Numbered from the stretch's first letter, positions 1 through 64,000 are shown. The stretch is 64,000 nt of DNA from Cystobacter fuscus (GCF_002305875.1 NZ_CP022098.1:6944001-7008000); one strand, 5' to 3'. Numbers and translations are program-made. Notes: generated by a model from the letters alone, not told the origin.

Positions 1-2024
1 GCAAGCTTGGCCTCACCGTGGGCTTCACCCTGGACGGTACGAAGCTGTCCGGCAACGTCGCGTACCATGGGGCGCGCTATCGCCGTGACGACGTGGAGCG
101 CTTCGCCACCCTGCTGGGCCGGCTGATGGAGCTGATGCCGGACCACCTGGATCAGCCGGTGGCGGCGCTCGACGTCGCCGCGGACGAGCTCGCGCGGCTG
201 CGCCGGTGGGAGCGCGGACCCGAGCCCGAGCCGATGACGCCGGTCCCCGCACTGGTGCTGCGGCACGGCCGCGACCGGGCCTCGGCACCGGCCGTCGAGT
301 CGCTCCGTGGAACGCTGGACTACCAGGGACTCATCGGACGTGCACGGGCGCTGGCGGCCCGGATCCGACCGAGGCTGCGCGGCGCGGACCCGGTGGTCGC
401 GCTGCTGCTCCCGCGCGGCGAGGACTTCACGGTGGCGATGCTGGGAAGCTGGCTGGCGGGTGCGGCCTTCTGCCCGATCGACCCGGTGTGGCCAGACAGT
501 CGGGTGAGGTTCGTTCTCGAGGACCTCGACACGCCCGTGTTGCTCACCGACCACGACGGCGCGGCACGGTCAGGCTCCGTGCCGACCCTCCGCGTGGATG
601 AGACGGACGCGACCGCGGGGGGCAGCGAGGCGGACGACCCGAACTGGAGCGCCGGATCCACCGCGTACGTGATCTACACCTCCGGCACCACGGGTACCCC
701 GAAGGGCGTGGTCGTCACGCACGGGGGATTGGCCCAGCTGATCCAGTGGACCGCGCGCCACTACGCGATCGGCGACCGCGACCGCTGCTCGCATCTGATG
801 AGCGTCGGGTTCGACGCCTCCCAATGGGAGGTCTGGTCCGCGCTGGCGACCGGCGCCTGCCTGGTGCCGCACGTGGAGCCAGTCGTCGCATCGACGGTCG
901 GAGCCTGGCTGGACCAGCACGGCATCGACGTCGCGTTCATGGCCACGCCGCTCGCGGAGGCCGTATGGAGGGCCGGGACGGGCCCGAAGCGGCTGCGCTG
1001 GATGTTCATCGGCGGCGCCTCGCTCTCGGAGTGGCCGCCGCCCGGGCTGCCCTACAGGGTAGGCAACGCCTATGGCCCCACCGAGAACTCGGTGGTCGCC
1101 ACGATCCACGACCTCGAGGCAGTGCCGCAACCTCCCCTCAACCGGATCGGCCGGCCCATCGCTGGGGTTCGCGTGCTCGTGCTCGACCCACAGGGGCGCC
1201 GGTGTCTCGTGGGCGTCCCCGGTGAGATCTGCCTGGCTGGCGGCGGTCTGGCCACCGGCATTCTCCGGCGGCCAGACCTGACCGCCGACAGGTTCCGCTC
1301 GGTGGAACTCGATGGCGAGTCGATCCGGATCTACCGGACCGGCGACCTTGGCCGCTGGCTCGCCGATGGCACCGTCGAGTACCTGGGCCGGGCCGACCGG
1401 CAGCTCAAGATCCGCGGGTACCGGATCGAGCCCGGCGAGATCGAGCAGGTGCTGCTCCGCCAGCCGGAGGTGGCCCAGGCGGTGGTCCATGGCGATTCGC
1501 AACAGACCCCCGCGCTGGTGGCCTACGTGATCCCCAGCCAACCCGGCCGCACCGACACCGCGCGGTTGCTGGCGCGGCTGCGCTCCAGCTTGCCGGCCTA
1601 CATGGTCCCCGAGGCCGTGGTGTGGCTCACGGAATTGCCCCTGAACACCAGCGGCAAGGTCGACGTGGCCAGGCTGCCCCGTCCGATCCGAACGGACCTC
1701 GTCGGCGGGGGCGGATTCACGGCCCCTGGCAGCGAGCTCGAGCGCCGCATCGCCACGGTGTGGTCGGAGGTGCTGGGCACCCAGGACGTCGGTGCGCACG
1801 ACAACTTCTTCGACCTCGGCGGCAACTCGCTGAGCCTGGCCAGGCTGCATAGCCGACTGGTCGCGGAGCTGGGCCGCGACATCCCCATCGTCGACCTGTT
1901 CGAACACCCCACCGTGGCGGCGCTCGCCACGGCCTTGGAGAACGGCGCGCAGTCGGCACCGGTCCGGCCCCGCCGTGCGGCCCGGCCCGTTCGCCGCGGC
2001 CGAGGCACTACGGATGGAGCCTGA
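1..2024 (+). CDS. Nonribosomal peptide synthetase, 3' part: end of C domain, A domain, PCP (partial at left edge)
   Basis: The frame is open through the left edge (first codon at 3), so the true start lies outside. The first ~65 residues look like the end of a condensation domain. An adenylation domain follows: core A3 TSGTTGTPKG, A5 NAYGPTE, A7 YRTGDLG, A8 around GRADRQLKIRGYRIEPGE and the A10 lysine in NTSGKVD. A carrier domain follows with the phosphopantetheine serine in FFDLGGNSLSL. There is no thioesterase, epimerase or docking domain, and the protein ends in a basic Ala/Pro/Arg tail. Hand alignment to GrsA gives the pocket code DAWFFGAVVK, closest to leucine-type codes I remember (DAWFLGNVVK), so a bulky aliphatic residue is a tentative guess. 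The chain is presumably passed to the KS of the PKS gene at 4844. The stop is 1 nt before the exporter start. Confidence 0.95.
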   Translation, partial: KLGLTVGFTLDGTKLSGNVAYHGARYRRDDVERFATLLGRLMELMPDHLDQPVAALDVAADELARLRRWERGPEPEPMTPVPALVLRHGRDRASAPAVESLRGTLDYQGLIGRARALAARIRPRLRGADPVVALLLPRGEDFTVAMLGSWLAGAAFCPIDPVWPDSRVRFVLEDLDTPVLLTDHDGAARSGSVPTLRVDETDATAGGSEADDPNWSAGSTAYVIYTSGTTGTPKGVVVTHGGLAQLIQWTARHYAIGDRDRCSHLMSVGFDASQWEVWSALATGACLVPHVEPVVASTVGAWLDQHGIDVAFMATPLAEAVWRAGTGPKRLRWMFIGGASLSEWPPPGLPYRVGNAYGPTENSVVATIHDLEAVPQPPLNRIGRPIAGVRVLVLDPQGRRCLVGVPGEICLAGGGLATGILRRPDLTADRFRSVELDGESIRIYRTGDLGRWLADGTVEYLGRADRQLKIRGYRIEPGEIEQVLLRQPEVAQAVVHGDSQQTPALVAYVIPSQPGRTDTARLLARLRSSLPAYMVPEAVVWLTELPLNTSGKVDVARLPRPIRTDLVGGGGFTAPGSELERRIATVWSEVLGTQDVGAHDNFFDLGGNSLSLARLHSRLVAELGRDIPIVDLFEHPTVAALATALENGAQSAPVRPRRAARPVRRGRGTTDGA

Positions 2025-2025
2025 C

Positions 2026-3261
2026 ATGAGCACCCCGGAAGACAGTCAGCTTCGGAGCAGGCGCCAGCACACCCTGCGGGTTCTGCTCACCGCCGAGTTC
2101 ATGTCGATGCTGGGTACCCAGCTCAGTGCCGTGGCGATGCCGTGGCTGGTGCTTCAGCTCACGGGCTCGTCGCGCGACATGGGCCTGGTCATGGCGGCGC
2201 AACTGGCGGCCATCGCCGTGTTCGGCGTGTTCGGCGCGTCGCTCGTGGGCCGCATGGGCCCGCGGCGGGTGATGCTCGTCGGCGATACCGTCCGAGGGCC
2301 TCTCGTCGCCCTCCTGCCACTGCTCTACTACCTGGGCTGGCTGAATATCGGCGTGTTCATCGTCGTGATGTTCGCGGTCGGTGCGTTCTACGCGCCCTAC
2401 CTGGCCAGCCAGCAGTCCATCTTGCCGCTCGTGGTGGGAGAGGACGAGGCCCTGCTGAGCAGGGCGACCGCGACGCTGCAGACCGCCACGCGGCTCAGCG
2501 TGCTGATCGGCCCGCTGCTGTCCGGCGTGCTGATCACCGCGCTGGGCGCCCCCGTGGTGCTGATGCTGGACGCGGCGTCCTTCGTGGCGTCGGCGGTGCT
2601 GCTGCGGCTGTGTCTGCCCCGGACGGAGCCGGTCACGGAGCCGGCCAGGGCCGGTCGCCAATCCGTGGGCGCGGGAGCGCGCATGCTGCTGTCGGACCGG
2701 CTGGTCGGGAGCTGGTCACTCGGGCTCGTGATCGGTGAATTGGTCTGGCAGGCCCTGTTCGCCCTGCTGCCCGTCATCGCCCTCACCCAGCAGCACGGTT
2801 CTCCGATGGTGGCGGGCGTGCTGCTGGCGATGTTCGGCGGCGGAGCCGTCGCCGGGACGCTGCTGGTGGGACTCCTGCTGCGGCGAGTGCCCGCGCTGAC
2901 CTTGGCGGTGGTGGGCCGGGTGGCGCTGGGCCTGGCCTTCGTCATGCTGCTCTTGCCGTTGAGCATCGAAGCCCTGGCGGGTTGCTTGTTGCTGGCCGGC
3001 TTGCTGAACGGAGTCTCCAGCGCTCCGATCGCGGCGGTACGCGCCCTGCGCATCCCGCCCGCGAAACGCACCGAGAGCCTGACTGTCGCCACCGCGCTCG
3101 CACTCGCGGCGGGGGCGTTGGGCTGGGCCCTCGCGGGCACGGCGGCGCAGAGTGCTGGGCTGCCGACCATCTTCCATGCCCTGGCCGTCCTCCAAGTCAT
3201 GGCCGCGGCGTTGTTCGTGTTCGGCGCCAGGGCCCCGGCCCAGGAACCCCAGAAAGGCTGA
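2026..3261 (+). CDS. MFS exporter, EntS/MFS_3-like, in the NRPS/PKS cluster
   Basis: A 411-residue protein with about 12 hydrophobic segments and the MFS loop 2-3 signature near GASLVGRMGPRRVMLVGD. The N-terminus (RVLLTAEFMSMLGTQLSAVAMPWLVLQ) matches the EntS-like MFS_3 exporters that export siderophores and peptides across the inner membrane by proton antiport. It lies between NRPS and A-domain genes, so export of the cluster's product or self-protection is the likely role (inference). The ATG at 2026 starts 1 nt after the NRPS stop. An in-frame ATG at 2014 would give four more residues and overlap the NRPS end. The central loop (around residues 200-215) is Arg/Glu-rich. Confidence 0.88.
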   Translation: MSTPEDSQLRSRRQHTLRVLLTAEFMSMLGTQLSAVAMPWLVLQLTGSSRDMGLVMAAQLAAIAVFGVFGASLVGRMGPRRVMLVGDTVRGPLVALLPLLYYLGWLNIGVFIVVMFAVGAFYAPYLASQQSILPLVVGEDEALLSRATATLQTATRLSVLIGPLLSGVLITALGAPVVLMLDAASFVASAVLLRLCLPRTEPVTEPARAGRQSVGAGARMLLSDRLVGSWSLGLVIGELVWQALFALLPVIALTQQHGSPMVAGVLLAMFGGGAVAGTLLVGLLLRRVPALTLAVVGRVALGLAFVMLLLPLSIEALAGCLLLAGLLNGVSSAPIAAVRALRIPPAKRTESLTVATALALAAGALGWALAGTAAQSAGLPTIFHALAVLQVMAAALFVFGARAPAQEPQKG

Positions 3262-3263
3262 AC

Positions 3264-4847
3264 ATGGCACTTCCATCCCCCTTCGACGCACTTCGCCCCG
3301 GCTGGACGCCCCAGTCGGTGGGTGCCCCCCTGCGCGGGGTCCCGGACCTCGCCGACATGCTCGCGGCCGGCATCCGCGCCGGAGGCTCGCGACCGGCCCT
3401 CACCGACCGTGACGGCACCCACTCCTACTCCGAACTCGACCAGGCGGCCTCCGCGCTCGCGCTCGAGCTGTACGCCGCCGGAGTCCGGCCGGGTACGCCC
3501 GTGGTCATCCACTGCCCGCTATCGCGATGGGCGGTGGTGGCGATGCTCGGCGTGCTCCGCACGGGCGCGCAGTACGTGCCCGTGGACGCTTCCTTCCCGG
3601 TCGAACGGCGCATGGCGATGATCCGAGAGAGCGGCGCGGTCGTTGCCGTCGTCGACCCGCGGTCGCGTACCGAGCTCCCCCCCGGTTGCACCTTCCAGAC
3701 CGTGATTCGGATACCGACGCACCTCGACGGGACGACACCGGCTTCGCCGTCGCGCCACGCTCCCGACCTGGCCGCGTACACCCTGTTCACCAGCGGCTCG
3801 AGCGGGGTGCCCAAGGGCGTGGTGGTGTCCCGGCATTCCCTGGCGTACTCGACCCAGGCCCGGCTGGCGTACTACCCATCAGCCCCGTCGGTGTTCCTGC
3901 TCTGCTCGTCGATCTCCTTCGACAGCTCGGTCGCCGGCATCTACTGGGCGCTCGCCACCGGGGCGCACCTCGTCATCCCCAGCCCCGCCGTGGTCGACAC
4001 CGTCGCGATCCGCAACGCGTGCCAGCAGTACGCCGCCTCGCATGTCCTGCTCATCCCGTCGCTCTACCGCATCCTGCTGGAGAGCGACGAAGACGACAGC
4101 CTGTCCTCGCTGCGGGCGGTGATCGTCGCTGGCGAAGCCTGCCCCCCGGAGCTGGTACGTCGCCACTTCGAGCTGATGCCCGACGCGGAGTTGTACAACG
4201 AATATGGCCCCACCGAGTGCACGGTCTGGGCCCTCGTCCACCAGTGCCAGCCGAGCGACGGTGACGCCACCGCGGTACCCATTGGCCGGCCCATCCCCGG
4301 CACCGAGGCCTATTTGCGAACCGACAACGGACCGGCCGCGACCAATGAGATTGGCGAACTGTGGCTCGGCGGCCCCGGAGTGGCTCTCGGTTATACGACC
4401 GAGCCGGCCACCTCGCGGGGAGCCAACCGGCTCTACCGCACCGGGGACTTCGCCCGGCTGGATGAGCATGGCCTCGTGCATTATCACGGCCGCCGGGACG
4501 GGCAGCTCAAGCTCGCTGGCGTCCGGCTCGAGCTCATGGAGGTCGAGCACGCCTTGAGCGCGGCATCTGGCGGCCGGAGCAGCGCGATTGGCGTGGTCCG
4601 TCAGGCCGGCACCCCGATCGCACTCGTCGGCTTCGTCGTCTCGGCACCCGGCGAATTGCAACCGGTGGCGCTGCGGCGCCACATGCGCGGCATGTTGCCG
4701 CACGCCGCGGTGCCCGCGGCATTCTGCGCCATGGACCAGCTTCCCTGCCTGTCCAACGGCAAGCTCGACAGGCGCGCACTCGACCACATGGCAACAAGCC
4801 ACATCGCAGCGTCCTCCACATCGGCGCTCCAGGGAGGCACGACATGA
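3264..4847 (+). CDS. Stand-alone adenylation enzyme (AMP-binding, NRPS type)
   Basis: A 527-residue A domain with no carrier domain. Visible cores: A3 FTSGSSGVPKGVVVS, A5 NEYGPTE, A7 YRTGDFARL, A8 GRRDGQLKLAGVRLELME and A10 SNGKLDRRAL (catalytic Lys). It should activate a carboxylic acid as the acyl-AMP and load it in trans on a separate PCP or ACP. The hand-derived code is DSALIAEVWK. The Asp at position 235 indicates an alpha-amino acid substrate, but I cannot assign which one. The start at 3264 is 2 nt after the exporter stop, and the 3' end overlaps the PKS start by ATGA (4844-4847), indicating translational coupling. No free-standing PCP is visible here, so the acceptor may be the NRPS PCP, the PKS ACP, or a module outside the window. 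Confidence 0.92.
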   Translation: MALPSPFDALRPGWTPQSVGAPLRGVPDLADMLAAGIRAGGSRPALTDRDGTHSYSELDQAASALALELYAAGVRPGTPVVIHCPLSRWAVVAMLGVLRTGAQYVPVDASFPVERRMAMIRESGAVVAVVDPRSRTELPPGCTFQTVIRIPTHLDGTTPASPSRHAPDLAAYTLFTSGSSGVPKGVVVSRHSLAYSTQARLAYYPSAPSVFLLCSSISFDSSVAGIYWALATGAHLVIPSPAVVDTVAIRNACQQYAASHVLLIPSLYRILLESDEDDSLSSLRAVIVAGEACPPELVRRHFELMPDAELYNEYGPTECTVWALVHQCQPSDGDATAVPIGRPIPGTEAYLRTDNGPAATNEIGELWLGGPGVALGYTTEPATSRGANRLYRTGDFARLDEHGLVHYHGRRDGQLKLAGVRLELMEVEHALSAASGGRSSAIGVVRQAGTPIALVGFVVSAPGELQPVALRRHMRGMLPHAAVPAAFCAMDQLPCLSNGKLDRRALDHMATSHIAASSTSALQGGTT

Positions 4848-7837
4848 CCGACATCGCTTACGAGGACAACGACCAGAGTCGCTACATCGCCGTCACCGGC
4901 ATGGCGGGACGATTTCCCGGAGCCGCCAGCGTGACGCAGTTCTGGCGGAACCTGTGCCAGGGCATCGAATCCATTTCGGTGCTCGACGATCAACGCGACC
5001 CTGCGCACCCGGAGTACGTCCCGGCGTATGGCGTGCTGGCGGGGGCGGCCGAGTTCGACGCGGAGTTCTTCGGCTACTCGCCGAACGATGCGCTGATTCT
5101 CGATCCGCAGCACCGCCTGGTGCTGGAGTGTGCGCACGAGGCGCTGGAGAGCGCCGGCTACGGCGGCTCCGGCCGGCCGATGACCGGGGTCTTCGTCGGC
5201 GGCTCCGGCACCAACTACGCCGAGCACGTCCGGGCCCGGCTCGACCAGCTACCGTTCGTCGACGAGTGGCAGCTCCGGCAATCCACGGCCGTGGACTTCC
5301 TGAGCAGCCGGATCGCCTACCAGCTCGGGCTGACCGGTCCGGCCGTCACGGTGCAGACGGCCTGCTCGACTTCGCTGGTCGCCGTGCATGTCGCCATTCA
5401 GTCGCTACTCGCCGGCGACTGCGACATGGCGATCGCGGGCGGGGCGAGCGTGATCGCGAGCCTGCCGCGGATGCGGTACACGCCTGGCGGCATCGTGGCC
5501 CCCGACGGCCACTGCCGGACCTTCGACGCGGCCAGCGCCGGGACGGTCAGTGCCAGCGCCGTGGGGCTGGTGGTGCTCCGACCGCTGGCCGACGCGCTCG
5601 CCGACGGCGACCACATTCACGCGGTGATCCGTGGCTCGGCCATCAACAACGACGGCCGAGGCAAGATCGGGTTCACCGCGCCCAGCGTTTCCGGACAGGT
5701 CGAGGTCGTCCGCGCCGCGCACGCCGCGGCCGGGGTCCACGCCGACGAGATCGGTTACGTGGAGGCTCACGGCACCGCCACCGCACTGGGCGACCCGATC
5801 GAGGTCGCGGCGCTGACCAAGGCCTTCGGTGCGGGGAGCGGCTCGCGCGACCGCTGCTGGATCGGCTCGGTCAAGACGAACATCGGCCACGCCGATGCCG
5901 CGGCCGGTGTCGTGGGGCTGATCAAGACCGTGCTCGCTGTCGAGCACGGCGTGCTGCCCCCGAGCTTGCACTTCGAGCGGCCCAATCCGGCGATTGACTT
6001 CGCCTCGTCGCCGTTCGAGGTCAACACCCGGCTGCGCGAGTGGGGCACCCCGGGCCATCCTCGGATCGGTGGCGTCAACGCGCTCGGGGTGGGCGGTACC
6101 AATGCGCACGCCGTGGTGGCGCAGGCACCCACTGCGCCCGAGGTCTCGGCGGGGCGGTCGCATCAGCTTCTCGTGCTGTCTGCGCGCACCCCCGGCGGCG
6201 TCGAGACGGCGGCGCGGCAGCTCGCCGACCACCTGATGGCCCACCCGGACGTCAACCTCGCCGACGTGGCATGGACCCTCCAGACCGGTCGTGCCGCGTA
6301 CCCGCACCGCCGGTTCGTGGTCGCCGCCGACCCGAGCGAGGCGGTAGCCGCGCTCCGCGCGGGCAGCCTCGAAGGCAACATCGCGAAGAGCGCCAGTCCC
6401 GCACCGGTGTTCATGTTCCCCGGGCAGGGGGGCCAACACGTCGGCATGGCCGCCTCGCTCTACAGTCAGGAGCCGGTGTTCCGCCGCGGCCTCGACCAGA
6501 TCTCCGAACTGGCGGGCCCGTCACTGGGACTGGACCTGCGCGACGTGCTGTTCCCCCAAGGCGACCGCCAGCGCGAACTCGCCGGACAACGGCTCGACAC
6601 CATCGCCGTCAGCCAACCCGCGGTCTTCGCCGTCCAGTACGCGATGGCCCAGCTCCTGATGTCCTGGAGGCTGCGGCCGAGCGCCGTGGTCGGGCACAGC
6701 CTGGGTGCCTACGCGGCAGCCTGCGTGGCCGGCGTGTTTTCCCCGGCCGACGCCGTGAAGCTGGTGGTCGAACGGGGACGGCTGCTCGGCCTGGTCCCCG
6801 CCGGCGGTATGGCCGCCGTACGGCTGCCCGAGGCCGAGCTCACGCCACTGCTGCCCGCGGGACTGTCCGTGGGCGCGATCAACGGACCGCGGCAGTGCAC
6901 GGTCACTGGCCCCGTTGACCTGGTGACCCGATTCGTGCGGGAGCTGACGGAGCGCGCGATCGAGGCCCGTGTCCTGAAGATCGCGACCGCCGGGCACTCC
7001 TCGCTCGTCGAGCCGATCCTCGACCGGTTCGCGGAGACCGTCGCCGGCCTGCACCTGCACCGACCCGAGTTGCCGATGCTCTCCGACACCACGGGAACCT
7101 GGGCCGACCCCGACAGGCTGCGCACGGTGGACTACTGGGTGGCGCACCTGCGTCAGCCGATCCGGTTCGGCGAGGCGCTGTCTACCCTGTTGGCGGAGGA
7201 GAACCGGGTCCTGGTCGACGTCGGGCCCGGACGCACGCTGCAATCACTCACCCGGCAGCATCCGGATTTCGAGGACCGGCACGTCGCCGTGCACATGTTG
7301 CCCCATCCCGTGGATGCCATCTCCGATCTGGGCACGGCCCTCGCCGCCATGGGTAAGCTCTGGGCGGGTGGCACCAGCGTCGACCTCACCGCACTGCATG
7401 CGGGCGAGCGTCGTCGGCGAACCCCGCTGCCCACGTACCCCTTCGAGCGGCGTCGCTATCTGGTGCCTCCACCCGAACATGCCCGCCCCACTGCCTCGGG
7501 CAGCACACCTGCTTCCTGGATCGGTGTGAGGGCCCAAGGGACACCCGATGCGGGAACGCGCCGCGACAACCAGCCCCATCCACCGGTGCTGGCCGCGCTC
7601 CTCGTGGCGTTCGGCAAGGCGCTGGGGGAGCCGGACATCGAGGCGCAGGACAGCTTCTTTGATCTCGGTGGCGACTCACTGATCGCGACCAAGGTCGCCG
7701 CCTGGGCGCGGACGGAGTTCACGGTCGCGGTCACAGCCGCCGACATCCTGCGCAGCCGCAACGCCGCCAGACTCGCCGCGGTGATCGAGGAACGTCGGGC
7801 TGGCGCCGCTCCCACCATGCAAAGGATTGATCAATGA
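4844..7837 (+). CDS. Type I polyketide synthase module, KS-AT-ACP
   Basis: A 997-residue single PKS extension module. The ketosynthase (about residues 8-425) has the catalytic Cys in VQTACSTSLVAVH and the two His in EAHGTATALGDP and KTNIGHADAAAG. The acyltransferase (about 520-820) has FPGQGGQHVGMA and the nucleophile in GHSLGAY. At the usual substrate motif it reads TAGH, neither HAFH (malonyl) nor YASH (methylmalonyl), so malonyl is a weak guess. The ACP (about 915-975) carries its serine in FFDLGGDSLIA. No KR, DH, ER, MT or TE is present, so the added unit should keep a beta-keto group unless modified elsewhere. The KS sequence is of the kind following NRPS modules. It is coupled by ATGA overlaps to both the A-domain gene and the thioesterase gene. 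Confidence 0.95.
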   Translation: MTDIAYEDNDQSRYIAVTGMAGRFPGAASVTQFWRNLCQGIESISVLDDQRDPAHPEYVPAYGVLAGAAEFDAEFFGYSPNDALILDPQHRLVLECAHEALESAGYGGSGRPMTGVFVGGSGTNYAEHVRARLDQLPFVDEWQLRQSTAVDFLSSRIAYQLGLTGPAVTVQTACSTSLVAVHVAIQSLLAGDCDMAIAGGASVIASLPRMRYTPGGIVAPDGHCRTFDAASAGTVSASAVGLVVLRPLADALADGDHIHAVIRGSAINNDGRGKIGFTAPSVSGQVEVVRAAHAAAGVHADEIGYVEAHGTATALGDPIEVAALTKAFGAGSGSRDRCWIGSVKTNIGHADAAAGVVGLIKTVLAVEHGVLPPSLHFERPNPAIDFASSPFEVNTRLREWGTPGHPRIGGVNALGVGGTNAHAVVAQAPTAPEVSAGRSHQLLVLSARTPGGVETAARQLADHLMAHPDVNLADVAWTLQTGRAAYPHRRFVVAADPSEAVAALRAGSLEGNIAKSASPAPVFMFPGQGGQHVGMAASLYSQEPVFRRGLDQISELAGPSLGLDLRDVLFPQGDRQRELAGQRLDTIAVSQPAVFAVQYAMAQLLMSWRLRPSAVVGHSLGAYAAACVAGVFSPADAVKLVVERGRLLGLVPAGGMAAVRLPEAELTPLLPAGLSVGAINGPRQCTVTGPVDLVTRFVRELTERAIEARVLKIATAGHSSLVEPILDRFAETVAGLHLHRPELPMLSDTTGTWADPDRLRTVDYWVAHLRQPIRFGEALSTLLAEENRVLVDVGPGRTLQSLTRQHPDFEDRHVAVHMLPHPVDAISDLGTALAAMGKLWAGGTSVDLTALHAGERRRRTPLPTYPFERRRYLVPPPEHARPTASGSTPASWIGVRAQGTPDAGTRRDNQPHPPVLAALLVAFGKALGEPDIEAQDSFFDLGGDSLIATKVAAWARTEFTVAVTAADILRSRNAARLAAVIEERRAGAAPTMQRIDQ

Positions 7838-8568
7838 TAGACAAGAGCCCTTGGCTGGTGGGCAAGGCCATCCCTGGAGAGCCCAGGGTTCGCCTGTACT
7901 GTTTCCCGCACTCGGGAGGCCTGCCCGGCGAGTACGTCCGGTGGGGTCGTGAACTGCCCGGCGTTCAGGTCTACGGCATCTGCCCGCCAGGGCGCGGGGC
8001 GCGCGTCGCGGAGGCGCCACTGGCGAGCATGCGCGAGTTCGTGGACCGGTTCCTCGCCGAAACCGACCTCACTCCACCCTTCGTTTTCTTCGGTCACAGC
8101 CTGGGTTCACTCACGGCATTCGAGGTGGTCCGCGAGCTGGCCGTCCAGGGCCGGCCGCTCCCCAACCGGCTCATCGTGTCCGCGTACGCCGCCCCGCACC
8201 TGCCTCGGACGGCCTCCGAGCTGCACGCATTGCCAGACGCGAGTCTGGCCAAGGCCATCAACGAACGATACGGAGAGATCCCTCCACACGTCATGGCCGA
8301 CCCGGAGCTGCTCGCCCTGCTGCTACCGACATTCCGGACGGACTTCACCCTCCTGGAGACGTACCGCTACAAGCCGGGGCCGCCTCTGACGGTACCGCTG
8401 GAGGTGTTCGGCGCCGACCGGGATGCCGTGTCGCTGGAAAAGCTCGAACTCTGGCGTGACCACACCACCTCGGACTTCCGGCTCCATCGCTTCGCTGGCG
8501 GCCACTTCTACTTCCGGGAGAATCCGCGGGCGCTCATCGAGGTACTGGGTGCCGTTCTGGGGGTGTAG
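7834..8568 (+). CDS. Type II thioesterase (external editing thioesterase)
   Basis: A 244-residue alpha/beta hydrolase of the GrsT/RifR family. It starts with YCFPHSGG, has the nucleophile elbow FFGHSLGS (Ser near residue 91), the acidic residue in VFGADRDAVS and the catalytic His in FAGGHFYF. Such enzymes act in trans to remove misprimed or stalled acyl groups from carrier domains and sometimes release products. ATG at 7834 overlaps the PKS stop (ATGA). It is the last gene of the cluster and the only thioesterase in this part of it. Since the PKS lacks a TE domain, either this enzyme or a module outside the window releases the chain. Confidence 0.93.
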   Translation: MIDKSPWLVGKAIPGEPRVRLYCFPHSGGLPGEYVRWGRELPGVQVYGICPPGRGARVAEAPLASMREFVDRFLAETDLTPPFVFFGHSLGSLTAFEVVRELAVQGRPLPNRLIVSAYAAPHLPRTASELHALPDASLAKAINERYGEIPPHVMADPELLALLLPTFRTDFTLLETYRYKPGPPLTVPLEVFGADRDAVSLEKLELWRDHTTSDFRLHRFAGGHFYFRENPRALIEVLGAVLGV

Positions 8569-8584
8569 GGCGGTGCCATGCGCC

Positions 8585-8620
8585 GAAGAGCCGGTCATGC
8601 ATCGACCGGCTCTTCCCCCG
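8585..8620. terminator. Perfect 12-bp hairpin between convergent NRPS/PKS cluster and carB
   Basis: The arms gaagagccggtc (8585-8596) and gaccggctcttc (8604-8615) are perfect complements with a 7-nt loop (atgcatc). It lies 17 nt after the thioesterase stop and 50 nt beyond the end of carB on the other strand, so it can serve both. The T-tract is poor on both strands (tcttccccc on +). Confidence 0.75.
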
Positions 8621-8664
8621 CTTGTTGGCCGCCACCTCTGCCGCGACGGCCCCGAGCGCGCGGA

Positions 8665-11898
<3,234 letters not shown>

Positions 11899-12005
11899 CG
11901 AGGGGGGGCCCATAGCACGTTCGCCCGCGCTTGCACGAACTCGTGTGAAGGGGTCGGTCCCCCGCCGGCCTCTGGTAGGCTCGGCACTGATTCTCGTGAG
12001 GTCCC

Positions 12006-12650
12006 ATGCGCCGCTGGTCCCTGCTCCTGCTGCTGTCCGCCGCTCCCGCCCTCTCCCAGGAAAACCCGCCCACCGAGGCCCCGCCCGCCCAGGCGCCCGC
12101 CGCCGAGGCTGCCGACTCCCCTCCGCCCACCACCGAGGGCACCCGGCCCTCTCGCCGTCGCTCCCGGACCCGAGCCGAGGCCCCCGCTCCGGCCCCCACT
12201 CCTACTCCGGCTCCCCCCTCCGCTCCCGCCGAGGAGGCGCCCGCGCCGCGGCCCACGTCACGGACCGGTAGCGAGCCGGAGCGCATTCGCAAGGACGCGC
12301 ACGCGCTGGTGGACTCCCTGCTCGCCGGGGATGTCCGGGGCTGTGTGGGGTACCTGGCCTTCCCCTTCCAACTGGAGGAGCGGCGGTTCGACGCGCCCGA
12401 GCCCCTGGTGGCCACGTGGGTGAAGGAGCTGCGCAACAAGCGCACGGACCTGGTCACCCTGTACGACATCGAGGTGCTGCCCTACGCGGAGCTGGAGAGG
12501 AAGTACGGCAAGCCCCCCGCCCGGCTGGGCGCCATCATCCCGCGGGGGACCGAGGTGTACGCCGCCGTGGCCAACCTGTCGGGGCACGCGGCGGTCATCC
12601 TCTACCGGCAAACCGATGAGGGCTGGAAGGCGTTCGCCTACACGGACTGA
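12006..12650 (+). CDS. Exported protein with Pro/Ala-rich linker and small C-terminal domain, function unknown
   Basis: 214 residues. An N-terminal signal peptide ([17 protein letters not shown], cleavage probably after LSQ or ALS) is followed by about 75 residues of low-complexity Pro/Ala/Glu/Thr/Arg sequence, then a compact domain of about 120 residues starting near [17 protein letters not shown]. The domain has alternating helices and strands and could be NTF2-like, but I see no catalytic motif. It is likely a periplasmic protein tethered by a flexible linker. It is divergent from carB with a 107-nt spacer and convergent with the aminotransferase gene. Confidence 0.75.
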
Positions 12651-12671
12651 AGCCAGGCGGCCGCCCTCATA

Positions 12672-12686
12672 CGGGGAGTATCCCCG
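12672..12686. terminator. Small hairpin between convergent genes
   Basis: cgggga and tccccg arms (6 bp) with a gta loop sit between the exported protein (ends 12650) and the aminotransferase gene (ends 12732 on -). There is no T-tract; the position between convergent genes suggests a weak or factor-assisted terminator. Confidence 0.35.
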
Positions 12687-12731
12687 CCGTGCACCCCGGT
12701 TCCAGCCGAGGGAGCCAGCGGGGGGGCCGCC

Positions 12732-13922
12732 TCAGCGCACGGAGGCGGTGAACTCCCGGATGCGCTCCAGACCCTTGCGCAACTGCTCGCGCGAGGTGGC
12801 GAAGCTCACGCGGATGTTCGCGTCCACGCCGAAGGGCGCGCCTGGCACCGCGGCGACCCGGAAGTCGTTGAGGAGGATCTCCGACACCTGGAGCGAGCCC
12901 TGCAGCGGCGTGCCCTTGTACGAGCGCCCATACAGTCCCGAGATGTTGGGCAGCACGTAGAAGGCACCCTCGGGCGAGCGGCAGCGCACCCCCTCGAACG
13001 AGTTGAGCAGCTCCACCACCATGTCCCGCCGCGCCCGGTACTCCTTCACCATGGGCTCGAAGATGGACTCGGGCCCCTTGAGCGCCGCCACCGCGGCCTT
13101 CTGCGAGAAGGACGAGGGGTTGGACGTGGACTGATCCTGGACCATCTGCATGCCGGAGATGAGCCACTTGGGCCCCGCCGCGTACCCCAGGCGCCAGCCC
13201 GTCATGGAGAACGCCTTGCTCATGCCGTTGACGACGACCAGGCGCGACACCAGATCCGGCGCCACGTTGCCGATGTTGGCGAACTCGCCCGTGTAGAGCA
13301 GCTTCTCGTAGATGTCGTCGCTCACCAGCAGACACTCATGCCCGCGCACCGCGTCGGCGATCTTCGCGAGCGTGTCGCGCGACAACACCACGCCGGAGGG
13401 GTTGCTCGGGCTGTTGATGATGAGCGCCTTGGTGCGCGGCGAGAGCGCCTTGCGGATGACCTCGGGGTCCGGCGCGAAGCCGTCCTCCTCGCGCGTCTCG
13501 ATGATGACGGGCTTGCCCCCGGCCAGCTGCACCATCTCCGGATAGCTCACCCAGAAGGGCGACAGGATGATGACCTCGTCCCCCTCGTTCAAGAGCGCCT
13601 GGAAGATGTTGTAGAGCGAGTGCTTGGCGCCCACCGACACCAGCACCTGATCCGGCGCGAAGGTGAGGTGGTTGTCGCGCTCGAGCTTGGCGCAGATGGC
13701 CTCACGCAGCTCGGGGATGCCCGCGGTGGGCGTGTACTTGGTGAAGCCCTTGCCGAGGGCATCGATCGCCGCCTGCTTGATGAAGTCGGGCGTGTCGAAG
13801 TCGGGCTCGCCCGCGGCGAAGTTCACCACGTCCACGCCCTGGGCCACCAGCGCCTTGGCCTTCGCGGTGAGGGCGAGCGTGGGGGACGGTTTGATGGCCT
13901 TGAGCCGGTTCGCGAGGTTCAT
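12732..13922 (-). CDS. Pyridoxal-phosphate aminotransferase, class I (aspartate aminotransferase type)
   Basis: 396 residues, the usual length for bacterial type I-beta aspartate aminotransferases. Recognisable motifs: FAAGEPDFDTPDFIKQAA near residue 40, substrate-arm region YTPTAGIPELREA, NSPSNPSG near 175, and the PLP lysine in VVNGMSKAFSMTGWRLGY (about 235). It would interconvert oxaloacetate/glutamate and aspartate/2-oxoglutarate, perhaps with some prephenate activity as in many members. The start ATG at 13922 (MNLANRLKAIKPS) fits the family and has AGGT a few bases upstream; the longer in-frame start at 13961 is unlikely. It lies in a - strand row with coaD and rsmD. Confidence 0.92.
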   Translation of the reverse strand: MNLANRLKAIKPSPTLALTAKAKALVAQGVDVVNFAAGEPDFDTPDFIKQAAIDALGKGFTKYTPTAGIPELREAICAKLERDNHLTFAPDQVLVSVGAKHSLYNIFQALLNEGDEVIILSPFWVSYPEMVQLAGGKPVIIETREEDGFAPDPEVIRKALSPRTKALIINSPSNPSGVVLSRDTLAKIADAVRGHECLLVSDDIYEKLLYTGEFANIGNVAPDLVSRLVVVNGMSKAFSMTGWRLGYAAGPKWLISGMQMVQDQSTSNPSSFSQKAAVAALKGPESIFEPMVKEYRARRDMVVELLNSFEGVRCRSPEGAFYVLPNISGLYGRSYKGTPLQGSLQVSEILLNDFRVAAVPGAPFGVDANIRVSFATSREQLRKGLERIREFTASVR

Positions 13923-13980
13923 GATCGACCTGGGAAGAGAAAGAGAAAACGGTGGAGACAACGGCGGTGGGCACCCTGCC

Positions 13981-14460
13981 CTACTTCTTCGTGTACTTGG
14001 CGCGCAGGGCCTGGAAGACCCCGGGAGGCACCAGCCCCTCCACGTCTCCGCCGAACAGCGCCACCTCGCGCACCAGGTTCGACGACACGTAGAAATAGTC
14101 CTCGCCCGTCATCATGAAGACCGTCTCCACGCCGGGGGCGAGCTTGCGGTTCATGTTCGCGAGCTGGAACTCGTATTCGAAGTCCGACACGGCCCGCAGG
14201 CCGCGCAGCAGCACGTTCACCCCACGCGCCTTGGCGTACTCCACCAGCAGGCCATGGAAGGCATCCACCTCCACGCGCGGGTCCGGACAGGCCTCGCGGA
14301 TGAGCGCCTTGCGCTCCTCCTCGGTGAACAGCGGTGTCTTCTTCGGGTTCACCGCCACGGCGACGATCACCCGATCGAACATCTGCAGCGCACGATGGAT
14401 GATGCTCAGATGCCCGTTGGTCAGTGGATCGAACGAGCCAGGATAGATGGCGATACGCAT
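13981..14460 (-). CDS. coaD: Phosphopantetheine adenylyltransferase
   Basis: A 159-residue nucleotidyltransferase catalysing the penultimate step of coenzyme A synthesis (4'-phosphopantetheine plus ATP to dephospho-CoA). The N-terminus [18 protein letters not shown] carries the (T/H)xGH nucleotide-binding motif. Other family blocks: [18 protein letters not shown] and [22 protein letters not shown] at 14460 places MRIAIYPG at the N-terminus as in homologues; an in-frame ATG at 14481 is rejected. It follows rsmD by 33 nt on the same strand, a very common bacterial pairing. Confidence 0.96.
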
Positions 14461-14493
14461 GTCGGCGCAGTCTCGACGCACCCCGGCAACGGG

Positions 14494-15051
14494 TCAAGCA
14501 ACGCGGAACAGGCTCACCAAAGTGTCGCCGAACCGGCGCTGATCCACCTGGGTGAAGCCCGCGTGGGCCTCGGGCGCGGGCTCGCGCTTGTCGTGCTCGA
14601 TGACCACGGTGCCCCCCTCGGCGAGTAGTTGGTGGGCCGAGAGTCCCTCCAGCACCGTCTCCACCACACGCGCCGCGTAGGGCGGGTCGGCGAAGATGAG
14701 CTGGAAGCGGTCTCCCCTGCGGCCGAGCGTCTCCAGGGCGCGCGCCACCGGCTGGGCGAGCACCTCCACCCGGGCCGCGAAGCCCAGGGTGTCGGTGTTG
14801 GCGCGGCACAGCGCCAGGGCCTCGCGGTCCGAGTCCACCAGCACCACGCCCTTGGCCCCGCGCGACACGGCCTCCAGGCCCAGCGCCCCCGTCCCGGCGT
14901 ACAGGTCCAACACCCGCTGCCCTTCCAACCACTGGCCGAGCACGTTGAAGAGCGTCTCGCGCACGCGATCCGCCGTGGGGCGGATATGTTTGGAGGTCGC
15001 CTTGGGGCCCGCCAGGGCCCGTCCCTTCGCACTGCCCGCAACGATCCGCAT
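14494..15051 (-). CDS. rsmD: 16S rRNA (guanine966-N2)-methyltransferase
   Basis: 185 residues of an RsmD-type Rossmann methyltransferase. N-terminus MRIVAGSAKGRALAGPK, followed by IRPTADRVRETLFNVLG, the SAM-binding motif DLYAGTGALGLEAVSRGA and the catalytic N6/N2-methylase motif DPPY within IFADPPYAAR. It methylates G966 of 16S rRNA. The start codon overlaps the stop of the upstream TIM-barrel-like gene by one base (TGATG), so the two are probably co-translated; coaD follows. Confidence 0.95.
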   Translation of the reverse strand: MRIVAGSAKGRALAGPKATSKHIRPTADRVRETLFNVLGQWLEGQRVLDLYAGTGALGLEAVSRGAKGVVLVDSDREALALCRANTDTLGFAARVEVLAQPVARALETLGRRGDRFQLIFADPPYAARVVETVLEGLSAHQLLAEGGTVVIEHDKREPAPEAHAGFTQVDQRRFGDTLVSLFRVA

Positions 15052-16085
15052 CAATCTCCCCGGTTCTCCGCGAGGAAGAGCATGGATCTCCAGCCCGTCC
15101 GGCTCGCGCCCAGGGACTCCAATACCTCGGAAGCCTCGGCGAACGTGAGCGCCTCGAGCCGCGAGGCGTCCGCGGGCTCCAACGGTGACAGTTGTCCACC
15201 CAGCACCCCCAGCAGTTCCCCCGGCGTCAGTCCGGCCTTCTGGGCCTTCTGTTCCAGGCCCTCGCGCTCCGCGGGCCAGGCGGTCAGCGCCAGCCGCTCG
15301 AAGGGCGCCGCGCACTCCACCTTCTTCACTCCCACCGCCACGTAGGTGGGCAGCACCCGCGTCGAGCGCCGCCCCGCCTCGCCCACGGAGATGCCCATCC
15401 CGTACAGCCCGGCCAGCTCCACCAGGGAGCGCAGGAACTGCACGTCCTGCACCTCGTCGCCGAGCACCGACTCGGAGACGCGCAGGAAGCGCAGGCCCGG
15501 CATCCGCGGCGCGAGCCCCTCCAGGAGGATGCGCGCGCCCTCCAGCTCCTCGCCCTCGGGGCCACCCGGCAGGGAGACTTCCAGGGCGAACTCGCGCTCG
15601 ACCAGCGTCTCCGACAGCCGGAGCACCGCCTCCACCGCGGCGATGGCGGGCAGCCGCGACACGTCCAGCGCGACCAGGGAGAAACCAGTGTCCACGAGCC
15701 GGAAGAGGCCGCCCTGCACGGGCGCCAGGCTGGAGGGAGCGGTGCCGGGCACCCGCACCGGCCCGGCCTGGAGGAAGAGCGGGCGCGCGTGACCATCGGC
15801 CTCGGCCACCTCCTGCACGGCCGCCACGAAGCGCTCGGCGGCGCCCCGGTCCGCGAGGGGATGAGGGCACACGAGCCCCAGCACCGCGTCCTCGCTCCGG
15901 GCGGCGGCGAGCAGGCCGGGCAACATGGGCCGCGCGGGCACGGGCAGGCACGGCAGCGCCGCCGGGGCGTTGTCCAGCGCCTGGGTGAGTTCGCGGGGGC
16001 TCAGCACGGGCAGCCGCGAGGCGGGGCCCAGCCGGCTCACCACGCTCGTCGGCCGCAACGTCAGTACCTTGTCGAGCACGTTCAT
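15051..16085 (-). CDS. Uncharacterised protein, possibly TIM-barrel aldolase-like, upstream of rsmD
   Basis: 344 residues, soluble, no signal peptide. Segments such as GLVCPHPLADRGAAERF, RLVDTGFSLVALDVSRLP, LRFLRVSESVLGDEVQD and GMGISVGEAGRRST resemble the strand-helix rhythm of class II aldolase or GatZ/KbaZ-type TIM barrels. I see no convincing metal-binding His set, so the fold is an inference and the activity unknown. The start at 16085 (MNVLDKVLTLRPTS) is chosen because the longer frame (to 16184) begins with non-conserved sequence. The 3' end overlaps the rsmD start (TGATG). Confidence 0.6.
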   Translation of the reverse strand: MNVLDKVLTLRPTSVVSRLGPASRLPVLSPRELTQALDNAPAALPCLPVPARPMLPGLLAAARSEDAVLGLVCPHPLADRGAAERFVAAVQEVAEADGHARPLFLQAGPVRVPGTAPSSLAPVQGGLFRLVDTGFSLVALDVSRLPAIAAVEAVLRLSETLVEREFALEVSLPGGPEGEELEGARILLEGLAPRMPGLRFLRVSESVLGDEVQDVQFLRSLVELAGLYGMGISVGEAGRRSTRVLPTYVAVGVKKVECAAPFERLALTAWPAEREGLEQKAQKAGLTPGELLGVLGGQLSPLEPADASRLEALTFAEASEVLESLGASRTGWRSMLFLAENRGD

Positions 16086-16264
16086 CCGGCGCGCAGAATC
16101 ATCTTCCCCCGGGTCCGCTGCAACATTCCCGTAGCGCTTCCGTTCAGCCCCGCACCCGTACGCCCGTACGAGGGTCCGGTTCACCGCCGGACAGGGGGAG
16201 AGGCCCGGGGTTGCACCCGGGGGCCGGAATTCAAGGGAGGATGGCGAGGCCAGGAGGCCTGTCC

Positions 16265-17614
16265 ATGAACATGAAGCGGTGTTGCACGGCCTTGTTGATG
16301 CTGCTCCTCGTCGGGTGTGAGACCACCTCCCGGGCCGTGCGCCTGGACACGGACCAGACCGACCCCCTCGTCTTCACCCCGCACTCCGTCGCCGAGCCAG
16401 TGGAACTGGACGACAAGGAGTTCAAGGAAGCCGCGGAGAAGCTTGTCCGGGACATGCCACCGCCCACTCGACCCCAGGAAGCTGCCCGGCGTTTGTTCGA
16501 GGTGGAGGCCCGGAGCGGTTCGTACACGTACGAGGCACGCCACCGCCGCATCACTCCGCATGAGCCGGACGAGCACCTCGAAGGGGAGTCGACAGCAAAG
16601 GACGAGTTGACATGCACCTACCTGCGCTGGTGCGAGCGCACTGGCAGACCTGGGGACTGCCTGCGCCTGCTGACGGAAAGCCCCACCCTCAACGGGGATG
16701 GTCGTTTCGCTCTGGCCCTGGCCTTCGCCAAGGGAGCCGTGCTGGACGAGATGCTGGAAGCATTCAAGGACATGGCCGATCCCCACGCCATGGTGGCGGC
16801 GGTGCTCTGGACCTGGACGACGTACATGGTCCTCATTGCCATTCCCGACGTGACGGTCTCCAAGGGCCTCGCGGCGGTGATGACCGCCACGATCATTTCC
16901 TATGTGGGGGTGGATACATTCTGGGGCCTCGTCGTCGGCTTCAAATGGCTGATGGAGGAAGCAGACCGAGCCACCACGTTCAACGAGCTGCGTGCGGCGG
17001 GGGAGCGCTACGGCAAGAGGATGGGCCGGAACGCGGCACGAGCATTCGCCATGCTGGCCATGGCGGCCATGGGCAACACGGCGCCGGGGCTGGCCGCGAA
17101 GGTGCCGAAACTGCCAGGTGCGATGCAGGCGGCGGTGCAGGCGGAGACGCAGATGGGCATCCGTCTCTCGGCCGTGGGGCAAGTGGAGACAGTGGCCGTG
17201 AGCGCGGAGGCAGTCTCCGTCGCCCTCGCTCCTGGTGCGGTCGCCATGACGGCTCGGGCCATGAGTGGCGCCGCGGCCAAGGCGCCTACCAGCGGCTTCA
17301 GGGCGTGGGGCTCGTTCAGCGGCTTCAAGAAGGCCATGGGCCCGGCGGGCCCAGGAAAAGAGTGGCACCACATCGTCGAGCAGACCCCAGGCAACGTGAA
17401 GCGCTTCGGAGCCAAGGCCTTTCACAACACCGAGAACATCATTCCACTGGACAAGAACCTCCACACCCGCATCAGTTCGTTCTACTCGGCGGTTCGCCGC
17501 GATATTACAGGCTCACCATTGACCGTGCGAAAGTGGTTGAGCACGCAGTCCTATGAAGCCCAGCGCGAATTCGGTTTGTTGGCCATCGAGAACATCAAAA
17601 AGGGGTTGTGGTGA
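16265..17614 (+). CDS. SitA-like polymorphic lipoprotein toxin with HNH/EndoVII-type nuclease C-terminus
   Basis: 449 residues. The start ATG at 16265 has a perfect AGGAGG at 16252-16257. The N-terminus MNMKRCCTALLMLLLVGCETTS is a type II signal with lipobox LVGC. The middle (residues ~115-300) contains the conserved block LTCTYLRWCERTGRPGDC, PTLNGDGRFALALAFAKG, the hydrophobic LWTWTTYMVLIAIPDV and DRATTFNELRAAGERYGK. I recognise this as the SitA/TIGR02269 lipoprotein family, which myxobacteria pass between cells by TraA/TraB outer-membrane exchange. The C-terminal ~85 residues carry a nuclease-like signature: EWHHIVEQ, then HNTENIIPLDKNLH and FYSAVRR, typical of WHH/AHH members of the HNH superfamily. 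The stop overlaps the start of the immunity candidate (TGATG). No sitB-like gene is adjacent. Confidence 0.82.
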   Translation: MNMKRCCTALLMLLLVGCETTSRAVRLDTDQTDPLVFTPHSVAEPVELDDKEFKEAAEKLVRDMPPPTRPQEAARRLFEVEARSGSYTYEARHRRITPHEPDEHLEGESTAKDELTCTYLRWCERTGRPGDCLRLLTESPTLNGDGRFALALAFAKGAVLDEMLEAFKDMADPHAMVAAVLWTWTTYMVLIAIPDVTVSKGLAAVMTATIISYVGVDTFWGLVVGFKWLMEEADRATTFNELRAAGERYGKRMGRNAARAFAMLAMAAMGNTAPGLAAKVPKLPGAMQAAVQAETQMGIRLSAVGQVETVAVSAEAVSVALAPGAVAMTARAMSGAAAKAPTSGFRAWGSFSGFKKAMGPAGPGKEWHHIVEQTPGNVKRFGAKAFHNTENIIPLDKNLHTRISSFYSAVRRDITGSPLTVRKWLSTQSYEAQREFGLLAIENIKKGLW

Positions 17615-17964
17615 TGAAGTTAGAGGAACTGGTTGAACAGTTTGCTCTGAACGTGGCCGCGCAGACCGAGGCCATCTGGCGAGGAGACTCTAAAACCGGG
17701 AACAAACACGCCAGGAAGTACGGAGCCGCAGTCGACAAGATCCTAGCGCAAGGCAATGCCGGGCGTGATGCGCTCCTCATACTGCTCAAGCATGAACGCA
17801 TGGACGTGCGCGTCATGGCCGCCGCGCATCTGCTCCGCTATCGGACCACCGAGGCCAAAGCGGTTCTGGAGGAAGCCGCAAAAGGTCAAGGCATGATCCC
17901 CTTCTGCGCACAGCAAGCACTCAAGCGATGGGAAGAAGGTACCTGGGCTCTCGACCCGGGGTAG
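17614..17964 (+). CDS. Predicted immunity protein (DUF2019/HEAT-like) for the SitA-like toxin
   Basis: 116 residues, helical, cytosolic, with a HEAT-like pair around RDALLILLKHERMDVRVMAAAHLLRYRTTEAKAVLEEA. This matches my memory of the DUF2019 family, often found next to toxin genes. ATG at 17614 overlaps the toxin stop by one base; GTG codons at 17608 and 17611 are alternatives. Placement directly behind a polymorphic toxin, small size and lower GC than the chromosome all fit a cognate immunity (SitI-like) role. This is an inference from context; no fold was computed. Confidence 0.75.
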   Translation: MKLEELVEQFALNVAAQTEAIWRGDSKTGNKHARKYGAAVDKILAQGNAGRDALLILLKHERMDVRVMAAAHLLRYRTTEAKAVLEEAAKGQGMIPFCAQQALKRWEEGTWALDPG

Positions 17965-17967
17965 CCA

Positions 17968-18008
17968 CGCGACATGACCTCTCCGGATAACCTCGCGCCA
18001 TGACCTCT
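17968..18008. repeat. Two 15-bp direct repeats upstream of the kinase-relict gene
   Basis: cgcgacatgacctct (17968-17982) and cgcgccatgacctct (17994-18008) match at 14 of 15 positions with a 26-bp period, between the immunity gene and the gene at 18065. They may be an operator or the remnant of a duplication. Confidence 0.4.
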
Positions 18009-18064
18009 TGAGTCACGTCAACTGATCTGCTACGACGTGCCTACTTCCAAAGTAAGGAGGACAC

Positions 18065-18853
18065 GTGGCGGACGAGCAGCGCATCACGGGCGGTTGGATG
18101 GGACCCTTCCACCTCGTCAGGAGGTGCGAAGAGGTGGGGCCGGACCTGGGCCTCCTCTACGAGGCACGGCATGTGGGCACGGGGACAGCGGCCTTGATGC
18201 TGCGGCTGGGGGAGCACGTGGACTGGCAGCCCGAGGGGCCATGGCGGGTGCTCCTCACGTGTCGACCGACACCCACCCGGGTGACTTTGGAGGTCAAGCA
18301 GGCGCCCTCACCGGCAACAGTGTCGGAACTGGCCAACATCCTCGTCCTGATGGCGGCCTCGGTGGAACGCGTGGAGAACAGCGCCCAGGTCCAAGCCCAC
18401 CTCGCACGAGGCTCGGCGGGATTCATCAAGCGATGGGCGGGACGCGCTCGCCGCCTCGGGAGTTCCTGGAGGGGGTTGGCGGTCGCGGGATTGGCCGTGG
18501 TCACCCTGGGGTTCTGGTTCCGCGAGGCGAAGGATACTGGAGGCACGCGGGTACAGACCATGTCCGCTCCGATGCCGATCAACTCCTCGGAGGTCAATGC
18601 ACCCCGTCTGGCCAACGCCGATGAACTGGACGAGAAACCTATCGCATACCCATTGCCCTCGAAGCCATTCAAGGATCAGGCAACGGCGCCTTGTAGGCCC
18701 AAGGTGGGCGAAGTGGAGATCAATGGTGGCTGCTGGGTGGAACTCGCCTGGAAACCACCGTGCACGGAGCTCCAGGCGGCGGAGTACCAAGGTAAATGCT
18801 ATCTTCCCACTGCAAAGAAGCGAGACCGATTGCCCCAATCCAGCCATCCCTGA
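18065..18853 (+). CDS. Membrane protein with degenerate Ser/Thr-kinase N-terminus and Cys-containing C-terminal tail
   Basis: 262 residues from GTG at 18065, chosen because AGGAGG sits at 18055-18060. The N-terminus (GWMGPFHLVRRCEEVGPDLGLLYEARHVGTGTAALM) mirrors the glycine-loop and VAIK region of myxobacterial PknB-like kinases, but the catalytic Lys is missing and no HRD or DFG follows, so it is not an active kinase. A transmembrane helix lies near residues 138-155 (RGLAVAGLAVVTLGFWF). The outer part ends with CRPKVGEVEINGGCWVEL and PPCTELQAAEYQGKCY, a four-Cys tail seen at the C-terminus of many myxobacterial receptor kinases. Function unknown. It is 100 nt downstream of the toxin-immunity pair and may or may not belong to it. 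Confidence 0.72.
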   Translation: MADEQRITGGWMGPFHLVRRCEEVGPDLGLLYEARHVGTGTAALMLRLGEHVDWQPEGPWRVLLTCRPTPTRVTLEVKQAPSPATVSELANILVLMAASVERVENSAQVQAHLARGSAGFIKRWAGRARRLGSSWRGLAVAGLAVVTLGFWFREAKDTGGTRVQTMSAPMPINSSEVNAPRLANADELDEKPIAYPLPSKPFKDQATAPCRPKVGEVEINGGCWVELAWKPPCTELQAAEYQGKCYLPTAKKRDRLPQSSHP

Positions 18854-18902
18854 AGCACGAAAATCGAACCCGAGGAGAGGTTGGGACGGCACCGCTGAGG
18901 GA

Positions 18903-18921
18903 GGGGCTTGCCGTAAGACGG
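18903..18921 (+). promoter_or_regulatory. Sequence resembling the rifamycin-associated element (RAE) upstream of rph
   Basis: ggggcttgccgtaagacgg. The left arm GGGGCTTGC is identical to the RAE left arm as I remember it from actinobacterial rifampin-resistance genes (GGGGCTTGC-N2-CAAG-type inverted repeat). The right arm is only partial (GTAAG rather than GCAAG). It starts 79 nt before the rph ATG. TTGCCG at 18908 and CATGAT at 18932 could be weak -35/-10 boxes (18-nt spacer) overlapping it. The consensus is from memory. Confidence 0.45.
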
Positions 18922-18936
18922 GGTCGTCCCGCATGA

Positions 18937-21597
<2,661 letters not shown>

Positions 21598-21602
21598 AAC
21601 GA

Positions 21603-21634
21603 AGCGGGTCGGGAGCCGGTGGATCCGACCCGCT
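21603..21634 (+). terminator. Hairpin after rph
   Basis: agcgggtcgg (21603-21612) pairs perfectly with ccgacccgct (21625-21634) across a 12-nt loop, starting 6 nt after the rph stop. No T-tract follows. Confidence 0.6.
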
Positions 21635-21824
21635 GCCGTGCTTGCTCGCCGCAGTTCAACACCCTCCAAGAGAGGGACTGAACCTGAGCCATCCCCTCAT
21701 AGTTGGGCCGAAAACTTCGTGGAAAACACGCTGCTCGCGCAACAACTCACCGCGCCCATACCTCAGCTCGCGCTCGCTGCCTGAGTCGGTGAACGGTTAC
21801 CATTGTATTGGCAGCGTGACGAGG

Positions 21825-22790
21825 TTACTTTGACTGCAACCGGTCGTGCACGCCATCGAAGTTGAAGTCCCTGTAGACACAATCGTTACGACGAACCGCC
21901 AGGTTGTCCAACCTATCGCCATTCCAATCGTCGACCAGGTATTGAGCTTCCGAGGCGCCATTGCCGTAGCACTGAAGCCGGTCCTGCACGCCATCGAAGT
22001 TGAAGTCCATGTAGACGCAATTGCCACGACGAACCGCCAGGTTGTCCAACCTATCGCCATTCCAATCGCCGACCAGGTATTGAGCTTCCGAGGCGCCATT
22101 GCCGTAGCACTGAAGCCGGTCCTGCACGCCATCGAAGTTGAAGTCCATGTAGACGCAATTGCCACGACGAACCGCCAGGTTGTCCAACCCGTCTCCATTC
22201 CAGTCGCCGACCAGGTATTGATCTTCCGAGGTACCATTGCCGTAGCACTGAAGCCGGTCCTGCACGCCATCGAAGTTGAAGTCCATGTAGACGCAATTGC
22301 CACGACGAACCGCCAGGTTGTCCAACCCGTCTCCATTCCAGTCGCCGACCAGGTATTGATCTTCCGAGGTACCATTGCCGTAGCACTGAAGCCGGTCGTG
22401 CACGCCATCGAAGTTGAAGTCCATGTAGACGCAATTGCCACGACGAACCGCCAGGTTGTCCAACCTATCGCCATTCCAATCGCCGACCAGGTATTGATCT
22501 TCCGAGGTACCATTGCCGTAGCACTGAAGCCGGTCGTGCACGCCATCGAAGTTGAAGTCCATGTAGACGCAATTGCCATAACGAACCGCCAGGTTGTCCA
22601 AGCCGTCGCCGTTCCAGTCGCCTACCAGGTATTCGCTTTCAACAGCTGCCAGTAAATCAGGCTCGTGCCCTCCATCCGCGACTGTGTCTGTCGCGAGACC
22701 ACACGCCCCGAGAAGCAACACCACTGCGGCGGAGAGCGGGAAAAACCGGTTCAATGATGTGCGGCAAACAGCGCGGCCAAGACAATTCAT
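21825..22790 (-). CDS. Lipoprotein with six tandem 46-residue FG-GAP/VCBS-like calcium-motif repeats
   Basis: 321 residues. The signal peptide ends in lipobox LLGAC (Cys30). From residue 54 the protein consists of five complete 46-residue repeats and a final one of 38 residues. Each repeat contains DWNGDGLDNLAVR and DFNFDGVQDRL, two DxNxDGxxD calcium-binding loops as in FG-GAP or dockerin-like blades, plus two Cys. A six-bladed calcium-stabilised propeller or elongated surface protein is likely. The ligand is unknown. It is isolated between rph and a 2H phosphoesterase gene. GC is lower than in the chromosomal backbone. Confidence 0.8.
   Translation of the reverse strand: MNCLGRAVCRTSLNRFFPLSAAVVLLLGACGLATDTVADGGHEPDLLAAVESEYLVGDWNGDGLDNLAVRYGNCVYMDFNFDGVHDRLQCYGNGTSEDQYLVGDWNGDRLDNLAVRRGNCVYMDFNFDGVHDRLQCYGNGTSEDQYLVGDWNGDGLDNLAVRRGNCVYMDFNFDGVQDRLQCYGNGTSEDQYLVGDWNGDGLDNLAVRRGNCVYMDFNFDGVQDRLQCYGNGASEAQYLVGDWNGDRLDNLAVRRGNCVYMDFNFDGVQDRLQCYGNGASEAQYLVDDWNGDRLDNLAVRRNDCVYRDFNFDGVHDRLQSK
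21828..22631. repeat. Tandem array of nearly identical 138-bp coding repeats
   Basis: The six-unit array inside the lipoprotein gene (five full 138-bp units plus 114 bp). Units differ at only a few positions: GTSED versus GASEA, GVHDR versus GVQDR, and WNGDGL versus WNGDRL. Synonymous sites are also nearly all conserved, so the copies are recent or kept uniform by conversion. The last unit is the most diverged. Confidence 0.95.
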
Positions 22791-22860
22791 ATCGGGAATG
22801 CTCCTGCATTGACATGTGGCAGCCGAAGACTCGGCACTGTGGCGGCCCCAGGCAAGGAAT

Positions 22861-22875
22861 CCCGTGAATCACGGG
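22861..22875. promoter_or_regulatory. Near-perfect palindrome between two - strand genes
   Basis: cccgtgaatcacggg: 7-bp arms around one base. The loop is too short for an intrinsic terminator, so it may be an operator of the lipoprotein gene starting at 22790. Confidence 0.3.
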
Positions 22876-22903
22876 GTAGTCGTTGTTCTTCCGCGCACGC
22901 ACA

Positions 22904-23467
22904 TCAAATGAGTGTGCACATCAAGAAACACCCTCTTGGCCTGTGAAGGTATATGGAGGTTGGGCTTTTCACACTGAACGCGACCTCGGCCTCCAATGCC
23001 CAAGGGCCGTTCAAGTAGCGCCACAACTGGAAGCCCTCGCCTCGTGCCGTGAAGGGCGAGAAGTCCGCCGTCAGCAACGCCTTCAACGCGCGGGCCTCCT
23101 CCGGGGTGACCTTGTTCTGCACCGTCACGTGCGGACGGAATCCCTGCCGATCCTGGGGTGTCAACCCATGTGCCCACGGCCGGGCCAGCTCCGCGCGCAG
23201 GGAATTCAATGGCGGCGAGGTCATCTCGAACGCCACTCCGCGCCCCAGCGAGCGCAGGCCCGTCACCTGCAACTCCACCGCGGTCGCGGGCGCCACCGCG
23301 CGCAGGTCCGCCTCCACCTTCGCCCGCTCCTCTCCAGGCAGATGATGGAACAGCGTCAGGTGCGCGGACAGGTGGTTGAGCTTCGCTGGGAAGTGCTCCC
23401 GGCACAGGCGGTCGAAACGGGCGAAGGTGTCCGTGTCGAGCTTCAAGGTCACGATGAGTGGCTCCAT
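22904..23467 (-). CDS. 2'-5' RNA ligase-like 2H phosphoesterase
   Basis: 187 residues from ATG 23467 (MEPLIVTLKLDTDTF); ATG 23479 is an alternative. The two HxT motifs of the 2H superfamily are present: HLTLFH near residue 34 and HVTVQN near 127, preceded by GFRP. These enzymes act on 2'-5' or cyclic phosphate linkages in RNA or nucleotides; the exact substrate here is unknown. The start is 34 nt after the end of the STT3-like gene, so they are probably transcribed together. The last ~20 residues form a tail outside the usual fold. Confidence 0.8.
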   Translation of the reverse strand: MEPLIVTLKLDTDTFARFDRLCREHFPAKLNHLSAHLTLFHHLPGEERAKVEADLRAVAPATAVELQVTGLRSLGRGVAFEMTSPPLNSLRAELARPWAHGLTPQDRQGFRPHVTVQNKVTPEEARALKALLTADFSPFTARGEGFQLWRYLNGPWALEAEVAFSVKSPTSIYLHRPRGCFLMCTLI

Positions 23468-23501
23468 CCGCCTCCCCATCCTTCCCGAGGCGCCCGGCCA
23501 C

Positions 23502-25595
23502 TCACGCCCCCACCTCCACCACCTGCCCCTCGCGCACGGCCCGCTCGGACACCCGGGCGGTGCCTCCGCCCCCCTCACATTGGACGCGGTACGCATCCCG
23601 GGCGAGCACATCGGACTCGCGAGTGTCCCGGTCCGTTGGATAGGCCACGCGCAGGGAGAAGCCCCCCTCCGCACTCGCGATGGCCCGGGGCTCGTACCGG
23701 AGCGTCCCTCCCCTCCCCGTCTCCAGCTCCAACGAGGCCGTCACGGACGCACCGGGCGCGCACCGACCGCGCAGCACCGCTCCGGGCACGACCTCGAACA
23801 CGCGGGCATGGGGCAGATCCGGGTGCTGGCGGCGCGACGCGGCCGAGTCATGCACGAGGCGGAAGCGCGTGCTCGCGGCCCACGTCCCCGTGGCCAGTCC
23901 CGCGTGCTCCCGCAGCCAGAACGCGAGCGTCTCGGACAGCTTCACCTCGGGGCGTCCCAGCACCCCATCCATGGGAGTGAGCAGCAGGTAGCGCGCGGAC
24001 GACGCCCGCGCGAGCGCATAGGCCTCCTCCTCGGACGTGGCGCCGAGCACCGCGCTGGCCCGGGCGTTGGCCTCCTGGTGCACCGGCACCTGGGAGAAGG
24101 GCGTGGCCACCGCGGGGCGCTCGGCCCACAGCACCAGCAGGTGCCCCATGTCATAGGGCGCGATGACGCTCCAGGCCGGTCGAACGCTCGCGTCCCATGG
24201 CGGCGAGGGCTCGGGCGTGTGCTCGCGCATCCACACCATCGTGGAGCGCACACGGACAACGGGACTGGCATCGGGTTGTCTCGGGTGCGGCAGGGCACCG
24301 GCGAGCAGCGGCAACCCCGCGAGCCCCAACGCGGCGGCGGAGACACTCCGGGCACGAGGGGCCGCACCGCGCAGCAGGCCCTCCCACCCCACCGCGATGC
24401 ACAGGGCCGCGCACCCCATCAGGGGTTGGGTGAAACGGGCCTGGAGCAGCGCGGCGGCTCCGAGTGAGAGCGCACCGAACACCAGGGGCGCGGCGCTCGC
24501 GTCCCGCTCCTTCCACGCCCGCGCGCTCGCGGCGACGAGCCCCACCGGCAGCAGCACCAGCACCGGGCCGAGCAACTGTCCGGCGAACTCCGGATCCTTC
24601 CACAGCGGCGTGGACTCCATGACGACGGCGAGGAGTGGATCCCCCAACCGCAGGTGGTGCCAGGCCCGGGACAACTCCGGCAGGAGCGGCACGGCACACG
24701 GCACGGCGAGGCCAAGCGCCAGCCACCCGCCGCGGCGGCGCTCCAGGAGCAGGGCCAGCCCCGAGGCCCCGCACAGCAGCCCCAGGGCGAGCAGGGGCGA
24801 GAAGGCAGTGAGTCCATGGTAGGCGAGCGAGCGGGGCTCGCCGAACAGCACCACGCCCAGGGCCAGCACCCCGGCGGTCCCCAGGCCCAGGGCGAGCCCC
24901 ACCCGGCCCACGCCCGCCCCCGTCCGCTCGCGCTGGAGCCACGCGGCGACGGGCAGCGAGGCGGCGAGACCCGGCAGCAGCACGAAGCCGCTGGTGGTGA
25001 GCAGCGGCGCGAGCCCCAGCACCGCGCCCGTCAAGCCACCGAGCACGACGCCGCGCGTCTTCAACGCCTGGCCGAGCAGCAGCGCGCAGAGGGCGGCGAG
25101 GAAGGGCTCGTGGACATGGTGATCCGCGTTGCCGAGCGCCCCCGCCTCCACCGCCGCCGGTACCAGGGCCAGCAGGGCGAGCACCCCGAGGGCGACGGCC
25201 TCGCCGCGCCAGCGCCTCACGAGGAGTGACAACAGGGCCAACCCGCAGAGCGACACCACCGGATCCACCCAGGCGGCGGCGCGCTCGGGGGCCTCGGGGC
25301 CGAGCCATAGGAAGAGCGCCACGAGCCAGGTGTGCAGGGGCGGCCAGATGATGGCCGCGCCGGTGGGGGCGTTGATGTACGGATCGAAGGGCGCGAAGCG
25401 GGGGAACGCGGCCTGTTGGAGGTGGGCGTAGCGCACGTAGTAGTGCGAGTCCGTGGCGACCAGCTCCACGTGCTCCCCCGCGAAGACGTTGCGCATGTCC
25501 GCGAGCCGGGCGCAAGCGGCCAGCGCGAGCAGCGAGAACCAGACGAACCAGAAAGCCAAGGCGCGTCGGGAGGGGAAGTGTCGAGGAGGGAGCAT
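23502..25595 (-). CDS. STT3/AglB-like membrane oligosaccharyltransferase (GT66 type)
   Basis: 697 residues with about 11-13 membrane helices and a soluble C-terminus. Three STT3-family landmarks are visible: an acidic first loop motif DSHYYVRY near residue 47 (compare DPYYHLR in archaeal AglB), GNADHHVHEP near 160 (family DHHxxE loop), and APYDMGHLLVLWAER near 500, at the place of the WWDYG acceptor-binding motif, with the two Trp replaced. Such enzymes transfer a lipid-linked glycan to Asn of exported proteins. Activity and acceptor here are unproven. The C-terminal ~130 residues look like a beta-rich periplasmic domain. ATG 25595 is chosen over the long upstream extension. It is divergent from the sugar ABC operon. 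Confidence 0.75.
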   Translation of the reverse strand: MLPPRHFPSRRALAFWFVWFSLLALAACARLADMRNVFAGEHVELVATDSHYYVRYAHLQQAAFPRFAPFDPYINAPTGAAIIWPPLHTWLVALFLWLGPEAPERAAAWVDPVVSLCGLALLSLLVRRWRGEAVALGVLALLALVPAAVEAGALGNADHHVHEPFLAALCALLLGQALKTRGVVLGGLTGAVLGLAPLLTTSGFVLLPGLAASLPVAAWLQRERTGAGVGRVGLALGLGTAGVLALGVVLFGEPRSLAYHGLTAFSPLLALGLLCGASGLALLLERRRGGWLALGLAVPCAVPLLPELSRAWHHLRLGDPLLAVVMESTPLWKDPEFAGQLLGPVLVLLPVGLVAASARAWKERDASAAPLVFGALSLGAAALLQARFTQPLMGCAALCIAVGWEGLLRGAAPRARSVSAAALGLAGLPLLAGALPHPRQPDASPVVRVRSTMVWMREHTPEPSPPWDASVRPAWSVIAPYDMGHLLVLWAERPAVATPFSQVPVHQEANARASAVLGATSEEEAYALARASSARYLLLTPMDGVLGRPEVKLSETLAFWLREHAGLATGTWAASTRFRLVHDSAASRRQHPDLPHARVFEVVPGAVLRGRCAPGASVTASLELETGRGGTLRYEPRAIASAEGGFSLRVAYPTDRDTRESDVLARDAYRVQCEGGGGTARVSERAVREGQVVEVGA

Positions 25596-25753
25596 CAACT
25601 TTTGAGAGAGTCTACTTCCGGACGGATGGCCCAACCCTACGCCGCACTGCGGCATCGGACTATGACTTGCAGCGGCCCGAGGGGACGGGGAGGATGCGCG
25701 CGCCTTTGTCGCTCCCGACACGGTTTTTTCACAAGAACGAGGCACAAGTGAAC

Positions 25754-26863
25754 ATGCGCTACTTCCCCCCATTCGGCGCCTCGGCGCTGGCTGCCCTGAT
25801 GCTCTTGACTCCGGGCTGCAAGGACAACAAAGAGGCCACCCCGGCTGGCGGCGGTGCCCCGGCCAAGCCCGCGGGCGCGAAGATCGCCCTGCTGCTGCCC
25901 GAGTCCAAGACGTCGCGGTACGAGTCGCATGACCGGCCGCACTTCGAGCGCAAGGTGAAGGAGCTGTGCGCCGAGTGCGAGGTCATCTACAGCAACGCGG
26001 ATCAGGACGCGGCCAAGCAGCAGAACCAGGCCGAGGCGGCCATCACCAACGGCGCCCAGGTGCTGGTGCTGGATCCGGTGGACGCGGCTTCCGCGGCGGC
26101 CATCGTGGGGCGCGCGCGCCAGTCCAAGGCGATGGTCATCAGCTATGATCGCCTCATCGCCCAGGCGGACGTGGACTACTACATCTCCTTCGACAACGAG
26201 AAGGTGGGCAAGCTCCAGGGCCAGGCGCTCGCGGACAAGCTCAAGGCGGACGGCAAGGCGGACGGCACCATCGTCGTCATCAACGGCTCGCCCACCGACA
26301 GCAACGCGGCGATGTTCAAGGCCGGCGCGCACAGCGTGCTGGACGGCAGCGGCGCGAAGATCGGCGCCGAGTACGACACGCCGGACTGGAGCCCGGACAA
26401 GGCGCAGCAGCAGATGGAGCAGGCCATCACCCAGCTGGGCAAGGACAAGATCGTCGGCGTGTACGCCGCCAACGACGGCACCGCGGGTGGCGCCATCGCC
26501 GCGATGAAGGCCGCGGGCATCAACCCCCTGCCCCCCGTGACGGGCCAGGACGCGGAGCTCGCGGGCATCCAGCGCATCGTCGCCGGTGAGCAGTACATGA
26601 CGGTGTACAAGGCGATCAAGGCCGAGGCCGAGGCGGCCGCGGAGCTGGCGGTGGCGCTCGCGCGCGGTGGCCAGCCCGCGGCGGGCAAGGTCAACGGCAA
26701 GGTCAACAACGGTCAGAAGGACGTGCCCTCCGTGCTGCTCACGCCGGTGGCGGTGACCAAGGACAACATCAAGTCCACCATCGTGGCCGATGGCTTCTGG
26801 ACGACGGCGCAGATCTGCGAGGGCTCCTTCCAGGCGGCCTGTGCGCAGGCGCAGCTGCAGTAA
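25754..26863 (+). CDS. Sugar ABC transporter substrate-binding lipoprotein (XylF/ChvE family)
   Basis: 369 residues. A type II signal with lipobox LLTPGC is followed by an Ala/Pro/Gly-rich linker and a two-lobed periplasmic-binding fold: KIALLLPESKTSRYES, VIYSNADQDAAKQQNQAEAA, LVLDPVD, VISYDRLI (typical of XylF) and VGVYAANDGTAGGAI. It binds an aldose and delivers it to the permease at 27649. The exact sugar cannot be read from the sequence; xylose or a related monosaccharide is the family norm. It is first of three genes, 15 nt before the ATPase. GTG 25748 is an alternative start two codons upstream. Confidence 0.92.
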   Translation: MRYFPPFGASALAALMLLTPGCKDNKEATPAGGGAPAKPAGAKIALLLPESKTSRYESHDRPHFERKVKELCAECEVIYSNADQDAAKQQNQAEAAITNGAQVLVLDPVDAASAAAIVGRARQSKAMVISYDRLIAQADVDYYISFDNEKVGKLQGQALADKLKADGKADGTIVVINGSPTDSNAAMFKAGAHSVLDGSGAKIGAEYDTPDWSPDKAQQQMEQAITQLGKDKIVGVYAANDGTAGGAIAAMKAAGINPLPPVTGQDAELAGIQRIVAGEQYMTVYKAIKAEAEAAAELAVALARGGQPAAGKVNGKVNNGQKDVPSVLLTPVAVTKDNIKSTIVADGFWTTAQICEGSFQAACAQAQLQ

Positions 26864-26878
26864 GGACACGAGGCACCC

Positions 26879-27652
26879 ATGACGGCGACCGCGCTGCTGG
26901 CGCTCCGCAACATCTCCAAGCGATTCGGGGCCGTACAGGCCCTCAGCCAGGTGGACTTCGAGGTCCACCCGGGTGAGGTCGTGGCCCTGGTGGGAGACAA
27001 CGGGGCGGGAAAATCAACCCTTGTCAAAATCATCTCGGGCAGCATTCCCATCGACGAGGGAGAAGTCCTCTTCGATGGCAAACCCGTGACGCTTGGAACG
27101 CCCAAGCGCTCGTCGGCGCTCGGAATCGCCACCGTGTATCAGGACCTCGCGCTGTGCGACAACCTGGACGTGGTGGGCAACCTCTACCTCGGTCACGAGG
27201 AGGGGAACGCCTTTGGCTGGCTGGATGAGACGGCCATGGAGCAGCGCGCCTCGTCGCTGCTCAAGACGCTGGCGGTGAGCATCCCCAGCGTGCGCACGCA
27301 GGTGGCGGCGCTGTCGGGTGGTCAGCGGCAGACCATCGCGGTGGCGCGCGCGATGATGGGCTCGCCCCGGGTCGTGCTCCTGGACGAGCCCACCGCGGCG
27401 CTCGGCGTGGCGCAGACCCGGCAGGTGCTCGATCTCATCCGGCGGCTGCGCGAGCAGGGCCTGGGCGTGGTCGTCATCAGCCACAACATGATGGACGTGT
27501 TCTCGGTGGCCGACCGCATCATCGTGATGCGGCTGGGCAAGCGCGTGGCCACCTTCGATGTGAAGAACGTGAAGGAAGTGGATGTCGTCGCGGCCATCAC
27601 CGGAGCCCGGCCCGCGCAGGTCGCCAGTACGCTGAAGATGGAGGAAGCATGA
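26879..27652 (+). CDS. Sugar ABC transporter ATP-binding protein, single-domain (FrcA-like)
   Basis: 257 residues with one nucleotide-binding domain: Walker A VGDNGAGKSTLVK, Q-loop YQDLALCDNLDV, signature LSGGQRQ, Walker B VVLLDEPTAALG and the switch His in VVISHNM. Most XylG/RbsA proteins have two fused domains (~500 residues); this half-length form is like FrcA and must dimerise. It ends with an ATGA overlap (27649-27652) into the permease gene. Confidence 0.93.
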   Translation: MTATALLALRNISKRFGAVQALSQVDFEVHPGEVVALVGDNGAGKSTLVKIISGSIPIDEGEVLFDGKPVTLGTPKRSSALGIATVYQDLALCDNLDVVGNLYLGHEEGNAFGWLDETAMEQRASSLLKTLAVSIPSVRTQVAALSGGQRQTIAVARAMMGSPRVVLLDEPTAALGVAQTRQVLDLIRRLREQGLGVVVISHNMMDVFSVADRIIVMRLGKRVATFDVKNVKEVDVVAAITGARPAQVASTLKMEEA

Positions 27653-28878
27653 GCTCCGTGAATCAATCCGCGATCGACCCCCGGTTGATCCAGGACGCGC
27701 CGGGCCTGGCCGGAGCGTGGGCGGGGTTCCGCCGCCGCGTCTCCCAGGGTGAGCTGGGCAGCCTGCCCGTCATCATCGGCCTGAGCGCCATCTGGATCAT
27801 CTTCTACCTGGCCAACGAGCGGTTCCTGTCGGCCATCAACCTCACCAACCTGATGCTGCAGATCTCCGCCATGGGGATGATCTCCGCGGGCATCGTCCTC
27901 ATCCTGCTGCTCGGGGAGACGGACCTGTCGGCGGGCGCCGTGAGCGGCCTGGCCGCCGCGGTGATGACCATCCTCAACGTGAAGATGCACGTGCCGGCGG
28001 TGCCCGCGCTGCTCGCGGGGCTCGCCACGGGCACGGCGATCGGCGCCTTCCAGGGCACGTGGGTGACACGCTTCAAGGTGCCCTCCTTCGTGGTCACCCT
28101 GGCGGGCTCGCTCGCGTGGCAGGGCGCGCTGTTCTCCGTGCTGGGCTCCACCGGCAGCGTGAACCTGTACGATCCGGTCATCACCGGGCTGACCTCGACG
28201 TTCTTCTCCACCCCCATGTCGTGGGCGGTGGCGGCGCTCATCATCGGCATCTACGTGGGCAGCGTGTTCCTGGAGCGGCGGCGGCGCGCGTCGCTGGGGC
28301 TCATCCAGGCGCCCCTGCGCAACGTGGCCCTGCGGATGATCATCATCTGTGGGGCGGTGGTGGCGGCGGTGAGCATCTTCACGCGCGACCGCGGCCTGCC
28401 CCTGGCCACGCTCATCTTCGCGGGCGTGGTGGCGGCGCTGGAGCTGCTCCTGCGCAACACGCGCTTTGGCCGTCACGTGTTCGCCGTGGGTGGCAACGCC
28501 GAGGCGGCGCGCCGGGCGGGCATCCGCGTGGAGTTCATCCGCATCACCATCTTCGCCATGGGCTCCACCCTGGCGGCCGCGGGCGGCATGCTCGCCGCCT
28601 CGCGTCTGCTCGCGGTCAATCAGTCCTCGGGCAGCGGCGACGTGCTGCTCAACTCCATCGGCGCGGCGGTCATCGGCGGCACCAGCCTCTTCGGCGGGCG
28701 CGGCTCGGCCTGGTCCGCGCTGCTCGGCGCGCTGGTCATCGGCTCCATCGCCAACGGCATGGATCTGCTGGCCTTCTCCTCGTCGGTGAAGTTCATGGTG
28801 ACGGGCAGCGTGCTGCTCGTGGCCGCCTCGGTCGACGCGGTGTCCCGCCGCGGACGCCAGGCTGCCGGCCGGGCGTGA
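27649..28878 (+). CDS. Sugar ABC transporter permease (XylH/FrcC family)
   Basis: 409 residues, about 10-12 membrane helices, of the branched-chain/ribose-xylose permease family. Features: GIVLILLLGETDLSAGAVSGL, FVVTLAGSLAWQG and the cytoplasmic coupling segment NTRFGRHVFAVGGNAEAARRAGI near residue 275. It forms the channel with the ATPase at 26879 and the binding protein at 25754. Translation is coupled to the ATPase gene. A long hairpin terminator follows. Confidence 0.93.
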   Translation: MSSVNQSAIDPRLIQDAPGLAGAWAGFRRRVSQGELGSLPVIIGLSAIWIIFYLANERFLSAINLTNLMLQISAMGMISAGIVLILLLGETDLSAGAVSGLAAAVMTILNVKMHVPAVPALLAGLATGTAIGAFQGTWVTRFKVPSFVVTLAGSLAWQGALFSVLGSTGSVNLYDPVITGLTSTFFSTPMSWAVAALIIGIYVGSVFLERRRRASLGLIQAPLRNVALRMIIICGAVVAAVSIFTRDRGLPLATLIFAGVVAALELLLRNTRFGRHVFAVGGNAEAARRAGIRVEFIRITIFAMGSTLAAAGGMLAASRLLAVNQSSGSGDVLLNSIGAAVIGGTSLFGGRGSAWSALLGALVIGSIANGMDLLAFSSSVKFMVTGSVLLVAASVDAVSRRGRQAAGRA

Positions 28879-28888
28879 GGTAACCGGA

Positions 28889-28936
28889 GCCGGTGCCGCG
28901 AGAGGACCCGATGTCTGGGGTCCTCCCGGTACCGGC
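28889..28936. terminator. Long (about 18-bp) hairpin between convergent ABC permease and CDF genes
   Basis: The inner stem gaggaccc/gggtcctc (28902-28909 with 28918-28925) continues, after a small internal loop, into gccggtgccg/cggtaccggc (28889-28898 with 28927-28936; 9 Watson-Crick pairs plus one G-T). It can act on both strands. Confidence 0.75.
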
Positions 28937-28953
28937 CCCCCCGGAGCCCGGGC

Positions 28954-29955
28954 TCAGTGCACCTCGCCCACGTGGGCGTAGGTCTCGCTCTCGATCTGGA
29001 TCGTCGTGTGATCGATCTTGAAGCGCTCGAGCAGCTCGTGCTTCACCGCCGAGAGGATGTCGTCGTTGTTGCTGACCTTCGGGTCCGCCACCACGAGGTG
29101 CGCCGAGAGCGCGTACATCCCGCTGGCGATCGTCCACACGTGCAGGTCATGCACGTCGCGCACGCCCTGCACCTTGAGCAGCAGCTCCTTGACCTGGGGC
29201 ATGTCCACGTGCGCGGGCACGGCCTCGAGCAGCACGTCCACCGCGTCCCGCACCAGCCGTACCGCCCCCACCACGATCACCACCGAGATGAGCACGGAGA
29301 TGAGCGGGTCCACCGCGTACCAGCCCGTCAACCACATCACCCCCGCGCCCACCAGCACGCCCACGCTCGACAGGGTGTCGCCCAGCACGTGCAGGAAGGC
29401 CCCGCGCACGTTCATCGAGTGCGTGTGGTGAAGGAAGTTCAGGGCCAGCAGGTTGGAGATGAGGCCCACCGTGGCCACCACCGCCATGGGCCCCAGGTTC
29501 ACCTCGGTGGGCGAGCGGAAGCGCTCCCAGGCCTCCAGGACGATGCCCACGGTGATGGCCAGCAGCAGCACGCCGTTGAGCAGCGCGCTGAGGATCTCCA
29601 TCCGGTAGTAGCCGTACGTCTTCTTCTGATCCGCCGGCTTGCCGGAGAACCACAGGGCGAGCAGGCTCAAGCCCAGCGCGCTGATGTCGGTGAGCATGTG
29701 ACCCGCGTCCGACAGCAGGGCCAGCGAGCGGGTGAGCCAGCCCCCCACTGCCTCCGCCACGGCGATGGTGCCCGTGAGCGCCAGCGCGACGAGCAGGCGG
29801 TCGCGGTCCTTGCGCCGCTCCTCCTTCAAGGAACGAGGCGGGGGTCTCGGGGGTTGACCATGGCCGTGGCCGTGCCCATGGCCACCACACGCCTCTCCGT
29901 GCGAGTGATCATGGTCATGAGAGGACGCTGCATGCGAATGACGAGGAGGAGTCAC
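28954..29955 (-). CDS. Cation diffusion facilitator (zinc/cobalt/cadmium efflux, CzcD/ZitB type)
   Basis: About 333 residues. A His-rich cytoplasmic N-terminus (HSHAASSHDHDHSHG and a run of HG pairs) is followed by six membrane helices with the metal-site motifs SDAGHMLTD (helix 2) and HVLGDTLSS (helix 5), then the C-terminal ferredoxin-like domain (DVHDLHVWTIASGMYALSAH). It exports divalent metals, most likely Zn2+, by proton antiport. No ATG is available upstream of the His-rich segment; candidates are GTG at 29955, 29973 and 30060. I took 29955 because it gives the usual N-terminus. It is divergent from the sigma-54 activator gene. Confidence 0.9.
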   Translation of the reverse strand: MTPPRHSHAASSHDHDHSHGEACGGHGHGHGHGQPPRPPPRSLKEERRKDRDRLLVALALTGTIAVAEAVGGWLTRSLALLSDAGHMLTDISALGLSLLALWFSGKPADQKKTYGYYRMEILSALLNGVLLLAITVGIVLEAWERFRSPTEVNLGPMAVVATVGLISNLLALNFLHHTHSMNVRGAFLHVLGDTLSSVGVLVGAGVMWLTGWYAVDPLISVLISVVIVVGAVRLVRDAVDVLLEAVPAHVDMPQVKELLLKVQGVRDVHDLHVWTIASGMYALSAHLVVADPKVSNNDDILSAVKHELLERFKIDHTTIQIESETYAHVGEVH

Positions 29956-30065
29956 AGGTGCAGGGTATTCCACCGCGCCCACACGTGGGGGCGCCAGGTG
30001 GGTAGAATCGACGAACCTCGCGGGCTCAAGGTCTCCTCTTGTTGAACATTCCCAAGCCACGGCAA

Positions 30066-31646
<1,581 letters not shown>

Positions 31647-31650
31647 CACC

Positions 31651-32583
31651 ATGAGCGATCTCTTCCGGCAGGACTTCCTCACCGTTCCCGATGGGGCGGC
31701 GCTGTACTACCAGGTGAGTGGAGCGGGCGAGCCCGGCGCGGTGATGTGCGATGGCCTGGGCTGCGACGGCTTCGTGTGGAAGTACCTCGAGCCCGCGCTG
31801 GCGCGCCAGCACCGCGTGCTGCGCTGGAACTACCGGGGCCATGGCCGCTCGGGCGTGCCGGACAAGCGCAACCGCATCGGCATGTCCTATACCTGCGATG
31901 ATCTCAACCGGGTGATGGACGCGGCGGGCATCAAGCAGGCGGTGCTCTTCGGCCACTCCATGGGCGTGCAGGTGGCGCTCGAGTTCCACCGACGCTTCCC
32001 CGAGCGGGTGAAGGGGCTCGTGCTGGTGTGCGGCAGCTACGGCACCCTGCTCGACACCTTCCACGACGGCCCGCTGCTCAAGCGGCTCTTCCCCTTCATC
32101 AGGTTCACCGTGGAGCACTTCCCGGACCGCGTGGCGCGCCTCACCCGCGCCCTGCTCAGCACCCCGCTGGCCCTGGAAGTCGCCCTGTCGGTGGAGATGA
32201 ACCGCTCGCTGCTCTCCAAGAGCGACCTCATCCCCTACTTCGCGCACCTGGCCAACATGGACCCGGTCGTCTTCGTACGCACCCTGCGCTCGGCCGCCCA
32301 CCACAACGCCTGGCGGCACCTGCCGCGCGTGAACGTCCCCACCCTCGTCATCGCCGGCAAGCTCGACAAGTTCACCCCCGCCTGGCTGTCACGTCGGATG
32401 GCCGCCCACATCCCCGGGGCCGAGCTCCTCCTGCTGCCCGAGGGGACTCACGTGGCTCCCCTGGAATACCGGGAAACCGTCGAGCGGCGGGTGGGACGCT
32501 TCCTGCGCGAGCACCAGCTCGTGCCTCCTCCGGCGCACTACCCCACCTCCAACAAGCACGAGTACTTCGCCGCCTTCCCCTAG
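31651..32583 (+). CDS. Alpha/beta-fold hydrolase
   Basis: 310 residues. Oxyanion region MCDGLGCDGFVW, nucleophile elbow LFGHSMGVQ (Ser near residue 98), acidic residue in GKLDKFTP and catalytic His in PEGTHVAP. Family members are esterases, lipases, lactonases or haloperoxidase-like enzymes; the substrate cannot be told. It follows the sigma-54 activator by 4 nt, which suggests co-expression and perhaps breakdown of a lipid or signal molecule. Confidence 0.85.
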   Translation: MSDLFRQDFLTVPDGAALYYQVSGAGEPGAVMCDGLGCDGFVWKYLEPALARQHRVLRWNYRGHGRSGVPDKRNRIGMSYTCDDLNRVMDAAGIKQAVLFGHSMGVQVALEFHRRFPERVKGLVLVCGSYGTLLDTFHDGPLLKRLFPFIRFTVEHFPDRVARLTRALLSTPLALEVALSVEMNRSLLSKSDLIPYFAHLANMDPVVFVRTLRSAAHHNAWRHLPRVNVPTLVIAGKLDKFTPAWLSRRMAAHIPGAELLLLPEGTHVAPLEYRETVERRVGRFLREHQLVPPPAHYPTSNKHEYFAAFP

Positions 32584-32697
32584 CGAAGGAGCGCGGGAGC
32601 ATATCGCCTCCACACCTACCTGGTGGGAGGACGCTGGAGTCGAGGGGCCGCGCCGGGGCCAGGGGCTGGTCGTCGGCACGCCTTTCGTCCAGCCACG

Positions 32698-32726
32698 TTG
32701 CAGGGGGAGGACTCACGGCATATAAG
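32698..32726 (+). promoter_or_regulatory. Sigma-70-type promoter for typA
   Basis: TTGCAG (32698-32703), a 17-nt spacer, then TATAAG (32721-32726): five of six matches to TTGACA-like spacing rules at -10 and four of six at -35, with ideal spacing. Transcription would begin near 32733, leaving a leader of roughly 118 nt before the typA ATG. It stands out in very GC-rich sequence. Confidence 0.65.
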
Positions 32727-32850
32727 CGCCCGCCCTTCGCGTTTCTGAGGGGTTCCATCAGGCCCCCTGAGGGCCCGGGCGCCTTGCCCACCCACGACTT
32801 CTTCCGCCGGGCTTCGTGCTTCGGCCGTCCCCCGCAGATCCCCCGCATCC

Positions 32851-34689
32851 ATGATTGCCCGAGAGAACATCCGCAACGTCGCCATCGTCGCCCACGTCGA
32901 CCATGGCAAGACCACCCTCGTCGACCACATGCTTCGCCAGGCGGGCATCTTCCGCAGCAACGAAGCCCTGACCGAGCGGGTGATGGACTCGAACGACCTC
33001 GAGCGCGAGAAGGGCATCACCATTCTCGCGAAGAACACCGCCGTCACCTACCAGGGAAAGCAGATCAACATCATCGACACCCCGGGCCACGCGGACTTCG
33101 GCGGTGAGGTGGAGCGCGGCCTGCGCCTGGTGGATGGAGTCATCCTCCTGGTGGACGCGGCCGAAGGTCCCCTGCCCCAGACGCGCTTCGTGCTCAGCAA
33201 GGCGCTGGGCATGGGCCTCAAGACGGTGCTCGTCATCAACAAGATCGACCGCGCCGACGCCCGGGCCAAGGACATCCTGGATCAGGTCTACTCGCTCTAC
33301 ATCGACCTGGGCGCGGACGAGCACCAGCTCGAGTTCCCCGTGCTCTACACGGTGGCGCGCCAGGGCCAGAGCTCCACGAGCCTGGAGGTGCCGGGCAAGA
33401 CGCTCGAGCCGCTCTTCCAGGCGATCCTCTCACACATCTCGCCTCCGCCCGCGCCGCAGCAGGAGCAGCTGCAGTTGCTCGTGGCCAACCTGGACTATGA
33501 CGACTACGTGGGCCGCCTCGCGGTGGGCCGCGTCCAGGCGGGGCGGATCGCCGCCAACATGCCCGTGGCCGTGATGCGCGAGGGCGGCAAGATCGCCCAG
33601 GGCAAGATCGTCAAGCTCTACGGCTTCCAGGGCCTCAAGCGCACGGAGATCCCCGACGCGGGCCCCGGAGAGATCGTCTCCATCGCGGGCATCGAGGACA
33701 TCTCCATCGGTGACACCATCGCCGACGCGGAGCGGCCCGTGGCGCTGCCGCGCATCACCGTGGACGAGCCCACGATGATGATGATCTTCAAGGTCAACGA
33801 CGGGCCGCTAGCGGGCAAGGAAGGCAAGTACGTCACCAGCCGCAACCTGCGCGAGCGCCTGTACCGCGAGGCCTACCGCAACGTGTCCATCCGCGTGGAG
33901 GACACCGAGACGCCGGACGCCTTCCGCGTGGTGGGCCGTGGCGAACTCCAGCTCGCCGTCATCATCGAGACGATGCGCCGCGAGGGCTACGAGCTGACGG
34001 CCTCCAACCCCGAGCCGGTGACGAAGACGATCGACGGCGTGCTGCACGAGCCCATGGAGTTGCTCTTCTGCGACGTGCCGGAGAACAGCGTGGGCTCGGT
34101 GACCGAGCGCCTGGGGCCCCGCAAGGGCCGCATGGTGGACATGGCCCAGCTCGGCGGTGGGCGCACCCGCCTGCAGTTCCGCATCCCCGCGCGCGGCCTC
34201 ATCGGCTTCCGCTCGGAGTTCCTCACCATCACCCGCGGTGAGGGCATCATGAGCAGCCAGTTCGACGGCTACGAGCCCTGGTTCGGCTACATCCCCAAGC
34301 GCGCCAACGGCGCCATCGTGTCCGACCGCCTGGGCGAGACGGTGCCCTACGCGCTCTTCAGCATCCAGGAGCGCGGCCACCTGTTCGTGGGCGCCGGCGT
34401 CACCATCTACGAGGGCATGATCATCGGCGAGCACGTGCACCCCTCCGAGCTCAACGTGAACGCCTGCCGCGAGAAGAAGCTCACCAACATCCGCGCCGCC
34501 GGCCGCGACGAGAACGTCATCCTCACGCCGCCTCGCGAGATGGGCCTGGAGAAGGCGCTGGAGTGGATCGCCGACGACGAGCTGGTCGAGGTGACGCCCA
34601 AGTCGGTGCGCATGCGCAAGAAGGCGCTGAGCTCGGGCGAGCGCTACCGCGCCGAGCGCGACCGCAAGCGCGAGGAGCGCGAGGGCTGA
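32851..34689 (+). CDS. typA: Ribosome-associated GTPase TypA/BipA
   Basis: 612 residues, the usual TypA length. G1 AHVDHGKTT, switch I region [16 protein letters not shown]3 DTPGHAD and G4 NKIDR are intact, followed by EF-G-like domains II, III and V and the TypA-specific C-terminus ([18 protein letters not shown], then [19 protein letters not shown]). It is a translational GTPase that binds the ribosome under stress or low temperature. ATG at 32851 ([15 protein letters not shown]) fits the family. It is monocistronic, between a promoter at 32698 and a terminator at 34739. Confidence 0.96.
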
Positions 34690-34738
34690 GAACCCCGAAG
34701 GTGCCGCGGCAGTCGAAGCGGCGCCCGGGTTTCACTCG

Positions 34739-34788
34739 AGGGCGAAGGTGGGCGGGGTTTGCCGCTCCCTTCGCCCTTCGTCTTTTCC
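34739..34788 (+). terminator. Intrinsic terminator of typA
   Basis: agggcgaagg (34739-34748) pairs perfectly with ccttcgccct (34768-34777), with a possible inner stem gcgg/ccgc, followed by tcgtcttttcc. It starts 50 nt after the typA stop. Confidence 0.75.
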
Positions 34789-34853
34789 ACGCATTGCCCC
34801 GCCGCGCCTTCCGGTATCAACTCCCTCCTGGTTCGACGCGAGGGAGTGGGTAC

Positions 34854-36275
34854 TTGAAGCAAGGGAAGATCCTGGCACTGGTGGGGGTGCTCGTCGTGGC
34901 GCCCATGGCGCTGGCGCAGGGGGGAGCCAAGAGCCCGAAGCAGTCCGCGGGGAAAACGGCCGCGCGGGCCCTCGAGGTGTACGAGCAGGGCAAGCGCCTC
35001 TACGACGCGAAGAACTACGCGGGCGCCCTCGATCGCTTCGATCAGGCCGCGGCAATCGAGCCCGGCAAGGCGCGCTGGCAGTACAACCGGGGCCTCGCCC
35101 TGCGCAAGCTCAGCCGCTTCTCGGAGGCCCGCGAGGCCCTGCTCCACTCGCGCTCCCTGGACCCGGCCTACAAGCGCGCGGAGATCGACGACAAGCTCCG
35201 GGAGATGGGCTTCTCGCCAACACCGCCGCCGAGCACTCCCTCGGAAGAGCCCTCGACTCCGTCCACCAGCACTCCCTCGGAAGAGCCCTCGACTCCGTCC
35301 GCCAGCACGCCCCCCGCTCCGCCGCCACCCGAGCCTTCCGTTGTCCCGCGAGGCGGGACGTCGAAGAAGCCGGCCAACCCCATGTTGTCCTTCTGTCTCT
35401 GCTCCGGGATGGCCCTCCTGTTCTTCCTGTTGTTCCGCCGGCAGCTGTCGAAAACGAAGCCCCTTCAGGACTCGCACCACGCCTCCACCTCCACCCTCCA
35501 GCCCCGGAGCGAGGAGCTCGCGCCGCTGGAGGGGCAGCTGAAACAGGTCGCGGCCTCGCTCGCCCAGGTGGAGCATGCCTTGCGGCTGAACGAGGACGCC
35601 GACCTGCGAGCACTGCTCAACCAGGCCACGATGGCCGAGCAGAACGCCTGGCAATCGATGGAGGACTTCCGGAAGGGAACCGCGTCGCGGTCCGCCGTGA
35701 AGCGGCGGATCGACAAGGCACACGAGGCGACGGAGGCGGCGGTGGCCCATGCGCACGGCCTCTTTGGCGAGCAGGCCTTCCTGCCCGAGGGCGAGCGCGT
35801 GGGTTGCTACTTCTGCGCACGCCCCCTGGCCAACCCGTCCTTCCGGATGCAGGTGCCCCTCAAGCGGGGCTCTCAGGTCACGCACGTGCTCGCGTGCCCC
35901 CCGTGCGCGAACATGGCCGCCGCGGGTCAGCCTCCCCCCGTGAAGGTGCGGCGATCGAGTTCTGGCCAGACCCAGCACTGGAGCGAGGTGCACGGGTACG
36001 ATCCCTATACCCATCGTCACCAGCCCCATCCGGACATGAGCACGATGCCCGCCTGGCAGTACGCTCCGGAGCGCTCACTCGGCGAGGTGGCGGCGATGGC
36101 CGCGGGAGGCGCGCTCGCGACGGGACTGGCGGCCTACGGGGTGAGCCGGTTGCTGGATCTCGACAGCGCGAGCGAGGCGGCGGCGGCCCAGGCCGCGACC
36201 CAGGCCGCGACCCAGGCGGCGGCGAAGAGGGCCAGTGAACACCGCGAGGAGCGCGACTGGAAGGATCACTCCTGA
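34854..36275 (+). CDS. Membrane-anchored TPR protein with CxxC/CxxC zinc-ribbon-like domain; first gene of the radical-SAM operon
   Basis: 473 residues from TTG at 34854, chosen because of AGGGAG 8-9 nt upstream and because a signal-like hydrophobic segment starts there (ILALVGVLVVAPMALAQ). Order: signal; two or three TPR units (residues ~35-115, EVYEQGKRLYDAKNYAGALDRF); a Pro/Ser/Thr/Glu linker with a duplicated 12-residue unit; a transmembrane helix (PMLSFCLCSGMALLFFLLF, ~180-198); a helical region; a domain with CYFCARP and CPPC that could bind zinc; and a C-terminus with Ala/Gln/Thr repeats. It is probably an inner-membrane scaffold. I do not recognise a named family. The stop overlaps the glycosyltransferase start (TGATG), so the two are linked. 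Confidence 0.72.
   Translation: MKQGKILALVGVLVVAPMALAQGGAKSPKQSAGKTAARALEVYEQGKRLYDAKNYAGALDRFDQAAAIEPGKARWQYNRGLALRKLSRFSEAREALLHSRSLDPAYKRAEIDDKLREMGFSPTPPPSTPSEEPSTPSTSTPSEEPSTPSASTPPAPPPPEPSVVPRGGTSKKPANPMLSFCLCSGMALLFFLLFRRQLSKTKPLQDSHHASTSTLQPRSEELAPLEGQLKQVAASLAQVEHALRLNEDADLRALLNQATMAEQNAWQSMEDFRKGTASRSAVKRRIDKAHEATEAAVAHAHGLFGEQAFLPEGERVGCYFCARPLANPSFRMQVPLKRGSQVTHVLACPPCANMAAAGQPPPVKVRRSSSGQTQHWSEVHGYDPYTHRHQPHPDMSTMPAWQYAPERSLGEVAAMAAGGALATGLAAYGVSRLLDLDSASEAAAAQAATQAATQAAAKRASEHREERDWKDHS
35232..35303 (+). repeat. 36-bp tandem duplication in the linker of the TPR protein
   Basis: Two nearly identical copies (35232-35267 and 35268-35303) encode STPSEEPSTPST-type units in the Pro/Ser linker. 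This is a length-variable linker segment. Confidence 0.85.
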
Positions 36276-37363
36276 TGGGCGCGCCCCGCTTCGTCTTCTA
36301 CGCCGTCAATGGTCTGGGACTGGGCCACGTCACACGCCTGGTGTCCATCGCCCGGGCGCTGCGCCGGCTCTCGCCGGAGTGCGAGGTGCTCTTCCTCACC
36401 TCGTCCGAGGCCGATCACGTCATCTACCGCGAGGGGTTCGCCGCGGTGAAGCTGCCCTCGAAGACCATCCGCGAGCGCTGTGGCCTGCGCAAGGGCCACT
36501 ACCTCAAGCTGGTGCAGACGGTGACGTGGAACACGATCTCCGCGTTCGATCCGGACGTGCTGGTGGTGGACACCTACCCCACCGGCTCTTTCGAGGAACT
36601 CATTCCGGTGCTGCGCTGGCGCCAGAAGAACGTCTTCGTCTTCCGGGAGCAGCGGGCCGCGGTGGCGGGCTCCGAGCTGCTCCAGGCCTCGCTGCGGCTG
36701 TATGACCGGATCCTCATCCCCCACGAGGACGTGGCCCGGGTGGGGCCACTGCCCGAGCCCGCCAAGGCCCTGGCCGTGGGCCCCATCCTCATCCGCGAGC
36801 GCCACGAGCTGCCAGACCGGGCCCGGGCACGCGAGGCGCTCGGACTGCCACGGGACGGAACCCTGCTCTACGCCTCCTTCGGCGGCGGTGGAGACCCCGA
36901 GGCAGCCCGGGCATTGACGCTCACGGCCCAGGTGGCGCGGGAGCTGCCCGGGGTGCGACTGGTGGTGGGCGCGGGTCCCCTGTGGCGCGAGCAGCCGCCC
37001 GCGCTGGAGGGAGCGGTGGTGCTCCAGGGCCGCTACCCCGCGCTGGACTTCCTGCCGGCCTTCGACGCGGCGGTGACGGCGGCCGGCTACAACGCCGTCC
37101 ACGAGTTGCTGTACGCGGGCATCCCCTCCGTCTTCGTGCCCTTCGAACGGATGGTGGACGACCAGGAGAAGCGCGTGCACGAGGTGGAGGACGCGGGGGC
37201 GGGCCTGGCGTGCTCGCCGCTGACGCGCGAGGGGCTCACCCGCGCGGTGCGCGAGCTGATGAAGCCGGAGGTGCGCCAACGCCTGGGCGCGAGGGCTCGC
37301 GAGAAGGTGGCGCGCAATGGCGCGGAGCCCGCGGCGCGGGCACTGCTGGAGTTGCTCCCATGA
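36275..37363 (+). CDS. MurG/GT28-like glycosyltransferase in the radical-SAM operon
   Basis: 362 residues with a GT-B two-lobe layout. The N-terminal motif YAVNGLGLGHVTRLVSIARAL is the glycine-rich acceptor loop of MurG-type enzymes. The C-terminal donor half has LYASFGGGG and VTAAGYNAVHELLYAGIPSVFVPFER, equivalent to the MurG/GT28 GG(S/A)xTxxE region, with N-x-x-H-E here. It should transfer an NDP-sugar to an unknown acceptor. It is coupled to both neighbours: TGATG at 36273-36277 and ATGA at 37360-37363. It is not MurG itself, as no peptidoglycan genes are nearby and the acceptor half differs. Confidence 0.82.
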   Translation: MGAPRFVFYAVNGLGLGHVTRLVSIARALRRLSPECEVLFLTSSEADHVIYREGFAAVKLPSKTIRERCGLRKGHYLKLVQTVTWNTISAFDPDVLVVDTYPTGSFEELIPVLRWRQKNVFVFREQRAAVAGSELLQASLRLYDRILIPHEDVARVGPLPEPAKALAVGPILIRERHELPDRARAREALGLPRDGTLLYASFGGGGDPEAARALTLTAQVARELPGVRLVVGAGPLWREQPPALEGAVVLQGRYPALDFLPAFDAAVTAAGYNAVHELLYAGIPSVFVPFERMVDDQEKRVHEVEDAGAGLACSPLTREGLTRAVRELMKPEVRQRLGARAREKVARNGAEPAARALLELLP

Positions 37364-38400
37364 AGAACCCGAATCCGATGCGCGAGCGCCTCAAGGGCTA
37401 CCTGGAGCGCCGGCCACGCACCGGGCCGGAGACGGTCCACCTGGACGTCACCAACGCGTGCAACCTGGACTGCATCACCTGCTGGAACTACGCGCCGGAC
37501 CTGGCGCAGGCCAAGCCGGTGGCGTGGAAGCGGCAGCGGATGGACGCGGCCACCTTCCACCGCATGGTGCACGAGTGCGCCGACGCGGGCGCCGAGCGCA
37601 TCGTCATCAGCGGCGGTGGCGAGCCCTTCACCCACCCGGACATCTACACCTTCATCGGCGCGGTGAAGGCGCGCGGCCTGCGGCTCACCGTCATCTCCAA
37701 CGGGACACTGTGTGATTGGGAGCGGGTGCGCGGGCTCGGCGTGGACCAGATGCTGCTCAACATGGCCTCCGCCTCTCCGGAGACCTATGTGGCCTACCAC
37801 CCCAACCAGCCTCCAGAGACCTTCCACCGGCTGCTCGAGGGCGTACGCACGGTGCGCGACGTCACCGCCGTGAACCTGGTGCAGGTCATCAACCGGGTGA
37901 ACTACCAGGAGCTGCCCCAGATGGTGCGGCTCGCGCATGACGTGGGCGCGCGCTCGTCCTTCAAGGTGGGAGACGTGCCCCGGGGCACCGAACACCACGC
38001 GCTCACCGCCGAGCAGCGGCAGCAGGTGCTCGGCGAGCTCATCCCCGAGGCGCGCAAGCAGGCCAAGGCGCTCAAGGTGAAGCACAACCTGGACGCGTAC
38101 GAGGTCCAGTTGTCGGGCAAGTGGCCCTCGGGGCGGGAGACGGGGTGCTTCGCGGGCTATCTCTACAGCCGCGTCTACGTGGACGGGCGCGTCTTCTTCT
38201 GCTGCGAGCACATCGAGGCGGGGCACGTGAAGGACGGTGCCTTCCAGGACCTGTGGCGCGCGCCGGCATACGAGGCGGTGCGCGAGCGGCTGCACCGGGG
38301 CGAGTACTACCCGGGCTGCGCGCGCTGCGGAAAGCACGACATGAACTTCGCGGCGTCGAGGGATCTGCGCGAGATGCTCGAGGAGGGAGAGCTGCCATGA
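37360..38400 (+). CDS. Radical SAM/SPASM protein 1
   Basis: 346 residues. The [4Fe-4S]/SAM motif is CNLDCITCWNYAP (CxxxCxxC) near residue 35, followed by the GGE motif ISGGGEPFTHP. The C-terminal part has the twitch/SPASM pattern: CFAGYLYSRVYVDGRVFFCC, then LW and YPGCARCGKHDMN. SPASM radical-SAM enzymes typically modify peptides or proteins, or sugars in antibiotic pathways; the substrate is unknown. It is coupled to the upstream glycosyltransferase (ATGA) and to the downstream second radical-SAM gene (ATGA at 38397-38400). Confidence 0.9.
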   Translation: MKNPNPMRERLKGYLERRPRTGPETVHLDVTNACNLDCITCWNYAPDLAQAKPVAWKRQRMDAATFHRMVHECADAGAERIVISGGGEPFTHPDIYTFIGAVKARGLRLTVISNGTLCDWERVRGLGVDQMLLNMASASPETYVAYHPNQPPETFHRLLEGVRTVRDVTAVNLVQVINRVNYQELPQMVRLAHDVGARSSFKVGDVPRGTEHHALTAEQRQQVLGELIPEARKQAKALKVKHNLDAYEVQLSGKWPSGRETGCFAGYLYSRVYVDGRVFFCCEHIEAGHVKDGAFQDLWRAPAYEAVRERLHRGEYYPGCARCGKHDMNFAASRDLREMLEEGELP

Positions 38401-39275
38401 GCGGCCCACGTCCCACGGTGAGCTGGAACATCGTCGGCGGGTGCAACTACCGCTGCACGTACTGCGTGCAGAAGCACATGCCGGGCATTGGCGGGCCCAC
38501 GGACGAGCAGCTCGAGGCGGCGCTGACCGCGCTCACGGCACTGCCGGGAAGCTGGGAGTTCAAGATCTCCGGCGGAGAGCCCTTCCTGCTCAAGCGGCTG
38601 CCGGAGGTGGCACGGCGCCTGGCGGAGGCGGGACACAAGGTGTCGCTGCTCACCAACCTGTCGGCCCCGCTGCGGGTGATCTCCACCTTCATCGAGGCGG
38701 CGGGAGAGCGGTTGCGCACCTTCTCGTGCTCGCTGCATCGCGAGGAGGTGGAGGAGACGGAGTTCCTCGAGAAGGCGCGAGCGGTGAAGGAGCTGCTGGC
38801 CCGATGGCCGCGCGCCACCTTCGTCGTCAACGGCGTGGTGGTGCCCGGACAGGTGCCGGAGGTGGCCGCCAGCCGCGAGCAGTTCGAGCGGGCGGGCATC
38901 AAGTTCTATCCCCAGCTCATGCGGGTGAACGGCAAGCCCGCCGAGTACGGCTGGATGGACCGCTGGCGCATCGACCGGGCCTTCGGGGACATGGCGTCCC
39001 CGTCTCGGATGAATCGCGGCTATCAGCTCAAGGGCCGCCTGTGCCACGCGGGCAGCCAGTACTTCATCATCCATCCCAAGGGGGACGCCTTCTCCTGCTA
39101 CCCCGGCAAGCGCTTCGGCGACGGACACCTGGGCAACGTCTTCGACGGGACGCTGAAGCTGTGGGACGCGCCCCGTCCGTGCCACTACGAGGTATGCCCC
39201 TGCACGGTGCCGCAGAACCGGGGCATCATCGAGGGCTTTGGCGGCGGGGCCGGAGAAGACGCCGTCAGCTTCTGA
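38397..39275 (+). CDS. Radical SAM protein 2 with Cys-rich C-terminus
   Basis: 292 residues. The cluster motif CNYRCTYCVQKHMPG (CxxxCxxC) is near residue 17 and GGE in KISGGEPFLL. The C-terminus holds LCHAGSQYFIIHPKGDAFSC and a closely spaced CHYEVCPCTVP, which could bind one auxiliary Fe-S cluster. It is clearly not a duplicate of the preceding radical-SAM gene (different core and cluster motifs), so two different radical steps are likely. It is the last gene of the coupled operon. The convergent DUF808 gene begins 3 nt beyond its end. Confidence 0.88.
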   Translation: MSGPRPTVSWNIVGGCNYRCTYCVQKHMPGIGGPTDEQLEAALTALTALPGSWEFKISGGEPFLLKRLPEVARRLAEAGHKVSLLTNLSAPLRVISTFIEAAGERLRTFSCSLHREEVEETEFLEKARAVKELLARWPRATFVVNGVVVPGQVPEVAASREQFERAGIKFYPQLMRVNGKPAEYGWMDRWRIDRAFGDMASPSRMNRGYQLKGRLCHAGSQYFIIHPKGDAFSCYPGKRFGDGHLGNVFDGTLKLWDAPRPCHYEVCPCTVPQNRGIIEGFGGGAGEDAVSF

Positions 39276-39278
39276 GCC

Positions 39279-40211
39279 TCACTTCTCCTTGCCGCGGCCC
39301 AGCACGCGCGAGCCCAGGCTCACCACGCCCAGCGCCAGCGCGCCGGCGAGGATGCCCACCAGGGCATTGGCCAGCGGCGACACGAGCGCCCCCAGCACGC
39401 CCGCGGCGTGGGCCACGCCCTCGATCGCGTGGTGCAGCGGGCCGATGCCGTGCGTGAGGATGCCTCCACCCACGAGGAACATGGCGGCGGTGCCGGCGAC
39501 CGACAGGAACTTCATGAGCAACGGCGCCGCCTTGAGGATGCCCACTCCCAGGCCGCGCACGGTCCGCGGCCAGGCGCCCTCGCCCGTCTGACGGCTCAGC
39601 GCGAGCCCCGCGTCGTCGAGCTTGACGATGCCTCCCACCAGTCCGTAGACGCCCACGGTCATCAGCACGGCCACGCCGACCAGCGCCAACACCTGGGTCA
39701 TGAAGGGCGCGCTGGACACGACGCCCAGCGAGATCGCGATGATCTCCGCCGAGAGGATGAAGTCGGTGCGCACCGCGCCCTTGATCTTCTCCTTCTCGAG
39801 CGCCACGAGGTCCACCTTCGGATCGGCCACGGCCTGGACCAGCTCGTTGTGATGGGCCTCGTCCTCGTGCTGGCTGTGCAGGAACTTGTGCGCCAGCTTC
39901 TCGAAGCCCTCGAAGCAGAGGTACAGGCCGCCCACCATCAACAGCGGCGTCACCGCCCGAGGGATGAAGGCGCTGATGGCCAGCGCCGCGGGCACCAGGA
40001 TGGCCTTGTTGAGCATCGAGCCCTTGGCCACGGCCCACACCACCGGCAGTTCCCGGTCGGCGTTGACGCCGGTGACCTGCTGGGCGTTGAGCGCCAGGTC
40101 ATCGCCCAGCACCCCGGCGGTCTTCTGTGCCGCCACCTTGGTCATCACCGACACGTCGTCCAGGAGGGTGGCGATGTCGTCGATCAGGGCGAGCAGGCTG
40201 GATCCGGCCAC
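39279..40211 (-). CDS. DUF808 (YedI-like) inner-membrane protein
   Basis: 310 residues. N-terminus [42 protein letters not shown] and the segment [23 protein letters not shown] are diagnostic of DUF808. About six or seven membrane helices follow, including [23 protein letters not shown] and [20 protein letters not shown]. Function unknown in the family; it is not a recognised transporter. ATG at 40211. Convergent with the radical-SAM gene (3 nt). Confidence 0.9.
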
Positions 40212-40307
40212 GGTGAAGGCTCCTTACGGCGAGAGGTAGGCGCGCATCCTAATGTCCCCGGGCGGGGATGCCACCGGCATCCGCCGTCATTCGTCACCCC
40301 AGGCCCA

Positions 40308-40718
40308 CTACCGCCCCGCCTGAGGGAGGAGTCCGGCCACCCAGCGCTCGGCCTCCTCGGGGGTGGAGAAGGTGAGCACGGACGTGGGCAGCGGCAGGAC
40401 CGCCAGGATGGCGCGGAGAGCCAGCCGGGCCAGGGGCGAGGAGAGGATGATTCCCGCGCCCAGGATCCGCTCGCGCAGGTGGGCCTCATGCGTCTTGAGC
40501 CACGCCAACTGACGCTGGCGCTGCTCCTGATCCATGGACATCCGTGAGATCTGGCGCAGGTCGATGAGGAGGATGAGCTTCTGCTCGGCGCGCTCGAGGT
40601 GCCCGCCCAAGGTCACGAGGAACGCCTCGTACTCCTCGGGGGAAAGGGCCCGGGGAAACCCGAGGGAGAGCAGGGGCCATCTCGAACTGTCGAAGAGGAC
40701 TCGGTCTGTGGTGGACAT
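40308..40718 (-). CDS. Small STAS/SpoIIAA-like protein
   Basis: 136 residues from ATG 40718 (MSTTDRVLFDSSRWPLL). The pattern, a strand-helix-strand core with KLILLIDLRQISRMSMDQEQR, RILGAGIILSSPLARLALRAIL and TSVLTFSTPEEAERWV, resembles SpoIIAA-like STAS domains, common as single-domain proteins in myxobacteria. No phosphorylation site typical of anti-anti-sigma factors is evident. Divergent from the bestrophin gene with about 70 nt between starts. Role unknown. Confidence 0.7.
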   Translation of the reverse strand: MSTTDRVLFDSSRWPLLSLGFPRALSPEEYEAFLVTLGGHLERAEQKLILLIDLRQISRMSMDQEQRQRQLAWLKTHEAHLRERILGAGIILSSPLARLALRAILAVLPLPTSVLTFSTPEEAERWVAGLLPQAGR

Positions 40719-40788
40719 GCGCGGGGAACGCAGTATGCCAGGGAGGCACCTCGCGGGGCGATGACCAACGCGCCCCGGCAACTCCACC

Positions 40789-41727
40789 ATGATCATCCGC
40801 CCTCGTCCCACCGCCTGGCAGTTGCTCTACATCCTGCGCGGCTCGGTGCTTCCCCGCGTGCTGCCTCAAGTGCTGGGCATCGCGCTGATGTCCGGCCTCG
40901 CGGTCTGGGCCATCCAGAAGGATTGGCTCCACCTGCCCTCCAGCACGGCCGTCCCCATGTCCCTGCTGGGGCTCGCGCTCTCCATCTTCCTCGGCTTTCG
41001 CAACAACGCCAGCTACGACCGCTGGTGGGAGGCGCGCAAGCACTGGGGCGCGCTCATCATCGAGCTGCGCTCCCTGGCCCGTGATGCCGTGGCCCTGCTC
41101 GACGACGGCGCGGACCCGGGGACTCCCGTGCGAGGACGTCACGACGCTCGGAGGCTCGTCCACCGCGGCATCGCCTTCGCCCATGCCTTCGCCGGGTATC
41201 TGCGCGGGCACGACGAAGGCGACAACCTCGCCCGCTACCTCGCTCCCGACGAGCTGGCTCGGGTCCAGGCCAGCATCAGCCCGCCGGATGCGTTGCTGCG
41301 CGAGATGGCCCAGGAGCTCGCCTCCCTGCGGCGCACGGGCCGACTCACCGACATCACCTGGCAGACCTTGAACGAGCGCGTCGGTGGGCTGTCCACGGTG
41401 CTCACCGCCTGCGAGCGCATCCGCTTCACCCCCCTGCCCTTCGCCTACACGGTGCTCCTGCACCGCACCGCCTACCTGTTCTGCCTGCTGCTGCCCTTCG
41501 GACTGGCGGAGCTGCTCGGGTGGATGGCCCCGGTGCTCGCCGCCGTCCTGGCCTATACCTTCTTCGGGCTGGATGCGCTGGGAGACGAGCTGGAGAACCC
41601 CTTCGCCCACGTGCCCAACGGACTGCCCCTGCTGGCCATGGCCCGGACCGCGGAACGGGGACTGCTCGAGGCCCTGGGCGAGCCCGTTCCCGAGCCGCTG
41701 CGGCCTCAGTCCTACCTGTTGATGTGA
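40789..41727 (+). CDS. Bestrophin-family (UPF0187) membrane channel
   Basis: 312 residues. N-terminal LLYILRGSVLPRVLPQVLG, a helix with LALSIFLGFRNNASYDRWWEARKHWGALI (the hallmark bestrophin RxNxxYdRWWE block) and TPLPFAYTVLLHRTAYLFCLLLPFGL. Bacterial bestrophins form pentameric ion channels, cation-selective in the studied Klebsiella homologue. ATG 40789. The spermidine-synthase-like gene follows after 18 nt. Confidence 0.9.
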   Translation: MIIRPRPTAWQLLYILRGSVLPRVLPQVLGIALMSGLAVWAIQKDWLHLPSSTAVPMSLLGLALSIFLGFRNNASYDRWWEARKHWGALIIELRSLARDAVALLDDGADPGTPVRGRHDARRLVHRGIAFAHAFAGYLRGHDEGDNLARYLAPDELARVQASISPPDALLREMAQELASLRRTGRLTDITWQTLNERVGGLSTVLTACERIRFTPLPFAYTVLLHRTAYLFCLLLPFGLAELLGWMAPVLAAVLAYTFFGLDALGDELENPFAHVPNGLPLLAMARTAERGLLEALGEPVPEPLRPQSYLLM

Positions 41728-41745
41728 GAAGGTCTCTTCCCACGC

Positions 41746-42573
41746 ATGTCCGACTCGAAATCCAAGCGTGGAACCCGCCCGGGGGCGGCGAAGCCGGCGA
41801 AGAGCCCGCGGTCCTCGGCCACCGTGATCCACGAAGAGCCCTCGCCGCTCGGGACGGTGTTCGTGGTGGACACGGGCGACCTGCGCACGCTGCGCTTCGA
41901 CAGTCCCCGGGGCGCCATCCAGAGCGCGCTGCGCAAGAGCGATCCCCTCGCGGTGCCCACGAGCTACGTGCGGGTGGCCACCGCCGGGCTCGCGCTCACC
42001 CGGGGGCGCTCGCGCGTCCTGGTGGTGGGACTCGGGGGAGGCGCCTTCCCCCGGCTGTTGCACCGGTGCCTGCCCCGGACGCGGGTGGACGTGGTGGAAC
42101 TCAACCCCGTGGTGGTGGAGGTGGCCCGGCGCTACTTCCACGTCCACGAGGACGAGCGGCTGCACATCCAGCTCGGGGACGCGGCCCACTTCATGGAGGA
42201 GCGCGGGCCGCTCTATGATCTCATCCTCCTCGACGCGTTCGCGGGCGAAGGGACGCCGGAGCACCTGAAGGAGACGCTCTTCCTCGAGACGGTGCGGCGC
42301 CGGTTGCTGCCGGGAGGCGTCGCCGTGCTCAACATCGCCCTGGAGGATCCGGCGAAGGTGGCGTGGCGGGTGCGGACCTTCGCCGGGTGCTTCGAGGACT
42401 GCGCGATGCTGCGCGGCGCGTCGGAGTACATCAACCTGCTCCTGGTGGGCACCCAGGAGCCCCTTCCCCCCGAGCCCCAATTCCGGCGGCAGTTGTCCCA
42501 GCTCGCGCGTGAGATGGGGTTTCCCTCCCTGGCGCGCAGCGTGGTGTCCTTCGCGCGCGCCCTGGAGGGGTGA
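41746..42573 (+). CDS. Spermidine-synthase-like methyltransferase-fold protein
   Basis: 275 residues. SAM-type Rossmann motif VLVVGLGGGAFPRLLHR near residue 88, VDVVELNPVVVEVARRYF, and QLGDAAHFMEERGPLYDLILLDAF, matching the spermidine-synthase (SpeE) family layout. It lacks the usual SpeE N-terminal beta-hairpin sequence and starts with a basic Ser/Lys/Pro tail. Polyamine synthase and non-polyamine methyltransferase roles are both possible. Confidence 0.8.
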   Translation: MSDSKSKRGTRPGAAKPAKSPRSSATVIHEEPSPLGTVFVVDTGDLRTLRFDSPRGAIQSALRKSDPLAVPTSYVRVATAGLALTRGRSRVLVVGLGGGAFPRLLHRCLPRTRVDVVELNPVVVEVARRYFHVHEDERLHIQLGDAAHFMEERGPLYDLILLDAFAGEGTPEHLKETLFLETVRRRLLPGGVAVLNIALEDPAKVAWRVRTFAGCFEDCAMLRGASEYINLLLVGTQEPLPPEPQFRRQLSQLAREMGFPSLARSVVSFARALEG

Positions 42574-42582
42574 GGGCCGGCC

Positions 42583-42798
42583 TCAGAGGAAGCGGTACGA
42601 GGTCACCGTGAACACGGGGCCGACCATGGCGACGGTGAGCGCGTCGCGGTCCACGTCCCCGTGCGCCTCGATGCGCTGGCCATCCTTCTTGATCTTCCGA
42701 TCCCCGCCCGCGAGCTGGTAGGTGCGGCCGTCATCGCCCTCCAGCACCCAGACACCCGTCTCGATGTCGCGGAACACCACGCGTCCGGTGAGCTTCAT
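42583..42798 (-). CDS. Small conserved-type protein of 71 residues, beta-rich
   Basis: Starts MKLTGRVVFRDIETGVWVLEGDDGR and reads as a small beta-barrel (OB or DUF5818-like). The start ATG at 42798 overlaps the protease stop (ATGA), so it is translated with the subtilase. Function unknown; a role linked to the protease is possible. Confidence 0.7.
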   Translation of the reverse strand: MKLTGRVVFRDIETGVWVLEGDDGRTYQLAGGDRKIKKDGQRIEAHGDVDRDALTVAMVGPVFTVTSYRFL

Positions 42799-44645
42799 GG
42801 CGACTCCCGGCGCAGCATGGCGCGCGAGATGAAGAGGCAGATGAGCACGTTCACCACCAGCCAGGGCCGGGCCATGAAGGTGAAGGGCATCCACGCCAGC
42901 GCGGGCGCCTTGACCCACGCGGTGTAGGCGAGGAAGCCGGCGAAGCCCAGCGCGAGCCCGCCCAGCGCGGGGCGCAGACCCTTGAACTTGATGGCGAAGA
43001 TGGAGAGCACCAGGGGGATGAGCGCGCTGTAGAAGAGCGGGCTGACCGTACGGGTGCCGAAGATGATGCGCTGCCAGTCGGGAATGGGCAGCCAGGCCAC
43101 CTGCACCACCTCGCCCGCCGCGCCCGGGACACCACCCACCCACGAGCGGAGGAAGAACGCCCCCACGGTGGCCAGCACCAGCGGCACGAGGAAGCTCGGA
43201 CGCAGGAGGATGTTGAGGTAGCCCGGGCGCTCGCGCCCGCGCAGCGTCAGCAGCACCACCGCCAGCAGCGCCAGGGCCCACCACAGCGACGGCCAGCGCG
43301 AGCTCGCGCCACCCAGCGCCTTGAGCGAGGCCTCGGCATCCAGCAGACCGTGGCCGTACTCCTCCGACCAGGCCTGCCCGCCCACGCGCGAAGCGCCCGC
43401 GAACAGGGCCCGCTCCACCTCGTCCGGTCCGCTGGCGCCCTCGGCGTAGAGCAGCGCCGCCACCGCCGCCACATGGGGGGTGGCCATGCTCGTGCCCTGA
43501 TAGGCGGCATACACGGAGCGCGAGACGTCGCGTGGATCGATCGTGTTCTGCAGGATGCCGCCCGCGTCGCCCTGGCGCTTGTCTCCACCCGGCGCCGCGA
43601 TGTCCAGCTCCCGGCCATAGGACGAGTAGGGAGCACGCACGCCGCCCGGGCCCACCGCGGCCACCGCCACCGCGCCCGGATAGGCCGCGGGGAACTCCAC
43701 CCGCGGACGGCCCGCGTTGCCCGCCGCGGCCACCACCGTGACGCCCTTCTTCCGGGCATACGCCACGGCGTCCGCCATCACCTGCGAGTAGCCCCCACCA
43801 CCCAGGGACATGTTGATGACCTGGGCGCCATTGTCCGCCGCGAAGCGGATGGCATCGGCGATGTCCGCCGACGTGCCAGAGCCGAAGTGGTTGAGCACCT
43901 TCACCGGCATCAGCGTCGCCTCGAACGCCACGCCCGCCACGCCCACCCCGTTGTTCGTCGCCTGCGCGATGGTGCCCGCCACGTGCGTGCCATGCCCATG
44001 GTCGTCATTGGCGTGCGTGTCGTCGCCGACGAAGTCATACCCCTTCTTGAACCGGATGCCCTTGAGGTCCGGCACCTGCTTGAAGTCGTCGTAATCCTCG
44101 TAGGCGATGCCCGTGTCCAGCACCGCCACCACCACGCCCTTGCCGTGGCTGCGCAGCCACGCCTGGGGCATGTGGATCATCCGCAGGTTCCACTGCCGGG
44201 GATACTCGGGATCATTCGGTGTGAAGCCCTCCTTGTCGAGCGCCGGCGCTGGCTCCTCGAACACGGCCTCCTCGCCCACGGGCACCCGGTACACGCGCAG
44301 CGGCTCGGCGGACTCCACGGCCGGGTGCTGGCGGATGGCCTCGAGCACCGCGTCCACGTCCTCCACCCCGTGCGCGATCGCCACGCCCGAGCGCGGCCCC
44401 TCCACGGAGTTGTACGTGAGATCCACCCCCCACTCCGCCTCCCAGGCATCGATCTCCTCCTGCGAGGTGCCATCCTTGAAGTCCACCACGATGCCGTGGG
44501 GATCCTCCTCCGACAGCACGCGCCGCGAGGTGTCCGCCTCGAGGGCCGTTCGCTCCGCCGTCTCCGCGGACTCCGGGGGCGATGCGCAGGCCACCAGCGC
44601 CAGGGCCAACACCGCGTTCGCCAGGATCCAACGCTTCATGGGCAT
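42795..44645 (-). CDS. Subtilisin-family (S8) serine protease, lipoprotein, with multi-helix membrane C-terminus
   Basis: 616 residues. Type II signal with lipobox LVAC, then an I9-like propeptide (IVVDFKDGTSQEEIDAWEAEWG). The catalytic triad is intact: Asp in VVAVLDTGIAYED, His in DDHGHGTHVAGTIAQ and Ser in YQGTSMATPHVAAVAALLY, with Asn in the oxyanion region AAAGNAGRP. After the protease domain the last ~165 residues contain four or five hydrophobic helices, unusual for S8 enzymes. ATG 44645 is preceded by AAGGAG at 5 nt; ATG 44639 is an alternative. The protease is probably tethered at the cell envelope. Coupled to the 71-residue gene. Confidence 0.9.
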   Translation of the reverse strand: MPMKRWILANAVLALALVACASPPESAETAERTALEADTSRRVLSEEDPHGIVVDFKDGTSQEEIDAWEAEWGVDLTYNSVEGPRSGVAIAHGVEDVDAVLEAIRQHPAVESAEPLRVYRVPVGEEAVFEEPAPALDKEGFTPNDPEYPRQWNLRMIHMPQAWLRSHGKGVVVAVLDTGIAYEDYDDFKQVPDLKGIRFKKGYDFVGDDTHANDDHGHGTHVAGTIAQATNNGVGVAGVAFEATLMPVKVLNHFGSGTSADIADAIRFAADNGAQVINMSLGGGGYSQVMADAVAYARKKGVTVVAAAGNAGRPRVEFPAAYPGAVAVAAVGPGGVRAPYSSYGRELDIAAPGGDKRQGDAGGILQNTIDPRDVSRSVYAAYQGTSMATPHVAAVAALLYAEGASGPDEVERALFAGASRVGGQAWSEEYGHGLLDAEASLKALGGASSRWPSLWWALALLAVVLLTLRGRERPGYLNILLRPSFLVPLVLATVGAFFLRSWVGGVPGAAGEVVQVAWLPIPDWQRIIFGTRTVSPLFYSALIPLVLSIFAIKFKGLRPALGGLALGFAGFLAYTAWVKAPALAWMPFTFMARPWLVVNVLICLFISRAMLRRESP

Positions 44646-44786
44646 GGGTGCTCCTTCGTGACGACCCCTACGAACGAACCGCGGAACGATTGGGTCTCAC
44701 TCGAATCTGCTCGTTTTCCCGCCCGGAGGACAAGCCGTCATCCGGCCGGGGAGCGCCAGTGGATTCAATGGTTTACGCGGCATCGG

Positions 44787-45419
44787 TCAGTTGCCCGACA
44801 GCCGCTTCAACCAGGCACGCACCTGCTTGCCCACGATCGGGAGGGCATGGTGGAGGTGCGCGCCCGCCCCTTCCACGACTTCCAGGGTACCGCCCGCCGC
44901 GTCCACCGCCCGGGCCAGCTCGGCGCGCGGCAGGGTGGCGTCCAGCTCACCCACCACCACGAGCAGCTCCCGCCCCAGGCCCGTCAGCTCCCCGGGCGTC
45001 ACCCCACGCGGACTCACCAGACACAGGCCCGCCACCCCGGAATGCCTCGCCCGCAGCCCCAGCGCCACCCGGGCACTGCCATGCATCGCGGCCACCGCCG
45101 CCGTGGGGGCCTGGGCGTTCTCCAACACCACCGTCAACGCGGCCTCGGCCTCGTCGATGAGGGCCGCGCCCGTGCCGCGCTCACCCTGGCTGCCGCCGAC
45201 GCCGCGGTAGTTGAAGCGCAGCGTGGCATGGCCCGCCGTGGCCGCGGCGAAGGCCAGCTCCGCCCCGATGACATGATCCATGCCGCCTCCCTCCTCGGGC
45301 GTGGGCGACAGCACGAGCAGCGGAGGGCGCACCTGCCCCCGGTGCGCCACGCCCTCCATCACCTCACGCCCCACGGGGATGAGCGCCGGGCGCTCGAGGT
45401 ACTGACCTTTGAGGACCAT
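44787..45419 (-). CDS. Alpha/beta hydrolase, dienelactone-hydrolase/KANL3-like
   Basis: 210 residues. LVLSPTPEEGGGMDH (oxyanion region), TLRFNYRGVGGSQG (typical of the short alpha/beta hydrolases acting on acyl esters or peptides), nucleophile elbow AAMHGSARVA, acid in VVVGELDATLP, and His in GAGAHLHH. The nucleophile motif GSA is a variation on GxSxG. Substrate unknown. 112 nt separate its start from the divergent gene at 45532. Confidence 0.8.
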   Translation of the reverse strand: MVLKGQYLERPALIPVGREVMEGVAHRGQVRPPLLVLSPTPEEGGGMDHVIGAELAFAAATAGHATLRFNYRGVGGSQGERGTGAALIDEAEAALTVVLENAQAPTAAVAAMHGSARVALGLRARHSGVAGLCLVSPRGVTPGELTGLGRELLVVVGELDATLPRAELARAVDAAGGTLEVVEGAGAHLHHALPIVGKQVRAWLKRLSGN

Positions 45420-45531
45420 AGAGCGCGCGAGTTTAACGCGGTGTGACGCCCCGGCGCATTCCTCGCGGCCTCCACTGCGCTGCTGTTAACCTCTGGAGAG
45501 ACGACACCCCCCTGCCGAGGGAGAGGATTCC

Positions 45532-45951
45532 ATGACCCGCGACGAAGCGCAGAAACTGGTGCAGGCGTACCTGCTGGCCCTCAAGCAACCCAGCGAGGGC
45601 CTCAATCCCCAGGGGTTTGGCGGCGCGGTGATCGGCGAGGCCCAGCTCTACTTCGAGTACCACGGCAAGACGCAGCAGTTGGAGGCGAGCGCCCTCGTCT
45701 ACAAGTTCCGGGATCGCCCCAAGCCCGGCGTCATCGAGGGCTTCAGCGCCGAGGAGAAGGCGGGCACCGATACCGGCGGCGGCGTGGTGGACTACGAGCC
45801 GGAGAACAAGAGCCTGTTCCTCAGCCGCTCCTACGCCGCGGTGCCCCCGGTGGAGACCTTCCAGCAGCACATGGACCAGCTCATGAAGGCCAGCCTCCAC
45901 TGGAGCACCGAGGTGATCGAGCGCGTGGCCTCGCGCGTGTTCAAGAACTGA
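45532..45951 (+). CDS. Small uncharacterised protein (139 residues)
   Basis: Cytosolic, no signal peptide: DEAQKLVQAYLLALKQPSEGLN, then a strand-rich middle (QLYFEYHGKTQQLEASALVYKF) and a C-terminal helix pair (FQQHMDQLMKASLHWSTEVIERVA). The size and alpha/beta pattern recall type III secretion chaperones, but the resemblance is weak. Preceded by GGGAGAGG about 6 nt before the ATG. A hairpin (45952-45977) follows. Confidence 0.7.
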   Translation: MTRDEAQKLVQAYLLALKQPSEGLNPQGFGGAVIGEAQLYFEYHGKTQQLEASALVYKFRDRPKPGVIEGFSAEEKAGTDTGGGVVDYEPENKSLFLSRSYAAVPPVETFQQHMDQLMKASLHWSTEVIERVASRVFKN

Positions 45952-45977
45952 GGCCCGTGGGCGTCCGCCCCCGGGCC
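45952..45977. terminator. Hairpin between convergent genes
   Basis: ggcccg and cgggcc arms, extended after one mismatch by gggcg/cgccc, right behind the 139-residue gene and facing the convergent methyltransferase gene. No T-tract. Confidence 0.45.
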
Positions 45978-45982
45978 GCCCC

Positions 45983-47179
45983 TCACACGGACGCCATCAC
46001 GTAGAACTTCAGGTATTTGCCCTCCGGGAACTGCAACCGGATGGGGTGATCGGGCGGCTGGTAGCGCTCCTCCACCAGGGCGAGATCCACCCCCGCCTTG
46101 AAGGCCGCCTCCTTCACCGCGCCCAGGAAGTCGTCCGGGCTCACGCGCGCCGAGCACGAGGCTGTCGCCAGCAGGCCTCCGGGCCGCAACAGTCCCAGCG
46201 CCTGGCGGTTGAGCGAGGCATACCCGTCGATCGCCGCCTGCACCGCCTTCTGGCTCTTCGCGAACGCGGGCGGGTCCAGGATGATGAGATCGAACGTGCG
46301 GCCCTCCTCGCGGAAGGACGCCAGGAGCTTGAACACGTCCGCCGCCAGGAAGTCGTACTTCTCCGCCGGCAGGCCGTTGCGCGTGAAGTTCTCGCGCGCC
46401 AGGGCGATGGCCTCCGGATCCAGATCCACCGAGAACACGCTCTTCGCCCCGCCCAGGGCCGCGTTCACCGAGAAGCCTCCGCTGAAGCAGAAGCAGTTGA
46501 GCACGTCGCGGCCCTCGGCCAGCCGCCGGATGAGGTAGCGGTTCTCGCGCTGATCCAGGAAGAAGCCCGTCTTCTGCCCCTTCCAGGCGTCCACGAGGAA
46601 CGTCGCCCCGCGCTCGCGGATGGTGAGCAGCTCCGGCGCCTTCTCGCCCCAGAGCATCCGCCCCGCGCCCCGGCCCTCGTCGTCCTCCACGTCGTCCCGG
46701 CCCACCTCGTCCCGGCCGATGATGCCCTGGAGCTCGGGCACCGCCGCCTTGAGCGCCTCGACGATGAGCCCCCGGTAGGGCGTGAGGCCCGCCGAGTACA
46801 GCTTGAGCACCGCGTAGCGGCCATACAGGTCCACGATCACGCCCGGCAGCCCATCCCCCTCGCCGTGCAGGAGCCGGAAGCTGTCCGTGTCCTTCAAGTC
46901 GATGAGCGAGCGCCGCTCGGCGAGCGCCTGCTTCACGCGCTGGGCGAAGAAGGCCGCGTCGATGGCCTGACGGGGGTTGCGCGTGAGCACCCGCACGGCG
47001 ATGGCCGAGTGCGGATCGAAGTAGCCGCGCGCCACGAACTTCCCGTTCTCCGCCAGATCCACCACGCTGCCCGGAGGAATCTTCGGCACCTGGGCGAGCG
47101 CCTTGCGGAACACCCACGGGTGCCCCGCGCGCAGGTGACGGCCCAGCCCCGGTGCGAGCTCCAACTTCACGACATTCAC
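45983..47179 (-). CDS. RlmI-like class I SAM-dependent rRNA cytosine-C5 methyltransferase
   Basis: 398 residues. N-terminal PUA domain (GRHLRAGHPWVFRKALAQVP), then the RlmI-type Rossmann core with LNCFCFSGGFSVNAALGGAKSVFSVDLDP, LIILDPPAFAKSQ and SCSARVSPDDF, where the Cys is the likely catalytic nucleophile. This family methylates C5 of cytosine in 23S rRNA (C1962 in E. coli). The ATG overlaps the stop of the upstream HAD gene (ATGA), so the two are coupled. Confidence 0.9.
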   Translation of the reverse strand: MNVVKLELAPGLGRHLRAGHPWVFRKALAQVPKIPPGSVVDLAENGKFVARGYFDPHSAIAVRVLTRNPRQAIDAAFFAQRVKQALAERRSLIDLKDTDSFRLLHGEGDGLPGVIVDLYGRYAVLKLYSAGLTPYRGLIVEALKAAVPELQGIIGRDEVGRDDVEDDEGRGAGRMLWGEKAPELLTIRERGATFLVDAWKGQKTGFFLDQRENRYLIRRLAEGRDVLNCFCFSGGFSVNAALGGAKSVFSVDLDPEAIALARENFTRNGLPAEKYDFLAADVFKLLASFREEGRTFDLIILDPPAFAKSQKAVQAAIDGYASLNRQALGLLRPGGLLATASCSARVSPDDFLGAVKEAAFKAGVDLALVEERYQPPDHPIRLQFPEGKYLKFYVMASV

Positions 47180-47988
47180 GGTGCAACTCCTCTTCTGACT
47201 CCCCGGGAAGCGAGCAGGGCGCGCACGAGCTCCTCGAAGCCCCTGCCCTCCTCCGCCCGGGTGATGAAGGCCGGCGGCGTGTCGATGCGCTCGAGCACCC
47301 GCCGCACGTTGGCCACCCCGACACTCAGGGCGAACTCCCCGAACATCGGAGCGTCATTGAAACTATCCCCCACGTACACGAAGCGGGGCTCGCCCGGCAC
47401 GGGTGTCACCCCCCAGGCGAGCTTCAGGAAGCGGCGCACCGCGGAGCGCTTGTCGAAGCGGCCCAGCCAGCAGTTGATGTGCACCGACGAGCGCACCGCC
47501 GTCACGCCCCGCGCGCGCAGCAGGGCTTCCAGACGCTCGGCTCCCGCCTCGCCCAGCCGCGCCTCCTCGTTCCAGTCCACCGCCAGGTCCACCTCGGTGT
47601 AGGCGCTGTCCACGGACAGCCGCGCGCCCGGCACCTGCCGCAGCACCGCCGCCACCTCGGCCTGGAGCCGCTCGCGGTTGGGCCCCCGGACACGCGGGGA
47701 CTCCGCGTACACCTTGCGCAGCCGTCCCCCCGCGCCGCGCAGGAAGAACAGGCCACCGTTCTCCGCGATGACGCCCTCCACCGGCAGCGTGCGGGCCCAG
47801 GCCTCGCCCCAGCCCGCCGGCCGGCCCGTCACCAGCACCACCTTGAAGCCCGCGTCCGAGAGACGCTCGAGGGCGCGAATGGTGGTGGAGCGCAACCGAT
47901 GCGCGGTGGTGAGGGTGCCATCGACATCGGTGAAGACACCCTCCACTCGGGAGAGGTCCGCTTCACGCAGGGGACGGGGAGTGGCCAT
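47176..47988 (-). CDS. HAD-superfamily phosphatase (Cof/MPGP type)
   Basis: 270 residues. Motif I FTDVDGTLT, motif II VLVTGRPAGW, GVIAENGGLFFL, and motif IV YVGDSFNDAPMF. The C2-type cap and ENGG motif resemble mannosyl-3-phosphoglycerate phosphatase and sucrose-phosphatase-like enzymes, but the substrate cannot be named. ATG 47988. Translation runs into the rRNA methyltransferase gene (ATGA overlap at 47176-47179). Confidence 0.87.
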   Translation of the reverse strand: MATPRPLREADLSRVEGVFTDVDGTLTTAHRLRSTTIRALERLSDAGFKVVLVTGRPAGWGEAWARTLPVEGVIAENGGLFFLRGAGGRLRKVYAESPRVRGPNRERLQAEVAAVLRQVPGARLSVDSAYTEVDLAVDWNEEARLGEAGAERLEALLRARGVTAVRSSVHINCWLGRFDKRSAVRRFLKLAWGVTPVPGEPRFVYVGDSFNDAPMFGEFALSVGVANVRRVLERIDTPPAFITRAEEGRGFEELVRALLASRGVRRGVAP

Positions 47989-48032
47989 ACGGTCCGCCGC
48001 ACCTACACCCTTCCCGGCCCGGCGGGAAGGCC

Positions 48033-48076
48033 CGCACGAACGAAACCCCCGGGAGGCGGGGCCTCCCAGGGGTTCG
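48033..48076 (-). terminator. Intrinsic terminator of the M4 protease gene
   Basis: On the - strand an imperfect ~14-bp stem (48062-48076 with 48041-48056, CCTCCC/GGGAGG core, 5-nt loop) is followed by tttcgttcg, starting about 27 nt after the protease stop. Confidence 0.7.
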
Positions 48077-48102
48077 TCTTCAGCTCAAGTGCTCGTGAGG
48101 GA

Positions 48103-49995
48103 CTAGTAGCTGCCCGTCAGCGTCACACCCGAGAAGGTGCTGTAGGCGCGCACCGAGATGTAGAACGTCGTGGCCGCGGTCTTCGCCGGCAGCTCGCACG
48201 TCTCGCTGTTGCCGGACTTGTACGGACGGCAGTCGTAGGTGGTCGTGGTCGGAGCCGCACCAGCGCGCACGTAGAGGTCCGCGTCACCCGTGCCACCGGA
48301 GATGGCGAAGGTGGAGGCCTTGCCGGCCGGCACGGCCAGGGTGTAGCTCAGCGAGGCGCCGGTGGACGCGGCCAGGCCCGTCTGGTTGAGGTAGACGGTC
48401 TGCGGAGGAGCCGCGACGCCCACGCCCACCGCCGTCAGGGAGGCCGTCACCGCGGCCACTTCAGCCGAGCCCGCGCCGTAGAGCGCCGCAGCGGCCTGCT
48501 CGAGGTAGGTCCTCGCCTGCGAGTAGTTGGTGGAGGCGGTGAAGTAGTCGACGTTGGCCTTGTAGTAGATGGCGCCGGCCTTCTGCACGCCGATGGCCGG
48601 GACGACCGTGGTGGACTTGCCGCGCGGGTGCGTGCCGCCCTTGGAGAGCAGCGTGAAGGCCAGGTTGGCCACGCCCGAGCTGTAGTGCACGTCGACGTTC
48701 TTCGTGCTGGTGGTCCAGAAGTCGTGCGACGCGCCGTCCTTGGCCGGGTCGTACATGTAGCGGAGCGCGTCGTTCGGCGTGGCCGGGGTCCAGATGTCGT
48801 CGCCCACCATGAACACCGCGTTGGTGGTCGCCCAGGTGCCCGAGTCGTAGCTCTCGCAGTAGGCGCCGAAGATGTCGCTCATCGCCTCGTTGAGGCCGCC
48901 GGACTCACCCGAGTAGGTCAGGTTGGACTCGCGCTCGGTCACCGCGTGGGTGAGCTCGTGCGTGGTCACGTCCGCGGACAGGCCGAGCTGGGTCGAGTTC
49001 ACGCCGTCGCCATCGCCGTACACCATCTGGGTGCCGTCCCAGTACGCGTTCACGTAGTTGCGGCTGTAGTGAACGGTGCTGATGAGCGTGGCGCCCGCGT
49101 TGTCGAACGAGTCGCGGCCGAAGTTGTTCTTGTAGCAGTTGTAGGTGCCACCCAGCTTGTCGTAGTTGACGTCGACGTGGGTGTCGCCCGTGGCCGCCTG
49201 GCCCTCGGAGCGCTTGAGCGTGCCCGGGGTGGAGCTGCCGTTGTTGGCCGAGTACACCTTGCGGTTGAGCGCCGTGTGGATCTTCGCGTGACGCGCCACG
49301 ATGGAGCCATCCAGGGCGCTCACGTAGACGGCGTCCTTGATGGGCAGGTCGAGGCCCTCGCCGCTCACGATGGCCTCATAGGCCAGCTGGAGCTTGGCGT
49401 CCGTGGAGGGACGCACGTACACCAGGCGCACGCCGTCGATCTGCAGGTGACGGCCGGTGGTGCTGTCCAGGGCGGCCACCTTCGCGGCCTCCTCGGAGAT
49501 GCTCGGGCGGGCGGGGGCGATCTCACCGTCACGCGCCGTGCCGTTGGCCGCGATGATGGTGTTGTCCTGGCCGACGTGGATGACCATCTCATCGTTGACC
49601 ACGGGCAGGCCGTTCTTCGTCTGGCCGAAGCGGATGTGGGTCACGCCCTTCTCATCCGTGCGCGAGCGCTTGGCGACCAGGTCCGCCGCGTTCAGGCGGA
49701 ACGCCGCGGCGATGCCGGGCAGCGCCTTGCTCACGCGGTTGCCAGAGCCCAGGGCCAGACCCTGGACCTCGTCGGCCTTGCCCAGCCGGCCGGTGATCAT
49801 GAAGGGGATGCCGTTGGCCTCCTGGCCAGCGATCTGCGCCGAGGGAAGCGCCGCGAGCGCGGCCTGGATGTCGGCGAGGGAATCGGTGGCCTCATCGAAC
49901 TTCTGTTCACCCTCGGGCAGCTGGGTGTTGTCGACCTCGCAGGCGGCGAGGGGAAGGGCAAGCAACGCAGCAGCAAGGAAGCGAATACGAGTCAC
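48103..49995 (-). CDS. Secreted M4 (thermolysin-family) metalloprotease with propeptide and C-terminal PPC domain
   Basis: 630 residues. Type II-like signal (LLALPLAACEVDN), FTP/PepSY-type propeptide (to about residue 240), then the M4 catalytic domain. The zinc site is HELTH in TTHELTHAVTERESNL, with the third ligand Glu in SGGLNEAMSDIFGAYCES and the proton donor His in DVHYSSGVANLAF. The last ~95 residues are a PPC (bacterial pre-peptidase C-terminal) domain: LAVPAGKASTFAISGGTGDADLYVRAG. It is a typical myxobacterial extracellular or surface protease for lysing prey or proteins. GTG or ATG start at 49995 has AGGAGGA just upstream on the - strand. Confidence 0.95.
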   Translation of the reverse strand: MTRIRFLAAALLALPLAACEVDNTQLPEGEQKFDEATDSLADIQAALAALPSAQIAGQEANGIPFMITGRLGKADEVQGLALGSGNRVSKALPGIAAAFRLNAADLVAKRSRTDEKGVTHIRFGQTKNGLPVVNDEMVIHVGQDNTIIAANGTARDGEIAPARPSISEEAAKVAALDSTTGRHLQIDGVRLVYVRPSTDAKLQLAYEAIVSGEGLDLPIKDAVYVSALDGSIVARHAKIHTALNRKVYSANNGSSTPGTLKRSEGQAATGDTHVDVNYDKLGGTYNCYKNNFGRDSFDNAGATLISTVHYSRNYVNAYWDGTQMVYGDGDGVNSTQLGLSADVTTHELTHAVTERESNLTYSGESGGLNEAMSDIFGAYCESYDSGTWATTNAVFMVGDDIWTPATPNDALRYMYDPAKDGASHDFWTTSTKNVDVHYSSGVANLAFTLLSKGGTHPRGKSTTVVPAIGVQKAGAIYYKANVDYFTASTNYSQARTYLEQAAAALYGAGSAEVAAVTASLTAVGVGVAAPPQTVYLNQTGLAASTGASLSYTLAVPAGKASTFAISGGTGDADLYVRAGAAPTTTTYDCRPYKSGNSETCELPAKTAATTFYISVRAYSTFSGVTLTGSY

Positions 49996-50373
49996 TGGGG
50001 GGACTCCTCCTGGGCGACGGCGGGGATGCCGTCACACGCCCTTCTCCATGAGCAGGAACCGGGCCAACCGCCAAAGCCTGGGAATGACAGTCTTGTGAAC
50101 TCTCCAGGCGAGTCCCTGTGGAGCGTGAATGTCACGCCTTTTCCGCACCGCGTCGTAAAACCTTCTTACACCTCGAAAAAAAAGCCCAGTCATTCAGGGG
50201 GATTAGCGCCCCTCCATTTTGGGTGTCCGAATCCACTACAGTCTGTCCTGAATCAGGACACCCCCCTCCGGACACACGTTCCCAGGCCCCTCGTACAGGC
50301 GGTATACACAATTGAATCCGTGGTGGAAATATTCGTGCGCCAACCGTCCCCGGGCTTCGGGCGGCGTCCGGGC
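49996..50373. other. 378-bp intergenic region upstream of the M4 protease
   Basis: No gene seen. It contains the protease ribosome-binding site, a relatively AT-rich block around 50150-50185 (including aaaaaaaa near 50178) suited to a promoter, and the palindrome at 50244-50260. On the - strand ggggcgctaatcccc then a T8 run is a weak terminator candidate for the gene ending at 50374. Confidence 0.5.
50244..50260. promoter_or_regulatory. 17-bp perfect palindrome and a related half-site
   Basis: tgtcctgaatcaggaca: perfect 8-bp arms around one central base. A related half-site tgtccgaat lies at 50224, 20 bp (two helical turns) away. It looks like a dimeric regulator site, about 250 bp upstream of the M4 protease start. 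Confidence 0.5.
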
Positions 50374-51555
50374 CTAGAGGACGTCCAGGCCGGCCAGGAG
50401 CGACTGGAGGGATTCGATCGTGGTGCGCAGCTCGGGGACGGACAGCTGGGCGAGCTGCGTCTTGCGCGCCTTGCGCAGGAAGGCGTCGAGCGAGGGATCC
50501 CGTCCATAGAGGGATTGGGCGCTGGCGGCGGCCTCGGCCACGGTGCGTGCCGCCGCGGCGGGCTCCGTGCCCAACAACCCCACGGCCCGCTCCAGCCGCA
50601 CGCCGCACCCCGCCCACACCTCGCGGTCATGGGCGATGAGCATCTGGCGCTTGTTCACGCTGGAGAGCGAGCGCACGAAGCCCTCCAGCTCCTCCACCAG
50701 TGACAGCAGCTCCTGCTTGAGCAGCGACGCCTGGATGGCGAGCCTGCCCACCCGGCCGCGCAGCTCGATGATCTGCCGCTTGTCCTGGGCGCGCAGGTGG
50801 CGGTAGGCCACGGTGCGCCCGAACGCATCCAGCTCGGTCTGCAGCTGCTGGGCGTTCCACTGTACGTCCTCGGGCTCGGCCTCGCGCACCCGGCCCAGCC
50901 GCGCCGCGACGATGCGCGACAGGTCCGCGACGATCGCCCGCACCATCACCGACGCCTGCACCTCCGCCTCGTGCCCGGGCACCACCTGCTGCCGCGTCAC
51001 CGGCCCGAAGGCACTGGCCGACTCGAAGACGAGGTTGCCAATCTGCTCGCGGAAGCGCTCGCGCAGCCGCTGGATCTCCGCCAGCAGCGTCCACCGGTCC
51101 GACACGACCGCGGGGTTGCGCATCGCCTCGCCGAGCTGGGTGACGCCCTGGGCGAGCTGTTGCATCCAGCCCTGGAGCAGCTCGGTGGCGTCCCTGGCGC
51201 GCCGGGCCTCCACGCTGGCCTGCAGGGGCACGTTCCCACCCGAGGCGCTCGCCGCCGACCGCGCCGCGCACTGCTCGCGGATGACGTTGAGCAGCCGGTT
51301 GACGTCCATCACCGTGTCCCGGATGACGGGCGCCATCTCCTCCCACAGCGAGAGGTCCGGACTGTCCTCCACGCTGGCCGTCTCGTACTTCAGCAGATCC
51401 AGATCGCTCAGGCGCAGGATGGCCTGGCCCGCGGCCGCGTACACCTCGCGCATGCGTTGGGCGAAAGCCTGATCCGAGAGGGAGTGCAGGAGCTCTTCGA
51501 GTCGGGGGGACAGCGCGGGCGGGGGCGAGGTATCGGCGGACACGGCGCCCCCCAC
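50374..51555 (-). CDS. Uncharacterised all-helical cytosolic protein
   Basis: 393 residues, no signal or membrane helices, built of long amphipathic helices: LEELLHSLSDQAFAQRMREVYAAAG, ELLQGWMQQLAQGVTQLGEAM, IQRLRERFREQIGNLVF and KRQIIELRGRVGRLAIQASLLKQELLSLVEELEGF, with coiled-coil potential. I do not recognise the family. The first codon is GTG at 51555; GTG 51543 is an alternative. Divergent from the CorA-like gene with 43 nt between starts. Confidence 0.72.
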   Translation of the reverse strand: MGGAVSADTSPPPALSPRLEELLHSLSDQAFAQRMREVYAAAGQAILRLSDLDLLKYETASVEDSPDLSLWEEMAPVIRDTVMDVNRLLNVIREQCAARSAASASGGNVPLQASVEARRARDATELLQGWMQQLAQGVTQLGEAMRNPAVVSDRWTLLAEIQRLRERFREQIGNLVFESASAFGPVTRQQVVPGHEAEVQASVMVRAIVADLSRIVAARLGRVREAEPEDVQWNAQQLQTELDAFGRTVAYRHLRAQDKRQIIELRGRVGRLAIQASLLKQELLSLVEELEGFVRSLSSVNKRQMLIAHDREVWAGCGVRLERAVGLLGTEPAAAARTVAEAAASAQSLYGRDPSLDAFLRKARKTQLAQLSVPELRTTIESLQSLLAGLDVL

Positions 51556-51598
51556 TCTACTCGACTTCGGCGGGGGTGCGATCTATGCATTCGCGCGC

Positions 51599-52543
51599 AT
51601 GCTCCAGGTCCTGCTGCTGAACGAAGGTCGCGTCCTCACCGGAGGCGAGGAGTTGCTCGAGCAGCCGGGGCGCAAGTGGATCGACGTCCTCCAACCCACC
51701 GAGGAGGTGATGGCGCGGCTGGGTGATCGCTACGGCCTGCACCGGCTGGCCATCGAGGACTGTCTGCACCTGGACCAGCGGCCCAAGCTGGAGGAGTACC
51801 CGAACCATCAGTTCATCGTGCTCCAGGGGTTCACCGCGCTCGCGGACGACGTGTGCCACCTGACGCTGCACGAGCACCACTTCTTCCTCGGCGCGGACTG
51901 GATCATCACCGTGCACGAGCTGCCCTTTCCGGGCCTGGAGACGGTGGGCCAGCGCGTCCGCGCCGATCCCGAGGCGACGCTGGGCCGCGGCGTGGACATG
52001 CTGCTCTACCTGTTCGCGGACGCGCTGGTGGACGGCAACTTCCCCATCCTCGATCGCTTCAACGACGAGCTGGAGGACCTGGAGTCCGCGGTCTTCGAGA
52101 ACCCCCAGCCGGAGCAGCTCCAGCGGGTCTTCGCGATGAAGCGTGCCCTGGTGTCGCTGCGCCGGGTGCTCTCGCCCCAACGCGACGTGGTGGGTCTGCT
52201 CGTGCGGCGGGGCATCCCCAACGTGAGCGAGCGCACGGTGCTCTACTTCCGCGACGTGTACGATCACCTGGTGCGGCTGTACGAGCAGATCGACTCCGGG
52301 AGGGATCTGCTGGGCAACGTGATGGACGGCTACCTGTCCATGGTGGCCAACCGCACCAACGACATCACCAAGCAGCTCACCATCTTCTCCACCATCTTCC
52401 TGCCCCTGTCCTTCATCACGGGCTTCTTCGGACAGAACTTCGAGCTGCTGTCCCACTGGGGCTTCTTCTGGCTGATGCTGCTGTCCGTGGCCGGCCTGCC
52501 CCTGGGGCTCATGTTCTGGTTCAGGAGCAAGCGCTGGCTGTAA
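51599..52543 (+). CDS. CorA-like divalent-cation channel with GQN in place of GMN
   Basis: 314 residues with the CorA layout: a soluble N-terminal domain, a long stalk helix (FAMKRALVSLRRVLSPQRDVVGLLVRRG, YFRDVYDHLVRLYEQIDSGRDLL) and two C-terminal membrane helices. The pore-mouth signature at the end of TM1 reads ITGFFGQNFELL instead of the classic GMN. The periplasmic loop is short. CorA proteins move Mg2+, Co2+ or Ni2+. The GQN variant may change selectivity. ATG 51599. Confidence 0.85.
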   Translation: MLQVLLLNEGRVLTGGEELLEQPGRKWIDVLQPTEEVMARLGDRYGLHRLAIEDCLHLDQRPKLEEYPNHQFIVLQGFTALADDVCHLTLHEHHFFLGADWIITVHELPFPGLETVGQRVRADPEATLGRGVDMLLYLFADALVDGNFPILDRFNDELEDLESAVFENPQPEQLQRVFAMKRALVSLRRVLSPQRDVVGLLVRRGIPNVSERTVLYFRDVYDHLVRLYEQIDSGRDLLGNVMDGYLSMVANRTNDITKQLTIFSTIFLPLSFITGFFGQNFELLSHWGFFWLMLLSVAGLPLGLMFWFRSKRWL

Positions 52544-52567
52544 ACCCCTCTCTTCCCGGGAGCACCC

Positions 52568-53350
52568 ATGCCCACCCTCACCGTCGATGGCGTCCCCCTG
52601 TACTACCGCGACGAGGGCCGCGGACCGCCCGTGCTGCTCTTCCACGCGTTTCCCCTGCACGCGGACGCCTTCGCCCCCCAGGTGAAGGCCCTGTCCCACC
52701 GCTACCGCTTCATCCTGCCGGACACGCGGGGGCTCGGACGGAGCGCGCCGGGCGAGGGGCCCACGGAGATGTCGCGCATCGCGCGGGATGGCCTGGCGAT
52801 CCTCGACGCGCTGGGCGTGGAGTCGGCGGTGGTGGGCGGCGTGTCCATGGGCGGCTATGCCAGCATGGCCCTCTTGCGCGAGGACGCGGGCCGCGTCCGG
52901 GGGCTCGTGCTCGTGGACACCCAGGCGGGGGCGGACGACGAGGCGGGGCGCGCGCGCCGGGAAGCCGCGGCCCAGGAGGCCCTGCGCGAGGGCCCCGAGG
53001 CGAGCGTGCGCGCGATGCTGCCGCGTCTGGTGGCCGCGGGCCCGGACTCGGACGTGGGGCGCGAGGTGGCGGCGCTCATGCGCGCGGCCACGCCCGAGGG
53101 CCTCGCCGCGGCCCAGCGGGGCATGGCCCTGCGCCCGGACAGCAAGGACATCCTCGCGCGCTACGCCGGCCCCGCCCTCGTGGTGGTGGGAGAGAAGGAC
53201 GCCCTCACCCCACCGGACAAGGCCCGGCAGATGGCGGACCTCATCTCCGGCGCGCGGCTGGAAATCATCCCGGACGCGGGGCACCTGACCAACCAGGAGC
53301 GGCCCGAGGCCTTCAACGCCGTGCTCGAGCGCTTCCTGGCGGAGCTGTGA
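52568..53350 (+). CDS. Alpha/beta-fold hydrolase (esterase/lactonase type)
   Basis: 260 residues. LLFHAFPLHADAFAPQ (oxyanion HG-like region), LPDTRGLGRS, nucleophile elbow VGGVSMGGYASM (Ser near 97), acid GEKDALTPP and His in DAGHLTNQE. Typical of 3-oxoadipate enol-lactonase-like hydrolases; the substrate is unknown. Ends 9 nt before the convergent Cys-rich lipoprotein gene. Confidence 0.87.
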   Translation: MPTLTVDGVPLYYRDEGRGPPVLLFHAFPLHADAFAPQVKALSHRYRFILPDTRGLGRSAPGEGPTEMSRIARDGLAILDALGVESAVVGGVSMGGYASMALLREDAGRVRGLVLVDTQAGADDEAGRARREAAAQEALREGPEASVRAMLPRLVAAGPDSDVGREVAALMRAATPEGLAAAQRGMALRPDSKDILARYAGPALVVVGEKDALTPPDKARQMADLISGARLEIIPDAGHLTNQERPEAFNAVLERFLAEL

Positions 53351-53359
53351 ACGCCGGAC

Positions 53360-53743
53360 TCACGGCGCGCAGTTGACGAGCGCGTCGTCCATGGAGCACG
53401 TGCCGCACGTCCGGGTGCGCACCAGCGTGCCCATGCGGCACTCGAGCACGGCCTTGCCATCCTCCGTACACAACCCCCGGCCCTCGGCGGTGAGCGCGCA
53501 CGCATCCCCCTCGACGCTGCCGTGCATGTCACACACCACCTTGCCCGAGGCCTCGTCGCACCCCCCGCTTCCCCGGCACGGCAGCGCGCGCCACTGAGAG
53601 TTGCGGCACTCCAGCGCCTCCTTCTCGGAGGCACAGCTGAACGCGGTGCTGTCCTTGCACGCATCGCCAGCCTTGGCGCCACACGCGGACAGGAGGAAGG
53701 AGCCAAGCAGCAACGATGACAGGACCCAGGTGCGATTCATCAC
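53360..53743 (-). CDS. Small Cys-rich lipoprotein with internal repeat
   Basis: 127 residues (ATG 53743 or 53740). Lipobox LLSAC near residue 21. Two related Cys-rich halves, GDACKDSTAFSCASEKEALECR...C...GGC and GDACALTAEGRGLCTEDGKAVLECR...TCGTC, indicate an internally duplicated disulfide module. Myxobacteria carry many such proteins; function unknown. Confidence 0.78.
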   Translation of the reverse strand: MMNRTWVLSSLLLGSFLLSACGAKAGDACKDSTAFSCASEKEALECRNSQWRALPCRGSGGCDEASGKVVCDMHGSVEGDACALTAEGRGLCTEDGKAVLECRMGTLVRTRTCGTCSMDDALVNCAP

Positions 53744-53786
53744 GGCGCGGGACGATCCCAGGCGCCGAGGGTCCGGTCAACCCGGC

Positions 53787-54803
53787 TCAACCGCCCAGGG
53801 TCTCGCGGAAGAACCTCCGGAAGTTTCCCCCGAGCACGCGCTCCACGAGCGCCTCGGGGTGACGGCGCAGCAGCACCTGGGTGAGCTTGGGCAGGTCCGT
53901 CACGTCCTGGATGCCCTTGGGCAGGGCCACCATGCCGTCATAGTCCGAGCCGATCCCCACCCCCTCCTCCCCCATCACGTCCAGCGCATGTTCGATGTGG
54001 CGCACGACGTCATCGAGGGCATCTCCCCCCAGGTACACGGGCGCGAGGATGATGCCCACCACGCCGCCGCGCCGGGCGATGCCCCGCAGCACCTCGTCCG
54101 AGAGGTTGCGCCAGCCGCCTCCCGCGCCCCTCACCCCCGTGTGGGAGGAGAAGACGCGGGCCGTGGGGTGGGCGAGGATGTCCGTCAGCGTCCGCTCGGA
54201 GGCGTGGGCCAGGTCCACCCCCATGCCCACGCGCGCCATCTCCTCCAGCACCGCGTGCCCCAGGGGTGACAGGGGCCGGTTGCCCATCAGCGGAAAGGAG
54301 GAGCCGCCCGCCTCGTTGTTGGACAGGTGCGTGAGTCCCATGAAGCGCACCCCGCGCTGGTGCAGCTCCGCCACGCGCTCCACCCGCCCCTCGATCGCAT
54401 GCGCGCCCTCGATGCCGAGCACGGCCGACAACCGCCCCCGCGCCAGGTTCTCCTCCAGCGCGCGTCCCGAGGTGGCGATGCCCACCTGCCCCTCGGAGCG
54501 GCGGCAGAACTCCTCCAGGCGCTCGATCTGCCACAGGGCGCGCGACCATTCACTCGCGCGGGCCGCCCGGGGCCACCCGCGCATCAGGGCGAAGGTCTCG
54601 AAGCCACCGATGAAGGGAAAGCCACGGGTGACGATCGTGAAGCATTGCAACTTCATCCCCACCTCGCGCAGGCGGGGAAAGTCCACGTGCCCCTCGGAGG
54701 AGCGCTCGCAGAGATCGCGATTCCACATCAGCGAGTCCGCGTGCCCGTCCGCGACGCACCAGCGCCGGTGCAACTCCATCACATCCTGCATCGAGGGAAG
54801 CAT
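53787..54803 (-). CDS. Renal-dipeptidase-like metallopeptidase (M19)
   Basis: 338 residues. The first metal motif is ADGHADSL (HxD) near residue 22, the bridging Glu in VLGIEGAHAIEG, then His in GLTHLSNNEAGG and SSHTGVRG (metal ligands), and GIGSDYDGMV near the C-terminus. It cleaves dipeptides, including those with D-residues in many bacterial members. No signal peptide is visible, so it is probably cytosolic. ATG 54803. Confidence 0.92.
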   Translation of the reverse strand: MLPSMQDVMELHRRWCVADGHADSLMWNRDLCERSSEGHVDFPRLREVGMKLQCFTIVTRGFPFIGGFETFALMRGWPRAARASEWSRALWQIERLEEFCRRSEGQVGIATSGRALEENLARGRLSAVLGIEGAHAIEGRVERVAELHQRGVRFMGLTHLSNNEAGGSSFPLMGNRPLSPLGHAVLEEMARVGMGVDLAHASERTLTDILAHPTARVFSSHTGVRGAGGGWRNLSDEVLRGIARRGGVVGIILAPVYLGGDALDDVVRHIEHALDVMGEEGVGIGSDYDGMVALPKGIQDVTDLPKLTQVLLRRHPEALVERVLGGNFRRFFRETLGG

Positions 54804-54922
54804 GGCCTGCGAGTCTCGGGTCTCGCGCGCTCCAGCTCAAGCATTCCCCGCGGGGCGCGTGGGACACATGGCCCGCTGCCCCCAGGGAAAGCGGACACCG
54901 TGTCCCGCGCCGAGAGGGCTCC

Positions 54923-55474
54923 CTATTTCTTCTTCTTCTCTTTCGCGGCGCGCTCCTGGGTCACCTCGAGGCCACGCAGCACCTTCTGCCCCTCCTCGTC
55001 GAACTGATAGGTGGCCCGCACCTCGTCGCCCACCTGCAGGCTCGACAAGGCCAGGGGCCGGTCATCGCGCATCAATTGCACCTGATCGTCCACGTGCAGC
55101 GTCACGATGCGATTCTTCTTGGGAACGGAGAGGGTCATCCCCTTGTCCGACACCGAGCGGATGATGCCCTTCTCCTGCCTCGTGCCGGTGCTGGGCATGC
55201 CACTGCCGCCCGTGCCCATGCCGCTGCCGCCCGTGCCCTGGTTGTCGTTGCCCCTGCCCGGCGTCGGCAACATGACGACGGATGGCGCACCATCCTGGAA
55301 CGCCGTCTGCTTCTGTTCAATGGGCCGCTGATCCCCGGCACGCCCGCTGCCCTGGACGTCTGCCATGGATTGACCCTGGTTCGAATGCCGCTCCTGGGCT
55401 CGAGCCACGCCCGGGGCCCCCATCGTCAGGGTCAACCCTGTCACCGCCACTGCCGCGATCATCCATTGACGCAT
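54923..55474 (-). CDS. Exported protein with OB-like domain, paralogue of the protein at 55700
   Basis: 183 residues. Signal peptide (AVAVTGLTLTMGAPGVARAQ, cleavage after RAQ), Gly/Ser/Asn-rich linker, and a C-terminal domain GIIRSVSDKGMTLSVPKKNRIVTLHVDD...LSSLQVGDEVRATYQFDEEG, closely similar to the C-terminal domain of the next gene. A basic run of five Lys ends it. ATG 55474 with a GAGGGAAGG-type Shine-Dalgarno. Periplasmic, function unknown; such beta domains resemble DUF5666. Confidence 0.78.
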   Translation of the reverse strand: MRQWMIAAVAVTGLTLTMGAPGVARAQERHSNQGQSMADVQGSGRAGDQRPIEQKQTAFQDGAPSVVMLPTPGRGNDNQGTGGSGMGTGGSGMPSTGTRQEKGIIRSVSDKGMTLSVPKKNRIVTLHVDDQVQLMRDDRPLALSSLQVGDEVRATYQFDEEGQKVLRGLEVTQERAAKEKKKK

Positions 55475-55638
55475 GTGCCCTTCCCTCTCAGGTGTTGTTT
55501 CCCACCACGGTCCCTTTTCATGGGTCCTGAAAGGAAACTGGGAGTCCGTCCCCACCAGGGAAAGCCTTGACGCACGAGCACACGCACGCACGCATCCCCT
55601 TCGAGCAGGATGCCCGGATGCACTACCGGACATCCCGA

Positions 55639-55678
55639 GGAAAAAGAAACACGGCCCCGCGCGAGAGCGGAGGCCGTG
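55639..55678 (-). terminator. Intrinsic terminator after the coiled-coil lipoprotein gene
   Basis: On the - strand cacggcc/ggccgtg plus ccgc/gcgg (11 bp, one bulge; 55650-55678) is followed by tttctttttcc (55639-55649), 22 nt after the stop of the gene ending at 55700. Confidence 0.85.
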
Positions 55679-55699
55679 CGGTCTTCCAGACATCAGGCG

Positions 55700-56284
55700 C
55701 TACTTGGCCATGTCGGGCATGTCCGGCAGGCTCTTGGCGCTCGTCTTGGTGACCTCGACGCTGCGCAGCAGCATCTGGCCGTTCGGGTCCAGTTGGTAGG
55801 AAGCACGGACCTCGTCACCCGCCTTGAGGCTGGACAGGGACAGCGCCTTGTCGTCATGCATCACCTTCACCTGCGGGTCCGACTTGAAGCGCATGAGCTG
55901 ATTGTGCTTGTCGGGGACGATGAGCGTGAGGTTGTTGCCCGACGTCGACTGGATGGTGCCCTTCACCTCTTCCAGCTTGGCCTGCTTGTCGCTGACCACG
56001 CCGCTGCCGCCCGTGGCCGTGTCCTGATCGGAGAGCTGCTCGTACTGCTTCTCGGCGAGCTTGTTCTGCTCCTCGGCCAGGTCCTGACGGGCCTCGGCCA
56101 CGTCCTCCTGCTTGTCCTGGGCGGTGGCGGCGATGTCCTGGTTCGCCTCGCGCTGCTCCTCGACCACCTCGCGTTGGGCCTCGGCCACGTTCTCCTGCTG
56201 CCGCTGGACTTCGCCCTTGCGCTCGCACCCCGTCACCAGACCCAGACCCGACACCACCATCACCGCCGCCATCAGCTTCCGCAT
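55700..56284 (-). CDS. Lipoprotein with coiled coil and OB-like C-terminal domain
   Basis: 194 residues. Lipobox LVTGC at residues 16-20, then a charged coiled coil (residues ~25-80, rich in Gln/Glu/Ala: NVAEAQREVVEEQREANQDI) and the domain GTIQSTSGNNLTLIVPDKHN...LSSLKAGDEVRASYQLDPNG. That domain is a paralogue of the one in the gene at 54923, so the two arose by duplication with different N-terminal fusions. Likely outer-membrane or periplasmic; function unknown. GTG/ATG choice is clear: ATG 56284. Confidence 0.8.
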   Translation of the reverse strand: MRKLMAAVMVVSGLGLVTGCERKGEVQRQQENVAEAQREVVEEQREANQDIAATAQDKQEDVAEARQDLAEEQNKLAEKQYEQLSDQDTATGGSGVVSDKQAKLEEVKGTIQSTSGNNLTLIVPDKHNQLMRFKSDPQVKVMHDDKALSLSSLKAGDEVRASYQLDPNGQMLLRSVEVTKTSAKSLPDMPDMAK

Positions 56285-56470
56285 GTGCCGCTCCTTTTGT
56301 TGGTTGCGTGAGAACCTTTCGGTTCAGAGCGCGGGAACCCTCCCCCCCCGCGTGGCAGAAAACTGGGCTCCTGCCCCCGGGATGTACAGACTTGCCAAAG
56401 GCACACCGGGAACATATGGGGCCAGCCCGGCCGACAACGGCTCGGGTGCCCGCCTGCTCTGCCGGTGGAG

Positions 56471-56505
56471 GAAAAGAGCCCGCGCCGCCAGGCGAGGCGG
56501 CGGGC
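56471..56505 (-). terminator. Intrinsic terminator of the CxxxCH lipoprotein gene at 56511
   Basis: On the - strand gcccg-ccgcc pairs with ggcgg-(cg)-cgggc (10 bp with a 2-nt bulge, 6-nt loop), then tcttttcc, starting within 6 nt of the stop at 56511. Confidence 0.75.
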
Positions 56506-56510
56506 GGGCG

Positions 56511-57047
56511 CTAGGCGCCACCGTCGCGAGAACCACCATCCGGAGTGCCCCCGTCGGCCGTCCCCTCGTCTCCACACAGGGGCGCGCCTCCAGTGACCCA
56601 CCGATCGAGGAGGGCACGTTGCTCCTCGGAGAACTCGGTGCTGCCCAGAGGCGGCATGTTGCGCTCGGTGACGGCGCGCGCCTTGATGCGCGCCGCCATG
56701 TCCCGGGCACCCAGCACGCCCCCATCGCCCTCGTACACGTCGAGCCGGAAACCCTTGGGGCCAATGCCCGAGACGCCATGGCACCCGGCCACGCACCCGG
56801 CCACCATCACCGGTTGGATGTCATTGCACCAGGTGGGCACCGGCCCGCCAGGCGGCTCGGCGATTCCGGGCCCCCGCAGCAGTTCGCAGGTGCGCCCTTC
56901 TCCCGGACGTGCCGCGACACAGGTCAAGGGCGCGGGACAGTCGGCCGCGGCGGTGCACGACTTGCCGGTGAAATCAGGGGCCTCGATGGTGCAGCCCGTG
57001 GCCATGGCGGCCCCCAGACCCAGAATGCTCAAACGGATGCGCTTCAT
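56511..57047 (-). CDS. Cytochrome-c-like lipoprotein A with CxxxCH motif
   Basis: 178 residues. Lipobox ATGC near residue 17, a Cys-rich section (SCTAAADCPAPLTC) and a cytochrome c-like domain: WCNDIQPVMVAGCVAGCHG, FRLDVYE, RNMPPLG and LLDRWVTGGAPLC. The CHG is spaced CVAGCH, i.e. CxxxCH, not CxxCH; the Met in RNMPP could be the sixth ligand. It closely matches the gene at 57055 (paralogue). The gene starts 8 nt after the end of that paralogue. Function unknown; a heme protein or a former heme protein are both possible. Confidence 0.75.
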   Translation of the reverse strand: MKRIRLSILGLGAAMATGCTIEAPDFTGKSCTAAADCPAPLTCVAARPGEGRTCELLRGPGIAEPPGGPVPTWCNDIQPVMVAGCVAGCHGVSGIGPKGFRLDVYEGDGGVLGARDMAARIKARAVTERNMPPLGSTEFSEEQRALLDRWVTGGAPLCGDEGTADGGTPDGGSRDGGA

Positions 57048-57054
57048 GATGACC

Positions 57055-57573
57055 CTAGGGAGTGCCCGCGTCGTCGCAGAAGGGACTACCGGCCGCCACC
57101 CAGCGCTTGATGAGTTCACGCTCGGCGGAGAGAGAGGTGGGGCTGGCGCCCGGAGGCATGTTGCGTTGATCCACCGCCCGGGCCTTGACGAGCGCGGCCA
57201 TCTCGAGCGCGCCCTTGGGCGAGGCGGACGAGTAGACGTCGAGCCGGAACTCCGGGTGACCGCTGTTCGTCGTCGTCGCGCCGTGACACGAGGACACGCA
57301 GTTGGCCACCATGACCGGTTGGATGTCATTGCACCAGGTGGGGGTGCGCGCGGACCCGGCGTCGGGGGGGCTCCCGGCGTCGAAGTCCAGGGGCGCGGGC
57401 GGATAGAGCACTTCACACAGGCGCTCGCCCTCGGAGACCGTGACGCAGCGGTGGGTGGAGGGACAATCGGCGTCCTGCGCGCAGACCTGGGGCGGCACGG
57501 GGTTCTCGGAGATGAAACACCCGGAGGCCGCCACGGCGCAGACGAGGAGCCCGGGGGTGAACGGAAGGCGCAT
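57055..57573 (-). CDS. Cytochrome-c-like lipoprotein B with CxxxCH motif
   Basis: 172 residues. Lipobox ASGC near residue 19, a Cys-rich lead (CAQDADCPSTHRC), then the shared domain WCNDIQPVMVANCVSSCHG, FRLDVYS, RNMPPGA and LIKRWVAAGSPFC. Heme-like spacing CVSSCH (CxxxCH), same as in the next gene. Tandem duplicates. ATG 57573, 11 nt from the end of the upstream 133-residue gene. Confidence 0.75.
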   Translation of the reverse strand: MRLPFTPGLLVCAVAASGCFISENPVPPQVCAQDADCPSTHRCVTVSEGERLCEVLYPPAPLDFDAGSPPDAGSARTPTWCNDIQPVMVANCVSSCHGATTTNSGHPEFRLDVYSSASPKGALEMAALVKARAVDQRNMPPGASPTSLSAERELIKRWVAAGSPFCDDAGTP

Positions 57574-57584
57574 GGTGTCTGCTC

Positions 57585-57986
57585 TCAGAAGTGGAAGGTG
57601 AGACTCGCCTTCTCGGCGGCGGGCTCGGGCAACAGCTCCAACACGAGCCCATAGAGGAGCGTGGCCCCCGCGAGCCCGTAGAGCACGTTGGCGGTGGCGG
57701 CCTGCGCGCGGGCGCGGCCCAGCGCGGCGCTGGACTCGCTCGCCGAGGCGAGGGTCCGGGCGCGAGCCGCCTCGCCCTGGGCGAAGTAGCCGAAGCCGAT
57801 GCCGCCCAGCAGCAACACCCCCCCACCGACGAAGGCATAGCGATGACCGTGGAGGCCCGAGGGCGCCTGGGTGGGGGCATCCACGGCGGTGGGGGCCACG
57901 GAGGCGGACGGCTCGGCGGCGAGGGCCGGAAGGCCCGGCGCGAGCACCAGGAAGGCGGCCAGGAGCCTGCTGCGGACGGAGTGCAT
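57585..57986 (-). CDS. Small exported membrane protein
   Basis: 133 residues. Signal peptide (LLAAFLVLAPGLPALA), a Pro/Ala/Thr-rich segment, then two hydrophobic helices (YAFVGGGVLLLGGIGFGYFA and ATANVLYGLAGATLLYGLVLELL). No family recognised. It precedes the two CxxxCH lipoprotein genes with 11 nt to the next, and the three may form one operon. Confidence 0.65.
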   Translation of the reverse strand: MHSVRSRLLAAFLVLAPGLPALAAEPSASVAPTAVDAPTQAPSGLHGHRYAFVGGGVLLLGGIGFGYFAQGEAARARTLASASESSAALGRARAQAATANVLYGLAGATLLYGLVLELLPEPAAEKASLTFHF

Positions 57987-58478
57987 GGTAGGCGACTATA
58001 CCCGAGACGAAGCGCGGGGATGGAGCCCGAGTGCGTCTCACCCACCCCGGAGGACGCCCGGGCCGCCCAGACACGCGCGAGCAGCGCGAACGCGAGCGTC
58101 CGCACCGGGGCTCCAGGACGTCAATCGCCAGCGCCGCCCGGCCAGCTCCGGGTGAGACAGAAGGCCAGGCGCTTTGCTGGCAGGGTCAAGGCCATACCGG
58201 TGCGTTGCAATGACTTCTCACGACTTGTCAAGCATCCAGCCACTCGACTCCCGGCCTCGCCACTGCGTTGCAATGATTTGTCATGACTTGTCAAGCTCCC
58301 GATCATTCAATCTCACATCAGACACACGCGAGTGCATCTTCGAACCGCATCCACTTGCTCATGAAGTTCATCCATGCCTATATCCTCCGGGCACTCCAGC
58401 GGGGACGGCAAGGCATTGCGCCGCGGGGTATTCCCGCCGGAACTGGACAATCCATTGACAGACGAGGAGAGGCAGGAG
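57987..58478. other. 492-bp spacer with a pair of 33-bp direct repeats
   Basis: No gene beyond short unsupported frames. It holds the repeats at 58201 and 58264 and an AT-richer block around 58300-58380 that could carry the promoter of the VOC gene. The start at 58479 has GAGG/CAGGAG ahead of it. Confidence 0.5.
58201..58296. repeat. Two 33-bp direct repeats with internal palindromes
   Basis: Copies at 58201-58233 and 58264-58296 share 30 of 33 bases (63-bp period). Both end gacttgtcaagc, containing the palindrome cttgtcaag. The second copy also has atgatttgtcat, a palindrome broken in copy one. Located about 180-280 bp upstream of the VOC gene. Confidence 0.8.
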
Positions 58479-58982
58479 ATGAAGACAGAGGCCGGAACTG
58501 AATCCGCCAACAAGCTCGAGCCCGCGCTCAAGCTCAATTTCTACAGCCACGCGACGCTGGATTGCCACGACGTCGAGCTCACGCGACGATTCTACCAGGA
58601 GTTCCTCGGGTTGGAGGCCGTGATGATGGGGGATGGAGCACTCGCGGCCCGGCTCGGTGGCGATCAGATCATCGTGATCGTGCAGAACCCGAACCGCAAG
58701 GGAAGCATGCACTTGTTCAACCACAACGGGTTGGACGTTGGCACCGAGGCCGAGGTCGACAACGCCTATGCGGTGGTGAAGCGCGACGCGGAGAAGTGGG
58801 GCCTCAAGAAGATCACCCGGCCGCTCTTCCAACACGGCACCTATAGCTTCTACTTCTGGGACATGGACGACAACGCCTGGGAGATCCTCGCCAACCCGAA
58901 GGGGGGGTTCGCCTGGGTCTTCGAGCGCGGCGAACAGGAAGTCGCCGCGCAGATGACTTCGGTAGGGCGCCCCGTTTCCTAA
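58479..58982 (+). CDS. VOC-superfamily (glyoxalase/dioxygenase fold) protein
   Basis: 167 residues from ATG 58479. N-terminal KLNFYSHATLDCHDVELTRRFYQEFLGLE is the usual first betaalphabeta unit, and the second is GLDVGTEAEVDNAYAVVKRDA with FYFWDMDDNAWEILANP. Candidate metal ligands include His in YSHATL, His in MHLFNHNG and Glu in WEIL. It may be a glyoxalase, a resistance protein or a dioxygenase; the exact role is unknown. A longer in-frame start (58374) exists but has no good Shine-Dalgarno. Convergent with the DUF3396 gene (overlap of 4 nt). Confidence 0.82.
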   Translation: MKTEAGTESANKLEPALKLNFYSHATLDCHDVELTRRFYQEFLGLEAVMMGDGALAARLGGDQIIVIVQNPNRKGSMHLFNHNGLDVGTEAEVDNAYAVVKRDAEKWGLKKITRPLFQHGTYSFYFWDMDDNAWEILANPKGGFAWVFERGEQEVAAQMTSVGRPVS

Positions 58983-59896
58983 TCGAGGAAGCGACGTTCC
59001 CAGCGGCGCTTGTCTTCAGGAGGGAAGTCGGGATCGACATAGTGGGTTTCGTAATAGAGCCAGGGCTCCAGCACGCGTGCCAGTTCGCGATAGGCGGGAA
59101 GCGTGCGGCCCTGCTCGGTGTCTCCCGCGTCCGGCCACGCGCCCAGTGTGACGACGGCGCGCTCGCCTCTCATCTCCTGGACTGTCGTTCCCAGAGAGGA
59201 CAGGCGGGAACGCAATTGCGCCGCACCACCCAGTTCGCCCAGCACCGGCTGCCCCAGGAAGGTCATCCAGGAGGGGCCGCGTACCTTCGTCCCCATGCGC
59301 CACGAAAGCCAGCCCAGCTCAGGAATGTCCATGCCCGGGTAGCGGAAGCACCGCTGGTGGATTTGTCGCATGACGCCCATCAGGTTCGTGGCGCCGTTGA
59401 AGGCGAGCCCCGCCTGTCCAAAGCAAAAGGGAAGCGGAGCGGCCAGTTGCAATGCCAGCTCACGCACCCGCTCCGGGCCGTGCTCCTCCAGGTATTCGGT
59501 GGGGAGCCAGAAGCTTACCGCGCATGCCGCATTCGGCTCATCCTTCAAGGACAAGGACGGAGCGCCAAGCGGTTTACCGGCATATTCAAAACCATACCGG
59601 TACTCGCTGCTGGACTCATCTCGAAGATCGAACATGGGCCATTCAGCCTCGAGCAATTCACGCCGGATGCGATTCCACTCGGCATCATTGAGATCTTGCA
59701 GGTACCCTTCTTCATCGACATATCTGCCGAGCGCCCGGGGCCCCATCGCCTGAAGGTATATCTCCAGGGAATGAAGTACTCCGCGCGCTATCTCCTGGTG
59801 AGGGTGTCGGATGAAGAAAGAAATATTCAGACTATCGCGGAGCAGGCTGAATCCGGCCTGTGCCATGAGGCGAATACGTGGAACGTGCTTGCTCAT
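58979..59896 (-). CDS. DUF3396-family (type VI immunity-like) protein, predicted antitoxin
   Basis: 305 residues from ATG 59896; ATG 59914 is an alternative that would overlap the toxin gene. Recognisable DUF3396 segments: MSKHVPRIRLMAQAG..., FSFFIRHPHQEIA-like ISFFIRHPH, PLPFCFGQAGLAFNG, FRYPGMDIPELGWLSWRMGTKVRGPSWMTFLG and GAWPDAGD. DUF3396 is annotated as a type VI secretion immunity family. It lies directly downstream of the toxin candidate at 59907, separated by about 10 nt. Cytosolic, no signal peptide. Confidence 0.82.
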   Translation of the reverse strand: MSKHVPRIRLMAQAGFSLLRDSLNISFFIRHPHQEIARGVLHSLEIYLQAMGPRALGRYVDEEGYLQDLNDAEWNRIRRELLEAEWPMFDLRDESSSEYRYGFEYAGKPLGAPSLSLKDEPNAACAVSFWLPTEYLEEHGPERVRELALQLAAPLPFCFGQAGLAFNGATNLMGVMRQIHQRCFRYPGMDIPELGWLSWRMGTKVRGPSWMTFLGQPVLGELGGAAQLRSRLSSLGTTVQEMRGERAVVTLGAWPDAGDTEQGRTLPAYRELARVLEPWLYYETHYVDPDFPPEDKRRWERRFLD

Positions 59897-59906
59897 GGGA
59901 TGACTC

Positions 59907-60731
59907 CTATCCATGAAGGACCCGGGAGGGTTGCGTACCCAGGACTTCCTTGTACACGTCGTTTTGCCTGCGACCCGCGTACGGCCCTCGGGAATACAGA
60001 CACCAACCAACTTCGGACGTGTTCTTGCAGGGGAACTTGAAATCATAGACGAACTTCGGATGGAGCGGATCACCCGAGTGGATGACGACGTCTGGCTTGA
60101 TCGTGCCTTTCAGCTCGTTGAAACATCCCTCCTCCAGCAGGGCCTGCTCCTCCTCGACGCTGATCAACTCGCGCCGTCTGGTCCGCTGGTCGTAGCGGTA
60201 GCGAGGCTCCAGGCTGAAGCCACCCGGGCGCAACACGCTCAGCCTCTCCTGGACGCATTGGAACGCGGCCCGGTGCATTTCCTCGCCGAAGAACTGGGCT
60301 CGCGTCCTGACCTTGCCTCCGAACTTCTTCTTCTCGTCACACTCCACCGGAGTGGGGCTCTTGCCATCCATGTGCTCAAGGAGCACCTTCGAGCGAGCCT
60401 CGTTCGCACACTCCGAAAGCACCTGCTTGATGCGAGCCTCCTGCTCGGGACCCAACGCCGCCCGGATCGTGCCAACCGCAATACCGAACTCGGCCAGCCG
60501 TTGCCCGGCGTGAGGAATGACCGTCTCCTCACCCGCCACCTGGGCACAGAGCGCCGGGTTCGTCCTGCAGGAACTCGAGGCCGAGTCGAAGGATTGCGCG
60601 TAATGACTCGGTACGACGTGGCCCCCCATGCCCACGTGGCAGGACATGAGGGGCACGGTAGAGAGGAGAACTCCCACCCATGGCCGGAAGACCCGGGCAG
60701 GACCCTCCGCGAAGACTGGAGGCAGCTTCAT
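59907..60731 (-). CDS. Predicted lipoprotein toxin with PD-(D/E)xK-like C-terminus
   Basis: 274 residues. Signal with lipobox-like LMSC (Cys near residue 31). The C-terminal ~75 residues contain IKPDVVIHSGDPLHP followed by VYDFKFPC: an Asp then Asp-x-Lys pattern as in PD-(D/E)xK restriction-nuclease folds, ending QNDVYKEVLG. N-terminal delivery region unknown; the protein resembles other myxobacterial toxin lipoproteins in layout only. Start ATG 60731 lies one base after the yebC stop, and the immunity gene follows immediately, so yebC, toxin and immunity are one transcript by spacing. The nuclease activity is an inference. Confidence 0.65.
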   Translation of the reverse strand: MKLPPVFAEGPARVFRPWVGVLLSTVPLMSCHVGMGGHVVPSHYAQSFDSASSSCRTNPALCAQVAGEETVIPHAGQRLAEFGIAVGTIRAALGPEQEARIKQVLSECANEARSKVLLEHMDGKSPTPVECDEKKKFGGKVRTRAQFFGEEMHRAAFQCVQERLSVLRPGGFSLEPRYRYDQRTRRRELISVEEEQALLEEGCFNELKGTIKPDVVIHSGDPLHPKFVYDFKFPCKNTSEVGWCLYSRGPYAGRRQNDVYKEVLGTQPSRVLHG

Positions 60732-60732
60732 C

Positions 60733-61455
60733 TCACGCCAGGCCGTGGAACACCCGCTGGACGTCCTCGTCCTGCTCGAGCTTGTCCACGACCTTGAGCA
60801 CCTCCTGTGCCTGCTCCTCGGCCAGCGACACCGGGTTCAGGGGGATGTACTCGGACTCTGCGGACAAGGGAGACAGCCCCTTCTCCTCGATCGCGTGCTG
60901 CAGACGGCCGAAGTCGTTGAAGGCGCAGCGGATGATGAGCTGCTTCTCCCCCTTCTCGCCCGTCCCCTCGCCCATCTCCTGCAACCCGTGGTCGATCAGG
61001 TCCAACTCCAGCGCGTCCTGATCCACTCCCTCGGGCGACAGCCGGAACACCCCCATGTGCTGGAAGAGGAAGCCCACACTCCCCGTGTTGCCCATGTTGC
61101 CGCCGCCATCCTTGAAGGCATGGCGCACGTTGGCCACCGTGCGCACCACGTTGTCCGTCGCCGACTCCACGATGATGGGGATGCCGTGCGGGCCGTAGCC
61201 CTCGTACAGCACCACCTCGTAGTTCTTCACGTCCTGGCCGCTCGCGCGCTTGATCGCCGCCTCGACCTTGTCCTTCGGCATGTTGCCGTGACGGGCGTTC
61301 TGCAGCGCCCGGCGCAGGGCGGGGTTGTTGTCCGGGCTCGGGCCTCCGGCCTTCACCGCGATGGCGATGTCCTTGCTGATGCGCGTGAACAGCTTCGCCA
61401 TCTTGTTCCAGCGCGCGAACATCGTCGTCTTACGGGTCTCGAAAATGCGTCCCAT
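60733..61455 (-). CDS. YebC/TACO1-family protein
   Basis: 240 residues. N-terminus [38 protein letters not shown], the family's [16 protein letters not shown] block, [31 protein letters not shown] and [13 protein letters not shown]. Traditionally called a transcriptional regulator; eukaryotic TACO1 and some bacterial members act on translation. Housekeeping in itself, but its 3' end runs directly into the toxin-immunity pair (1-nt gap), which is unusual. Confidence 0.92.
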
Positions 61456-61511
61456 GGCCGCGCAGAATGCCGCGCCCTCCCGCCAAGGGCCAGCGGGTAT
61501 GCTGCTCCCCC

Positions 61512-62534
61512 GTGAGCCCTCCCCCCTCGGACCTGCGACCCCTCGCGCTCGGTGAGATCATCGACCGCTCCGCCACCTTCTGGCGCAGGCACTTCCGGCC
61601 CCTCTTCCTCCTCAGCCTCGGCTTCAACCTGACGACCTACATCCTCACCAAGGTCCTCCAGTTGACACTCCAGGAGAACCTCGTGCTCCAGACGCACGGC
61701 GGAGACCTGGAGGAGCTGAGTGCCTCGCTGCTGCGCACCCTGGTATCGCTCGGGGGCGTCTTCCTGGTGTCGCTCTGGCTCTACTACCTCAACACCCTCG
61801 TGGTGGCGCGCTACGTGGTGCCCACCCAGCTCGGGGACGGGGCGGCTCCGGCATCCAGCCTCCAGCGGGCGTGGAAGCGGTTGGGCGCCCTCACCGGCGC
61901 CTACCTGCTCTCGCTGCTCTGGGGGACGGGCGTCCTCCTGCTCATGATGCTGCCGGGTGGGCTGATGCTCGGGAGTGGAGGCGTGCTCGTCGCCCAGGCG
62001 GGCCGCGGCGCGCCTCAACTGGCGGGCGCGGCCCTGCTCATCGGCGGGGTCGTCGTGGTGTCGCTGGGCTTCGTGGGCGCCCTGCTCTGGTACCTCCTGC
62101 GCTTCTCCCTGCTCGCGCCGGTGCTCGCCATGGAGGATCTCTCCGCGGCGCGCTCCTTCCGCCGCTCGGGCGAGCTGCTCTCGGGCCGGGTGGAGCCCGG
62201 CTTCATCGGGCGGATGACGGTGCGGGCGATGCTGCTCGTCACCGTGGTGTCGCTCATCCTCCTCGCCGTGAGCGCCCTGTTCGGCCTGCCCGCGCTCGTC
62301 GTCCAGTTCGCCTACCGCGACCCGAGCCAGCCCCTGCTCTCGCTCGCGCCCCAGTGGCTCCTCATCCCCGCGGAGCTGTTGCAGGTGGTGGGACAGGCGG
62401 TGCTCAACCCCCTGGGCCTCGTCGTATACGCGGTGCTCTACCTGGACATGCGCGTGCGCCGTGAGGGCCTGGACCTCGAGCGCCGTCTGGACGCCACGCC
62501 GCCCTCCCCCGCCCAGCCCGTGGGGGCCTCATGA
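61512..62534 (+). CDS. Multi-pass membrane protein (GPDP-membrane-domain/DUF7544-like), first gene of the DUF4129/DUF4350 operon
   Basis: 340 residues from GTG 61512 ([27 protein letters not shown]), a start typical of this family; an ATG at 61467 would add a poor lead. About six membrane helices: [92 protein letters not shown] and ending near [17 protein letters not shown]. Stop overlaps the next start (ATGA at 62531). Function unknown; such proteins precede DUF4129/DUF4350/MoxR/DUF58 genes. Confidence 0.75.
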
Positions 62535-63409
62535 GGATCGGGCTCGCCTTGCTGTGGCTCGCGGCCCTGCCCTGCCCGGACGCCGAGCGGGACATCCAGG
62601 AGCTCACCGAGCTGGCCCGGAGCGAGCCCGAGGCGGTGGGAGGCGCCCTCGAGGCTCTGGAGGCCCGGTGGCAGGGCCTGCCGCTGCGCGCGCCCGGCGA
62701 CGACACGCCCTTCAAGCACGTGGAGACGGTCCGCGTGCGTCTCCAGGGCGTCTGCGCCCCGCTCGAGGTGGAGAACACCGGGGGCCCCACGCGAACGACC
62801 GATCGGGCGCGGCTGGAGGAGATCCTCTCCCGGCCCGAGTTCGCCCAGGCCCGGCAACGTCAGGGCGATGTGCTCAAGCGCCTGCTGCGCATGGTGAGGG
62901 GCTGGCTGGAGGAGCTGTTGCAGACGCGGGGCGCGCAGAGCTTCGCGACGAGCACGCGCACGCTGGTGCTGGTGTTGGGCATCGCGGTGGTGCTCCTCAC
63001 CGCGTTGCGCCTGCGCTCCTGGCGGCGGGCGCCCACGAAACGAGCCGGCGGCCCGGACGCGGCGCTCGTCCCGGTGCGGCTCGATCCGCCTGGGGAGCAC
63101 CTGACGCGCGCCCGGGCGGCCCTGGCGTCCCAGCCCCGCTCGGCCATCCGGGAAGGGCTGCTGGCGTTGCTGTCCTCGCTGGAGTCGCGGCGGTTGGCGA
63201 GACCGGATCGCGTGAGGACGAACCGGGAGCTGGTGGAGGAGCTGCCGGGACGGGGCGCTCCCGCCCACGTCACGGGTGAGGTGGAGCGGCTGGTGCGCTG
63301 GTACGACCGGGCCTTCTATTCGCTCGAGCCCGTGCCCGCCGAGGACGCGGCGCGCTTCGTGGACGAGGTGGAGCGGTTGCACCAGGGCCTCGCGGGAGGC
63401 ACGACATGA
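62531..63409 (+). CDS. DUF4129 membrane protein
   Basis: 292 residues. N-terminal signal-like segment (ALLWLAALPCPDA), an extracytoplasmic region, one membrane helix (TLVLVLGIAVVLLTALRL, ~158-175) and a C-terminal DUF4129 domain (REGLLALLSSLESRRLARPDRVRTNRELVEEL, WYDRAFYSLEPV). DUF4129 is the C-terminal domain of TgpA-like transglutaminase membrane proteins. Coupled at both ends: ATGA at 62531 and at 63406. Confidence 0.82.
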   Translation: MRIGLALLWLAALPCPDAERDIQELTELARSEPEAVGGALEALEARWQGLPLRAPGDDTPFKHVETVRVRLQGVCAPLEVENTGGPTRTTDRARLEEILSRPEFAQARQRQGDVLKRLLRMVRGWLEELLQTRGAQSFATSTRTLVLVLGIAVVLLTALRLRSWRRAPTKRAGGPDAALVPVRLDPPGEHLTRARAALASQPRSAIREGLLALLSSLESRRLARPDRVRTNRELVEELPGRGAPAHVTGEVERLVRWYDRAFYSLEPVPAEDAARFVDEVERLHQGLAGGTT

Positions 63410-64000
63410 AGACGGCCCGGCTGGTGGCCTTCTACGGCGTGCTGGTGACGCTGGCGCTCGCGCTGGGGCTCGCGACGAACCAGGCGGCGCCCCCCTCGAC
63501 CCGACCCTCGGTGGACAACCCGGGCGCCCTGGGGCTCCGGGCGCTGTACCTGTACCTCGAGGAGTCGGGGGCCCGGGTGTCGGCGCTTCGAGAGGCGTTC
63601 GATGGCACCCCGCTGTCCGACGAGCTGCGCACGCTGGTGGTGGCCACGCCCATGGGCCGGTCCATGACGCCCGCCGAGGCCCGGGAGCTACGCCAGTGGG
63701 TATCCCGGGGCGGAACCCTCGTCTACCTCGCGTCGAGGGAGGCCGGGATGCGGCCATCGGCGCTGGAGGACTGGATTCCGTTGTCCGAGGCGCCCCTGTT
63801 GCCCGCGAGCGCCGAGGGGCTACCGCCCGGGGAGAAGGATCTCACGGGAACGACGGTGCGCGTCTGGGGGCCCGTGGGCGCGGCGAAGGCGCTCGAGGGG
63901 CTGCGCGTGTCGCTGGATCAAGGCCTCACGGTGGACCGGCCCGAGGCGGTGCCCCTCGCGGGGGCCCGGGGCGTGGCGGTGGTGTGGCGGGTGCCCGAGG
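63406..64000 (+). CDS. DUF4350 protein (partial at right edge)
   Basis: ATG at 63406 overlaps the DUF4129 stop; the frame is open to the window end (198 codons). N-terminal membrane anchor (VAFYGVLVTLALALGLATN), then the DUF4350 pattern: DNPGALGLRALYLYLEESG, TLVVATPMGRSMTPAEARELRQWVSRGGTLVYLA. Typically followed by MoxR AAA+ and DUF58 genes, outside the window. Confidence 0.85.
   Translation, partial: MKTARLVAFYGVLVTLALALGLATNQAAPPSTRPSVDNPGALGLRALYLYLEESGARVSALREAFDGTPLSDELRTLVVATPMGRSMTPAEARELRQWVSRGGTLVYLASREAGMRPSALEDWIPLSEAPLLPASAEGLPPGEKDLTGTTVRVWGPVGAAKALEGLRVSLDQGLTVDRPEAVPLAGARGVAVVWRVPE

What the first reader, a model, noticed from the sequence alone, without database searches (positions are those of the whole stretch)
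34854..39275. Coupled operon: TPR/zinc-ribbon membrane protein, MurG-like glycosyltransferase, two different radical-SAM proteins
Seen: four genes, every junction a start/stop overlap (TGATG at 36273, ATGA at 37360 and 38397). The first has a signal-like segment, TPRs, a duplicated linker, a membrane helix, CxxC/CxxC and Ala-rich repeats. The second has a glycine-rich GT-B acceptor loop. The third and fourth have CxxxCxxC cores, are not duplicates, and both carry extra C-terminal Cys. Known: SPASM-type radical-SAM enzymes modify peptides, proteins or sugars. Inference: the set may make and glycosylate a radical-modified product, or modify an envelope component, with the first protein as membrane scaffold. 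I do not recognise this combination, and no precursor peptide is visible.
Basis: partly seen in the sequence, partly recalled or inferred. Interest (0 to 1): 0.72.

Follow-up and report, generated by a model that had tools for sequence, protein, structure and literature searches.

The report
Travelling four-gene radical-SAM glycosyltransferase cassette
Four overlapping bacterial genes form a self-contained cassette that has moved between distant bacteria; it pairs a sugar-transferring enzyme and two radical-chemistry enzymes with a partner protein that always ends in the same short tail, and it matches no system described so far.

Summary
In detail: X (34854-36275), GT (36275-37363), RS1 (37360-38400) and RS2 (38397-39275) overlap at every junction. 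The set is a real unit. The same four genes, in the same order, occur in many Myxococcaceae and in Betaproteobacteria at about 60-65% identity for GT, RS1 and RS2. They share no other neighbour and are patchy within families, which points to transfer as a block. A diverged version in other Myxococcota keeps GT, RS1 and RS2 but replaces X with a non-homologous soluble protein. No protein reaches a curated NCBIfam cut-off.

The new lead is X's C-terminus. Every X seen in an RS1-encoding genome ends in D-x-S, including the non-homologous replacement and an X-GT pair whose RS1 lies elsewhere. Two GT-X loci in genomes without RS1 do not. In unrelated ORFs the tail occurs in about 0.6%.

I infer, unproven, that X's cytosolic tail is where RS1 docks or acts, with GT glycosylating the product. 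A sugar or glycolipid pathway is the main rival. No experimental evidence was found.

The parts
34854..36275 (+). X: signal peptide - TPR - Ser/Thr/Pro linker - membrane helix - cytosolic coiled coil - zinc-ribbon-like CxxC/CxxC - HWSE..DPY motif - Gly/Ala segment - Ala-rich helix - C-terminal D-H-S
   Evidence: homologues in the complete cassettes
36261..36275 (+). codons for the C-terminal residues K-D-H-S of X and the stop codon; D-x-S is invariant in all X proteins seen in RS1-encoding genomes
36275..37363 (+). GT: GT-B glycosyltransferase of the GT28/GT1 superfamily with NGLGLGH acceptor loop and conserved TSEAD....KLPSK motif in the N-terminal domain
37360..38400 (+). RS1: radical-SAM/SPASM protein, CNLDCITC plus C263, C281, C282, C320, C323
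38397..39275 (+). RS2: radical-SAM protein, CNYRCTYC plus auxiliary C216, C234, C262, C267, C269 invariant to distant homologues

Best explanation
A horizontally mobile protein-modification cassette. X carries a cytosolic C-terminal tail ending in Asp-x-Ser-COOH that RS1 recognises and either modifies there or uses as a dock while modifying a nearby site on X. RS2 adds a second, dispensable radical modification. GT, encoded directly next to X, transfers a sugar from a nucleotide donor onto the modified site or product. Shown: the cassette, its conservation across phyla, the tail and its co-occurrence with RS1. Inferred: transfer as a block, that the tail is the docking or modification site, the order of steps, and the chemistry.
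For: Conserved four-gene order with no other shared neighbour in two phyla. GT and RS1 trees recover compatible groups; RS2 is not in conflict. No room for a separate precursor gene inside the operon, so X is the only encoded protein left as a substrate. X is immediately upstream of GT in every locus where both are seen, including loci with other radical-SAM types. D-x-S ends all X proteins in RS1-encoding genomes against 2 of about 330 unrelated ORFs; it persists where RS2 was not found (G010, G151) and is absent from the two GT-X loci whose genomes lack RS1 (G189, G192). It is shared between X families that a profile-profile comparison does not relate. The soluble X type has no membrane segment, so its tail is cytosolic like the enzymes. 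Precedent for a radical-SAM enzyme plus glycosyltransferase acting on a ribosomal product: mycofactocin (PMC7491314).
Against: No biochemistry. Lineages are few: effectively three or four with D-x-S and two without. Motifs of the GT acceptor-side domain are conserved while X changes, which would also fit a shared non-protein acceptor. No RRE/PqqD-like recognition domain was detected in any of the four proteins. The nearest solved folds to the GT mostly act on small molecules (modest-confidence model). D-x-S could be a docking or degradation signal without being modified.
Confidence: 0.4

Rival explanations
1. Small-molecule, glycolipid or envelope-glycan pathway: RS1 and RS2 alter a nucleotide sugar, glycolipid or other small molecule, GT adds a sugar to it, and X is a scaffold or regulator whose D-x-S tail docks the enzymes.
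For: GT belongs to the GT28/GT1 superfamily, whose solved relatives mostly glycosylate small molecules or lipids. The best solved-structure sequence match of RS1 is a cytosylglucuronate decarboxylase, a sugar-nucleoside enzyme (7e-11). A distant RS2 homologue (28% identity) sits in a polysaccharide-type gene cluster (L034). GT N-terminal motifs are conserved while X is exchanged.
Against: No sugar-nucleotide synthesis, flippase, polymerase or transporter gene is shared between loci. The exchanged X is soluble. Exact conservation of a protein C-terminus has no direct role here except as a dock.
Confidence: 0.35
2. Peptide-derived cofactor system working like mycofactocin: RS1 modifies the C-terminal residues of X, a protease releases them, and GT glycosylates the released cofactor.
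For: Radical-SAM plus GT plus conserved C-terminus of a ribosomal product (PMC7491314).
Against: X is a 410-600 aa multidomain protein, not a short precursor; no peptidase, RRE or cofactor-using oxidoreductase is shared between loci.
Confidence: 0.1
3. Anti-phage defence cassette built around viperin-like radical-SAM enzymes.
For: Patchy and self-contained; PADLOC pVip models match RS1 and RS2 at 5e-12 and 1.5e-13.
Against: For RS2 the match covers only about 84 residues of the radical-SAM core, and no match reaches the NCBIfam viperin cut-off (41-42 against 180 bits). Auxiliary cysteines are present, no kinase is encoded with it, and neighbours are housekeeping genes such as TypA.
Confidence: 0.05

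Closest known systems
Mycofactocin biosynthesis (MftC radical SAM, MftF glycosyltransferase, MftA precursor; PMC7491314)
   Same: Radical-SAM enzyme plus glycosyltransferase acting on a ribosomal product; the C-terminus of the product is key (last point from general knowledge).
   Different: No short MftA-like precursor, MftB/RRE, MftE peptidase or MftD; RS1 scores 46 bits against a 265-bit cut-off; GT is GT28/GT1-like; two radical-SAM enzymes.
His-Xaa-Ser (HxsB/HxsC) and SynChlorMet (ScmE/ScmF) paired radical-SAM cassettes (NCBIfam names)
   Same: Two non-identical radical-SAM proteins encoded together.
   Different: RS2 against HxsC 17.6 bits (cut-off 267.9); RS1 against ScmE 59.7 (cut-off 400) and ScmF 56.8 (cut-off 400); no HxS-repeat protein; a GT is present.
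STM4011 family radical-SAM protein (NF038073)
   Same: Best full-length model match of RS2 and its distant homologues.
   Different: 48 bits against a 200-bit cut-off.
MurG / GT28 and GT1 glycosyltransferases
   Same: GT-B fold, C-terminal donor domain, Gly-rich loop ending in His.
   Different: murG equivalog 45.6 bits against 250; N-terminal motif TSEAD....KLPSK kept throughout this set, in a region the Pfam GT models do not cover.

Membership tests
Radical SAM superfamily (RS1, RS2) | CxxxCxxC and Radical_SAM domain above Pfam cut-off | tested here: met
   63.6 and 47.2 bits against 29.5; Cys invariant
SPASM domain, RS1 | Pfam SPASM above cut-off | tested here: met
   34.9 against 21.5 bits
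SPASM domain, RS2 | Pfam SPASM above cut-off | tested here: inconclusive
   19.5 against 21.5 bits, just below, but five auxiliary Cys invariant
MurG | TIGR01133 equivalog cut-off | tested here: not met
   45.6 against 250.25 bits
GT28/GT1 GT-B glycosyltransferase superfamily | Glyco_tran_28_C above cut-off and GT-B fold | tested here: met
   32.6 against 22 bits; Foldseek E to 7e-14 with GT-B enzymes
GT28/GT1 GT-B glycosyltransferase superfamily | transfer of a sugar from a nucleotide donor | not testable with these tools
   needs purified protein
Mycofactocin system | MftC equivalog, MftA-like precursor, MftB | tested here: not met
   46.4 against 265 bits; no short precursor or PqqD-like gene in the operon
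HxsB/C and SynChlorMet cassettes | NCBIfam equivalog cut-offs | tested here: not met
Prokaryotic viperin | NF038283 cut-off 180 bits | tested here: not met
   42.4 (RS1) and 41.4 (RS2) bits
RiPP / protein-modification system | encoded substrate bearing a radical-dependent modification | not testable with these tools
   X proposed from gene linkage and the conserved tail only

The most novel reading that the evidence does not exclude
A new class of protein post-translational modification: a radical-SAM enzyme recognises or chemically alters the extreme C-terminus (Asp-x-Ser-COOH) of a large multidomain protein, the site or product is then glycosylated, and the system spreads between phyla as a block with interchangeable substrate proteins.
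Probability: 0.2. Interest if true: 0.85.

Novelty: new variant of a known kind. Interest (0 to 1): 0.6.

Why it matters
Radical-SAM modification enzymes are usually known with short precursor peptides or metabolites. A cassette that links two of them and a glycosyltransferase to a large multidomain protein with an invariant C-terminal tail gives a compact, testable case of an unknown modification or glycoconjugate, and a sequence rule (D-x-S together with RS1) by which to find others.

Tried and rejected
Assignment to known radical-SAM families by NCBIfam: no cut-off reached. Defence-system reading: only generic radical-SAM core matches. Plasmid collection: no RS2 match at 1e-10. Viral contigs: only about 25%-identity radical-SAM proteins, no cassette. 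Conserved neighbours outside the cassette: none across lineages; TypA and YedI-like flanks are shared only within the same genus. Homology between the two X types: not found. A carboxylate-clamp TPR reading was considered because the TPR part of X resembles HSP-tail-binding TPRs; judged by eye on the alignment the clamp residues are not kept, so it was dropped. The fold search of X returned only TPR-type matches among the rows shown, and Pfam names nothing in the cytosolic part. Papers: none found describing this gene combination.

Full report
Observation. X (34854-36275, TTG start), GT (36275-37363), RS1 (37360-38400) and RS2 (38397-39275) overlap by 1 to 4 bases at each junction. Only three bases separate RS2's stop from the end of the next, convergent gene, so there is no space for a precursor-peptide gene inside or directly after the operon; the 164 bases upstream of X were not searched for small ORFs. 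The window lies in a 12.35-Mb single-contig genome, placed in Myxococcaceae by its kin and by close matches in Hyalangium. The linker duplication (36 bp, 2.2 copies) and the Ala-rich repeat (12 bp, 3.6 copies) are real.

What the proteins are. X: TPRs by Pfam, no named domain elsewhere; in the AlphaFold2 model the TPR part and a part from about residue 219 are confident, with low confidence between. A signal-like segment, a membrane helix at 176-194 followed by Arg/Lys, and a Gly/Ala-rich segment at 412-430 are predicted from hydropathy. GT: GT28 C-terminal domain and a modest-confidence GT-B model whose nearest solved folds are natural-product, sterol and glycopeptide glycosyltransferases. 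It is far below the MurG cut-off. RS1: radical SAM plus SPASM. RS2: radical SAM with five invariant auxiliary cysteines, closest over its full length to the STM4011 family but below its cut-off.

The set is conserved as a block. Around each, X, GT, RS1 and RS2 lie in the same order wherever the contig is long enough, apart from an insertion between GT and RS1 in L007 and a rearranged fragment in L014. Clustering all neighbouring ORFs gave no other family shared across lineages. In Myxococcota 17 of 195 genomes have RS2 at 1e-40: three of the four sampled genomes of the window's genus, genus g7, and part of g4 and g26, but not most other genera of the family. In Rhodocyclaceae 5 of 250 sampled genomes have it, in the family of the Rhodoferax-type locus 1 of 301, and in wider Pseudomonadota samples only the query genome. 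Flanks are shared within the genus (TypA upstream, a YedI-like gene downstream) but not with the other genera examined. The GT tree places the betaproteobacterial sequences beside the two Myxococcaceae groups and inside the branch that separates them from another Myxococcota genome; the RS1 tree gives compatible groups; the RS2 tree is poorly resolved and has very long distant branches, so it is only not in conflict. I read this as transfer of the block between phyla; the direction is not settled.

Diverged versions. L032, L033 and L143 (other Myxococcota families) carry GT with a C-terminal extension, RS1 at 38-43% identity and RS2 homologues (two in L032 and L033), with a different protein in X's place and a small upstream protein of unknown function. 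This second X is soluble by hydropathy, coiled-coil rich, and ends in a conserved RWNP..DFLWWD.M.DG.LDGNFI.EV segment and a variable His/Asp tail. A profile comparison finds no homology with the first X (probability 0.2%). In G010 an X-GT pair (GT 50% identical) stands alone; RS1 (52%) is on another contig; RS2 was not found at 1e-12. G151 has X-GT-RS1 but no RS2 at 1e-12. RS2 therefore looks dispensable. L141 and L142 show GT beside another coiled-coil X, with radical-SAM proteins of a different type and proteins with a CYFNPGGF motif nearby.

The C-terminal D-x-S. All X proteins in cassettes with RS1 end in D-x-S (DHS, DQS, DVS or DAS), although the preceding tail diverges; in the 19-sequence alignment of the first X type D471 and S473 are invariant. 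The G010 X, with RS1 elsewhere in the genome, ends DRS. The X proteins of L141 and L142, whose genomes have no RS1 (none at 1e-6, or only generic matches near 7e-14), end PES and ISS. Among 355 ORFs with distinct tails from the fetched loci, 25 end in D-x-S and 23 of these are X proteins, leaving 2 among roughly 330 others. Because cassettes are related, the count of X proteins is not a count of independent events; the informative points are the unrelated second X type, the persistence without RS2, and the absence without RS1.

Interpretation. The tail is cytosolic in the soluble X type and, by its single membrane helix after a signal peptide, in the G010 X; I take it to be cytosolic in the window's X too, though the Gly/Ala segment leaves doubt. 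With no other encoded substrate, the simplest mechanism is that X's tail is where RS1 docks or acts, RS2 adds a further step, and GT, next to X in every locus seen, glycosylates the result. The main rival is a sugar or lipid pathway in which X only docks the enzymes; conservation of the GT N-terminal domain across X types and the sugar-nucleoside enzyme as RS1's best solved match speak for it. I put these at 0.40 and 0.35.

Comparison with the known. Mycofactocin is the nearest in logic (radical SAM plus GT on a ribosomal product; PMC7491314), and the paired radical-SAM cassettes HxsB/C and ScmE/F in layout; membership was tested by curated cut-offs and not met. No paper describing this combination was found in the searched library, which lacks most subscription journals. 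I rate it a new variant of a known kind.

Noticed in passing
L142:726-10302 and L141:8024-14005: GT-X loci with other radical-SAM proteins (three in L142, at least one in L141) and paired proteins with a CYFNPGGF motif and no Pfam match; a related but distinct system.
   Followed up: partly
L047-L126 (viral contigs): 59 of 80 viral loci found with RS2 also carry a radical-SAM protein of the L142 type within the fetched stretch; two read by eye hold several radical-SAM-like ORFs.
   Followed up: partly
L034:4006-4959: An RS2 homologue (28%) inside a polysaccharide-type cluster with exporter-like, glycosyltransferase-like and UbiA-like ORFs (named by eye).
   Followed up: no
L137:8675-10486: X of G010 has an extra domain between TPR and membrane helix that looks by eye like a TPM domain (weak Pfam Rv1476 match).
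   Followed up: no
L140:6571-7257 and L138:7111-8112: A truncated X with no GT or radical-SAM gene found nearby, on a stretch that also holds a transposase-like ORF, and a solitary X without the D-x-S tail: likely decaying remnants.
   Followed up: partly
L032:11347-12057 and L033:12693-13034: Small protein encoded upstream of the second X type, about 50% identical between loci, no Pfam or NCBIfam family above cut-off; nuclease-like by eye only.
   Followed up: no
L007:6233-8000: Insertion of about 1.8 kb between GT and RS1, including an ORF that looks by eye like a Bro-N protein.
   Followed up: no
L008 and L011: One Rhodoferax assembly (G196) holds two or three RS2 copies on separate contigs: true duplicates or a strain mixture.
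   Followed up: no
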